From the IMG/VR virus record IMGVR_UViG_3300024341_000072, positions 1 to 41,271 of that record: a DNA stretch of 41,271 nucleotides, one strand, 5' to 3'. This DNA is from a virus. Shown one piece after another: positions 1-41,271 of the stretch; positions within the stretch are counted from its first letter, which is position 1; each line of letters opens with the position of its first letter. Made by a program: the position numbers and the translations under genes. Below the pieces are notes generated by a model. That model saw only the letters and a list, made by a program, of their open reading frames with translations, had not been told where the DNA came from and did no database searches.

Positions 1-507
1 CTTGGTTCCTGACTTGATCCCAGATTTGATTCCTGACTTGACTCGTGACTTGATCATTGATTTGATCATTGACTTGATTCCAGATTTGATTCCAGACTTG
101 ATCCCCGACTTGATTCCAGACTTGATCATTGATTTGATTATTGACTTGATTATTGACTTGACTATTGACTTGACTATTGACTTGATCCCAGACTTGACTC
201 CAGATTTGATTATTGATTTTATTATTGATTTGATCTCTGATCTGATTATTGACTTGATTATCGACTTGATCACTGACTTGATCACTGACTTGATTCCAGA
301 TTTGATCATTGATTTGATCTCTGATCTGATTCCAGACTTGATCATTGATTTGATCTCTGACTTGATTCCAGATTTGATTATTGACTTGATCCCAGACTTG
401 ATTCCTGATTTGATCATTGACTTGATTCCAGATTTGATTATTGACTTGATCCCAGATTTGATTCCTGACTTGACTCGTGACTTGATCATTGATTTGATCA
501 TTGACTT
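1..507 (-). repeat. 12-bp tandem array encoding Q-(V/I)-x-(N/D/S), left arm
   Basis: About 42 units of 12 bp. On the minus strand each reads CAA, then GTC or ATC, then a variable codon (AAT, TGG, AGG, AGA, AGT, GAT, GGG or ACG), then AAT, GAT or AGT. The block gattcctgacttgactcgtg occurs near both ends of this arm and again at the inner edge of the right arm. Bases 1-105 equal 40829-40933. Beyond that the arms stay broadly colinear but differ by substitutions and by gains or losses of whole units. Confidence 0.95.
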
Positions 508-757
508 TTAATTCTTTATCTTTCAAAATTTTAAAAATTTCAGTAATAAAATTAAATGCGAATTGAGCAGCTAGTGGACTATTTACTATTATCTTGAATT
601 TTGGTGGTGGTAGGTTTACCAATGAATATAACCAATCTATCCCATCTTTAAGATTTTTTTCGTTGTATTCACCATTGCTATTAAGTGCTCTATCTATCCA
701 TTTATTTCTGATTATTTCAATTTGTTTTTCCTGTTCTTCGTTTAATTTTTCAAGCAT
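1..757 (-). CDS. DUF6745-like tandem-repeat protein, N-terminal part (cut by window end)
   Basis: The ATG at 757 is preceded by GGAGG and overlaps the upstream stop as TAATG. The first ~83 residues form a helical domain (LNEEQEKQIEIIRNKW near the start, NSPLAAQFAFNFI near its end). From about residue 84 the protein becomes a four-residue repeat, Q-(V/I)-x-(N/D/S), that runs off the window. Recalled DUF6745 proteins of cyanobacteria have this layout: EEQ...KW N-terminus, SQLxSQL-type repeats, then a globular C-terminus. The matching C-terminus sits at 40182-41271. Laying position 1 on 40829 keeps the frame, giving a single protein of roughly 470 residues. Function is unknown. The plus-strand reading (PDLIPDLI) and the IKSGIKS reading are shadow frames. 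Confidence 0.82.
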   Translation of the reverse strand, partial: MLEKLNEEQEKQIEIIRNKWIDRALNSNGEYNEKNLKDGIDWLYSLVNLPPPKFKIIVNSPLAAQFAFNFITEIFKILKDKELKVNDQINDQVTSQVRNQIWDQVNNQIWNQVNDQIRNQVWDQVNNQIWNQVRDQINDQVWNQIRDQINDQIWNQVSDQVSDQVDNQVNNQIRDQINNKINNQIWSQVWDQVNSQVNSQVNNQVNNQINDQVWNQVGDQVWNQIWNQVNDQINDQVTSQVRNQIWDQVRNQ

Positions 758-1317
758 TATATCCACTCCTCCATGAATTTTTTGAAAAACTCCTGATTTT
801 CTCGTTCTTCCTGTGCAAGGTCAACATTAGCATGGTCACGAAGTGAACGGGCTTGTCTTTGACGATAATCAATCCATTTCAGCAGGACAGATTTTGGGAT
901 TGAATCTTTAATCTTTTCCACCCCGAAATCAATGGACCAGTCGCCCCTAGCGAAGACGCCGCGCCTCCCGCCGTCGACGAACCAGTCGTAGCCGCGACCA
1001 AGAGGACCACTGAAACTTCGATCTTGATGACGATATAAATAGAGAGTATTTGGATTATCTCTGTTGCTTTTTTCTCCATTAGGGATTCCATGCTCGTCAA
1101 CTAAATACCAACCATCTTCAGGGGGCAAATAAACTTTTATCCTTTTTGGGTTATTCTCAGTCCAGATAAAAGCCTCTGTTGCTCTGGCTTCGTATTCTAT
1201 GTAGGTAGCACTTCTGCAAGGAAAAAACTCATAAATACTTTCATAATCATCTCTTGCATCATACAGCTCCTTTGCTGTCATCATCTTCTTAGGATCGTTT
1301 GTTTTTCGATATTTCAT
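757..1317 (-). CDS. hypothetical protein with a GC-rich Gly/Arg/Trp core
   Basis: A 186-residue soluble protein, not recognised. The ATG at 1317 follows a GGGGTAAG ribosome site, and its TAA overlaps the next ATG (TAATG), so it is translationally coupled to the repeat gene downstream. Residues about 100-125 read GRGYDWFVDGGRRGVFARGD, encoded by GGC, CGC, GTC and GAC codons that are rare elsewhere in this AT-rich genome. The C-terminus is charged and helical. Its place directly ahead of the DUF6745-like gene suggests it may belong to the repeat-protein module, but this is inference from position only. Confidence 0.75.
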   Translation of the reverse strand: MKYRKTNDPKKMMTAKELYDARDDYESIYEFFPCRSATYIEYEARATEAFIWTENNPKRIKVYLPPEDGWYLVDEHGIPNGEKSNRDNPNTLYLYRHQDRSFSGPLGRGYDWFVDGGRRGVFARGDWSIDFGVEKIKDSIPKSVLLKWIDYRQRQARSLRDHANVDLAQEERENQEFFKKFMEEWI

Positions 1318-1321
1318 TTAC

Positions 1322-1546
1322 TTACCCCCTTTCTATTATTTCATCGATAGTGTAATCCGGTACAATCTTGTAGGTACAGCTATTTCCGTTTCTTGAATTG
1401 TAATTTCTTGCATGACGGTAGATTAATTTCTTTATCTTGAGTCTGTGTCTACAACCCATTCTAACTGTACGATAGACAACGGTTACCTCTTTCTTGCATT
1501 TGGGGCAGATCATAAATCCAACCTTTGAAGGTTGGTGAGATGGCAT
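1322..1546 (-). CDS. small zinc-ribbon protein
   Basis: Contains CPKC near the N-terminus followed by a basic segment with further Cys and His (MGCRHRLKIKK). This is consistent with a zinc ribbon that binds nucleic acid. The start is uncertain: ATG at 1546 is chosen, an ATG at 1513 would begin directly at MICPKC, and a TTG at 1579 is possible. An exact 8-bp inverted repeat (1518-1535) lies just upstream of the 1513 start. The stop lies a few bases before the next gene's ATG, so it is cotranscribed with its neighbours. Confidence 0.6.
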   Translation of the reverse strand: MPSHQPSKVGFMICPKCKKEVTVVYRTVRMGCRHRLKIKKLIYRHARNYNSRNGNSCTYKIVPDYTIDEIIERG

Positions 1547-1585
1547 ACTTCTTTTGGTGTGTATGTACCAACCCACCAACTTCCT

Positions 1586-1786
1586 TCACTTTCCATTAAA
1601 ATCATCCAGCATCCAGATGATTGTAAACAGAAAGAACGCAGAAAATAGCAAAGCTAATGGAAGGTACGTTCCAATCTCCAAGAATGTCCTTGCTAGGATT
1701 ACTTGCACTGTGGAGATCAAACACACTACAGCAAAGTAACACGCTGCAAATCCTTTCATAACCAATTTAACTATATTTCCTTTCAT
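1586..1786 (-). CDS. small two-helix membrane protein
   Basis: 66 residues with two hydrophobic segments, at about residues 10-32 and 40-60, and a charged C-terminus (DDFNGK). A strong GAGGTGA lies 7 nt before the ATG. It sits between a lipoprotein gene and a zinc-ribbon gene in the same operon. It may act at the host membrane, but no family was recognised; a holin-type or superinfection role is only conceivable. Confidence 0.7.
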   Translation of the reverse strand: MKGNIVKLVMKGFAACYFAVVCLISTVQVILARTFLEIGTYLPLALLFSAFFLFTIIWMLDDFNGK

Positions 1787-1802
1787 TTTCAGTCACCTCA
1801 AT

Positions 1803-2387
1803 CTATTTTTCTATTGTTAATGTCCAATCCCCCCCAACACCACTCCAACCAACTATACCTTCAATACCTAAACGATAATATCCGCCCTTTGTTACTCTGA
1901 CTGCCTTTCTCCCAGTATAGTCCCCAATCTCGTTGAAGACAAGAGAATCCATATTCCCATCATCATCTAGCAGCTTAACTATAAAATTGCTAGTTCCTTC
2001 GTATTCCCCATTAATTATTATCAGACCCGATCCCAGATAGAATTGGTCTGTGACATCTGCACTGGTACCACTGAATGTTTGGTTAATTGAAAGAGCGTTT
2101 GGAGTTGGACAAGTAGTGACATTATTAACTACCACTCCATTTGAACAGACATATTTTGTAGTGTTTATATATACATCCCTAGTTCTTTCTATTATTCTTT
2201 CTGGTTGGCTGGTGCATAATGCCCTAGAGTCCACAGTAGAGTTATCCCAGCAAACATAACTGGTCTTCTCTAATGTTATATTAGAGGTTGTGTTAGAACA
2301 TCTTGGGCATTCTGGAGTTTCGTTTGTAGTTGTCGTACAACCAAATAATACCATTAAACCTATTATAACAAATATTAATTTTTTCAT
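1803..2387 (-). CDS. virus-encoded lipoprotein
   Basis: The N-terminus is a lipoprotein signal: MKK, a hydrophobic stretch, then the lipobox LFGC with Cys at residue 17 followed by Thr. The mature part starts with a Cys-rich, N-x-T-rich linker containing YVCWDNSTVDSRALC and YVCSNGVVV. Such cysteine motifs are frequent in archaeal surface proteins. The last ~100 residues look like a beta-sandwich ending in GGDWTLTIEK. GGAGGTG precedes the ATG. Expected to be anchored on the outer face of the host membrane; a role in superinfection exclusion or surface modification is inference. Confidence 0.82.
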   Translation of the reverse strand: MKKLIFVIIGLMVLFGCTTTTNETPECPRCSNTTSNITLEKTSYVCWDNSTVDSRALCTSQPERIIERTRDVYINTTKYVCSNGVVVNNVTTCPTPNALSINQTFSGTSADVTDQFYLGSGLIIINGEYEGTSNFIVKLLDDDGNMDSLVFNEIGDYTGRKAVRVTKGGYYRLGIEGIVGWSGVGGDWTLTIEK

Positions 2388-2439
2388 TTAATTACACCTC
2401 CGTTATATTCTACTAATTCCTTATTAAGGCTGGTCTGGA

Positions 2440-2820
2440 TCATCTTAATACCCATTTTTCAAGTTCTTCAGCTAGATACTTGATTTTGGCTAGTGAATCA
2501 TCTGGTTTTAGGTCTATTTCTCCATTCCTGCCTGATGCTATGTATAGTTCTACTGCCCTGTTTAGGACATTCTGCCTGATTATCTGGATATCCCTATTAT
2601 TATGTTGGATTACTTCTTTTTTTGGTTTTGAAATTGAGGTTATATTCAGGTATTGACCGACTTGTTCGTATTCGAATTCTACTAGGTCATCTGCGTTATA
2701 ATCTTTACAGTCCTTGAATGTTGAATAGGTTTTCCCATCAACTGTAATATCCCAGACTGACGTCTGTCCTTTCCTTGTCTTTACTTCTCTTTTTCTGATT
2801 AAACTTATTGTACCTTTCAT
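2440..2820 (-). CDS. OB-fold protein, candidate single-stranded DNA-binding protein
   Basis: Residues 1-65 alternate in a five-strand OB-like pattern (MKGTISLIRKREVKTRKG, WDITVDGKTYSTF, LVEFEYEQVGQYLNITSI). A helical C-terminal region follows (IIRQNVLNRAVELYIASGR, LAEELEKWVL). Archaeal and phage ssDNA-binding proteins often have this fold, with the C-terminal helix for interactions. It overlaps the SWIM protein gene by 4 nt. No database match could be checked, so the DNA-binding role is by fold impression only. Confidence 0.55.
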   Translation of the reverse strand: MKGTISLIRKREVKTRKGQTSVWDITVDGKTYSTFKDCKDYNADDLVEFEYEQVGQYLNITSISKPKKEVIQHNNRDIQIIRQNVLNRAVELYIASGRNGEIDLKPDDSLAKIKYLAEELEKWVLR

Positions 2821-3023
2821 AGTATATCCCTCACAAATGATAAATGCTTACATATATACCCATTACCACTATATGCATTCCTAAAGGTATAATCTGGGCA
2901 ACTACAACTATTATTTTCTATGTCTACTCTATAGGATTTTCCGCCACGCCTAGTTATTTCTACAGTAGTCTTATCTAAGAATTTGCAAGTGTATAGTTGC
3001 CCAGATATTGCCAATGGGAGCAT
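2817..3023 (-). CDS. SWIM zinc-finger protein
   Basis: The C-terminal half carries the SWIM signature C-x-C-x(n)-C-x-H: CSCPDY, then YICKHL. SWIM domains bind one zinc and are found in proteins acting on DNA or in protein interaction, often as a stand-alone module in archaeal viruses. GGTGA followed by a 6-nt spacer favours the ATG at 3023; an ATG at 3029 overlaps the upstream stop (ATGA). Its stop overlaps the OB-fold gene start, so the two probably work together. Confidence 0.75.
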   Translation of the reverse strand: MLPLAISGQLYTCKFLDKTTVEITRRGGKSYRVDIENNSCSCPDYTFRNAYSGNGYICKHLSFVRDIL

Positions 3024-3025
3024 TA

Positions 3026-3229
3026 TCATTCACCTATATATTTCCTCAATACTTCGAATAATCGTATTGCCTCATCTCTTGACAGGAGGACTTGTGCTTG
3101 ACCAGATATCTCAAAGTATGCACCCCTATAGTCAGTACCGCATAGACCTGCGTTCTTAACATCAAAAACAAGGCAGAGATTACCGTCCTTACGGTCAAGG
3201 TCGTATTCTACAAATTCGTCTGCTTCCAT
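3026..3229 (-). CDS. hypothetical acidic protein
   Basis: 67 residues, not recognised. Predicted alternating strands (GNLCLVFDVKNAG, GAYFEISGQAQVLLS) are followed by a helix (RDEAIRLFEVLRKYIG). Its ATG overlaps the stop of the small upstream ORF as TAATG, and its stop overlaps the SWIM gene, so it sits in a tightly coupled early operon. Confidence 0.7.
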   Translation of the reverse strand: MEADEFVEYDLDRKDGNLCLVFDVKNAGLCGTDYRGAYFEISGQAQVLLSRDEAIRLFEVLRKYIGE

Positions 3230-3339
3230 TATACTACCTTTGTTATTGCCCAGGTTATCCTGTCGCGGTAGTTTGGCATAACGAAATTTACTTTACTTAT
3301 ACATTCCAACAATCTTATAGCCTTCAATATCTTTTCCAT
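3229..3339 (-). CDS. 36-residue leader protein of the early operon
   Basis: A short ORF starting at an ATG at 3339 with GAGGTG 7 nt upstream and ending in TAA that overlaps the next ATG (TAATG). It begins MEKILKAIRLLEC and ends DRITWAITKVV: basic, partly amphipathic. It is the first coding frame after the TATA box at 3381-3388. An ATG 4 nt further upstream opens another frame that stops after 16 codons. The overlap with the next gene and the ribosome site support real translation. Confidence 0.5.
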   Translation of the reverse strand: MEKILKAIRLLECISKVNFVMPNYRDRITWAITKVV

Positions 3340-3380
3340 ACATACACACCTCATATACTTATAACTATTGTACCGTACTA

Positions 3381-3388
3381 TTTATAAA
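3381..3388 (-). promoter_or_regulatory. TATA box of the leftward early operon
   Basis: TTTATAAA, read leftward. The expected start lies near 3360, giving a ~20-nt leader with GAGGTG before the first ATG at 3339. Confidence 0.6.
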
Positions 3389-3405
3389 CCTTTGTATTAT
3401 GAGTA

Positions 3406-3420
3406 TTTATAAACATGTTT
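3406..3420 (+). promoter_or_regulatory. TATA box and palindrome ahead of the plus-strand regulator
   Basis: TTTATAAA at 3406-3413 partly overlaps the perfect 10-bp palindrome aaacatgttt (3411-3420). The ATG at 3446 would have a very short leader with GGTGG. The palindrome is placed where a bound repressor would block the archaeal transcription factors. Confidence 0.55.
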
Positions 3421-3445
3421 ATACTTAATAGATTACGGTGGTTAT

Positions 3446-3745
3446 ATGAACATGGCTTCAGTCATAGCTATGTATAATCAAGGAATGAGTCTGAATAGGA
3501 TATCGAATGAAGTAGGTGTTAGTATTCCAACAATTACTAAGAAACTCAAAGCCAGTGGGGTACAAATACGAAGTAATAAACAGATTTGGGAGAACATACA
3601 TAACAACCTAATACTAAAAATAAAACGGCTTAATGAACAAGAAGGTCGTAGATTAACTTATAAGGAACTTGCTGAGAGATTGGGTACAAGTGTTAATACT
3701 ATCTCTAAGCACATGAGAATTGAACTTAACAGGGTTTTGTTGTGA
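3446..3745 (+). CDS. double helix-turn-helix transcription regulator
   Basis: The only plus-strand gene. It has two helix-turn-helix segments: residues about 4-35 (AMYNQGMSLNRISNEVGVSI...TKKLKASG) resemble the DNA-binding part of resolvases and transposases. Residues about 65-95 (LTYKELAERLGTSVNTISKHM) resemble a sigma-like or LuxR-like HTH. GGTGG lies before the ATG. Transcribed divergently from the early operon across a region with two TATA boxes and a palindrome, it is the likely switch between the two directions. No effector domain is visible in its 99 residues. Confidence 0.8.
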   Translation: MNMASVIAMYNQGMSLNRISNEVGVSIPTITKKLKASGVQIRSNKQIWENIHNNLILKIKRLNEQEGRRLTYKELAERLGTSVNTISKHMRIELNRVLL

Positions 3746-3781
3746 AATGTTGTCAATATTCAACCAATGACATGTAATATG

Positions 3782-3788
3782 AAAAAAC
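3782..3788 (-). terminator. T-tract terminator candidate
   Basis: On the minus strand a run of six T follows the stop of the last small zinc gene, in the short convergent gap between 3745 and 3809. Archaeal transcription often ends at such T-tracts. Confidence 0.3.
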
Positions 3789-3808
3789 CTAACAAATAAG
3801 AAATGCAT

Positions 3809-3940
3809 TTACATATTCCTCCGTATTTGGGCAAACGTCATGCCTTGGTTCCTCATTTTCTCAATATCCGTTATCCAACACCATGCACACAATCGATATC
3901 CCCATTCCCGCGGCTTACCACACGAATCACAAAGTCTCAT
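3809..3940 (-). CDS. small zinc-binding protein, 43 residues
   Basis: Starts MRLCDSCGKP and contains a second pair, LCAWCW, so two CxxC knuckles suited to bind one zinc. The basic C-terminus ends QIRRNM. Its ATG lies inside the last codons of the preceding gene (overlap 14 nt), typical of coupled virus genes. It is the last gene of the leftward small-gene string and converges on the plus-strand regulator. Confidence 0.6.
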   Translation of the reverse strand: MRLCDSCGKPREWGYRLCAWCWITDIEKMRNQGMTFAQIRRNM

Positions 3941-4076
3941 GTTCAGCACATCTTATACTGCAATAACCAATCAGAACTTCATAGTTAGAATGCTTATAAG
4001 TTCTATAACATTCAGGTATTTCCCATTCTGACATAGTATGTTGGCAATATTTGCATTTAATTAGCAAACGACACAT
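3927..4076 (-). CDS. small zinc-binding protein, 49 residues
   Basis: Has KCKYC near the N-terminus and YCSIRC near the C-terminus: a CxxC and a CxxxC pair with His nearby, consistent with a treble-clef or zinc-ribbon fold. GGTAG lies 6 nt before the ATG at 4076. Overlaps the next gene by 14 nt. Not recognised; probably nucleic-acid or protein binding. Confidence 0.58.
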   Translation of the reverse strand: MCRLLIKCKYCQHTMSEWEIPECYRTYKHSNYEVLIGYCSIRCAEHETL

Positions 4077-4080
4077 ACGA

Positions 4081-4197
4081 CTACCCTGCTATGAGTTTTT
4101 TTACAATAGATAGTATATCTTTCTTAGTAGTCTTTTTCTTAGCCCATGCCGCTTTCATAGATTCAGATTGTTTCTTCTTAGCTTCTTCAGATCTCAA
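4081..4197 (-). CDS. 38-residue basic protein resembling a NUMOD-type DNA-binding segment
   Basis: A TTG start (4197) is supported by a perfect GAGGTGA six nt upstream. The sequence is Lys-rich: RSEEAKKKQSESMKAAWAKK, then KKDILSIVKKLIAG. The K-x-S-E-S-M-K-A-A-W pattern resembles the NUMOD3 modules that home HNH and GIY-YIG nucleases to DNA. It follows an HNH nuclease in the same operon and may be a detached DNA-binding piece. Function is inferred from the motif only. Confidence 0.5.
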   Translation of the reverse strand: MRSEEAKKKQSESMKAAWAKKKTTKKDILSIVKKLIAG

Positions 4198-4201
4198 ATA
4201 A

Positions 4202-4330
4202 TCACCTCTTACAATTAGGACATTGTTTTAATATAGAAGAATATTTTGAACCGCAGTTGCATTCTAACATATCAATGGTATATTTTTTAATTTTATTTGA
4301 ATCAGCATCAAACGTTTCTATAATTTTCAT
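4202..4330 (-). CDS. small zinc-binding protein, 42 residues
   Basis: ATG at 4330 overlaps the stop of the preceding gene (TAATG). Four cysteines lie as CNC and CPNC in the C-terminal half (MLECNCGSKY...KQCPNCKR), enough for one zinc site. Its stop codon is within the ribosome site of the following TTG-started gene. Not recognised. Confidence 0.55.
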   Translation of the reverse strand: MKIIETFDADSNKIKKYTIDMLECNCGSKYSSILKQCPNCKR

Positions 4331-4569
4331 TATATTCGCCTTATATTCTCAGATTTTTTTATTTTTAATTTTCCTTTGAAATTCATTTTTATTTTTTGGC
4401 ATATTTGGGATGCCACCAATGGATTGGATATTGAAGTATAGAAGCAACCTTCTTTTTTTACCTTATCTAATAAAGTTGAACGATTACAGTATTTACATAA
4501 TAAATTATTATTTGAACTGGTAATTTGTATTTGGGTGCATTTTGGACATTGAACTATATGGAATATCAT
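4330..4569 (-). CDS. zinc-ribbon protein, 79 residues
   Basis: Two knuckles, CPKC (about residue 8) and CKYC (about 25), make a classic zinc ribbon. A Lys-rich C-terminus follows (KIKMNFKGKLKIKKSENIRR), likely to touch nucleic acid. The start overlaps the stop of the HNH gene by 4 nt. Could be a partner of the nuclease or a stand-alone regulator. Confidence 0.65.
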   Translation of the reverse strand: MIFHIVQCPKCTQIQITSSNNNLLCKYCNRSTLLDKVKKEGCFYTSISNPLVASQICQKIKMNFKGKLKIKKSENIRRI

Positions 4570-4886
4570 CTTAATTCTCTTATAACTTCTAATTTATCTA
4601 TATCAAATCTACCTATCAGATTGGATGTATCATTGTCTTTTCCATCACTTGGTTTTTTTGGTTGGGAAAGTGTATCAAAATCAATTCCAATATCAAATAA
4701 TTTTTTATGTATTTCATTGTGATGTTTTCTACAAAGAGTTATTAGATTCCACGATTCGTATAATAAGTCTGGAGCGATATCACGAGGAATGATATGATGA
4801 ACAACTACGTTAGTTTGGTCTTCGCAAATTCTACATTTAAAATTATCCATTATTAATGTTTTTTGTCTTGCATCTTTATATAGCAT
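4566..4886 (-). CDS. HNH endonuclease
   Basis: The HNH core is complete: CxxC (C18, C21), VVHHI with the catalytic His pair (30-31), N47 in the ESWN turn, and CxxH (C52, H55). The start is placed at ATG 4886 because GAGGTGA lies just ahead; an upstream in-frame extension has no ribosome site. About 106 residues, a usual size for a free-standing virus HNH. It may be a homing nuclease or a packaging-associated nicking enzyme. Here it lies far from the terminase, among small zinc proteins, which favours a mobile or accessory role. Confidence 0.82.
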   Translation of the reverse strand: MLYKDARQKTLIMDNFKCRICEDQTNVVVHHIIPRDIAPDLLYESWNLITLCRKHHNEIHKKLFDIGIDFDTLSQPKKPSDGKDNDTSNLIGRFDIDKLEVIRELR

Positions 4887-4890
4887 ATTT

Positions 4891-5295
4891 TCACCTCTGT
4901 TTTTTATTATCCTCATAGTACTTTCTTGCTAAATTTGTCAGGTTAGTACAAAGAATTATCAGTCTATCCCTTTGTTCTTTAGGTAGATTTTTATCTTTAT
5001 ATTTGTTTAGTTCTTTAGCCCATATTTCTATACTATTAATAGTTTGTGGATTTATGGAATTAATTTTTGCTATAAGTATGTCAAGTTCAGGATCAGGTAT
5101 AGTCATGACATATTTTGCAGTAATTTCAAATTTTGATGAGATTAACTCAATATTTTTATCCCAATAATAATTAATAATTTCAGTCATAAGTTCGTCTTTT
5201 GTCAAATTTTTAATAGCTGCTAATGTTTTTATACGCCCCCAGCACAGTTCCGATATTAACATCGACCGCACTTTCTTATTAAGACCACTTTCCAT
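4891..5295 (-). CDS. ribbon-helix-helix-like regulator
   Basis: Residues about 5-45 (NKKVRSMLISELCWGRIKTL...DELMTEIINYYWDK) follow the ribbon-helix-helix pattern: a basic strand, a helix starting at W/R-I-K-x-L-A, and a second helix after LTKDEL. The remainder is a helical dimer-like domain rich in charged residues. Its promoter carries a 23-bp inverted repeat over the expected start site (5308-5330), which suggests it represses itself. It heads the string of small zinc genes. Confidence 0.6.
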   Translation of the reverse strand: MESGLNKKVRSMLISELCWGRIKTLAAIKNLTKDELMTEIINYYWDKNIELISSKFEITAKYVMTIPDPELDILIAKINSINPQTINSIEIWAKELNKYKDKNLPKEQRDRLIILCTNLTNLARKYYEDNKKQR

Positions 5296-5307
5296 TCTTA
5301 TACCTCT

Positions 5308-5330
5308 TATATTTCTTAATAAGAAATATA
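5308..5330. promoter_or_regulatory. operator-like inverted repeat
   Basis: Arms tatatttctta and taagaaatata, 11 bp each, perfect around a single central base. It sits ~15 nt downstream of the TATA box and overlaps the expected start site of the gene at 5295. Confidence 0.6.
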
Positions 5331-5342
5331 ATAACCATAAGA

Positions 5343-5352
5343 ATTTATATAT
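5343..5352 (-). promoter_or_regulatory. TATA box for the ribbon-helix-helix and small zinc operon
   Basis: Minus-strand ATATATAAAT, about 50 nt ahead of the ATG at 5295, with an AGAGGT ribosome site between. Confidence 0.5.
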
Positions 5353-5461
5353 GCATTGTTTTTTTCTTTCTTGAAAAATATTAGTTGAAGTATGGGGTGT
5401 TTATAACTATAATATTGTTTTGATGCCTCTGGTTTGTCCTTCATTGGCACCAACCAACCAA

Positions 5462-5482
5462 GCTTAGCTCTCCAAACTAAGC
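5462..5482 (-). terminator. hairpin after the tail operon
   Basis: Six-bp stem gcttag/ctaagc with a 9-nt loop, directly after the stop of the last tail-module gene. The remaining intergenic stretch (5353-5461) holds no convincing ORF, only T-rich runs and a second TATA-like TTTATAAC at 5400-5407. Confidence 0.35.
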
Positions 5483-5484
5483 CA

Positions 5485-5757
5485 TTATTTAGCTGATAAG
5501 AACCGAAATACTCCTTTTGCTGTATCCTCTGCTACCGACCCAAGCCCAGCCACTGCTATGAATTGGAGTAACATATCTTCATTCCCTACTCCCATTGAGA
5601 TTACTGCTCCTGAAGCTAGGCCAACAACTAAAGTAAGCCCAAACTTCTTAACATCAAATACTTCTTTAGTCATCTTCATATTCTTGAAATAACCGGCAAC
5701 AGCTACTGCTAAACCAGAAGCAGCTCCTAATAACATACCAACTACAACGTCTTGCAT
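5485..5757 (-). CDS. small membrane protein, holin candidate
   Basis: 90 residues with a glycine/alanine-rich transmembrane helix at about 3-24 (VVGMLLGAASGLAVAVAGYF), a short basic loop (KNMKMTKE), a second helix at about 38-58 and a third weaker one at about 62-80. GAGGTGTAG precedes the ATG. As the last gene of the tail operon it has the position and build of a holin or of a membrane-associated virion protein. No lysis enzyme of a known kind is adjacent unless the transglutaminase-like proteins serve that role. Confidence 0.7.
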   Translation of the reverse strand: MQDVVVGMLLGAASGLAVAVAGYFKNMKMTKEVFDVKKFGLTLVVGLASGAVISMGVGNEDMLLQFIAVAGLGSVAEDTAKGVFRFLSAK

Positions 5758-5767
5758 ATCTACACCT

Positions 5768-6055
5768 CTATACTATTGTTTGTATCCCAACAAAATTGTT
5801 AAGGATCGAATACTCAAATCTGTTATTACCTACAGCTCTCTTAAAGACAAATACAGGATTATATCCTTGTTTGTACTTGATAATAAAATCCTTGAAATCT
5901 TCAGGGTTATTCTGCTTAAGGATGATTTGAGATGGGTTGCTCAAGTAAGTATCAAACTTAACAACAAGACAACCCTGGGAAGTTAAGAATCCATCCATCT
6001 CTGATGGTAACATAACCCCTACTTTTGGTTTTAAGAAAGTTAAGAAGTCAGTCAT
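5768..6055 (-). CDS. hypothetical tail-module protein
   Basis: 95 residues, not recognised. Mixed alpha/beta, no cysteine cluster (one Cys), C-terminus hydrophobic (YSILNNFVGIQTIV). Its ATG overlaps the stop of the transglutaminase-like gene (ATGA), so the two are made together and may interact. Confidence 0.7.
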   Translation of the reverse strand: MTDFLTFLKPKVGVMLPSEMDGFLTSQGCLVVKFDTYLSNPSQIILKQNNPEDFKDFIIKYKQGYNPVFVFKRAVGNNRFEYSILNNFVGIQTIV

Positions 6056-8046
6056 TTTATCCCCTTCCAGTATTTGTTAATAGCATTACGCTTCTTTTTA
6101 CTATCATATACCTTAGCATCTTCCCCTGCATTTGTCATTAAACCGTTAAAAATAACCTTAAACTCCTTTTTTACCTGACCAGCATATTTCCAGTTAGCCA
6201 TGTTATCTACCCAATATTTCGATCCTTGGAGCTTTAAAGGGGCATCAGGGTGATAATCAAGGGTTGTTTCAAAGATATACCAAGCATCTCCCTTACCTTC
6301 CAACTTAGTTCCCTTGACGTCATCCTGGGATAGCCATACGACTGGATAGGAATGATATCCGAAGTTAGTCGGGCCAACTGAATTGAATATTTCATTAGCA
6401 GGAACCCCCAATGCTCTACATGAATCTACAAAGATGATCGTTCCGTCCTCACATTGATGAGATATAATACCATTTCTGAATACAAATGTATGTGTATGTG
6501 CCACTTCAAAATCTCTAAATTCAGTTTCTTCTAAATCTTCAATATATGAAATCGAGACCTCACTAATGTCATTATACCCATAATCAGTAAGAAAATGGCT
6601 CTTTGAATTGTAAGTTAATCTCCAAATAGGATGCCTTCCGACTCCTTTATGGTCTTCTTGTTTCCATGTATGGAAACTAAATCCCAATCTTAATGCTATA
6701 ACTTGTAAATCCTTAGCCAATTGTTCAGAACTTGTAGAAAGTACATATTCTTTGTTATATTGATTCTTACCACAATTTTTAGTCCCATCTCCTAGATAAT
6801 ACCCATCTAATATTTTTTGCAGTTTATTCTTAGGTAAATTTAGGTATTTCTGTGGGATATGACCAGAAAAACTCATACTTGCGACTCCTTTAAATTCAAA
6901 CAATAATTCTTTAAACCAAGATTTTAGAAAATTGATGATCGGAACTCCACTATTATTTATTCTTTCTGAGAATGGGATGCCTTCTCTTTCTAAAACTGGG
7001 ATTATTTCTTCTATTATATCATATCCAGAAGTTTCAACATTAGATCCATTAATAGATCCTTCTGCTAGAAAATGACCAATAACAAAACATAATTCTTCTT
7101 TTAATTCTGGAATATCAACTTCCTGATAAGGAATGTTTTTTGCTGTTGGTACTTTTCTTTTCCACCATCTGCCCAGATCAACATCTTTCAATGCAATTTT
7201 TTCATATCGTGATTCTTTCTGTGTAACTCGAATCCACAACGGATGATCTTCAGTAATATCAATATATTGCCCATTTCTAAAATGAACTCGTTTTGTCTTT
7301 AATATACCCTTTTCCCATATATTAACTATTGGTTTATAACAAAATAATTTAGAATCAAAATCATAGGATAATACTTCATCTCCTAATTTAAGATTTGCCA
7401 CTTGTTTAATTCCATCTTTCGTATAAATCTCTTCATAATTAGCTATACAATCAAACTTCTTTCGTAACAAAGAAACTATATGCGGAAGCCAATTATCTGG
7501 ATTATCCGCTTGATATGTTCCTGCATCTATCACAAAATACCATGCTTTCATAAGTTTCTCATATTTCGATAGCTTGCGATTCTCGTAAACATTCAACGAG
7601 TCATTAAGATAACTTGATTGTGTGTATATGTGTCTTGGATTCTGCATCGAATATCCTTCTGATGTGCCACCTATCTGTATCCAAGGCTTATAAGCTGACT
7701 TTGTTTCGTCTAACCATTCAGGGCATATAGTAACTATTTCACCCTGCATAGCTAATGATGTCTTTAATGACTCTATTGTCTCATTCTTATTCCTTATGGT
7801 ATCGGCATACCTAATATTATTTTCAGCTAATTCCGCCTGCAAATCTGTTACAGCATCTTCCAAACTACTTATTTTAGTGAGCTTTTCTTGCTCTGATTTC
7901 TGTAAGTTATAGAACATGGCATCTGCTGCTTTCAATCGTGCAAAGTAACTTTGTTCTCGTCCAAGACAAAGATCAAGATCGTTTTCCAATGCTGCTTCTT
8001 TACACCCCAACAACTTCTTTATACTAGCAACCAAATCAAAAGACAT
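6052..8046 (-). CDS. transglutaminase-like cysteine protease or amidase of the tail, interrupted by an intein
   Basis: Extein parts: residues 1-199 (coiled coil at about 45-100, then a globular part) and 532-664. Once joined they read FDCEDGTIIFVDSCRALGVP, the active-site motif of transglutaminase-like proteins, with Cys532 nucleophile, His565 (GYHSYPVVWL) and Asp597 (FETTLDYHP) as the triad. Residues 200-531 are an intein. The spliced protein would have 332 residues. Transglutaminase-like enzymes cleave or form amide bonds; in a tail operon the likely target is the host envelope or a virion protein. It overlaps both neighbours by 4-11 nt, and the gene before it is a second, smaller protein of the same type. 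Confidence 0.85.
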   Translation of the reverse strand: MSFDLVASIKKLLGCKEAALENDLDLCLGREQSYFARLKAADAMFYNLQKSEQEKLTKISSLEDAVTDLQAELAENNIRYADTIRNKNETIESLKTSLAMQGEIVTICPEWLDETKSAYKPWIQIGGTSEGYSMQNPRHIYTQSSYLNDSLNVYENRKLSKYEKLMKAWYFVIDAGTYQADNPDNWLPHIVSLLRKKFDCIANYEEIYTKDGIKQVANLKLGDEVLSYDFDSKLFCYKPIVNIWEKGILKTKRVHFRNGQYIDITEDHPLWIRVTQKESRYEKIALKDVDLGRWWKRKVPTAKNIPYQEVDIPELKEELCFVIGHFLAEGSINGSNVETSGYDIIEEIIPVLEREGIPFSERINNSGVPIINFLKSWFKELLFEFKGVASMSFSGHIPQKYLNLPKNKLQKILDGYYLGDGTKNCGKNQYNKEYVLSTSSEQLAKDLQVIALRLGFSFHTWKQEDHKGVGRHPIWRLTYNSKSHFLTDYGYNDISEVSISYIEDLEETEFRDFEVAHTHTFVFRNGIISHQCEDGTIIFVDSCRALGVPANEIFNSVGPTNFGYHSYPVVWLSQDDVKGTKLEGKGDAWYIFETTLDYHPDAPLKLQGSKYWVDNMANWKYAGQVKKEFKVIFNGLMTNAGEDAKVYDSKKKRNAINKYWKGIK
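6454..7449 (-). mobile_element. LAGLIDADG intein inside the catalytic-Cys codon context
   Basis: 332 residues. Starts with Cys (CIANYEEIYTKDGIKQVANL, block A). Block B is ITEDHPLWI with T265 and H268. Two LAGLIDADG helices are FVIGHFLAEG (321-330) and ILDGYYLGDG (412-421). Blocks F and G are VAHTHTFVFRNGIISHQ. The last residue is Gln, not the usual Asn, and the +1 residue is Cys532. C-terminal Gln is a known minority variant that can still cyclise. The endonuclease motifs look intact, so the element may still home. Confidence 0.92.
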
Positions 8047-8425
8047 GATAGATCCCCTCTTTAGTTATGAACAAACCAACAAAATCAACGACTTCAATCT
8101 CATGGTCAATATCTATAATTTCCAACATCTTCTCATCCTTGTACATAGCAAATTCAGAATGATAAACACCATTAGGTTGGAAATAGTTTATACCTATGAA
8201 ATCGTTCTTGTAAGCGTCTGCAAGACAAGAATAGTTTAAAATGGCTTTATTGACACAATTTGCATATCCATCCTTAAGCGTGTGTTCAGGGCTCTTAACC
8301 CAATATTCCTCTTTATAGGGCACTTGTGGTGGTTTAATCGAAGGGTGTTGGACTTCTATGCGTTTTAGTTGGCACTGGATTAACCAAACTATCGGATTCA
8401 AATTAAAGATCTTTTTTATGCCCAT
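8036..8425 (-). CDS. small transglutaminase-like protein
   Basis: 129 residues. The ordered residues C57 (KDGYANCVNKAIL), H89 (GVYHSEFAMY) and D105 (LEIIDIDHE) match the Cys-His-Asp order and spacing of transglutaminase-like or NlpC/P60-like enzymes. The context W..S...TL..GYANC resembles the helix carrying the nucleophile. It lies between the hub protein and the intein-split transglutaminase-like protein, with overlaps on both sides. Possible roles are envelope degradation at entry or maturation of the hub. Confidence 0.65.
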   Translation of the reverse strand: MGIKKIFNLNPIVWLIQCQLKRIEVQHPSIKPPQVPYKEEYWVKSPEHTLKDGYANCVNKAILNYSCLADAYKNDFIGINYFQPNGVYHSEFAMYKDEKMLEIIDIDHEIEVVDFVGLFITKEGIYHVF

Positions 8426-9495
8426 ACTTTCTTCTCCGAAGTATAATAACTCTTGCTCAAATTCCTAAGGATATCATTCTGCTCTAATCCCATGTGGTTC
8501 AGTACAACTGAGGAAGTTATCTTTGAACTTTGCTGTATCCTGTGCGAGATTTCCATTACCTTATAGTCAGAAGATAACTCAGTTCCTGTTATGCTTACTG
8601 AAATTAGATCATTTGGCTCAGTATATGGTAGGAATGTAGTATCTACCCTATATCGTTTTATCTGCTCTTTTTGTGCATTAAGAATAGTAGTTGCCTGATC
8701 TAAAGTAGTATTAGTGTCATTTGCCTCTGGATTAACTTGGAATAGTTGCCTTTTTCTTCCATACATTAACTCATAATCAGAATCTGATATTGTTGAAGAA
8801 GTTGCAGTATTAACACCCTGCACCGTAACTTCTGTAGTAACATTTGCACCTATAGCATCTTGACCTACAACAATGGCATTAGTGCCCAAGACTATATCAT
8901 CAGCAGATATTGGAGCATCTAATAAAGCTCTGACATAGACTTCTTGGTTTAGGGTACTCCCAAATTCGTAACCAACAGGCTGTACTGTTTTTTGCAATGC
9001 ATCCCAATGCGTTTCTCTATCGAAATCTAATGTTACTGACTTACCTAACGTAGTTGATATTAAGGTACTTTGTAATAACCCACTATCATCAACTATATCC
9101 TTACAGATCTGCCCTATATCAGTTAAGCTTGAATAGTTGTGGGTATACATCTTATCATATAAGGCATTTGAATATTCCTTTCCAGTTATACTGATTAGAT
9201 GCTCATTACCCTGTTGATAAGTCCTGGTTTCAAGCCAACCTCCCCATACCTTATTTGGAACGTAAAAATTATCTGGATCTTGGATGTATATCTCTATCTC
9301 ATCCAAATATTCCAGAGAATCATAAATATCCCCATAATCATCAACACATGTAATAGAACAATCACCTATTGTTTTGTTGTTAGTCCTACGGCAGTCTAAG
9401 TTAATAACGCTATCAAGAACTACGTTTCCAATCTGGATCTTATAAGCAGACCAGCCAAATACAGTTATTTCTTCAGGAGATGTGTATAATGGCAT
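8416..9495 (-). CDS. tail hub / baseplate protein (gpD/XkdQ-like)
   Basis: 359 residues with the usual layout of tail hub proteins: an N-terminal beta domain (GWSAYKIQIGNVVLDSVINLDCRRT, typical 'field' definition), WGGWLETRTYQQGNEHLISITGKEY, TLDFDRETHWDALQKTVQPVGYEF (low-pH-like segment) and a C-terminal VSITGTELSSDYKVMEISHRI. GGTGG precedes the ATG. Its location after the tape measure and distal tail genes agrees with a role at the tail tip, where it would hold the fibres and open the tube. Confidence 0.75.
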   Translation of the reverse strand: MPLYTSPEEITVFGWSAYKIQIGNVVLDSVINLDCRRTNNKTIGDCSITCVDDYGDIYDSLEYLDEIEIYIQDPDNFYVPNKVWGGWLETRTYQQGNEHLISITGKEYSNALYDKMYTHNYSSLTDIGQICKDIVDDSGLLQSTLISTTLGKSVTLDFDRETHWDALQKTVQPVGYEFGSTLNQEVYVRALLDAPISADDIVLGTNAIVVGQDAIGANVTTEVTVQGVNTATSSTISDSDYELMYGRKRQLFQVNPEANDTNTTLDQATTILNAQKEQIKRYRVDTTFLPYTEPNDLISVSITGTELSSDYKVMEISHRIQQSSKITSSVVLNHMGLEQNDILRNLSKSYYTSEKKVWA

Positions 9496-12400
9496 TTATC
9501 CACCTGTAGAATTCCAAATATAGCTGTCATAATGGGTTACTGATGTCCCATCTACAGTTGCATTAGTGCAGTTAGTATACAGCCAGACAAATTTAGAGAA
9601 GTTTGAAGAGTTTTGAGTTCCATCATAAGCATTGATCCCACATAATACTGGCTGATAATTATAGGAGGTAGTTGAATTGTAGAGACTATAAACTTGAGCC
9701 GCAGTTAATGAAGTATTATATAACCTAACATCATCTATAGTTCCATTAAAACCACTTGTAACATGAAAGAAACAACCAATATCAAAAGAATTTCCAGTAT
9801 CACTATATTGTATATCTACATTTGCCGTAGCTGGAGTTCCAACATCAATACCGTTTCTATATATCCTAAGATCAGAACCGTTATATACTGCAGTAATATG
9901 AACCCAAGTATCAAGTGGGAGAGCACTTGCATCTGTATATGTTTTAATATAAGAAACATTATCAACTCCACGCATGGCAAAAGCAATAGAATTTGGATCG
10001 TTATATCTGAGATAATAACTATAAAAAGGTGAAAGACCCAGCCTCTTAACAACTATATATCCAACTCCTGTTCCATGATTCCCAGTCCTATACACCCATG
10101 CTGAAATTGTCATGTTATTAGGTGGCTCTGTTAAATTTATAGCATTGCTGCCACTAAGATATGCAGAACATCCTGAAACACTTACACCAGGAAACTTAAG
10201 TGCACTCCCATCCTTATACACATCACTCCAATTGACCGCAGCTCCTTTAGTTAAATCATTATGCCCAGTTGAATCAGCAACTATTGTCCCGTTTCCTTCA
10301 TTCATTCTCCAATACCCAACTAATCCATCTGGTTGGATGCCACTATCATAAAGATTCCATATTTGGTTTGCTGTTAATGCTGTCGGAGATATAACAAACT
10401 CATCCATAAGACCAGAATATGACTGCGTTATAAACCCAAAGCTACCAACTACAGTAGCATTATGCCCACCAATAATCAACGGGTGAGTATTCTTATAATC
10501 AGAGACATAATTTGAGACAGTAGTGCTATTCTTATAGATACCATTAATATAATAGGATACATTCATAGTAGTGCCAGATGTCTTTTTAACTATGGTTAGA
10601 TGTGTCCATGTAAACTTGCTAATTATCTCGTTAGTGTTAAAAACAAAGGTAGTATTAGCAGTACCATTATCATACCCGAACCTAATCCTAAGATGATATG
10701 ACTTATTCAGATAAGCATAATATTCAGTATCAAATGGAGTTGTAATAGGAAGTGGCTTTGCATACAAATATGGACCAGCAGACGCTGTCATAAAAGAATC
10801 ATATTCAGCAGGATAAAGCCACATCGCGATAGTCATATTAGGAGTCTGTTGGACTGAAGTAGTGTTATCAGTTACTAGATATGTTCCGTTTGTACCTGTA
10901 AATGCAATAGAATAATCCCCAGTACCATGATCTCCTTTAGATTTTGCCCATGATGGGCCAAATGTTATATTTGAGAACCAACTACTATATTCTGCTCCAC
11001 TTATCCCAGCCCCAGAACCTGATACTGCAGTACAATTATCAGAATATACCTGTCCAGAATATGAATAGAAATATATTCTTCTTGGGGATGTGCTGGTCGT
11101 ATTCAATACAACCTTATAAAGAGTCCAATCCGGTATTGACTCATTTCCATTTAATGCACAAAATACCCATTGGGTACTTGTATTAGAATTAAAAATAGCA
11201 GATTGTCCAGAATCCATTTTATAAATGGTATAATTTTCACTTGGAGCAGTTGCATTATAGATCCTAAGAGTGAATAGTCCCTTTGCCCAAACATAGAAAG
11301 ATGAATTCTGTGTAAAATTGAAAGTATTAGTAGTATACCTACATGCTAATCCATCCCCACCAGTTGGATATATCTGATTGGCATACCACAACCCTGACCA
11401 ATCACGTGTTATATTAAGGACAGGAGAACCACCACAACCCAAACTATAAGAACTTATTCTATAATTTGGTACATCAGTTAAATTGGCAATAGTATCATTG
11501 AAATATTCAACTGTATCATTATCAACATATCCTTCCATCCCATATAATATATATCCAGGCACTGGCAAAGCTAATGATGAAAATGTAACATTTGTACAGC
11601 TATCCCCAATTAGCCATTGAGTGATATGATCTGGCAAGGTATCATTCAATGTCCCGCTTATATTCACTGATGTATTCCAAAGATTAACAAACTTAAATAT
11701 GCCCATATACCAAGTTTGTCCTGCTGGCTTCACATTATACATTGTTGGAAATAGACAGTAACTCTTAACGTCATTTATCCCATAAGGCAATTCTACTAAA
11801 AAGGGATACATAGAGATGTTTCCTAAAGAATAATCCATCGGAGCATAATCGGTCTTATTAAAGTATGCAACTACTGGGAATTGAGCTGTTGCAGGGAAGT
11901 AATACGAATTTGTTTTCTTATATGGGACATTGGTATTAGATTGTGTCAGTGAGAATACAGAACCATTTATTAAGCTCCATACCCCAGCATAATAAACAGA
12001 CCTATTGTCAACTGTAGAATTGACATAGCAAGTAATGTTAAAGTACCTGCTAGTTAAGTTTAATGAAGGCGCTGGGGATATGGAGCAGGTCAAGTTCATA
12101 GGGATATAAGAAACATTAGCTGTTGCTATCTGCGGAGTAGTTGCCAATCCAACACCACTAGATCCATACTCATAAACTGTATAAGTTCCATTAACAAATC
12201 TGTGCATATCTAATGATTGGTTTGTAGTATAATAGTTTGACCACATCCCATTTGGTTGTTTTAAAAATATGTTAAAAGTGCTTACATTTGCATCTCCAGT
12301 TACATTTATGCTCATATTGGCATAACGGATCATTCCAGCACCAAATGAAACAGTAGTAGTTGTTGGAATAGGAAATATTGGATTTACAGAACTCATCTCA

Positions 12401-14001
12401 GTCCTTACTGGAGCAAGATTTGTAAACGCATTTCCAGTTAAGTTATTGCCATTATTAAAGTAATATCTCCAACCACCATTACTTGCAGGAGCACATCCTA
12501 CTGGTGTAGGAGACCCACAAGTTGGGACGGTATAAGTTATTGTACTAGTCAACCGGACATTCCCACGGAAGTATATGGATTGATTGCAGCTATTGCCGTT
12601 AAAGCAATATGCCCAACCGCCAGTACCACCAGCAGCAGCATTTCCACCGTTGCCGTGTGTTATTGTAATGGTATTTGAGTTTAGGAAAAGTGAGCATGCA
12701 TAACCATTTGAATCACATACACTGAATTCGAAAGCTGCACCATTTCCTCCATTTCCAGCTGTAGTGCCACCAGCTCCTCCTGCTCCCCCAGTAAACGCCA
12801 TAGTGTTAGCATTATGCACAGCAGAGCTAAGTATATAGACATTTCCGCTTCCCCCATCCCCGCCTGCTCCGCCAGAACCACCAGAACCTCCAGCCCCACC
12901 AGCTCCAGCAGCACAACTTATAGCTCCTGCCGTATGGTTAAACAATACATTGCTCATACTTAAGCATGGATATGCCCAACCACCGTAGCCCCCATTACCA
13001 CTTCCACCAGGATCAGAATCCCCCGCACCTCCAGCTCCGCCATTTATGGTTATGGTATTTCCAGCATAAACAGTACCGGAATAACCTTCGATAGCCAACG
13101 AACCAGATGTCCCACCATCACCACCAGCATCACCGCCAGTAGCACAAGTTCCACCAGAACCTGCATTCAATGCAATGGCACCACTAAGATTTAACCTAAA
13201 GAAATTTGCTATATATACATTCCCACCATCATATCCTAAAGCACATGCAGCTCCATTACTACCACTCAATGTTATCGCTGCAAGGGTAATGTTATAAGCG
13301 TCTATGCCAAGATCAGGGGCATCACCAGATGCTGTTTGCCTTGTTATGCTTCCGAGAAAGTCTATTTGCTTGGCATAAAAATATGCACGACCTTTGTTAT
13401 AATTTCCAGGGTTTATGATGCTAAGAGTCTGACCTACTGGAAGGGTTATATTATCGTAATAATAATATCCCCTAGCCCCAGCCAACCCACTACTAAGCAA
13501 ACAACCATCGGAGGTATTACAGGAGGACTGAAGCGAATAGCCAAAATAAGTAGAAGTGTTCCTGCTATAACGGTTATAGGCACTATCAATCACATAGACA
13601 GAACAATTAATTTGTCCTCGTTCGTCTACTCCAGGACTTACGGCATTTATATCAGTTATTACTGGGGTAAAATTTGGAGAATACCATTGACTATTATCAT
13701 ACGGATTTTTGGTTCCTGGCTGCGAAGTAAAAACAGTCCCATTCTGCATCCTTACAGTAAACAAGACTGTGGTTACAGTGTAATTTTCCATGGGGTCTAT
13801 ATCTATAAAACATCTAGCTGGGATATTATGCCGTATATACTTATAAGAAAAATAAGGAGTTCCTACCTCAGTTGTATTCTGATGTGGCACAAATGCTTGC
13901 GGGAAGAAATGTAGCCATAGGAGTATAGCCACTGCTACCATAGCTATAACCAAGAAACTATATGGTAAGTAACTCGTCCAATTCTTCTTTCTTTTTTGCA
14001 T
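9496..14001 (-). CDS. giant membrane-anchored adhesin with glycine-rich and two LamG-like domains
   Basis: 1501 residues. A single hydrophobic helix at about 13-35 behind a basic start (MQKRKKNW) marks a signal anchor. About 284-417 is very Gly-rich (GGAGGSGGSGGAGGDGGSG), like collagen- or fibre-type stretches. Two concanavalin/LamG-type sandwiches follow at roughly 1034-1204 (MTIAMWLYPAE, GLMDEFVISPTALTANQI) and 1224-1437 (GLVGYWRMNEGNG, MTISAWVYRTG, GTIDDVRLYNTSLTAAQVYSLY). Dozens of N-x-S/T sequons occur, as expected for an archaeal exported glycoprotein. Placed between baseplate genes, it should bind host sugars. The export signal is odd for a tail protein. Confidence 0.85.
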   Translation of the reverse strand: MQKRKKNWTSYLPYSFLVIAMVAVAILLWLHFFPQAFVPHQNTTEVGTPYFSYKYIRHNIPARCFIDIDPMENYTVTTVLFTVRMQNGTVFTSQPGTKNPYDNSQWYSPNFTPVITDINAVSPGVDERGQINCSVYVIDSAYNRYSRNTSTYFGYSLQSSCNTSDGCLLSSGLAGARGYYYYDNITLPVGQTLSIINPGNYNKGRAYFYAKQIDFLGSITRQTASGDAPDLGIDAYNITLAAITLSGSNGAACALGYDGGNVYIANFFRLNLSGAIALNAGSGGTCATGGDAGGDGGTSGSLAIEGYSGTVYAGNTITINGGAGGAGDSDPGGSGNGGYGGWAYPCLSMSNVLFNHTAGAISCAAGAGGAGGSGGSGGAGGDGGSGNVYILSSAVHNANTMAFTGGAGGAGGTTAGNGGNGAAFEFSVCDSNGYACSLFLNSNTITITHGNGGNAAAGGTGGWAYCFNGNSCNQSIYFRGNVRLTSTITYTVPTCGSPTPVGCAPASNGGWRYYFNNGNNLTGNAFTNLAPVRTEMSSVNPIFPIPTTTTVSFGAGMIRYANMSINVTGDANVSTFNIFLKQPNGMWSNYYTTNQSLDMHRFVNGTYTVYEYGSSGVGLATTPQIATANVSYIPMNLTCSISPAPSLNLTSRYFNITCYVNSTVDNRSVYYAGVWSLINGSVFSLTQSNTNVPYKKTNSYYFPATAQFPVVAYFNKTDYAPMDYSLGNISMYPFLVELPYGINDVKSYCLFPTMYNVKPAGQTWYMGIFKFVNLWNTSVNISGTLNDTLPDHITQWLIGDSCTNVTFSSLALPVPGYILYGMEGYVDNDTVEYFNDTIANLTDVPNYRISSYSLGCGGSPVLNITRDWSGLWYANQIYPTGGDGLACRYTTNTFNFTQNSSFYVWAKGLFTLRIYNATAPSENYTIYKMDSGQSAIFNSNTSTQWVFCALNGNESIPDWTLYKVVLNTTSTSPRRIYFYSYSGQVYSDNCTAVSGSGAGISGAEYSSWFSNITFGPSWAKSKGDHGTGDYSIAFTGTNGTYLVTDNTTSVQQTPNMTIAMWLYPAEYDSFMTASAGPYLYAKPLPITTPFDTEYYAYLNKSYHLRIRFGYDNGTANTTFVFNTNEIISKFTWTHLTIVKKTSGTTMNVSYYINGIYKNSTTVSNYVSDYKNTHPLIIGGHNATVVGSFGFITQSYSGLMDEFVISPTALTANQIWNLYDSGIQPDGLVGYWRMNEGNGTIVADSTGHNDLTKGAAVNWSDVYKDGSALKFPGVSVSGCSAYLSGSNAINLTEPPNNMTISAWVYRTGNHGTGVGYIVVKRLGLSPFYSYYLRYNDPNSIAFAMRGVDNVSYIKTYTDASALPLDTWVHITAVYNGSDLRIYRNGIDVGTPATANVDIQYSDTGNSFDIGCFFHVTSGFNGTIDDVRLYNTSLTAAQVYSLYNSTTSYNYQPVLCGINAYDGTQNSSNFSKFVWLYTNCTNATVDGTSVTHYDSYIWNSTGG

Positions 14002-14221
14002 CTTGTTCCCTCTGCATCTCAGTTACTTTTTTTATCTTATTAGCAATATTCTCCATTATTATCTCGTCTCGTTGGCTAACAAAATTACCCCTCTGGATCT
14101 TCAGGATTTTTATCTCTTCCTTGATTTGTTTTCCCTCACCATAGGTAACAGTCCTGAGCCGTTGCCTTAATTCTGCGATTTGATCATCATATTGTTTGAT
14201 AACTTCGCTAAGCTCATCCAT
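13958..14221 (-). CDS. short coiled-coil protein
   Basis: 87 residues, almost entirely heptad-like and charged (DELSEVIKQYDDQIAELRQRL, then EEIKILKIQRGNF, then KIKKVTEMQREQDAKKKEELDELL). GGTGG lies before the ATG at 14221; a TTG two codons earlier is less likely. The stop falls 44 nt inside the adhesin gene. A structural linker or chaperone for the baseplate is plausible. Confidence 0.7.
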   Translation of the reverse strand: MDELSEVIKQYDDQIAELRQRLRTVTYGEGKQIKEEIKILKIQRGNFVSQRDEIIMENIANKIKKVTEMQREQDAKKKEELDELLTI

Positions 14222-14759
14222 AAGCAACCACCCGATAAACCCGCTGAACCGTAATACGACATCTAACTCTCCTTTGCATTATGTCTATCTCAGAAACAGC
14301 TATGTCCTTTATGATACATGGAAGATAATAGACAGAAGCTGCATTTGTAAATCCACTTTCTATAGATGGAGTAATTTTAGCTGAAGTATGCCCATTAGTT
14401 ATTGCTGAATTTGAATGGTATGTTATGTATAAGATTAGATAAGGATTTGGTGAAGTCACACCACCAGCTTTTATTATAGCACCTTGATTTCGATAGACAT
14501 ACAACAGATCAGCTAATTGGTCTAAAAATGTTCCAGTTCCTATATCACCTGCAGAATAGGTAGTTGGCAATAAAACAAACTCAAATGAAATTTCTTCTTC
14601 TCTTGTTTTTCCATCAAAAGCAAAAGGTCTGCTTAATGATGGAACATTCTGGAAAGTTATTGCTGATGATTTTATAGTCCACGTATTGATATTAGAAACA
14701 TGATAGAAATTGAATAATTCCGTAGTCCCATCACTTGATGTCAATAATGCTACTCCCAT
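14214..14759 (-). CDS. distal tail-like baseplate protein
   Basis: 181 residues of beta-rich sequence (LFNFYHVSNINTWTIKSSAI, EEISFEFVLLPTTYSAGD, FLDQLADLLYVYRNQG, CIIKDIAVSEIDIMQRRVRC). The pattern of a tail-tube-like fold followed by a galectin-like part suggests a distal tail protein that caps the tube. The start is set at ATG 14759, four bases after the tape-measure stop; an ATG at 14798 would overlap that gene. Gene order (tape measure, this gene, adhesin, hub) supports the call. Confidence 0.6.
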   Translation of the reverse strand: MGVALLTSSDGTTELFNFYHVSNINTWTIKSSAITFQNVPSLSRPFAFDGKTREEEISFEFVLLPTTYSAGDIGTGTFLDQLADLLYVYRNQGAIIKAGGVTSPNPYLILYITYHSNSAITNGHTSAKITPSIESGFTNAASVYYLPCIIKDIAVSEIDIMQRRVRCRITVQRVYRVVAYG

Positions 14760-14763
14760 ACTA

Positions 14764-16005
14764 TCACGTTCCAGTATATTGTGCTCCCCTATATGCAAAA
14801 TTCCCCTGTATGCCCAATATATTTATATTTTGTTGTTGTGGTGCGATTTCCTTTAAAGAATCCAATTTCCCTTTTGCCGTATCCATAGCAAAGTTAAATG
14901 CAGAAAGTTTATTAGCTGCACTATCTGCATTCACAGCTAAACGGCCCAAATGGTGGTTTACCCCATATCCACCAGATAAAAGAACCTTCATATTATCACA
15001 TTCATCTTCAAGTGATTGTAATGATCTGCCTGTTTTTCCACTAGAATCTTGCAATTTGCCAAATGCCAATATTGTTGGAGTTGTTGCTTCTTGCTCTATT
15101 CTTTTTTGTGTTTCTGTCTGGTCTGTTGCCTGTTGCTCATAAATAGATTGCATACTTGCCTCTGTTTGGGAACCTATCCCTTCTATCTTTTTAAAAGAGT
15201 CTTCCATAACCTTAGCTACTGCTTGTTGGTTATCTCCATAAGCCTTTGCGACTGCACCCAACGATTTAAGATGTTCTGATGTCCCTGAATCTATAGTTGT
15301 CTTTAACGAGGTTCTTACTTCGGATAGATTCTTTACAAAATTAGTCAACCCACTACTTGAAATTAATCCTATTTGGGCAAAAAATTGGACAAAACCAAGA
15401 AATAAATAAGAAAATATATCTACCATGCCCTTCAACAATGCATTTTCTAACCCTATGAATATCGACCCTATCCAATAGACAGACGCTTCTGCAATCGCAC
15501 CTGCTTGGGCTGCCATAGGATTTTCAGGGGAAGCTGCAACCCTAGTTGCGAATGCCTCATTATATTTGTCTATAAATCCCTGAAAGAACAACATTAGCAT
15601 CCTACTGACAACAAGTCCTATCTGAAAGAATGGAACTATTAATGTCATAAAAAAAGCACTTAACATTTTGAATGGTACGGCAATTATATCTATAACAATA
15701 CTAAGCGCATCAATTATTCCTTGTATTGGAGAAATTATCATGCCGATAAGTTTTCCAATGAATACCAAAGGAGCTAAAATTGCTTCTATTAATTTATCAA
15801 ACATTCCAACTAGTTTCCCTACTAGATCTATACCTAGACTTAATCTTATGACGTTATTAATTGATTTTAATTCTGTTAATACTCCAGATCCCCCACCTGC
15901 TCCTCCACCAGCACCAGAAAATTGATCCTTAACTGGTTTCATGGATTCCTCTAAACCAACGAAGGTAGGCTTAATTTCCAATTCCATGAACATCTTGTCA
16001 GCCAT
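14764..16005 (-). CDS. tape measure protein
   Basis: 413 residues: a Gly-rich N-terminal linker (GAGGGAGGGSG), long hydrophobic helices at about 60-150 and 175-215, then a helical, Gln-rich C-terminal half. This is the composition of tape measure proteins, which fix tail length and pass into the host membrane. At the usual ~1.5 angstrom per residue the tail would be about 60 nm, which is short. It directly follows the tail assembly chaperones, as in most tailed viruses. Confidence 0.78.
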   Translation of the reverse strand: MADKMFMELEIKPTFVGLEESMKPVKDQFSGAGGGAGGGSGVLTELKSINNVIRLSLGIDLVGKLVGMFDKLIEAILAPLVFIGKLIGMIISPIQGIIDALSIVIDIIAVPFKMLSAFFMTLIVPFFQIGLVVSRMLMLFFQGFIDKYNEAFATRVAASPENPMAAQAGAIAEASVYWIGSIFIGLENALLKGMVDIFSYLFLGFVQFFAQIGLISSSGLTNFVKNLSEVRTSLKTTIDSGTSEHLKSLGAVAKAYGDNQQAVAKVMEDSFKKIEGIGSQTEASMQSIYEQQATDQTETQKRIEQEATTPTILAFGKLQDSSGKTGRSLQSLEDECDNMKVLLSGGYGVNHHLGRLAVNADSAANKLSAFNFAMDTAKGKLDSLKEIAPQQQNINILGIQGNFAYRGAQYTGT

Positions 16006-16006
16006 A

Positions 16007-16207
16007 CTACGGCCTCATTTTGCTTTTTTCATATTCAATTTTCTTTTGTTGCGCCATGAAGAACAAATTCAGGAAGTCTATAGTCCACATATCCTCTTTT
16101 GCCACTTCATTAGGCAATTTATGCAAGTTGATGCAAATGGGCATCAATCTCAACATGTTCACTACATCCGGATGGTTCTCTGCACCATCTACAGATCCAC
16201 TGAACAT
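16007..16207 (-). CDS. tail assembly chaperone, second frame (GT part)
   Basis: 66 residues (GAENHPDVVNMLRLMPICINL, WTIDFLNLFFMAQQKKIEYEK), of the size of T-type chaperone extensions. The ATG overlaps the upstream stop (TAATG) but lacks a GGTG site. It is in the -1 frame relative to the preceding chaperone, and a slippery T TTT TTG lies 9 nt before the ATG. Most likely it is made as a -1 frameshift product fused to the 98-residue protein, as for G/GT pairs. Confidence 0.75.
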   Translation of the reverse strand: MFSGSVDGAENHPDVVNMLRLMPICINLHKLPNEVAKEDMWTIDFLNLFFMAQQKKIEYEKSKMRP

Positions 16208-16503
16208 TATTTGGGCAAAAAATTCTTTTCCTCATTTGTCAACCCCATAACTTTATTGTATGCGTTTCTGATCTTAACATATTCCGGTTCTGGTAATTTA
16301 CCTATGTTTATGGGTGCAACAGTAGCTTTTTTTATGGATGTAGAAACATATTTCAGGAAATCCCCCTGCATACCGTTTGATCCATAAGTCACCCCACATT
16401 CACGCATTATATCCTCTACTTCGTCATGTTCCAACGCCCTCACAATAACCTTGTGTGGCTTGTCATCCATATCCAAAACTTCAACCTCAATTTTTCTTGG
16501 CAT
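16207..16503 (-). CDS. tail assembly chaperone, first frame (G part)
   Basis: 98 residues (KIEVEVLDMDDKPHKVIVRALEH... PEYVKIRNAYNKVMGLTNEEK). Position between tail tube and tape measure, small size and the overlapping second frame are the hallmarks of the G chaperone that coats the tape measure during assembly. GGTGGTTAA-ATG is the ribosome site, formed by the end of an 18-residue upstream ORF. Confidence 0.78.
   Translation of the reverse strand: MPRKIEVEVLDMDDKPHKVIVRALEHDEVEDIMRECGVTYGSNGMQGDFLKYVSTSIKKATVAPINIGKLPEPEYVKIRNAYNKVMGLTNEEKNFLPK
16216..16222 (-). promoter_or_regulatory. -1 ribosomal frameshift site
   Basis: Minus-strand heptamer T TTT TTG in the zero frame AAT TTT TTG CCC AAA TAA. 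A -1 slip gives GCC CAA ATA ATG TTC, entering the second chaperone frame with the joint NFF-AQIMFSGS before the zero-frame stop. Confidence 0.72.
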
Positions 16504-16560
16504 TTAACCACCTAATTTATAGAAAGTACAATTACAAATTTTACACTTTTTTTCTTCCAT
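16504..16560 (-). CDS. 18-residue Cys-rich microprotein
   Basis: MEEKKCKICNCTFYKLGG, with three Cys in CKICNC. GGTGT lies 6 nt upstream of the ATG, and the TAA abuts the next ATG with no gap. The last codons contain the ribosome site of the chaperone gene, so it may be a true zinc-binding microprotein or a translated leader that tunes chaperone synthesis. Confidence 0.45.
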   Translation of the reverse strand: MEEKKCKICNCTFYKLGG

Positions 16561-16570
16561 AATTTTACAC

Positions 16571-17545
16571 CTATACCGCCCAATCTGCCGTTGCATCTGT
16601 TGCAATTACTTGACAGGTAAGATAAACAATATCTAATTTCGCAAGTGCATGATCCCCAAATCCCTGGAATGCAAATGTCTTCATTCTTGAACTTGCACCA
16701 TTAAGCTGTAACGACCTAAGGTTTGCCAATGTAAGCCCATTTGTTATTGCGAAATTAACAACCCTTGATGTTCCTTCGGCATCCTGAGTCCCTAAGATAG
16801 ATCCGTGGACATAACCAACTTCAGTTTGGCTAGTATATGCATAAGTGACTGAAGATGTAACTTTCCATTCATCTGTAGACATATTGGCTGGGATAAGAGA
16901 ATTCAGAAGCTCAGTTGACCTTATTGTCCTTTCAAAAGTCCATACAAAATCAGTCATTGTGCCTAATGTTGCTCCACCTACAGTAAGGCTAGAACCTTTA
17001 AAAAGTATCGGGTTTTCACCACTTTGGGTTGCAACAGCCAGTGTGGTAGTATCACTAACAACCTTTTGGCAATCAAACTCTATGGTTGCCATCAAAACTT
17101 CTCCTTTCTTTGCCTCAAACTTAACACTCTTTATCAAACATCCAACATACAAGTCCCTACCAACTACAGCAGCAGCAGAAGTATTGTCCTTTCTACATCT
17201 AGCTATTGTCAATGAAGGAACGACATCGTCAGGATCAATTGTATGAGTATACGCAGAACCAGCAGCTGCATCGGTAGAATTTCCTATTATATACTCTAAA
17301 AATTCAACTCGCTGACATTTAAGCTTAATAGATCCGCCTTTGTATCTATAAGCATCTTGCTTATAATATGCAGGAGCAGTAGAACTTAGCTGATGACCAA
17401 CATCTGTCCCGGTTTCATAGGTTGGAGCAGTAAAACCATCAGGGGTTTCAATCATTCCTAAAACTCTTGTTGGAGTTGCTTGCACCCCAAAAGAAAGTTC
17501 AACGCCATAAAGAACAACGTCTGTTTTTGGACTAATATATGCCAT
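16571..17545 (-). CDS. major tail (tube) protein
   Basis: 324 residues of beta-rich sequence, starting AYISPKTDVVLYGVELSFGV. It has the usual tube motif of alternating strands (GGSIKLKCQRVEFLEYIIGN, GCLIKSVKFEAKKGEVLMATIEFDCQ, EWKVTSSVTYAY). GGTGAAAAT precedes the ATG. The location before the assembly chaperones and tape measure is diagnostic. There is no separate sheath gene nearby, so the tail is probably non-contractile. Confidence 0.78.
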   Translation of the reverse strand: MAYISPKTDVVLYGVELSFGVQATPTRVLGMIETPDGFTAPTYETGTDVGHQLSSTAPAYYKQDAYRYKGGSIKLKCQRVEFLEYIIGNSTDAAAGSAYTHTIDPDDVVPSLTIARCRKDNTSAAAVVGRDLYVGCLIKSVKFEAKKGEVLMATIEFDCQKVVSDTTTLAVATQSGENPILFKGSSLTVGGATLGTMTDFVWTFERTIRSTELLNSLIPANMSTDEWKVTSSVTYAYTSQTEVGYVHGSILGTQDAEGTSRVVNFAITNGLTLANLRSLQLNGASSRMKTFAFQGFGDHALAKLDIVYLTCQVIATDATADWAV

Positions 17546-17549
17546 ATTT

Positions 17550-17951
17550 TCACCTTGTTATTTTATCTATTTTATATACATCATTATCAGCTACATTGTA
17601 AAGTTTTGTTCCGTTCATATACATAACATCAACAAGACCTTTCCTTGTCTTTGCCATCTTTATCCTGACATTCAGGACATCACGATAATATCTATAAGAA
17701 TTCTGTAGGGTGTCCAAATCGTTACTTAATCCATTGATCAGACAAAGGATATTCCCATTCTTAGAAATCCTTCCCTGCACATTATAACTGATTCCATCAA
17801 AGGTATAATTTCCAATCTTACAAATTGTAATCTCTCTTAAGGTAGTAATATCACTTCTTGTTGATGATTCGTCAAATGTTTTTTCCTTACCAACATCCCC
17901 AGAGACTAAGAATGTTGAAAATATCAAGAGGATAACAGCTATTATTTTCAT
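17550..17951 (-). CDS. secreted protein of the tail operon
   Basis: 133 residues beginning with a clear signal peptide (KIIAVILLIFSTFLVSG, cleavage expected after about residue 18). The mature part has a single Cys pair (C44 and C70), a beta-type pattern (GNYTFDGISYNVQGRISK) and a basic C-terminus (KMAKTRKGLVDVMY). The start overlaps the tail completion gene (ATGA). Its export signal inside the tail operon is unusual. Function not recognised. Confidence 0.7.
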   Translation of the reverse strand: MKIIAVILLIFSTFLVSGDVGKEKTFDESSTRSDITTLREITICKIGNYTFDGISYNVQGRISKNGNILCLINGLSNDLDTLQNSYRYYRDVLNVRIKMAKTRKGLVDVMYMNGTKLYNVADNDVYKIDKITR

Positions 17952-18676
17952 AGTCCCAACCTATCAAAGTGTTCTGTTACTAAAGTAATGTCATACCTAA
18001 ATATTCCTGAATCTTCTTCGGTTCTAACTCTATTTGAGTCTACTACAATCCAATCGTTAAATTGCCAAACTGATGGATACCTATTTGTATCGAAGTAAGA
18101 TTGGATTTGCTCTTTGATTGCACTAACTAGATCAAAATTTTTCAGATGAACACTGTTATAAACATATTCAGTATTGCTTTGCCTATTCCTAACTATGATT
18201 TTGTAAGTAGATTTGATGTAATCCCCTGTACCGGAATTATAATTCTGGTATGTCATTAATCCAGGTGGCGTATATTCTGATCTGACTAGATCCACTGTTA
18301 TTCTTGGAAATGTGTTAGTATTTAAAAACGGATGGTCATCATATACCCAAGGTTTTCTTGACCTATACGTTACTTCTATATTGTCAGTAGTTGCTGGTTG
18401 TGCCAATACCCAAGTTATAGTACCTGCGTTTCTATCCAAAGTATAATCAGTTGTGATAGTTTTTGTGACGCCACTCACTTTGACAATACATCTACCAGTA
18501 GAAGTTATTTTTCTTTCTAAATAATTTATCTGTCCTATTGCATTAGTTCCAGTGAAATATTCAGTATAATCACATGTGTCTCGGCTAGTCTCATCTAAAG
18601 GATCAGTAACATTATAAATAATTAATCGACGTAGCATTCGTGTAATATTATGCTGGCTTCTGTTATTATCCGTCAT
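17948..18676 (-). CDS. tail completion / neck-like protein
   Basis: About 242 residues from ATG 18676; a GTG at 18712 gives 12 more. The first half has strands typical of small Ig-like or neck domains (GRCIVKVSGVTKTITTDYTL, TITWVLAQPATTDNIEVTYRS). The second half (LKNFDLVSAIKEQIQSYF, DDSGIFRYDITLVTEHFD-like end) resembles tail terminator proteins that measure about 130-150 residues. It is the first gene after the late TATA element at 18762-18780. Called by position and fold impression. Confidence 0.55.
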   Translation of the reverse strand: MTDNNRSQHNITRMLRRLIIYNVTDPLDETSRDTCDYTEYFTGTNAIGQINYLERKITSTGRCIVKVSGVTKTITTDYTLDRNAGTITWVLAQPATTDNIEVTYRSRKPWVYDDHPFLNTNTFPRITVDLVRSEYTPPGLMTYQNYNSGTGDYIKSTYKIIVRNRQSNTEYVYNSVHLKNFDLVSAIKEQIQSYFDTNRYPSVWQFNDWIVVDSNRVRTEEDSGIFRYDITLVTEHFDRLGL

Positions 18677-18761
18677 TTCCGAGACTTCTCGTATTATGCC
18701 TCTACAGAGCACTTGCCCATTGGCATGCTTAACAAAACCAAGATAGTATGTTTTGTATTAA

Positions 18762-18780
18762 GATATTTATAAATATTAAT
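18762..18780 (-). promoter_or_regulatory. late promoter element of the tail module
   Basis: gatatttataaatattaat, 19 bp identical to the element at 32785-32803. Its core TTTATAAA lies ~90 nt before the first tail-module ATG. Confidence 0.6.
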
Positions 18781-19217
18781 CATACCGACGCTAGAGTCTT
18801 TGTAAATCTATTGGAAAAATAGAAGTTTTCCAATATCCAACGTGGATAAATACCTTTAACTGATTTAAGGAATACATCCTCTGTTGGAAATCCAAGTGCA
18901 GCAGCTAACTGAGCATTTTTGAAATGTAATGCTTTAGCTTCTACAGGAACTATACTCCCACCTTTTCCTCTTCCTCTGTGTTTAATACTAAAAACCCCAG
19001 TACCATATTGAAGATATGACCAAACATTATCATTAAAATGAACGGACATGTGGTCAGGGTGTTTTTTGTCGAACAAAGTACCAGCTATTGGACTTGTATA
19101 TCCTGAGGGCAAATTCTCCATTATTATGTCAAAATCTGTTTGTTTGACTGCCTTCTCTAACTTATCCATAACGAATTGCTGACAGACTTTCTTTAGCTTG
19201 TCTTCATTCTTTGCCAT
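18780..19217 (-). CDS. HK97 gp10-like head-tail connector
   Basis: 145 residues. The middle contains VWSYLQYGTGVFSIKHRGRGKGG followed by IVPVEAKALHFKN and a C-terminal VFLKSVKGIYPRWILEN. The pattern of Y-L-(E/Q)-Y-G-T-x, PxxAKAL-F and V-PRpf is typical of the HK97 gp10 / minor capsid family, which plugs the head-tail joint. Adjacent connector-like genes support it. Confidence 0.7.
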   Translation of the reverse strand: MAKNEDKLKKVCQQFVMDKLEKAVKQTDFDIIMENLPSGYTSPIAGTLFDKKHPDHMSVHFNDNVWSYLQYGTGVFSIKHRGRGKGGSIVPVEAKALHFKNAQLAAALGFPTEDVFLKSVKGIYPRWILENFYFSNRFTKTLASV

Positions 19218-19249
19218 CTAAATAATTACACAGTAAAAAAATATAAGAA

Positions 19250-19984
19250 TTATGATTCATAGAGATAGCTATCTGGATCATTATATGATGAATCTTTTAT
19301 TCTACGAATTACACCAGACCCCACCGTTGAAGCATCTCCAGCTACTCCTGCACCCATTATATTGTTTAATCGTTCTAACGCCCTGTTCCATTCCTGCGTC
19401 CAAGCTTCAATTTTAGTCAATCTTTTGTTTGGATCAATAAATTGCTCGTCCATATTCATGAAATACAAAATTGCAGCCTTTAATTTGATTAGGGTACGTT
19501 TTAGCTTGATATAATTTGTATCCGTACTTGTAGCCAAGCTTGACATCTCCAGGTTTACTAGAGTTTCTGCTTCTTCCAAGTAAGTTCTACAAGTTGCAAC
19601 AGGCATTGCATTTTCACTTGGGATGTTTATAAATGATAAGAACTCATCAACTGTAACTATATTCTGATTTCCTGAGATAATCTCAAATTCTGGCCCTACT
19701 TCAGTTCTAGCATTACCACCAGTATAAGTTATTTGAATCAGTGTATAATATTGCCCAGTTGTATTGAAATCTCCGCTGGCTGTAGTATAATGTGCCAATC
19801 CATTTGCAGCATCATCAATAATACAAGTCTTTGAAAGAGCTAACGTATTACTTCCTATCGTATACATATTTAACACGACAGTAGCACTTGTCAGGTTTAT
19901 TGGAGTTCCATTATCTTCAGAGAGCACTAAACTTATTGTATAACCAATCCTCCCAGTATATAATGTTATTAGTGACATATTCAT
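19250..19984 (-). CDS. Ig-domain plus head-tail adaptor-like protein
   Basis: 244 residues. Residues 1-105 are a beta-sandwich of BppU-like type (TGRIGYTISLVLSEDNGTPIN, ATVVLNMYTIG, GQYYTLIQITYTGGNARTEVGPEFEI). From ~110 it is helical with the layout of connector gp6-like adaptors (VDEFLSFINIPSENAMPVATC, YLEEAETLVNLEMSSL, LKRTLIKLKAAILYFMN). GGAGAG lies upstream. The fusion of an Ig-like domain with an adaptor is uncommon. Confidence 0.5.
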   Translation of the reverse strand: MNMSLITLYTGRIGYTISLVLSEDNGTPINLTSATVVLNMYTIGSNTLALSKTCIIDDAANGLAHYTTASGDFNTTGQYYTLIQITYTGGNARTEVGPEFEIISGNQNIVTVDEFLSFINIPSENAMPVATCRTYLEEAETLVNLEMSSLATSTDTNYIKLKRTLIKLKAAILYFMNMDEQFIDPNKRLTKIEAWTQEWNRALERLNNIMGAGVAGDASTVGSGVIRRIKDSSYNDPDSYLYES

Positions 19985-20142
19985 CTCTCCACAAACTCCA
20001 AAGTATCTTTGCTTTCCCTAATTACCTGTGCACAAGCATCACAAAGATCCATGAATTCTATAATCTCCCCAAATTCATATGTAAGCCTAGTTATCTGGTA
20101 GGAATTTGTTTCAAATTCTGAACTACATAACCTACAGGTCAT
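19981..20142 (-). CDS. small zinc-binding protein, 53 residues
   Basis: Starts MTCRLCSSEFE with a CxxC and has a second pair LCDAC near residue 34: a four-Cys zinc knuckle. GGAGAAA precedes the ATG. It overlaps the preceding gene by 11 nt and the following start as ATGA. Zinc ribbons of this build often sit beside head-tail genes of archaeal viruses; function unknown. Confidence 0.6.
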   Translation of the reverse strand: MTCRLCSSEFETNSYQITRLTYEFGEIIEFMDLCDACAQVIRESKDTLEFVER

Positions 20143-20371
20143 TTAGTTTTTCTCCTTTAACTGGTTCCTCCTTTACTTCAGAGATTATTCCAGTTTTCAA
20201 ATCAATTTTATAATTATTTTTCTCATCAAGACCATAATTCTTTAAGAGCATCATGAAGAACATATTAGCTTCCCTATTTGCCATCTGAAAAAGCAAATTT
20301 GAATTTTCAAGTGCTGTTTTCCTTGCATTTAATTGCTCCAATTCTTCCTTATTTACTTTTAATTCATCCAT
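20132..20371 (-). CDS. small helical protein
   Basis: 79 residues, N-terminal coiled coil (DELKVNKEELEQLNARKTALENSNLLFQMANRE quoted in parts: KEELEQLNARKTALE), then a short beta-type end (YKIDLKTGIISEVKEEPVKG). The ATG is preceded by tagtgtggtctt, a variant of a leader seen also before two other genes. Not recognised. Confidence 0.65.
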   Translation of the reverse strand: MDELKVNKEELEQLNARKTALENSNLLFQMANREANMFFMMLLKNYGLDEKNNYKIDLKTGIISEVKEEPVKGEKLNDL

Positions 20372-20380
20372 AAGACCACA

Positions 20381-20569
20381 CTACTTCTTTTTTGTAAAAT
20401 AATATATTCCTATTCCGCTTAGGATCAATGTAAGGGTATCTATTGCCCTGTCGAAAACATCTACTTGGAGATTGTTGATTGCACAGTAAATCCTCATGAT
20501 AGACAATGCAACAATCAGGATAACAACTAGGACAGGTAGCAGTTCCTTCAATCCCATATTGTGTTTCAT
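20381..20569 (-). CDS. small membrane protein with two helices
   Basis: 62 residues, hydrophobic helix at about 9-30 (LLPVLVVILIVALSIMRIYC) and a second at about 45-58 (LTLILSGIGIYYF), ending in KKK. Either the ATG at 20569 or one at 20557 (MGLKELL) could start it. Another frame across the same DNA lacks such a pattern and is a shadow. Possibly a virion or lysis-related membrane protein. Confidence 0.6.
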   Translation of the reverse strand: MKHNMGLKELLPVLVVILIVALSIMRIYCAINNLQVDVFDRAIDTLTLILSGIGIYYFTKKK

Positions 20570-20578
20570 ATGACATTT

Positions 20579-20704
20579 CTACCTACCTAGAAAGCTGAAG
20601 AATGGCGGGATTATTGCCATATCTTCCAACTTTGCTATTGTGAACCCTATCGTTCCCCCAACGCCAACATTTACAAATATATCTAATAACACAATCTCTG
20701 ACAT
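20579..20704 (-). CDS. 41-residue hydrophobic protein
   Basis: Starts MSEIVLLDIFVNVGVGGTIG and ends FFSFLGR. One membrane-prone segment over residues 4-24 with glycine pairs. GAGGT lies 9 nt upstream of the ATG. In a run of tiny genes between fibres and connectors; may work with the membrane protein downstream. Confidence 0.5.
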   Translation of the reverse strand: MSEIVLLDIFVNVGVGGTIGFTIAKLEDMAIIPPFFSFLGR

Positions 20705-20705
20705 T

Positions 20706-20918
20706 TCATACCTCTATTTCCTCTCTAAGTGTTACGTCTACTGACTCTGCTGATGCAAGCAATGCAAGTTTTTTTGTTTTAGAACGCTGGAGTTGGGCAA
20801 TAGCTGCATCTATATTTTCTATTTCTCTCTTAATTTGAGCATAATCTCGAGCCGTAAACTCACTTTTCGTAGTTACATATACTTCCCCCCCTTCTCTAAT
20901 AATTGTTGAATCCGTCAT
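20706..20918 (-). CDS. 70-residue coiled-coil protein
   Basis: A short beta start (TIIREGGEVYVTTKSEFT) followed by a coiled coil (YAQIKREIENIDAAIAQLQR). GAGGTGAAATAA-ATG is a strong ribosome site. Compact trimer-like coiled coils of this type are common as fibre chaperones or connectors; no family recognised. Confidence 0.65.
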   Translation of the reverse strand: MTDSTIIREGGEVYVTTKSEFTARDYAQIKREIENIDAAIAQLQRSKTKKLALLASAESVDVTLREEIEV

Positions 20919-20975
20919 TTATTTCACCTCAGTATAAATATCCGAATACATCAAACCATATCCTTTAGTTGCCAT
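20919..20975 (-). CDS. 18-residue microprotein
   Basis: MATKGYGLMYSDIYTEVK. A good site (GGTGATTTTA-ATG) precedes it. The end of the ORF (GAGGTGAAATAA) is the ribosome site of the next gene, and the TAA abuts its ATG. Either a real microprotein or a translated leader; the same design is seen at 16504-16560. Confidence 0.4.
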   Translation of the reverse strand: MATKGYGLMYSDIYTEVK

Positions 20976-20998
20976 TAAAATCACCTTTATATCGCCGT

Positions 20999-23338
20999 TC
21001 ATTCCACTTGTCTCCACCATGCTCCATCAAACACCAATTGTAATGTATCGCCTGCCGTTGCTGCAAAATCTACTCCACCATCTAATTGTAATCCATAATA
21101 ACCACTTCCTGCTGCCGTACCATGCTTAACGTTGGGATTGCTATCGAATTGCAGGATAACCACAGAACCTGCTGTCCATCCAGTTCCTAAGATTCTCTGG
21201 ATTTCTGTTGCACCAGTTATATCGAAGTAATTTCCCAATCCAAGAGTTATATCATTTGCAGAGGCAACGTCGGCACCTTGCAATCCGAGTTTCCTTCCTT
21301 GACCTTGATATGAACCATCTTTGTCCACATAAAACTTCTCAGTCCCACCCATATTAGAGATGTTATTTCTAACAGTTAGTAATGTTGCACCAGTAGTTGT
21401 AAAGTTATTCCAAGCCCCAAGCCCCACCCCTGACGCAGTTCCACCATCAGCATCCAAACCTGCAAAGTAAATTGACGAACCTTGCGTTTTGCCTAGATAT
21501 GCAAAGTCAGTTGAACCGTCTGTTAATTTAAGATGTGCAACTACAAAATTCCCAGCAACAGGTTCAAGCGTCGCAGTCATTGTTTTATCTACTGCTACTG
21601 CTCCATCTACATCCCAACCAGAAGCCCTCCAAGATAGAATATTAGAGTTTTTTACCTGATCTCCGACAAGAGCAACTCCAGTTCTATCCAATCTTACTCC
21701 GCTATCCCATACCCCAGTAATATTAATAGCAAAGTTAGTTCCACCAGTAACGTTTGTTGATGTTAGATAGATTCCATTCATATTTGAATTTGCATTATCT
21801 CCAGCCAAACCGTCCATGTCTATTATAAAACCATTTGCTGTTTCACCACTTGACAAAGCAGTGCCAACTCTGTATGTTTGCAATAAACCAGTAACATCTC
21901 CACTATTATTGTCAACATTAAGAGTTAACACACTTGCACCAGTATGGTCAGTAGTACTTGCATCAAATGTCCAATTATCCGTAGCTCCAAAAGTAATTGT
22001 AGCTGTTCCAGTATTATACAATCCATTGGTTACAGTTCCTGCATTTCCATCTATATTTGCCTTTCCTGTTCCTTTTCCAACGATATTAAGGGATATATTC
22101 GTATCGCTTCCACTAGCACCAAGAACTATTGCATTTCCAGTTGCTGCATTGGTAAAAGTGAAATAGTTTACTGCCGCTGGAGTAGCCCAAAAATTATACA
22201 TTATATTACCATTGGCATCATATACTATTCCATCTACAAGGGATATCCCCCCATCAACATAGATTCTTCCATCTACTTCTAATAGAGATTGGACAAAAAG
22301 AGAATTTGTATCTGGGCTATGAGTCGTAGCAACAGCCCCACTTCCGATTTGGACATATCCTGGGAATCCAGTCAGATTAGGTTGACCACCGTAAATACGT
22401 GCTACGCCACCATTTGTAGCCAATGCTCCTGATCCACCAGCACCTGCATAAATATATAAGTTATATCCATCAACATTAGTAGAAGTAGTTACTCCAATTG
22501 ATGTATTATGATCTGGGAATATGAAATCCCCATTTGCATTAAGATATACTTTTGAAGTTCCATTATTTCGCCAATCAAATAGACTACCGCTTGAATATGC
22601 ATTATTAGTGTCAAAAACATGTGCATAAACATTACTACCATCAACTACCGTTGAAACATAAACATTGGAGGTAGTATTTACAGTCGGAGCGGCTGCACCT
22701 AATGCCGCATCAGCAATAACATCATTATATGTTGTGGTACTATTATCAGCGATTGTGTCAACAAGAAGATGGTTGCCAGCACCACAAGCTACTGTACGAT
22801 ATATTTTTCTAGCAGTACATCTGCCTCCACCTAAAGGAATATCTGTTAATGGAACTGTGTTATTTCCTCCACCACAAGTAACAATACCACTTATTGTTCC
22901 TCCTTCTGTTTCTCCTTCTTGAGTTACAAATGTTATCCTATATGTGTGGTCCCCATCATCAACTGCACCACCAGCAGTAGGCGACGATGCTGAAGGAGCC
23001 GCAGGTGTAGACTCTTGAGGGAACACCTTTAATTTGCTTTTTAGATTTAAATAAGTGAGATTTAACGGACCTAGCATTGAAAAAGCAATAGTTCCAGTAT
23101 CTATCCCACCTGCACCATTCCCAGTGGCACTAAAAGTAAATACGTCAGTAGTACCTATCTTGAAATAATAAGTTGCAGATGACGATCCAGTAAGTGGTAT
23201 ATCCAATGTTAATCCACCACTATCAGTTGGAGTAAACATATTTTTTGTTTTTGAAATAGATGTGGTAGTCCCATCATCTAATACACCTGTAAAATTACCA
23301 CTAGCATCAACAAATCCGATTTTTGTTTCGTCTGGCAT
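20999..23338 (-). CDS. fibre-like structural protein 1
   Basis: About 779 residues, rich in Gly, Thr, Asn and Asp. The ATG at 23338 is chosen because GGTGATAGTT lies before it. The repeated theme of short strands and turns (ITFGATDNWTFDASTTDHTG, TGGTNFAINITGVWDSGV) and the end LQLVFDGAWWRQVE match trimeric beta-helical fibres or tailspikes with a C-terminal cap. An early domain at about 110-225 looks Ig/fibronectin-like (HTYRITFVTQEGETEGGT). Probably host recognition. Confidence 0.72.
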   Translation of the reverse strand: MPDETKIGFVDASGNFTGVLDDGTTTSISKTKNMFTPTDSGGLTLDIPLTGSSSATYYFKIGTTDVFTFSATGNGAGGIDTGTIAFSMLGPLNLTYLNLKSKLKVFPQESTPAAPSASSPTAGGAVDDGDHTYRITFVTQEGETEGGTISGIVTCGGGNNTVPLTDIPLGGGRCTARKIYRTVACGAGNHLLVDTIADNSTTTYNDVIADAALGAAAPTVNTTSNVYVSTVVDGSNVYAHVFDTNNAYSSGSLFDWRNNGTSKVYLNANGDFIFPDHNTSIGVTTSTNVDGYNLYIYAGAGGSGALATNGGVARIYGGQPNLTGFPGYVQIGSGAVATTHSPDTNSLFVQSLLEVDGRIYVDGGISLVDGIVYDANGNIMYNFWATPAAVNYFTFTNAATGNAIVLGASGSDTNISLNIVGKGTGKANIDGNAGTVTNGLYNTGTATITFGATDNWTFDASTTDHTGASVLTLNVDNNSGDVTGLLQTYRVGTALSSGETANGFIIDMDGLAGDNANSNMNGIYLTSTNVTGGTNFAINITGVWDSGVRLDRTGVALVGDQVKNSNILSWRASGWDVDGAVAVDKTMTATLEPVAGNFVVAHLKLTDGSTDFAYLGKTQGSSIYFAGLDADGGTASGVGLGAWNNFTTTGATLLTVRNNISNMGGTEKFYVDKDGSYQGQGRKLGLQGADVASANDITLGLGNYFDITGATEIQRILGTGWTAGSVVILQFDSNPNVKHGTAAGSGYYGLQLDGGVDFAATAGDTLQLVFDGAWWRQVE

Positions 23339-23349
23339 AACTATCACCT

Positions 23350-24825
23350 TTAAGTAACTCTCATGTATTCTAATTTACATTTCCAGTCTATTGTAGTTGC
23401 AGCAACTCCAGTAACCCTAACATCAACTGTCTGTGCTACTGTATCTGCATTCAAAGTACAATCCCATGCAGCATTGCTTTCTATGGATGTTATAACTATC
23501 GTGCTACCTGTTTGGGTTACATTTCCAGCAACATTTCTGTAAAAACATCCTTGTAATGTATAAAGCGCTCTATTAGATCCGTCTGATTGCCTGCCTATTA
23601 CAGTTGCCGTAACAACCCAAAGATCCCCTTCAGCAACTGCAACTGTTGCAATGTCTGTAACTGTTGCATCTGCTGTTTGAACTGTGAAAAGGTCACTTAT
23701 AGTGATTCCTCCACCATAAGCGGCATTAATACCTAATGTCATTGAACCTTTGATACTAATACTTGCTCTCTCAGTAACCATGTTATCAGAGTAGAAAGAG
23801 CATATCTTTCCCCCAGCTGTTGTAAGGGCAGGGGAATTACCAATCCTTACTGCAATAGCATTAGCATCATCTGCATCTGAACCTCTTAGATTAAGTGAGA
23901 GTGTAGAGTTTGCTATAACTGCCGTATCTACTGTCACATAGCTAGAGTATAAAGTACCAGCCGCAAAATAATAAGCACCAGTCAAGAATCTGTATCCTCC
24001 TACCGCAGTTGCATATACTGAACCAGAAACACTAACATTTCCCCCAAATCCAGCAGCCCAACCATTAGTTATAGTTAGGTTAGTGCCTTGTATTGGAGGC
24101 CCACTCACATATAAAGTATATGCATCAGTTATCGTCAATGCCCCTGCAACATTCCCATTATAAGTTCTTGCTTGGAGTAAATAATCCCTTTGGGTAGCTA
24201 ACGGCCCAGCACCAGCAGCCCATGTCTTAGTCGCAGATAAATTATAATTGACATCAATATTTTCACTTGCAGCGGTTATACTAGCATGTGCTGGCCCTGT
24301 CAAAGTAAAAACCGTATTATTGCCACTTGCTTGTGCTGCGGGGGTAAATGTTGCATAACCAGAAGAAGTGAAAGTTAACCTATTTCCATTTCCTGTCCAT
24401 ACTTGGAGTGAATGATCTGTAAATGTACCAAACATAACGGGTCCAGCAACAGTTGTTTTCCAAAAGGATTCTATATTTGTTGTTGAATCCCTAAGAATCA
24501 TAGCGCTTGCCCCATCATTTGTAGCATATACAACAACTTGAGATGCTGTGGTAGAAGCAGGAACATCAGCCCCAGCACCAACTTTCAAAATCGGACCGGA
24601 CGAATTAAGAAGCATCTGTGCTACGTCATTAATAGACCATTCCATCGTTGAACCAGTAGGGACATTAAAATGAAGTTGGTTAGTTGCATCTGCATCTCTA
24701 CCAACCTCATAATTTCCTGCTGTAATTGCAGTGCCAGCTGTAAATTTTACATTTCTAGCTAATTTCGGATATAAACAAGTTGTTGTGTCGTCTAACCAAT
24801 TGCTTAGTTTAGTCGCTCCAGACAT
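23350..24825 (-). CDS. fibre-like structural protein 2
   Basis: 491 residues with the same Ala/Gly/Thr-rich fibre composition (NQLHFNVPTGSTMEWSIND, MLLNSSGPILKVGAGAD). The C-terminal ~95 residues form a compact beta head (DLWVVTATVIGRQSDGSNRA, GSTIVITSIESNAAWDCTLN, WKCKLEYMRVT). This end motif of DLWxVxATVIGRQ...WxCKLExMRVT type is known from many fibre tips. GTGGTGATATAA-ATG is the ribosome site. Next to two further fibre-like genes. Confidence 0.72.
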   Translation of the reverse strand: MSGATKLSNWLDDTTTCLYPKLARNVKFTAGTAITAGNYEVGRDADATNQLHFNVPTGSTMEWSINDVAQMLLNSSGPILKVGAGADVPASTTASQVVVYATNDGASAMILRDSTTNIESFWKTTVAGPVMFGTFTDHSLQVWTGNGNRLTFTSSGYATFTPAAQASGNNTVFTLTGPAHASITAASENIDVNYNLSATKTWAAGAGPLATQRDYLLQARTYNGNVAGALTITDAYTLYVSGPPIQGTNLTITNGWAAGFGGNVSVSGSVYATAVGGYRFLTGAYYFAAGTLYSSYVTVDTAVIANSTLSLNLRGSDADDANAIAVRIGNSPALTTAGGKICSFYSDNMVTERASISIKGSMTLGINAAYGGGITISDLFTVQTADATVTDIATVAVAEGDLWVVTATVIGRQSDGSNRALYTLQGCFYRNVAGNVTQTGSTIVITSIESNAAWDCTLNADTVAQTVDVRVTGVAATTIDWKCKLEYMRVT

Positions 24826-24830
24826 TTATA

Positions 24831-25727
24831 TCACCACACCGTAATAGACATGGAGCTATGATTGCTCCCACCAGTGAAGTTCTTGGCTCTGATAGCTGTT
24901 GTAGCTGCGATAAGTACATCATCCAGAACAACTTCTGAATTTGCCTGGACCCTTATATGGTCTGTTGTTCCGCCATTCACACTGACTATTGCATCGTTTG
25001 CTCCAGTCAGTGAAATCTTTATATGTGATGCTGCCCCTACTGTAGTAAGAACTGTTTGGTATGCATCTGTTCCTGATGCAAGCGTACCTAAAGTTTGAGG
25101 AGCTTGTGGTCCTGTAGATCCACCAACTACATATCCATTCTCATCTATAACCTGAACACACAAAACATTAGTTGCTGTTGTTCTTGCAGTATTAGCTGCA
25201 TTGATTATACCCCTATTATCAGTTGTGCCATCTTTGAGTTCAACTGCACCTATTTCTATGTCTCCTACTTCCAATTCAGCTTCTACTTCTAGTTTTCTTG
25301 TTGTATAGTTACAGGTATCGCTTGTTCCAGCTGTGGCTTTCCTGTATCTTATCCTTCCAGTATCATAATTAAGTGCAAATTCACCATTTGCCATTAGTGC
25401 AAATTGTTCTGTATCACTAAGATCAGTCCTATAAACAACTTCTGTTGTTAATATAGTTCCAGTTACCCATGCAAAAGAAGTGTCTCCAGTCCTACCAATA
25501 TCTGCACCTTTTGAATCATAAATAGCTGACCGTTCTAAAGAAACAATTCCCGTAGTGCCTGCTGCACCTGCTGCAAGAGATACTGCTTCCGCACTGATAG
25601 TATTCTTTAGATACGCAGTTGGTGTCCTTACTCGTTGTGCTGTTTTATCAACTGATCCACTACTATTTCTTCCTGCCTCTGAATAGGCAGATCTCCAATC
25701 TCTTTGTGTTGAACGTTCATTGCTCAC
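24831..25727 (-). CDS. fibre-like or decoration protein 3
   Basis: About 298 residues. The GTG at 25727 is favoured as start because GGTGA lies five nt upstream; an ATG overlapping it is followed at once by a stop. The N-terminus is polar (SNERSTQRDWRSAYSEAGR). It continues with beta elements (YRTDLSDTEQFALMANGEF) and a C-terminal sandwich (HIKISLTGANDAIVSVNGGT, RVQANSEVVLDDVLI, SSMSITVW) resembling capsid or tail decoration domains. Function inferred from context. Confidence 0.62.
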   Translation of the reverse strand: MSNERSTQRDWRSAYSEAGRNSSGSVDKTAQRVRTPTAYLKNTISAEAVSLAAGAAGTTGIVSLERSAIYDSKGADIGRTGDTSFAWVTGTILTTEVVYRTDLSDTEQFALMANGEFALNYDTGRIRYRKATAGTSDTCNYTTRKLEVEAELEVGDIEIGAVELKDGTTDNRGIINAANTARTTATNVLCVQVIDENGYVVGGSTGPQAPQTLGTLASGTDAYQTVLTTVGAASHIKISLTGANDAIVSVNGGTTDHIRVQANSEVVLDDVLIAATTAIRAKNFTGGSNHSSMSITVW

Positions 25728-25736
25728 ATATATCAC

Positions 25737-25859
25737 CTTTGATTTATGATTAACGGAGTGGTTCTCCGTCGGAGGGTTACTCCATTTTCAAAAAGACCAA
25801 GAGAAGTAATGCGTTAATCACGCACTACATATTTACAAATTTATTCTTTATCCTCGTAA
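25737..25859 (-). promoter_or_regulatory. non-coding leader with two hairpins
   Basis: No ORF fits. On the minus strand a 5-bp stem (25810-25814 with 25820-25824) is followed by a perfect 6-bp stem acggag/ctccgt (25753-25758 with 25764-25769). A TATA-like TTGTAAATAT lies near 25830-25840. It may end head-gene transcription or start the fibre genes. Confidence 0.35.
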
Positions 25860-26135
25860 TTATTTCCCCACTGCAATCCAAGTGCCAGTACCGTTTGCAT
25901 CGGTGACTATTGTTACAGTGCCACTTGCCAATGGAAGTGTTTCGTTTATTACTGGAGCGTTAGCTATAACACTGGCACCAGTATGAGTAAGAACCATACT
26001 TTCTACTCCTCTCAAACCAGTTACAATGTCCCCCCCAGTACTTCCACCGTCGCTTGTGAATGTACCAAATGCTATCCTTCTTCCCTTGGATTCAGGAGCT
26101 TCAAAAAATACTCTTGCCGTATATGCAAATGCCAT
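25860..26135 (-). CDS. small beta-rich structural protein
   Basis: 91 residues: AFAYTARVFFEAPESKGRRI, then GGDIVTGLRGVESMVLTHTG, then SGTVTIVTDANGTGTWIAVG. The pattern resembles small fibre-end or capsid decoration modules of the type found next to fibre genes. Not recognised by name. Confidence 0.65.
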   Translation of the reverse strand: MAFAYTARVFFEAPESKGRRIAFGTFTSDGGSTGGDIVTGLRGVESMVLTHTGASVIANAPVINETLPLASGTVTIVTDANGTGTWIAVGK

Positions 26136-26138
26136 AGG

Positions 26139-26546
26139 TTACACCTTTTTTTCCTCTTTAAAGAAGTCAGGACATAATTCCTTTATTGCTTCTTCTTCTT
26201 CCTCGGTTATTATGTTATTTATTCGGAAGTTGTACTTCAACAGGACTGGGGCGATATTCTCTTTTCCGCTAGTAATTACGAATCTCTGCCTGTATTTATG
26301 TGGCATAGCCCTGTCCTTTTTGTCTACATACGAACTTGTATTGGTTGGTGAGTTGATTTGTTTTATTATGTCCAACATTGCCCTAAGATCATATTTGTTT
26401 GTAAGGTCGAAACTATGTTTGTCACCTGGCCCAAATGTGAATACTCCCTTCTTAGGATAATAAATAGACCAAGCTCCTATCCCGTTGTATTCAACTTCCA
26501 CAAACTTCCCTTTTTTTTCCATACTTTTTTCCTCAGTGTTTTTCAT
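26139..26546 (-). CDS. hypothetical head-region protein
   Basis: 135 residues, not recognised. Basic start (KNTEEKSMEKKGK), a beta domain (GAWSIYYPKKGVFTFGPGDKHSF), a helix, and an acidic end (ITEEEEEAIKELCPDFFKEE). It lies between the HNH gene and a small structural gene. The sequence gtggtctt in front of its ATG is part of a 15-base leader also found before the methyltransferase gene. Confidence 0.7.
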   Translation of the reverse strand: MKNTEEKSMEKKGKFVEVEYNGIGAWSIYYPKKGVFTFGPGDKHSFDLTNKYDLRAMLDIIKQINSPTNTSSYVDKKDRAMPHKYRQRFVITSGKENIAPVLLKYNFRINNIITEEEEEAIKELCPDFFKEEKKV

Positions 26547-26560
26547 AAGACCACGACCAT

Positions 26561-27088
26561 TTATTTATTTTCTTCAAAAATAAAAAAAATTGCTCTTCGA
26601 AGGTTAAACCATTCTTGAGCTTTTTTATTTGCTTTATTAGCCCTACCTAGAAGGTTATGAAGAGTGGAATGATCTCCCTTAGTTAAAACCATGAGGTTAG
26701 TTAGATTATTATTTCTCCAATTACCATCTACATGATGGACATGTAAATTTGGATCTGTAATACCCATAATCTCTCTGGCTTTATTTCTGAAGTAAGTACG
26801 ATCGCCTCCCTTCCATCGTGGATGATTTTCTGGATTAGCAAAACGCTCTTTTGCTGTCTGGCTAATCGCCTCACAATGTTCAGGAGTTCGTTCGTACATT
26901 TTTAATGCCTCCGAAATCTTTTTGTTGTGCTCTTCCGTTCGAGGTCTGCTCCATACACAACGCCTGCATAACCCGCTTTTGCCTCTTTTTGAAGGGGATT
27001 TCGCAAGTTGTTTGTTGCATTGAGTGCAGAAGACTGGTATCGCTTTCACTCTTCCCACGTTTATTTTGTGGCCTTTTTGAAAGGTCAT
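26561..27088 (-). CDS. HNH homing endonuclease with zinc knuckles and NUMOD3-like linker
   Basis: 175 residues from ATG 27088, with GGTGATAAAA in front. Order: zinc knuckles FCTQC and LCRRC, then NUMOD3-type repeats (RTEEHNKKISEALKMYERTP, CEAISQTAKERF), then the HNH core LHVHHVDGNWRNNNLTNLMV with HSTLHN closing it. This is the architecture of intron- or gene-adjacent homing nucleases. It sits directly downstream of the major capsid gene, a common hiding place for such elements. Confidence 0.88.
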   Translation of the reverse strand: MTFQKGHKINVGRVKAIPVFCTQCNKQLAKSPSKRGKSGLCRRCVWSRPRTEEHNKKISEALKMYERTPEHCEAISQTAKERFANPENHPRWKGGDRTYFRNKAREIMGITDPNLHVHHVDGNWRNNNLTNLMVLTKGDHSTLHNLLGRANKANKKAQEWFNLRRAIFFIFEENK

Positions 27089-27153
27089 TTTTATCACCAG
27101 TCATTACATACACCTCAAACATTCATAAACACTTCCTTACTAATTAATTAAAC

Positions 27154-28011
27154 TCATATACCGGTTGCATAAAGCAAATAGTACGGGAGTTTGTACTGAT
27201 CTACAAACTTGTGTACAATATCAAATGTCTTACCTGCTGCACCTTCATCAGTTTCATAGGTTGCAAAGTTCTCTAAGACATACATTGTTGCAAACATACC
27301 TTTCTTACCCATGAAGAAAGTACCTTCAGTCATTGCCTGGTCTTCGATAACTTCCAATCCGAATGGTTTTGGAACTATGTTACCAGTTTCAATTGATTTG
27401 TTCGTGTATAGTGTGCTTTGGAATCTTGTATCTTTCTTCAAGTCTGCATAATCATTTGGTTGCAGAAGCAAGAAGTCAGCTTCAAGCCCACCAGCTCTTT
27501 GTTTGAAAGCAGCCTGAGCAGTTACAACATCATTTACTGGGTCTCCAGTAGTTGCCCACGTTCCACCAGTTGCAGTATATGTTTGACCTGCATTTGATGC
27601 CATGTTAGCAATCAAAGTTCTGTTTACCGAGTTTCTTACTATTTCTACGTTTTCGATAGTATGTTTGGTAATATATTGTTGGACTGCTGAAACTCCGGAG
27701 TTTAGCAATGCCCTGTCAAGTTTGTAAGCAACACCATATCTAGTTGGAGTGCTCGTTGCATCCTCTGTCCCAATGCTGTCTGCTGGAGGTCTTGCCCCAT
27801 CTGCAATTGCTACTGGGTCATCGAATGAGGTATAACCTTTGGTTGCACTGTAACTTTGGGTTTGTCTTGTGTATTCCAAAGTAGTTTGACCACTGTCGCT
27901 TTGTGCGACTTCAAATAAGTCCATTGCAGTCTTCTTAGTTGGAAGATATGCATGAAGTGTCTGATCCAAGTATTTCTTATAATCTGTCGCTATAGATCCA
28001 AGTCCTGACAT
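27154..28011 (-). CDS. major capsid protein, HK97 fold
   Basis: 285 residues. Helical N-terminal arm (DYKKYLDQTLHAYLP), then the E-loop and P-domain pattern (TTLEYTRQTQSYSATKGYT; VEIVRNSVNRTLIANM) and an A-domain with GLEADFLLLQPNDYADLKKD, GLEVIEDQAMTEGTFFMGKK and a C-terminal YVLENFATYETD. These order and end motifs match HK97-fold capsids. No cleavable long delta domain is visible, but a separate scaffold-like gene lies upstream. GGTGATTAAAT precedes the ATG. Confidence 0.85.
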   Translation of the reverse strand: MSGLGSIATDYKKYLDQTLHAYLPTKKTAMDLFEVAQSDSGQTTLEYTRQTQSYSATKGYTSFDDPVAIADGARPPADSIGTEDATSTPTRYGVAYKLDRALLNSGVSAVQQYITKHTIENVEIVRNSVNRTLIANMASNAGQTYTATGGTWATTGDPVNDVVTAQAAFKQRAGGLEADFLLLQPNDYADLKKDTRFQSTLYTNKSIETGNIVPKPFGLEVIEDQAMTEGTFFMGKKGMFATMYVLENFATYETDEGAAGKTFDIVHKFVDQYKLPYYLLYATGI

Positions 28012-28023
28012 ATTTAATCACCT

Positions 28024-28386
28024 TTATATAACTCTTATTACGCTGGCTAATGTTGCCGAAACCTCACAAATACCACAAATAGTGTTAGCTGAGTAAGTAG
28101 TCAATGCACCAGATGCTGCACATCCTACATAACCATCAGCAGCAATAGTGTATGGTACTTTAACCTTACATCCACTTCTTGCTACTTTGATAACAGTCCC
28201 TGTTGATCCTGCTTCCAGAGCAACACCATAAAACACACTGTTATTTGCAGCAGTCACTACAACATTCCCACTAGATAACATCACAGCAGCACCAGCGGTT
28301 ACTGTTCCGCCACATGTTGCAGATACAACGTTACCATTGGCTGTTGGCCCTTCCGTCTTGTCAATATCTTTTGCATACGTTGCCAT
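28024..28386 (-). CDS. capsid decoration protein, DUF2190-like, copy 1
   Basis: 120 residues (NGNVVSATCGGTVTAGAAVML, NNSVFYGVALEAGSTGTVIK, GYVGCAASGALTTY). The pattern of G-x-V-x-A-G-x-x-V and F-x-G-V-A-L-x-x-A-x-x-G matches DUF2190 decoration proteins that cap capsid vertices or trimers. It is a tandem paralog of the next upstream gene, sharing the MATY start and the VASVIR-type end. Confidence 0.78.
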   Translation of the reverse strand: MATYAKDIDKTEGPTANGNVVSATCGGTVTAGAAVMLSSGNVVVTAANNSVFYGVALEAGSTGTVIKVARSGCKVKVPYTIAADGYVGCAASGALTTYSANTICGICEVSATLASVIRVI

Positions 28387-28396
28387 ATTTTCACCC

Positions 28397-28768
28397 TTAT
28401 AACAATCTTATCACACTGGCGTTTGTTGCAGAAGTTTCAACTATTGCAACCCTTCTACCATCAGTGTAATCTTCCCATCCTCCTGTTCCTCCGTCTTGTG
28501 GTTGGACATAACCATCAGCAGTTAGGGTAACACCAGTCCTAATCTTGCAACCAGTTCTTGCCACCTTGATAACAATTCCAGATACGGCAGTTTCCAAAGC
28601 AACACCATAGAAAACGTCTGTTTTAGATGTACAAGCAACTACATTACCACCAGACAATCTGACTGAGTATCCAGCAGTAACTCCACCAGCACCAACGGTC
28701 ATGTTGGTAATGTTCCCGTTGGAGCTTTTGCCTTCGGTTTTGTCTATCGAACCTGTATAAGTTGCCAT
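28397..28768 (-). CDS. capsid decoration protein, DUF2190-like, copy 2
   Basis: 123 residues, similar along its full length to copy 1: shared IDKTEG near the start, DVFYGVALE in the middle, VIKVARTGCK and the NASVIRLL end. It differs most around 90-110, where GGTGGWEDYTDGRRV forms an extra exposed loop. Two diverged decoration proteins could occupy distinct capsid sites or one could replace the other. Confidence 0.78.
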   Translation of the reverse strand: MATYTGSIDKTEGKSSNGNITNMTVGAGGVTAGYSVRLSGGNVVACTSKTDVFYGVALETAVSGIVIKVARTGCKIRTGVTLTADGYVQPQDGGTGGWEDYTDGRRVAIVETSATNASVIRLL

Positions 28769-28772
28769 TATA

Positions 28773-29207
28773 TCAACCTCTTAGGAATCTCTCCAAATTG
28801 ATCCTTGCTGCATCAGCGATTGGATCGTTTGGTGTTTGACTTGAAGAAATTGTTTTTTTTATTCCAGCTGAGAATTGTGCGAGTTGCTTTTCCAGAGTTT
28901 CAACTTTTGTATTAAGTTCAGCTATTTCCTTGGAGTACTTTGCTTCCTTGTCTGGTTGAACTTCCTTTTCTTCTGGAGGCTTAACTTCGTTCATTTCTTT
29001 TGTTTCCTCTTCCTCTTCCGCTGCAAGTTTATCGAGTGCTTCCATAATCATGGAAACCTTACCTGAGAGTTCTTCGACTGTTTTTGCCAATTCTTCGATT
29101 TTAGCTTTGGCATCGAATTCCTCTTTTTTAGGTTCTTCTTGTTTTGGCTCTTCTGTTTTTTCAATAGGAGTTTCTTTTTTCTCCTCTGGTTTTACTTCGT
29201 CGACCAT
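28773..29207 (-). CDS. scaffold-like acidic coiled-coil protein
   Basis: 144 residues, mostly Glu, Lys, Pro and Ala. Coiled coils at about 33-60 (AKIEELAKTVEELSGKVSMI) and 95-120 (ISELNTKVETLEKQL-like). It has no globular core. Its place directly before the decoration and capsid genes, and next to the protease, fits a capsid scaffold that is later removed. The C-terminal INLERFLRG could bind the capsid protein. Confidence 0.7.
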   Translation of the reverse strand: MVDEVKPEEKKETPIEKTEEPKQEEPKKEEFDAKAKIEELAKTVEELSGKVSMIMEALDKLAAEEEEETKEMNEVKPPEEKEVQPDKEAKYSKEIAELNTKVETLEKQLAQFSAGIKKTISSSQTPNDPIADAARINLERFLRG

Positions 29208-29211
29208 TTTA

Positions 29212-29490
29212 TCACTCCCTAATTATCTTTTCTTTAACAAATCTTCCTGTATTATTATCTCTTTGACTTCTTTCAACTAATTTTTTTGGTGGGATTAATT
29301 CAATTATTTTAAATTCAAAACGTTCATCACCATATTCATTCCAAGCATTCTGTAGATGTGGATTGGCATGCCTACCTGCATCTAAACAGTATTTGTGATG
29401 TTTAAATCTGGTATAGAGTTTGGTAGAACTACCAATATACCTCTTATGTGTTATAAGATTTTCAATACAATAAACTCCACTGAAAATCAT
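29212..29490 (-). CDS. GIY-YIG endonuclease, minimal
   Basis: 92 residues: GVYCIEN (residues 5-11), KRYIGSS (17-22, the YIG), R28 in LYTRFKHH, and NPHLQNAWNEYGDERFEF, with catalytic Glu in the last helix. Only the nuclease domain is present, with a short tail; DNA-binding modules are missing. Probably a free-standing homing nuclease inserted between scaffold and protease genes; its start overlaps the protease stop by 4 nt. Confidence 0.85.
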   Translation of the reverse strand: MIFSGVYCIENLITHKRYIGSSTKLYTRFKHHKYCLDAGRHANPHLQNAWNEYGDERFEFKIIELIPPKKLVERSQRDNNTGRFVKEKIIRE

Positions 29491-30320
29491 GATGTTCCTC
29501 CTTTTATATGTCTCCGTAAACTAATTATCTTATTTCCTTCAACTTCTCCTGCTGAAACTAAACTTATTGCTTTTCCATTTAATTTTTTCACTTTATGATT
29601 TGAATCATCAGGATCAACATAAAAGTCATGAGTAGAACTAACCTCTTTTATGAGTCCCGTTTCTATTCTATCTAATATATTATTGTTTAATTGGATTTCA
29701 GGAAGGTAAATTGTTGCGCATAACCAATTTTCTCCGTCTATCCTTTCAGGGTATGTATCTTTTATTTCACCAATTTGTAATGTATAATCCTCATCACTAT
29801 GATTTGCATATAGATATTTACCCTCAAATGTCTTGCCATCCCGTTCTACGGTTTCCCAATCGTAATGATATGGCACACCATTTGTTCTGAAATCACCTTC
29901 TCTTAAAAATGCAATTTTTAATTCAGCATATTCTTTCATATCGAATTTTTGGTGTTGAGCAGTCTTAAAAATTAGAACATTACCATGAGAAATAAGCTTG
30001 CCATATTTAGCAGTCTGATTATCTAATTTTTTCTTATAATCTACTGGGATTTGCCCTAATCCAGACATCTTGGCAGTTTTCCAGATTGATTTTAATTTTG
30101 CTTTCTTCTGTTTCTTCATGTGGTCTAGAACTATATGTTTGACTGTCTTTTCTGGCAGTGATGGATGTTCTTTGGATTCTTTCTTTAGTTCTTTTGGATC
30201 AACTTGGTTTTGACTTTCTATTTTTCTTTTGATTACTGCACAGTATGCTTCAGGATCATCCTTATCTTTGTTTTTTGAAACGCAATCTTCGAATGAACTA
30301 TATTCACCAAACGGGCTCAT
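29487..30320 (-). CDS. prohead protease
   Basis: 277 residues. The N-terminus FGEYSSFEDCVSKNKDKDDP and the segment up to AYCAVIKRK form the Cys-bearing motif often found at the start of head proteins in archaeal viruses. The C-terminal half (LIKEVSSTHDFYVDPDDSN, GKAISLVSAGEVEGNKII) resembles the XkdF/S78-type maturation protease fold. His in SSTH and Ser in SLVS are likely catalytic. Residues 85-100 (MSGLGQIPVDYKKKLD) nearly repeat the first residues of the capsid protein. It lies between portal and scaffold, as expected for a maturation enzyme. Confidence 0.65.
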   Translation of the reverse strand: MSPFGEYSSFEDCVSKNKDKDDPEAYCAVIKRKIESQNQVDPKELKKESKEHPSLPEKTVKHIVLDHMKKQKKAKLKSIWKTAKMSGLGQIPVDYKKKLDNQTAKYGKLISHGNVLIFKTAQHQKFDMKEYAELKIAFLREGDFRTNGVPYHYDWETVERDGKTFEGKYLYANHSDEDYTLQIGEIKDTYPERIDGENWLCATIYLPEIQLNNNILDRIETGLIKEVSSTHDFYVDPDDSNHKVKKLNGKAISLVSAGEVEGNKIISLRRHIKGGTS

Positions 30321-32722
30321 GATTTTTTCCCTCCTTTCAGAAATTCTCTTACATCTTCAAAACTTTCTTGTGTGAATGGAAGTTTCATCTTTTTTTCGTA
30401 ATCTTCAAGAAGAATCAGATTCTCTGGATCAATAACAAAATCATATACATATTTCCCATCTGATGCAACTGAATGATCATACCCAAAAGTATAGAAATTC
30501 CAATTATGTTTTTCTGCATATTCTAATGCTTTTTCATGGCATTTTCCCATCCTATCTTTTTGCTCTGGAGTTAATTCTTTAACTATCCTAGCATAGTTAT
30601 CACTATGCGGAGCGTCTTCTATTTGGAATAGGTATTTCTTTCTTTTTGGATTCAATAGGGATTCTTCATCAGGGTTAGTTTCATAATATTCCCCCCCTCT
30701 TGGACCTTCTTTCAATTCAAATCCTTTAGGTGCTTTGCCATCTGATGGGTATTCCTTTCCGAATTTGGCTGTTTCTGAGAATGCTAATGAACAATTACAA
30801 TCAGGGTGGATAGCCGGAGCTTTTGTCTTATATTTCTTGCCTTCATACTCAGCCTCGAAATTTGCTGATAAAGGAACGGATTTACCATTTAAGGATTTAC
30901 AGATAGGACAAGCTTCTTCATTTGATACCCATTTCTTGAATTTCATTCCGTCTTTCTTTGCTTGCTCAAGATGAGCTTCTTGTCGTAAATTATTCTGTTC
31001 GGTAACTAACAATCGCCTTGCTTTGTCTTCTGTATAATTACCTATTTTTTGTACTTGTGAGATTATTTGCTTTGCTGGTGTTTTTGTTGCTTCTGCATTT
31101 ACTATTTTTTCGATTATCTTTTTTGCCTTAGCTTTTGAAACTGATTTGATTTTCTTTCCTAATTTCTTTTCAACTATCATCTTCATATTTACATTCTCAG
31201 TTCCTAATTGCTTGTTTAGTTTAGGATTAATACCTGCCACCAATGCATGTTGAGCTTCCATTATTGGGGGAATATCCGACTGAACATCAGTGGCAGGCAT
31301 GGTTGGTGGTGATACCTCTCTCTCGCTTGAATATCTTTCTCCTATGCTAGGATCTTCTACTTCATTTAATTCGAGTAATTGTCTTGCTTCATTGAACGTA
31401 ATAAGACCAGCATTCCATTTCTCTAGTACCATTCTTTCTCTGTTGATTTGATCTTCTGTGATTAATTGTACCCATTTTATCTGTGGGATATAAGGACATC
31501 TTGATCCATCATTTGTGATATAACCATGAGTTTGGAGGTACTTATCCAAAATCTCATAAACATATTCTTCCAAATATCTTCTTTCTGCTTCACAATCTTT
31601 TTCGAAATCTGAACCTTGTTGATAAGCTGACGCACGATTTGAATCTCCCTCCCCAGTTAATAATTCTCTTGGGACCCTAAGACCAACAGACACTGCAGTG
31701 ATATACCATTGCGGGTATTGACTTAGTTGTGATGCGGAATCAGATTTTAGATATTCCAACCTAGCATAGTAAGGTAGGACAAAGCTTTCCTTTCTTACTG
31801 GATCAGTTACTGCATCTTGAGCCATATCATTAAGATCATCAGTTGGGGGATGATCCTTATCGCCTACGTACATAACTGGTTTTGGGTAACCTATTGTGTT
31901 GATAGCTTCCGCAGTTGCAAACATAACCTGGTTAAGTTGGGTTATCGCATCATAAGCAGGTAAGATAGTAGAGAAACCGTACCAATTATCATTAACTCGA
32001 TTAAGAGCCAAATGAACTATTTCATCTTTTCTTAGGAACATATAGTTTGCTTTATACGCTATTGATCCGATTGGCTGACCAGCTTCATTATAAATAATAT
32101 GGGATTGAGTTTCCTGTAATCTCTCCTTAGCAGCTTGAAGGTTCTCATATGAGGGTATGGATCCATAAAGTAGACTTAGATTACGATATAGTTGGGACAA
32201 ATCGTTAATATATTGCCAATAGCCTACTGGAATCCCCTCGCCATCAAGGAGAATCTTATTATTTACATAGTCCCTTCTAAAGTCAATTGATTTAAAGTCA
32301 CCATGCGAAACCGAGACAAGAGCACCTAGTTGGTTATATAATAATTCGGTGAATTCGTTTCCCGCCACATGCGCATTTATGAGGGACTGTTTGAAAAAAG
32401 TCTGGTAGTTGATTCTTTTTAGGAATTCCCAACAGTCTTTAACAGCTTGATCAGCCAATACAACGTCAACATCATCTGCTGGGATGAGGTCAAATCCCAT
32501 TCCTATAACTCTGTTAACTTTTAGGTTGATCGCTTTGTTGACTAATGGATTAATCTGATATAGCTTCTCAAGGGTATCTATAGTCACTCCATCTGGGGCA
32601 GTATCAGGACTAGGACCTGGGACGTCTTTATAATAATAACCAGTATCATCTGACAGCAATGAAATTTTCCTATGAGTGGCTATTCCACGAAATAGATGTT
32701 TATCCTTATCTTGTTGCCCCAA
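30317..32722 (-). CDS. portal-MuF fusion with a C-terminal papain-like domain
   Basis: About 801 residues from TTG 32722 (GGTGCAAAG in front). An upstream ATG at 32833 is doubtful because the late TATA box (32785-32803) lies inside that extension. Portal part: about 35-430 (RVIGMGFDLIPAD, HVAGNEFTELLYNQ, VSVGLRVPRELLTGEGDSNR). Then the MuF/SPP1 gp7-like head-assembly domain with its zinc site CPICKSLNGK...HPDCNC. The last 75 residues carry Cys728, His750 and Asp761 in an order seen in papain-like domains. Portal with MuF in one chain occurs in several archaeal and bacterial viruses; the third domain is the odd part. Confidence 0.85.
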   Translation of the reverse strand: MGQQDKDKHLFRGIATHRKISLLSDDTGYYYKDVPGPSPDTAPDGVTIDTLEKLYQINPLVNKAINLKVNRVIGMGFDLIPADDVDVVLADQAVKDCWEFLKRINYQTFFKQSLINAHVAGNEFTELLYNQLGALVSVSHGDFKSIDFRRDYVNNKILLDGEGIPVGYWQYINDLSQLYRNLSLLYGSIPSYENLQAAKERLQETQSHIIYNEAGQPIGSIAYKANYMFLRKDEIVHLALNRVNDNWYGFSTILPAYDAITQLNQVMFATAEAINTIGYPKPVMYVGDKDHPPTDDLNDMAQDAVTDPVRKESFVLPYYARLEYLKSDSASQLSQYPQWYITAVSVGLRVPRELLTGEGDSNRASAYQQGSDFEKDCEAERRYLEEYVYEILDKYLQTHGYITNDGSRCPYIPQIKWVQLITEDQINRERMVLEKWNAGLITFNEARQLLELNEVEDPSIGERYSSEREVSPPTMPATDVQSDIPPIMEAQHALVAGINPKLNKQLGTENVNMKMIVEKKLGKKIKSVSKAKAKKIIEKIVNAEATKTPAKQIISQVQKIGNYTEDKARRLLVTEQNNLRQEAHLEQAKKDGMKFKKWVSNEEACPICKSLNGKSVPLSANFEAEYEGKKYKTKAPAIHPDCNCSLAFSETAKFGKEYPSDGKAPKGFELKEGPRGGEYYETNPDEESLLNPKRKKYLFQIEDAPHSDNYARIVKELTPEQKDRMGKCHEKALEYAEKHNWNFYTFGYDHSVASDGKYVYDFVIDPENLILLEDYEKKMKLPFTQESFEDVREFLKGGKKS

Positions 32723-32784
32723 CTTTGCACCTAGATTCGGCTCAAGAATAATAAGACAAGATACCCTAAAATGATATAGCGTAG

Positions 32785-32803
32785 GATATTTATAAATATT
32801 AAT
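32785..32803 (-). promoter_or_regulatory. late promoter element of the head module
   Basis: The same 19 bp as at 18762-18780 (gatatttataaatattaat), with core TTTATAAA about 70 nt ahead of the portal TTG start. The repetition marks it as a shared late promoter. Confidence 0.62.
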
Positions 32804-32837
32804 GTTGTCGGGTGCATTTCCACGGAAATGCACTGTG

Positions 32838-33368
32838 TCATAACCTAATTTCTACTAAAGACAACAATTTTCCATTAAGTTGTTTGAACAATGCCAGACC
32901 TAAAACCTGCCACTTTTCTTTTTTTCTTTGTTCTAGTAAGGTTAGGATCTCATCTGATACTTCATCTTTGATCTTATAAGTCCACGTACCATTCTGTTTT
33001 TCTATTATGAGTGATCTTCCTTCTATGCCAACAATATCCTTAACGAAGATACCTTGTTTTTCTAGATCTTCTTCTGTAATGATATTCTGAATTTTTCTTT
33101 GGTCTTTATCTATTTCGTATATGTCTATCAATCTTCTTATTATGTCTTCTGTGGTATCCCCTTCATTAGCAAATTGTTTAAGGCGTTCTTGGATTGTTGG
33201 ACTTAGTTTAACTGAGTTGTAATACACATCCAAAAGCTGTAATACAACATCTTGATAACTTTCGTTATATTTCATTAATTTTCTAAGTTTCATACGTGTT
33301 CCAAAATCAATTCTACAGAAACTGTTTGCCTTTTTTCCTATTGATTCTTCTTCTGTTGTAACTTCCAT
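32838..33368 (-). CDS. ribbon-helix-helix repressor
   Basis: 176 residues. Residues about 14-48 (SFCRIDFGTRMKLRKLMKYN, then SYQDVVLQLLDVYYN) form a textbook ribbon-helix-helix: strand CRIDF, helix RMKLRKLM, second helix after NESYQD. The C-terminal ~110 residues are helical, with a central beta segment (SLIIEKQNGTWTYKI), perhaps for oligomers or ligand. The start at ATG 33368 follows GGTGTATTAC. Six copies of TGTAATACA lie in and before the gene, so it likely represses itself and perhaps the terminase or head region. Confidence 0.72.
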   Translation of the reverse strand: MEVTTEEESIGKKANSFCRIDFGTRMKLRKLMKYNESYQDVVLQLLDVYYNSVKLSPTIQERLKQFANEGDTTEDIIRRLIDIYEIDKDQRKIQNIITEEDLEKQGIFVKDIVGIEGRSLIIEKQNGTWTYKIKDEVSDEILTLLEQRKKEKWQVLGLALFKQLNGKLLSLVEIRL

Positions 33369-33428
33369 GTAATACACCAAGATATTATGTAATACAATCT
33401 GTAATACAATGATAGTTATTGTATTACA
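33218..33428. promoter_or_regulatory. array of six TGTAATACA operator-like 9-mers
   Basis: Direct copies at 33218, 33238, 33368, 33388 and 33400; an inverted copy (TGTATTACA) at 33420-33428. Pairs are spaced exactly 20 bp (33218/33238, 33368/33388, 33400/33420), two helical turns. Four copies lie between the gene's ATG and the end of the terminase gene; two lie within the coding region. Confidence 0.65.
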
Positions 33429-34844
33429 TCATCTTCTTTTCCACTTCTCCCTAGCTTTTATAATAGCTTCACGCTTATAGGTAGGATTCCCTTTGAAGAT
33501 TGGTTTCTCGTGGTAAATGGAGTTTGATAGTGATAATATTAGAGAATCGCCCTCGTCAGGTGACTTATCAGGATCAATAATCTTTAGTTTCTTATCTGAT
33601 CTGACTTCATATGTCCAACTCCTTAACTGAAGAATAAATTTGGAAGCGGGTGGGAGATTTAATAATTTACCATCTTTAGCCAACTCAGCTACCTTAAAGA
33701 CTACCTCGGTCTTAAGATTGAAATAACGATCTGATCTAGGGGAGTTACCTGCAACAAACCCAGAAACATTATATTTTAATTCGCTTAACCTATCCTTAAC
33801 TCCTGCACCAAGACCTACCGTATCAACAGTTACATAAGCATCCTTATACTTATCTATAATCTCCCTAGCATGGCCTACTATAAGCATAATATCGTTCTTA
33901 TTTAGGCTTACATGCTCTATGTAATAGAACTTACCGTTAGATTCGCCAATAACTGTTATTACGCTTAAATCTCTACCTCCCCTAGCAACATCTATCCCAA
34001 TATGGTATTTATCGAAAATTTCAGGCTTTATTTGTGTTATACAATGTTCTATGGCTGAATTAGGGAATATGGCAAATTCCAATTGTTCTGGAAAGTCTGC
34101 ATCAAACAATATCTTGAATTCAATATCTGTAAGCTCTCTTCTTTGGTCATCTACTGCTTCTTGGGTCATTCTTCCGCATTTAACACAATCTTCCCAAGAT
34201 ATATGGATCTTTTCCCAATCATCTGAATGGTGGTGTTCGTGAAAATGCCCTAAATTCCAAGGGTTTCCTATTTCAACTATTTTAGCATCTATTGATTCGA
34301 CTAACATACGGTATATCTTGGAATAGGATTCTTCATCGATTTCTGCTGTTTCTTCCACTATTGTTAGATGATAAGCAAATCCCATAGCTGCCATACCTCT
34401 GCTTGTTAAGTCTATGGATTTGATTTCGATACTTGACCCATTAAGAAATGTGATCCTTCGCTTACTTACTTCTTTTCTTAATCGTTCTAGTTTGGTTAAG
34501 CCTTCAGTATCTACCATGACAATACTATCAAAAGTTTCGTTTCTACTTAGGAGATCTGCTATATAATTCATGATTATCCTAGCTTTGTCATGAGTGGGAG
34601 CTAAGATACCAACTCTGGTATTATCATGGAGAATAGCGTATAAAATAGCTGCCATCGCCATAGTGAATGATTTGCCCATTCTTGTTGTTGCTCTGATGGT
34701 TATTTTTCTTATATCCGGATCGAATATATCTTCTAGAATTTTGTCTTGTATCCCAGGATAGAGATCGACATCGAATAGGAGCTTTGTCATTGGGATGAAG
34801 TTGGGTTCGTTTTCTTCGGTTTGTACAAGTTCTTCAAATCCCAT
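33429..34844 (-). CDS. terL: large terminase subunit
   Basis: 471 residues. ATPase: Walker A-like RATTRMGKSF (51-60) and Walker B LTIVEE (160-165, Asp replaced by Val, Glu pair kept). Nuclease: Asp285 (GIDVARGGRDLS), Asp341 (VTVDTVGLGAG) and Asp433 (DEGDSLILSLS) form the RNase H-like metal site. Complete and without insertion. The start is ATG 34844; ATG 34790, forming ATGA with the small subunit stop, is an alternative. It packages the genome; a headful mechanism is suggested by the circular map but not proven. Confidence 0.93.
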   Translation of the reverse strand: MGFEELVQTEENEPNFIPMTKLLFDVDLYPGIQDKILEDIFDPDIRKITIRATTRMGKSFTMAMAAILYAILHDNTRVGILAPTHDKARIIMNYIADLLSRNETFDSIVMVDTEGLTKLERLRKEVSKRRITFLNGSSIEIKSIDLTSRGMAAMGFAYHLTIVEETAEIDEESYSKIYRMLVESIDAKIVEIGNPWNLGHFHEHHHSDDWEKIHISWEDCVKCGRMTQEAVDDQRRELTDIEFKILFDADFPEQLEFAIFPNSAIEHCITQIKPEIFDKYHIGIDVARGGRDLSVITVIGESNGKFYYIEHVSLNKNDIMLIVGHAREIIDKYKDAYVTVDTVGLGAGVKDRLSELKYNVSGFVAGNSPRSDRYFNLKTEVVFKVAELAKDGKLLNLPPASKFILQLRSWTYEVRSDKKLKIIDPDKSPDEGDSLILSLSNSIYHEKPIFKGNPTYKREAIIKAREKWKRR

Positions 34845-35152
34845 ATCAATCCCTTATGTTCCACTGTTGCTTCTACTTGGTGGCTTTTGACGTAGCCTCT
34901 CTTTCTGCCTTTGTATTTTAAGAGAAAGAAAGTAGCTGCTCGATCTCCTTGTTGAACTAATTGATGAAGTTTATTTTCTGCGAAGTCTAACACAACCTCA
35001 TCTATTTCTTTAACGGCTTTTGCATATTCTTCGTCTTTTTCTATCCATTCGTAGTGCATACACCTAGCTATTCCAATCTTCTCTGCTGAAGCTGTGACAT
35101 TGCCCAAACTCTTTCGTAATTGTTCTATCATAGCTTTCTGTTTTACCCTCAT
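34787..35152 (-). CDS. terS: small terminase subunit
   Basis: 121 residues. HTH segment NVTASAEKIGIARCMHYEWI at about 18-37, then EEYAKAVKEIDEVVLDFAEN and KLHQLVQQGDRAATFFLLKYKG with GRKRGY: the standard layout of TerS, which binds viral DNA and feeds it to the motor. It overlaps the large subunit start by up to 58 nt and follows the methyltransferase. Confidence 0.88.
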   Translation of the reverse strand: MRVKQKAMIEQLRKSLGNVTASAEKIGIARCMHYEWIEKDEEYAKAVKEIDEVVLDFAENKLHQLVQQGDRAATFFLLKYKGRKRGYVKSHQVEATVEHKGLIWDLKNLYKPKKTNPTSSQ

Positions 35153-35158
35153 AATATA

Positions 35159-36418
35159 TCAATCGTCCGATTCAGTAGGTTCTAATTCTTTATCTACATT
35201 AAATTCCCTGTTTAGACACTTTATAACTGCATTTGGTTTTAGTTGTTTGTATCTTTTCAGAATAACAGAAACATATAACGGATCAATCTCGATTCCAACA
35301 CATTTTCTGTTTAGTTGATCTGCCGCGACTAGAGTTGAGCCTGAACCTAAGAATGGATCGTATATGAGATCGTCTTTTTCTGAATAATCTCGTAGAATAG
35401 CGTATAATAGACCAACTGGCTTTTGGGTTGGATGAACCCGCTCTAAAAGTTCAACATCTCGCTTTCCTTCTCTTAATAAACCTGCCCAGAGATGACGATA
35501 CACTTTGACTGTTTTTTTGTCTTTGATATTTGTCCAGACTAACTCTGCATCGGAGAATGTATCTTCTAATCCTCCTTCTGGTTTTTTATCCCAAACTAGC
35601 CAATGAGAATTGTTTGGTAGTTTTGCCGCAAAGTGGTTTCCACCAAAAATAAACTGTTTTTTTCCGTATTTGAGTAGGAATGATGGATCAAAACCTTTAT
35701 CATCCCCTATTACTGGTCTATAATGTCTAGCTTCTACAATACCGTCTCCACCGATGGAGGCGGTACGTTTAAAACCGACTTTAGTGGAACCGCCGATGGT
35801 TCCGCTAACATTTACTATATTGATTCCGTATGGAGGATCTGTAAGAAGAATTTGGATTTCTTCTGTTAATTCTACTTTAGTGCTATCTGCACAATAAATC
35901 TTATGTTTTCCGTCTATCTCAAAAATATCCCCTAATTGAATGTTTGTATGTTCAACTTCAGGTGGTGGGGGATCGTCAAGTGGAGGGGGATCGATTAGTT
36001 CGTCCATGTCTAGATTAAGGTTTGTTATTTCTTTCATGTCATTTAGATCTAGTTCAAAATCCTGGGTAAATTCTTGTAATCCTTCGTAAGTGATAGCAGC
36101 ATATTGGCTATTATAGGTAAGTATTAATTCACCAGCTTGTTTTTTGTTGTCTGCTTCTATTTCGACATAAGGAAGATAATTTCCATTTTCTATTGTGTGA
36201 CCTTCTTTAAGCAGTTCTTTTATACAGATTAAACGTTGATGCCCATCCAAGATGGAATTTTTCCAGATGAAAATAGGTGCGTTAAATCCATTTCGAAGTA
36301 TTGATTGTTTTAACTTTTGTTTGCCTTCTTTGCTTAATGATTTTAGGTTACCTTGAAAACTCTCAAATTCTTGGACTCCTTTAAGTTTGCAGTCCTTGAC
36401 TCGAATCTTTATTTCCAT
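35159..36418 (-). CDS. ParB-like domain fused to an N6-adenine/N4-cytosine DNA methyltransferase
   Basis: 419 residues. N-terminal ParB/Srx-like domain (PIFIWKNSILDGHQRL, DGHQRL at 58-63). A Pro/Asp linker (about 143-155) leads to a beta-class methyltransferase: catalytic DPPY at 194-197 precedes the cofactor motif DPFLGSGST at 354-362. A Gly-rich insertion follows DPPY. Such proteins protect virus DNA from host restriction or act in partition-like regulation; here the place beside the terminase suggests methylation linked to packaging. Full-length and not interrupted. Confidence 0.9.
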   Translation of the reverse strand: MEIKIRVKDCKLKGVQEFESFQGNLKSLSKEGKQKLKQSILRNGFNAPIFIWKNSILDGHQRLICIKELLKEGHTIENGNYLPYVEIEADNKKQAGELILTYNSQYAAITYEGLQEFTQDFELDLNDMKEITNLNLDMDELIDPPPLDDPPPPEVEHTNIQLGDIFEIDGKHKIYCADSTKVELTEEIQILLTDPPYGINIVNVSGTIGGSTKVGFKRTASIGGDGIVEARHYRPVIGDDKGFDPSFLLKYGKKQFIFGGNHFAAKLPNNSHWLVWDKKPEGGLEDTFSDAELVWTNIKDKKTVKVYRHLWAGLLREGKRDVELLERVHPTQKPVGLLYAILRDYSEKDDLIYDPFLGSGSTLVAADQLNRKCVGIEIDPLYVSVILKRYKQLKPNAVIKCLNREFNVDKELEPTESDD

Positions 36419-36435
36419 ATAAGACCACGACCATA

Positions 36436-36651
36436 TTACTCCTCTTTCTTAACTGTTATTGTAGACAAAAAGAATGTTCCCTGTCTTCCGTCTTCCTTCT
36501 TAACATATGAACCTGAAGTTATTTCCAAGCCTATACATTCATGGTCAAGATACTTTTTTAAGGATGAGTTTGCCATTTCTTCCAATATCTTATGATTAGA
36601 TGCCCAATCTATTACAATGACAATGTCTTTGCACTTCTCACCTATTAACAT
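36436..36651 (-). CDS. hypothetical protein
   Basis: 71 residues, not recognised: a beta-helix-beta pattern (DIVIVIDWASNHKILEEMAN, ECIGLEITSGSYVK, GTFFLSTITVKKEE). It is the first gene behind a TATA box at 36683-36691 and is followed after 17 nt by the methyltransferase. Confidence 0.65.
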   Translation of the reverse strand: MLIGEKCKDIVIVIDWASNHKILEEMANSSLKKYLDHECIGLEITSGSYVKKEDGRQGTFFLSTITVKKEE

Positions 36652-36682
36652 GAAGACCAGCTTAAGTTATTCTCAGTTGATG

Positions 36683-36691
36683 ATTATAAAC
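36683..36691 (-). promoter_or_regulatory. TATA box of the methyltransferase-terminase operon
   Basis: GTTTATAAT on the minus strand, ~32 nt ahead of the ATG at 36651, inside a 79-nt gap without an ORF. Confidence 0.5.
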
Positions 36692-36730
36692 ATGGTATTT
36701 TATGAGGAAAATAAAGAAACATAAAAAGAG

Positions 36731-37018
36731 TTAATCTAAAACATTATATCCGTTTTCTTCCATTATTATGCAGAACAATCTCCAACCCATCCTTTTAGGG
36801 AAAATGATCTTAAATCCAGTTTCATTATCTACAAAAGAAGTAATTTGCCCCCTATCATGAATGATGTCCCTAGCCCTTATTATTACTGGGTTAAATCTTG
36901 TATACGCCTTGTTATTATGCACCCCATAACTTGTAACGAAATTTATCCGATAAGTTTTTACCTTGTACCTCCCTCTGAACCTTACATGCTGCCGGTTACC
37001 TAAAGTAAATCTCATCAT
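36731..37018 (-). CDS. hypothetical basic protein
   Basis: 95 residues, basic and aromatic (LGNRQHVRFRGRYKVKTYRI, ITSFVDNETGFKIIFPKRMG). Not recognised. GAGGGTG stands directly before a run of GTG-ATG-ATG, so the exact start is unsure by one or two codons. In the small-gene block upstream of the packaging operon. Confidence 0.65.
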   Translation of the reverse strand: MMRFTLGNRQHVRFRGRYKVKTYRINFVTSYGVHNNKAYTRFNPVIIRARDIIHDRGQITSFVDNETGFKIIFPKRMGWRLFCIIMEENGYNVLD

Positions 37019-37025
37019 CACCCTC

Positions 37026-37208
37026 TTACTCCTTAGTCTCCCGTTTTCTTATTCTCTCATATAATAGATCCCTATCAACAAACTCTTTACAAACAATGAC
37101 TTCATGATCTTCAAACCATCCTTTACACCCCCTTTCTATACATCTCTCAGGCAAAGTCTTTTCTAGATTCTTAAGTGTGTTAGATCTAATATACACACAA
37201 GTTTTCAT
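37026..37208 (-). CDS. hypothetical protein with Cys pairs
   Basis: 60 residues: MKTCVYIRSN, then RCIERGCKGWFEDHEVIVCKE, giving four Cys that might bind a metal; ends with charged helix LLYERIRKRETKE. Stop is followed four nt later by the next start. Function unknown. Confidence 0.62.
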   Translation of the reverse strand: MKTCVYIRSNTLKNLEKTLPERCIERGCKGWFEDHEVIVCKEFVDRDLLYERIRKRETKE

Positions 37209-37209
37209 A

Positions 37210-37566
37210 TTATACCTCTATCTTGTTCCACTCTGCTTCTTTCCATACTTTATTTTTTCCCCTTCCAGTATATCGTCCTTTATCCCAGAGCCAAAGCTGG
37301 AATATCATTCCATCAAAACCATAAACATCCTTAAATGCCTTAATTTCCCTTTGATGCTCAAGATAGTAGTTTCCCTGGTTTAGGTGCTTTACTGAAATAA
37401 ATAACCAAATCTTGCCTTTACAAGCAACTATGTCAAATAATTGGGCAAAATCCACACACCCAAATCTAAACCTTACTGATTTGAATGCTACAAACCATCC
37501 ATTTTTTCTTAACTGATCCCTTGCTAACTTTTCCTTTCTGTAACCCTTACTAACAGTTTCAACCAT
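37210..37566 (-). CDS. PD-(D/E)xK nuclease, Holliday-junction-resolvase-like
   Basis: 118 residues. The order SKGYRKEKLARDQLRKNGW (N-terminal helix with a Glu), FDIVACKGKIWLFISVK (Asp, then S-x-K in place of E-x-K) and a C-terminal helix is the Hjc/VRR-like PD-(D/E)xK pattern. Ser at the usual Glu position is a known kind of variation. A resolvase would clear branched DNA before packaging. The ATG at 37566 forms TAATG with the stop of a 37-residue ORF; a slightly longer start is possible. Confidence 0.7.
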   Translation of the reverse strand: MVETVSKGYRKEKLARDQLRKNGWFVAFKSVRFRFGCVDFAQLFDIVACKGKIWLFISVKHLNQGNYYLEHQREIKAFKDVYGFDGMIFQLWLWDKGRYTGRGKNKVWKEAEWNKIEV

Positions 37567-37679
37567 TATCCAACCCAATTCTCATCATCTTCAAGGTCAA
37601 TAAACATTATCTCTGCAATCTCTATCCCATAATTCTTAAAGAGCATATTAATCTTCAGTTCAGGTTGTTTATTTTTCAT
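37566..37679 (-). CDS. 37-residue protein
   Basis: Starts MKNKQPELKINMLFKNYGIE and ends in an acidic tail (FIDLEDDENWVG). Its ATG overlaps the preceding stop (ATGA) and its TAA overlaps the nuclease ATG (TAATG), so both borders are coupled, which supports translation. Not recognised. Confidence 0.5.
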   Translation of the reverse strand: MKNKQPELKINMLFKNYGIEIAEIMFIDLEDDENWVG

Positions 37680-37903
37680 AACATCATCTCCTTAACAACG
37701 TTAATATCTTCCATCAATTCTTTACTGAAAACCCCAATCGTATTCAATGTGAAAACATATTCAAACTTAAATTCTTCAGGATATTTTGTCTGTAAAAGAT
37801 AGACTATGTTTTTCATTGTACGTCTGTCCTGATAAGACAATGGACTAAGATGACAATATGAAAATAACCACTTCAACTTATCGATTTTTTCTATTCTGTT
37901 CAT
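37676..37903 (-). CDS. hypothetical small protein
   Basis: 75 residues, helical (NRIEKIDKLKWLFSYCHLSP, YQDRRTMKNIVYLLQTKYPE), not recognised. Start overlaps the stop of the 20-residue ORF upstream and stop overlaps the 37-residue ORF. Part of a string of four overlapping small genes. Confidence 0.62.
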   Translation of the reverse strand: MNRIEKIDKLKWLFSYCHLSPLSYQDRRTMKNIVYLLQTKYPEEFKFEYVFTLNTIGVFSKELMEDINVVKEMML

Positions 37904-37962
37904 AAGTCATCCTCGTCGTTTTGAAATCCTTCTGCTCCACGTTCTAAGTACCAAAGATTCAT
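37900..37962 (-). CDS. 20-residue microprotein
   Basis: Starts MNLWYLERG and ends in an acidic tail (NDEDDL). GAGGTGAAAAC-ATG is one of the strongest ribosome sites in the window and begins inside the stop codon of the repeat gene upstream. The TGA overlaps the next ATG. The same stop/ribosome-site junction lies before the histidine-motif gene at 40172. Confidence 0.5.
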   Translation of the reverse strand: MNLWYLERGAEGFQNDEDDL

Positions 37963-37971
37963 GTTTTCACC

Positions 37972-38772
37972 TCAGGTTTCAATAATTGGAGTATAGCTTT
38001 CCTCAGTTTCTCCAAATGTCCATGCTATTGCTCCGAGACAGGTTTTAGTTTGGTCATTTATCGGAACTCCTAGAAAGGTTTTTTTATGCGTCGAATGGTC
38101 TTCTACCGAGATTACTCTGGCATTTAGCGTATCTGACAGCTTAAATTCAAGAACTTGATAAGTACACATCTTATCTGTTACTTTGGATTTGCAATGGTAT
38201 GTATCAATTATTTTGGCGTTGGCTTCCTGTATGATTGCATCATAGCCATATTCCTTGATCAAAACGGCTTTTTTTTCAGTGTTATCACACCCCAAAATAT
38301 CTTGAGCAGTTAAGCTTTTTTCTATGAATGCAGCTACATAACTTATTTTCTGGAATGAAACGTTATCTTGTTTCATATAGAGATCGCCATTGCCATCGCC
38401 ATTGCCATAGCCATAGCCATTGCCATAGCCATTGCCCTTGCCATCGCCATCGCCATTGCCATAGCCATAGCCATTGCCATCGTCATCGCCATTGCCATAG
38501 CCATTGCCATCGCCATAGCCATCGCCATTGCCATAGCCATCGCCATAGCCATCGCCATTGCCATTGCCATAGCCATAGCCATTGCCATAGCCATAGCCAT
38601 TGCCATTGCCATTGCCATTGCCATAGCCATAGCCATTGCCATAGCCATTGCCATCGTCATCGCCATTGCCATTGCCATAGCCATAGCCATTGCCATAGCC
38701 ATTGCCATAGCCATCGCCATAGCCATCGCCATAGCCATCGCCATTGCCATCATCTACGATTAGAGTTTCCAT
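37972..38772 (-). CDS. Gly-(Asn/Tyr/Asp) repeat protein with DUF6745-related C-terminal end
   Basis: 266 residues. After METLIVDD about 123 residues alternate Gly with Asn, Tyr or Asp. The remaining ~135 residues are globular (YVAAFIEKSLTAQDILGCDN; KEYGYDAIIQEANAKIIDT; HKKTFLGVPIN). The very end, C-x-x-A-I-A-W-T-F-x(4)-E-x-Y-x-P-x-IET, matches the end of the protein at 40182 (C-x-x-A-V-S-W-T-F...Y-x-P-x-IET), so both share the C-terminal domain but carry unrelated arrays. Recalled phage proteins with similar G-D/S/Y arrays lie beside DUF6948 genes, as here. Function unknown. Confidence 0.8.
   Translation of the reverse strand: METLIVDDGNGDGYGDGYGDGYGNGYGNGYGYGNGNGDDDGNGYGNGYGYGNGNGNGNGYGYGNGYGYGNGNGDGYGDGYGNGDGYGDGNGYGNGDDDGNGYGYGNGDGDGKGNGYGNGYGYGNGDGNGDLYMKQDNVSFQKISYVAAFIEKSLTAQDILGCDNTEKKAVLIKEYGYDAIIQEANAKIIDTYHCKSKVTDKMCTYQVLEFKLSDTLNARVISVEDHSTHKKTFLGVPINDQTKTCLGAIAWTFGETEESYTPIIET
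38386..38753 (-). repeat. 6-bp tandem array encoding G-N/Y/D
   Basis: About 61 units of 6 bp; plus strand GCCAT followed by T, A or C. The unit codes Gly plus AAT, TAT or GAT. Nearly all variation is confined to that one base; exceptions are two tcgtcatc units (DDD) and one Lys. The reverse and shifted readings (MAMA, IAIA, HCHS) are by-products. Confidence 0.95.
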
Positions 38773-39044
38773 CGTTTCACCGATAATAAATTTTCTCTAG
38801 CTTCTTCGGAACAGGGGATTATTTGGAAAACATCTTTCAATCTCATTATTGGTACTGAGATGGAGAATTTGCATTGATCTGGTTTTTTTACACCTTCCAT
38901 AGCCAATTGGGATAAGCTGGCAGCTCCAGAATAGTACCAAAGACAAAAACAGTCTTCCAGTTCTACTTCCTTGTTATTTTCCTTAATTAAATATCCTGCA
39001 TAAACTCCCGCAGGGCCACGTGCTATAACAAATTCTTTTTTCAT
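38760..39044 (-). CDS. DUF6948-like protein
   Basis: 94 residues: VIARGPAGVYAGYLI, then CFCLWYYSGAASLSQLAMEG with KKPDQCKFS, then a C-terminal VFQIIPCSEEARENL. The core LWY(Y/W)xGAASLSQLAMEG...PxxCKF is how I remember DUF6948, found in phages and bacteria next to glycine-repeat proteins; I could not check this. It is stop-start overlapped with the repeat gene by 13 nt, so they are coexpressed. Function unknown. Confidence 0.72.
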   Translation of the reverse strand: MKKEFVIARGPAGVYAGYLIKENNKEVELEDCFCLWYYSGAASLSQLAMEGVKKPDQCKFSISVPIMRLKDVFQIIPCSEEARENLLSVKRWKL

Positions 39045-39052
39045 AATTTCAC

Positions 39053-39355
39053 CTAATCCATTACTTGTCTTATTACACCAAGAAGATCTACTTCTCTTTG
39101 TTTGACCATGACGTATTTACCTTTTTTAACTGTTATTTGCTGATGTTCTTTGTGAGTAAGTTTGGCTGTATTTGGAACATAAATTTGAATTTGACCGTTA
39201 TCTATTTCGAAAAAAACAACTCCGTTGCCAGTTAAAATATGCTTATGGCCGGTTGAACTTCCTTCTGCCAAAACTCTTTTTGTTTTCCCTATTTGTTTTC
39301 CTGTTATCTCTTCTATTTCTTTAAGGAGTATATCTCCTTGTCGATATTGTTTCAT
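39053..39355 (-). CDS. small histidine-motif protein B (TGHxH / LTHxEH)
   Basis: 100 residues of all-beta type. Conserved blocks: RQGDILL at 5-11, LAEGSSTGHKH (His37, His39), LTHKEH (His68, His71), KGKYVMVKQRE, and RQVMD at the end. The four His in HxH and HxxEH-like settings suggest a metal site in a cupin-like or barrel fold. It is a paralog of the protein at 39876. Family members that I recall stand next to DUF6745 genes in cyanobacteria. Ribosome site GGTGAAAAC. Function unknown. Confidence 0.72.
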   Translation of the reverse strand: MKQYRQGDILLKEIEEITGKQIGKTKRVLAEGSSTGHKHILTGNGVVFFEIDNGQIQIYVPNTAKLTHKEHQQITVKKGKYVMVKQREVDLLGVIRQVMD

Positions 39356-39377
39356 GTTTTCACCTATCCTCTATTAT

Positions 39378-39578
39378 TTAATCGCATATACCTTCTATAA
39401 CTTTAATTTCATTCGGTTGAAAAATACTTCCGTCATCACAGGATACTAATAGATTACCAAATTGGGTATAATATCTACAATTACATAATGTTTTATTTTC
39501 AATTATTATTGCGTCTTTTTTTGGTGTTGTACAACCAAATAACAAAAAAATCAACAACATACAAATGATTATTTTCAT
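39378..39578 (-). CDS. small lipoprotein
   Basis: 66 residues. Signal with lipobox LLFGC (Cys at about 16) followed by TTPKK, the same FGCTT start as the lipoprotein at 1803. The mature part has CNC and later Cys residues (LCNCRYYTQFGNLLVSCDDG). Preceded by GGTGGAGAA. Likely held on the outer membrane face; a small surface or exclusion factor is possible. Confidence 0.72.
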   Translation of the reverse strand: MKIIICMLLIFLLFGCTTPKKDAIIIENKTLCNCRYYTQFGNLLVSCDDGSIFQPNEIKVIEGICD

Positions 39579-39636
39579 TTCTCCACCTCTCTAAGACAAC
39601 GGCCATCTGACACAAAACTTGCTCTGCTCAAATTGT

Positions 39637-39861
39637 TCAAGGACTTGCACTTATTCTAAGCATTCTAGCATACTTCTGATTTTCACAACCTTCTAACTTA
39701 CATATCTCTCCGTTGTTGATTTCATTACACCAACCATCCAAAATATCTGCCATTTCAAGGAGACACTGACGATAGTGTTCTTCTTTTTTTATACAACCAC
39801 ATAATCCTCTTAGAGATTTGCAATCATGACAATCCATTGGAGGTTTCTTTCCTAATTTCAT
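39637..39861 (-). CDS. Cys-rich small protein
   Basis: 74 residues with eight Cys (MDCHDCKSLRGLCGC, QCLLE, WCNEI, ICKLEGCEN), enough for two zinc or several disulfides. No signal peptide, so zinc is more likely. Located between the two histidine-motif genes, inside the repeat-protein module. Not recognised. Confidence 0.65.
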   Translation of the reverse strand: MKLGKKPPMDCHDCKSLRGLCGCIKKEEHYRQCLLEMADILDGWCNEINNGEICKLEGCENQKYARMLRISASP

Positions 39862-39875
39862 TTAACCATCTTCCA

Positions 39876-40172
39876 TTAATCCAATACTTGTCTATTGGCT
39901 TGTGGAGAATATTCCCTTTGTCTTATCACTGCATAAGTTCCTTTTTCCAATTCTATAGATTTGTGCTCTTCGTGAGTTAATACTACTGTTTCTTCTACTT
40001 CAAAATATTTCTGTTGCTGAACTTGATATACCTTGGATCTTCCTTCAAGCTTATGTGCATGCCCAGTAACTTCCCCTTCAGCAAGAATGTTTGTATCTAC
40101 GATCTTTGCATCGTTTGGTAACCCATCTATCCTTACTATCAACAAATCCCCATGCCGTACCATATTCTTCAT
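39876..40172 (-). CDS. small histidine-motif protein A (TGHAH / LTHEEH)
   Basis: 98 residues: RHGDLLIVRIDGLP, ILAEGEVTGHAHKLEG (His38, His40), VVLTHEEHKSIELEKGTY (His67, His70), VIRQREYSP and final RQVLD. Same block order as the protein at 39053, so a duplicated pair. The start GAGGTGAAAAC-ATG is fused with the stop of the DUF6745-like gene (TGAGGTGAAAACATGAA), showing tight coupling between the two. A metal-binding or sugar/nucleotide-binding barrel is plausible, but no activity is known to me. Confidence 0.75.
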   Translation of the reverse strand: MKNMVRHGDLLIVRIDGLPNDAKIVDTNILAEGEVTGHAHKLEGRSKVYQVQQQKYFEVEETVVLTHEEHKSIELEKGTYAVIRQREYSPQANRQVLD

Positions 40173-40181
40173 GTTTTCACC

Positions 40182-41271
40182 TCAAGTTTCTATTTCTGGT
40201 TTATATTCCTCTTTATTCAGGACAAATGTCCAAGAAACGGCAGACATACAATCTATGATATTGGTATCTTTTGGGTCAACTCGCAATAGGACTTCTTTCC
40301 CAGTTGATGGACATTTGACTTTGACAAATTTTGCTGGGACATCGTCGTCTTTCATATCAACTGAAATAAGTTGGTAATCCCCGTCAGTATGAAGAATATT
40401 AGCTCCAAGTTCCCTAATTACATTTTCATATCCTATCTTGCGCATTGCTATGGTGCGTTGTTCAACATTTCTTAGGTTGACCGCTTCATCCGAAGTTAAT
40501 TTTTTATCTCTAATTTTTTCAAAAATATCTTTACCAAACCCTACGCCCTCAATGAAATAGTTTTCTGTTCCATCGAGCCACTGAACCGCAGCTTCGGTAT
40601 TAGAATGAAGCCTATTATTCTGTTGTAAAACTTTAATTGGTGGGGTTATGATTATTACAACATTTTCAAATAGTATTGCATCCCAAAAACCTTGCTTTAT
40701 ATATGATTCATACTTTCTGAAGTTGTCTGTTAGTTTAATTCCTATGATTCCAAAATAATCGAAAAATGCTAACCATCCTGAATCCCAACTCAATCCCCGT
40801 GAAAGAAAATTTATATATTGACTTCCGACTTGGTTCCTGACTTGATCCCAGATTTGATTCCTGACTTGACTCGTGACTTGATCATTGATTTGATCATTGA
40901 CTTGATTCCAGATTTGATTCCAGACTTGATCCCAGACTTGATTCCTGATTTGATCATTGACTTGATTCCAGATTTGATTATTGACTTGACTATTGACTTG
41001 ATCCCAGACTTGATTCCAGACTTGATCATTGATTTGATTATTGACTTGATTATTGACTTGACTATTGACTTGATCCCAGACTTGATCATTGATTTGATTA
41101 TTGATTTTATTATTGATTTGATCTCTGATCTGATTATTGACTTGATTATCGACTTGATCACTGACTTGATCACTGACTTGATTCCAGATTTGATTATTGA
41201 TTTGATCTCTGACTTGATTCCAGACTTGATCATTGATTTGATCTATGACTTGATTCCAGATTTGATTATTG
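40182..41271 (-). CDS. DUF6745-like tandem-repeat protein, C-terminal part (cut by window end)
   Basis: Continues the Q-(V/I)-x-(N/D/S) frame from the window edge to 40821 and then, without a stop, into a globular domain of ~210 residues: SWDSGWLAFFDYFG, RLHSNTEAAVQWLDGTENYF, VGFGKDIFEKI, RTIAMRKIGYENVIRELGAN, VKCPSTGKEVLLRV, CMSAVSWTF and the end KPEIET. These blocks match what I recall of DUF6745 C-termini (RLH...AxxxxDG, GxGY..I..EL, CPSTG). The ORF starting at a TTG at 40793 is only the unrepeated part. Gene body joins 1-757 on a circular map. Confidence 0.83.
   Translation of the reverse strand, partial: NNQIWNQVIDQINDQVWNQVRDQINNQIWNQVSDQVSDQVDNQVNNQIRDQINNKINNQINDQVWDQVNSQVNNQVNNQINDQVWNQVWDQVNSQVNNQIWNQVNDQIRNQVWDQVWNQIWNQVNDQINDQVTSQVRNQIWDQVRNQVGSQYINFLSRGLSWDSGWLAFFDYFGIIGIKLTDNFRKYESYIKQGFWDAILFENVVIIITPPIKVLQQNNRLHSNTEAAVQWLDGTENYFIEGVGFGKDIFEKIRDKKLTSDEAVNLRNVEQRTIAMRKIGYENVIRELGANILHTDGDYQLISVDMKDDDVPAKFVKVKCPSTGKEVLLRVDPKDTNIIDCMSAVSWTFVLNKEEYKPEIET
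40821..41271 (-). repeat. 12-bp tandem array, right arm
   Basis: About 37 units of the same kind as at 1-507. 40829-40933 is identical to 1-105. Later stretches, such as the one with gattttattattgatttg, occur in both arms in the same order but at shifted spacing, with 12-bp indels and point changes. Two versions of one array, not simple end overlap. Confidence 0.93.

Follow-up and report, generated by a model that had tools for sequence, protein, structure and literature searches.

Genes for a small protein with a TGHxH motif and for a DUF6745 protein form a near-obligate adjacent pair, as seen from the TGHxH side, that is shared by phages and bacteria. In phages, the DUF6745 member carries long arrays of short tandem repeats, in which nearly all variation between units alters the protein. 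Two such pairs occur in the window analyzed here, a stretch of 41,271 nucleotides from IMG/VR virus record IMGVR_UViG_3300024341_000072.

Organization of the Locus

Seven genes lie in a single leftward block at 37900–41271, in the layout given by an earlier note on this DNA, and all features described below are on the minus strand. Two of these genes encode repeat proteins that exceed Pfam's 27-bit gathering cut-off for DUF6745 (PF20530). Gene A (40182–41271) combines a C-terminal DUF6745 domain with the right-hand part of an array of [ND]-Q-[VI]-x units, and its match (40182–41270; 53.9 bits, E 1.9e-14) covers positions 37–206 of the 206 in the profile. Gene B (37972–38772; 37.9 bits, E 1.5e-9) covers positions 96–206, and consists of a Gly-X array and the C-terminal 110-residue core without the N-terminal domain; neither match therefore spans the full-length domain. 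Both proteins retain the family's core and its C-terminal [EQ]-[TSA] ending, and the closing motif that had been noticed in both (AVSWTF...YKPEIET and AIAWTFG...YTPIIET) belongs to domains that are homologous, as their shared PF20530 matches confirm. The Pfam entry gives no function, and the phage members differ from it in carrying short-unit arrays.

The Gly-X array of gene B (38386–38750) has 60 units of GGC followed by AAT (23), TAT (22), GAT (14), or AAG (1). The block continues beyond 41271, where it had been supposed to stop: the contig is interrupted within the tetrapeptide array of gene A, which has 19 distinct types among 36 12-nt units at the right end (40836–41268) and 21 among 41 units at the left end (2–505), and bases 1–105 exactly equal 40829–40933. 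An N-terminal helical domain, with the left-hand part of the array, is encoded at 2–757, where the sequence PPPKFKIIVNSPLAA fits the P..v..v.SP.a motif of the N-domain of the DUF6745 family. The break within the array, together with this N-terminus, indicates that gene A is split across the contig ends. Arrays of this kind break short-read assemblies; in IMG/VR, the phages that carry one are therefore linearized or truncated there, and such arrays are systematically under-detected.

The TGHxH proteins are encoded at 39876–40172 (protein A, 98 aa, the partner of gene A) and at 39053–39355 (protein B, 100 aa). The first pair is separated by 13 nt, and in the second the DUF6948 gene (38760–39044; PF22253, 66.3 bits) lies in between. 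This gene had been counted as part of the module, but neither partner is found near any of six independent DUF6948 loci; we reject it as a third component and judge it to be a passenger (among Pseudomonadota genomes there are 0/249 DUF6948 carriers, a count that says nothing on co-occurrence). The Cys-rich protein (74 aa; 39637–39861) and the lipoprotein-like protein (66 aa; 39378–39578) were also placed in the module; neither has convincing relatives or any sign of belonging to it, and each is probably a passenger. A 20-codon ORF, MNLWYLERGAEGFQNDEDDL, directly follows gene B (37900–37962), and a 26-nt stretch at 40168–40193, comprising the IET codons, stop, ribosome-binding site, and ATG, is 92% identical to 37958–37983.

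The TGHxH Family and the Origin of the Two Copies

The two TGHxH proteins are similar over their whole length (36–38% identical), as the earlier reading held, and both match PHROG 27831 (E 3.9e-11 and 1.2e-10, the latter for protein B), an entry that records neither a function nor a partner. Pfam and NCBIfam have no matching family for the members tested. Membership is supported by RxGD, TGHxH, H..[ED]H, and a final D, together with the profile match; an alignment of all TGHxH types is too diverse for a pattern scan. Invariant or near-invariant positions are an R, the GD, the TGHxH, the H..H, and the final D, and the terminal Asp is present in 178/178 complete copies. These invariant histidines and the C-terminal aspartate suggest a putative metal site. 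The AlphaFold model of protein A is all-beta (pLDDT 85.9), and a Foldseek search with it against the PDB returned nothing below E 0.5. What bears on a possible metal-dependent enzyme is this unmatched all-beta fold and the conserved His/Asp/Glu residues. The same search with DUF6745, using one model in which long helices may mask the core, likewise gave nothing below E 0.5.

A duplication in which the array was swapped had been proposed for the two gene sets, and this is not what the trees recover. Proteins A and B are sisters in 0/200 bootstrap trees, and protein B clusters with another phage (98/92), with long branches involved. A recent tandem duplication within the window is thus unsupported, while an AU test that does not reject a clade of the two (p = 0.24) leaves room for it. 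The phage holds a bacterial two-gene pair twice, the copies stemming either from different lineages or from an ancient duplication.

A Near-Obligate Gene Pair in Phages and Bacteria

Where flanks are readable, a TGHxH gene adjoins DUF6745, on the same strand, in 74/74 bacterial and 53/55 viral loci, and among 50,697 phage records the 11 that hold one gene are identical to the 11 that hold the other. The gene pair recurs in at least 50 viral contigs, and the co-occurrence of array proteins with TGHxH genes that the earlier note put forward as a check is borne out, with adjacency, in unrelated genomes. Seen from the other side the association is looser: for several DUF6745 paralogues of cyanobacteria, no TGHxH gene lies within about 1.5 kb. 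Distances for TGHxH and for the core are correlated (Mantel r = 0.75, 54 viral loci), as expected for co-inheritance, which physical linkage alone could produce. Bacterial occurrence is sparse (Actinomycetota 6/199, Cyanobacteriota 18/194, Planctomycetota 5/199). Two described phages show the same arrangement among hypothetical proteins: in Microcystis phage Ma-LMM01, TGHxH (gp175) is directly followed by DUF6745 (gp174), although gp174 and the other LMM01-type versions have no array, and in Mycobacterium phage prophiGD102-1, gp37–gp38 are a TGHxH protein and a DUF6745 protein with 46 [GD]QL[WRG] units, differing from those of the window in a GC-rich unit, a QL backbone, and a diverged gp38 C-terminus (HRR).

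An anti-defense decoy, in which the phage copy titrates away the partners of a host DUF6745/TGHxH complex by mimicking it while the array blocks or redirects that complex, would account for the presence of DUF6745 in both hosts and phages, and for the host N-domain and core being kept in phage proteins that differ mainly in the middle segment. Almost all of the phages, however, supply a TGHxH gene of their own, which argues that the full pair is kept, and we consider a decoy improbable.

No constant genomic partner or gene neighborhood was found, and this, like the sparse bacterial occurrence, offers no clue to function. Viral neighbors are mixed early genes (integrase, HNH, RecE/Erf, SSB) and not virion genes; cyanobacterial neighbors are also mixed, topoisomerase I being shared by close relatives only. 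Adhesins often carry hypervariable repeats, and this would fit a virion or receptor-binding protein, but the lack of any structural PHROG match, the DNA-metabolism genes as neighbors, and the array-free form in bacterial chromosomes make such a role highly improbable. PADLOC gave no credible defense-family match (the sole hit was a weak one to Cas12f, E 3.8e-4, in a Deinococcus leucine-rich-repeat (LRR) member), and a known anti-phage defense system is therefore not indicated. NCBIfam matches to trigger factor, GvpQ, and XopL are below cut-off, and are low-complexity or LRR artifacts. Searches of a literature library found no paper naming DUF6745 or DUF6948, and nothing relevant on the repeats.

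Repeat Arrays as a Phage Feature

Arrays are a phage feature: they occur in 41/50 viral vs. 2/74 genome loci (Fisher p = 1.6e-21), and the two exceptions, which adjoin HNH/DnaD-like loader or primase-like genes, look prophage-borne. The segment that holds the array in phage versions is globular or leucine-rich-repeat in host versions, with LRRs in Deinococcus, Methylobacterium, planctomycete, and cyanobacterial members. Unit length (2, 3, or 4 residues) and backbone vary freely, and AlphaFold confidence within the array is only about 50–84.

Within a unit, mostly just one or two codons vary. Across 39 arrays, common variants between units are 127 non-synonymous to 10 synonymous (p = 3e-9), or 7% synonymous against a neutral expectation of 27%, counted within arrays that may share ancestry and are thus not fully independent samples. 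The choices A/D and G/R/W recur on different backbones. In prophiGD102-1 gp38, which was sequenced from an isolate, only nucleotides 1 and 5 of the 12 vary among the 46 units, bar one unit. Length also changes in frame: two contigs that share 99.56% identity across ∼9.9 kb differ by 171 bp, and a second pair, 99.6% identical, by 36 bp, all of these being metagenome assemblies.

Neutral slippage, by which short in-frame repeats expand harmlessly, would produce the higher-order repeat blocks, the copy-number differences, and codons that are AT- or GC-matched in each phage. It sits poorly with the non-synonymous excess between units, with the restriction of arrays largely to viral members, and with synonymous sites that are nearly fixed while two codons are polymorphic, the isolate included; as a full account it is quite improbable. 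Such near-pure non-synonymous variation on different backbones asks for a reason at the level of the protein, and since the variation is almost only protein-changing, the arrays look like a diversifying binding surface. The variable recognition device hypothesized in the earlier note fits this pattern of repeat variation, which falls short of demonstrating it.

Among known systems, diversity-generating retroelements concentrate variation at few codons of a phage protein, but here the variable positions differ from one tandem unit to the next and include bases other than adenine, and a reverse transcriptase is present in 0/43 array-type records, while control genomes give a signal; the arrays are thus not targets of such elements. 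Pentapeptide-repeat proteins (PF00805) have a similarly short, hydrophobic-centered repeat (compare A-N-L-x). The units here have four, three, or two residues and no five-residue period, there is no PF00805 match, and AlphaFold suggests helix, not the beta-helix.

A Possible Recognition Complex

The pair might instead be a two-subunit metalloenzyme or housekeeping system, in which the phage array serves as a spacer or oligomerization rod and its exact letters are irrelevant. Single array-free copies in Streptomyces and other actinomycetes, an STM4011–STM4015 radical-SAM/LRR cluster nearby in Deinococcus, Methylobacterium, and Streptomyces, and the freely varying backbone and unit length are all consistent with this. 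A pure spacer, however, predicts synonymous changes at about the neutral proportion, and it leaves the recurring A/D and W/R/G choices and the phage-specific arrays unexplained; we regard it as a serious possibility, if a somewhat doubtful one.

We tentatively favor a phage-diversified recognition protein with a partner of metal-binding type, for which we infer the target and any catalysis. The array would form an extended, repetitive surface for binding, probably helical for the most part, on which diversity arises through changes in copy number and through combinations of a small set of side chains (A/D/G or N/D/S; W/R/G, L/R, Y/N/D). Its partner would vary, with a host factor, a defense component, or a rival element as the most plausible candidates. 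The DUF6745 core would couple this surface to the ∼100-residue, all-beta TGHxH protein with its candidate metal site, and we would expect the two proteins to work during early infection or in a prophage rather than in the virion.

A bolder form of this proposal, which we hold to be doubtful, is that phages of many lineages carry an undescribed diversifying DUF6745/TGHxH complex, whose long array of 2–4-residue units would make up a modular recognition code, variable in copy number and letters, that changes by recombination between units and needs no reverse transcriptase. The pair connects phages with Streptomyces, cyanobacteria, Deinococcus, and planctomycetes, and if the proposal is true, one conserved core would be aimed at ever-changing host or rival targets.

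A conserved gene pair

The leftward block described in the earlier note is present in the window (a 41,271-base IMG/VR virus record), together with terminase, portal, minor tail, and ParB-methyltransferase genes. In profile searches, PF20530 (DUF6745) scores above cut-off in both repeat proteins (gene A, 40182..41271 and 2..757; gene B, 37972..38772), and PF22253 (DUF6948) in a third protein (38760..39044). Both TGHxH proteins (A, 39876..40172; B, 39053..39355; minus strand) match PHROG 27831, and Pfam and NCBIfam gave no convincing match to either. The window also encodes a ParB-like N-domain fused to a DNA methyltransferase directly upstream of the terminase genes (35159-36418), a 122-aa protein resembling by eye a Holliday-junction-resolvase-type nuclease (37210-37578), and a 20-codon ORF (37900-37962) with its own ribosome-binding site and an ATGA overlap with the next gene.

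The co-occurrence of array proteins and TGHxH genes proposed earlier is borne out. Among 80 bacterial and 80 viral loci, reached via a TGHxH protein profile, a DUF6745 core lies within 2.5 kb of TGHxH, always on the same strand, in 74/74 bacterial and 53/55 viral loci with readable flanks (one more bacterial locus, N-masked, is outside the count). The viral loci include near-identical contigs and hence fewer independent lineages than counted. The two viral exceptions are L139, which retains the DUF6745 N-domain only, and L175. Across 50,697 phage records, TGHxH and DUF6745 occur in the same 11 (nine Microcystis phage, one spring-water siphovirus, and one Mycobacterium abscessus prophage). These counts establish the TGHxH-DUF6745 pairing; DUF6745 also occurs alone, in several cyanobacterial paralogues with no TGHxH gene within ∼1.5 kb. 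DUF6948, previously counted as a module member, is independent of the pair, as six other DUF6948 loci have neither gene. At locus L128, an HNH/endonuclease VII-like gene (6321-6950) separates TGHxH from DUF6745. This gene itself ends in a copy of the TGHxH tail (REYTPEAVRNVAD, at the C-terminus), as though the 3' end of the TGHxH gene had been rebuilt by a homing insertion.

Asp is the last residue in 178/178 complete TGHxH copies and [EQ]-[TSA] the terminus in 142/143 DUF6745 copies (near-duplicates included in both); prophiGD102-1 gp38 is an exception. The TGHxH protein A model is all-beta (pLDDT 85.9), with no match in the PDB (best E 1.2). A full-length phage DUF6745 model (L141), likewise unmatched in the PDB (best E 0.59), has confident N- and C-terminal parts, and its array forms long helices of low to middling confidence.

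Neighbors of the viral pair include integrases, HNH nucleases, RecE/Erf recombinases, and SSB, placing it therefore among early or DNA-metabolism genes. Three plasmid-borne bacterial pairs, at L023, L024, and L027 (Streptomyces, Methylobacterium, and Deinococcus plasmids), adjoin the STM4011-STM4015 radical-SAM/LRR cluster, with genes of this family (radical SAM, hydrolase, LRR) next to the pair.

The earlier note took the two window pairs for a duplication. TGHxH A and B are 36% identical and the DUF6745 cores 32%, and proteins of other phages come about as close to each of them as its window counterpart does. A tree places A and B apart, not significantly. The 26-nt gene ends common to both pairs fit duplication or separate histories alike.

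Arrays in phage proteins

Arrays are a property of phage DUF6745 versions, occurring in 41/50 viral proteins (only those long enough to judge) vs. 2/74 bacterial ones (p = 1.6e-21); both bacterial loci adjoin phage-type replication or HNH genes, and the nine array-free viral proteins are LMM01-like (resembling Microcystis phage Ma-LMM01). The host middle segment is globular in Streptomyces and cyanobacteria, and consists of leucine-rich repeats in Deinococcus, Methylobacterium, and one planctomycete. Two cyanobacterial DUF6745 proteins (L228, L235) are apparently fused to leucine-rich repeats, and DUF6745 occurs seven times in one Obscuribacterales genome. Main rivals to a recognition role of the array, our proposed reading, are that the phage pair is a decoy of a host pair, or that the array is a spacer on a housekeeping enzyme.

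Array units are of four residues (e.g., [AD]SV[WRG], [AD]QV[WRG], [AD]NL[WRG], SAA[RWE], AAT[DRY]), three (DAR/AAL/DAM), or, in window gene B, two (G-[NYD]). Arrays break assemblies: 26/80 viral contigs, against ∼3 expected, stop less than 1 kb past the 3' side of TGHxH, and all but a few of these breaks fall in a repeat or at its edge. In 8/25 such records, and likewise in the window, the absent DUF6745 C-terminus turns up close to the other end of the contig in matching orientation. Window gene A continues past the edge (N-terminal domain and array start at 757-2, minus strand), with bases 1-105 recurring unchanged at 40829-40933; both contig ends are therefore most likely parts of one array that resisted assembly.

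Variation between units

A further main rival to the recognition reading is that arrays reflect neutral slippage. In metagenome assemblies, array length differs by 171 bp between two contigs 99.56% identical over ∼9.9 kb, and by 36 bp between two others. Common inter-unit variants in 39 non-redundant arrays comprise 127 non-synonymous and 10 synonymous changes, against a synonymous share of 27% expected without selection (p = 3e-9, which is optimistic because the arrays may share ancestry). These counts show that unit variation changes the protein. A/D is the commonest variant pair, followed by G/R, R/W, and G/W, then L/R (in three-residue units). The cleanest case is the array of an M. abscessus prophage (from an isolate), with 46 copies of NGGGRCCAGCTC that vary, one unit excepted, only at base 1 (T/C/G, for W/R/G) and base 5 (A/G, for D/G). 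No reverse transcriptase was found in 43 array-type records. In four-residue arrays from 17 loci, the A/D letter of a unit is associated with the W/R/G letter of the unit before it (p = 4e-4; R before D and G before A preferred), and letters inside one unit are independent.

We infer that the array may serve as a recognition surface, which the DUF6745 core would connect to TGHxH, a putative metal binder; the putative target of the array would be a host or rival factor.
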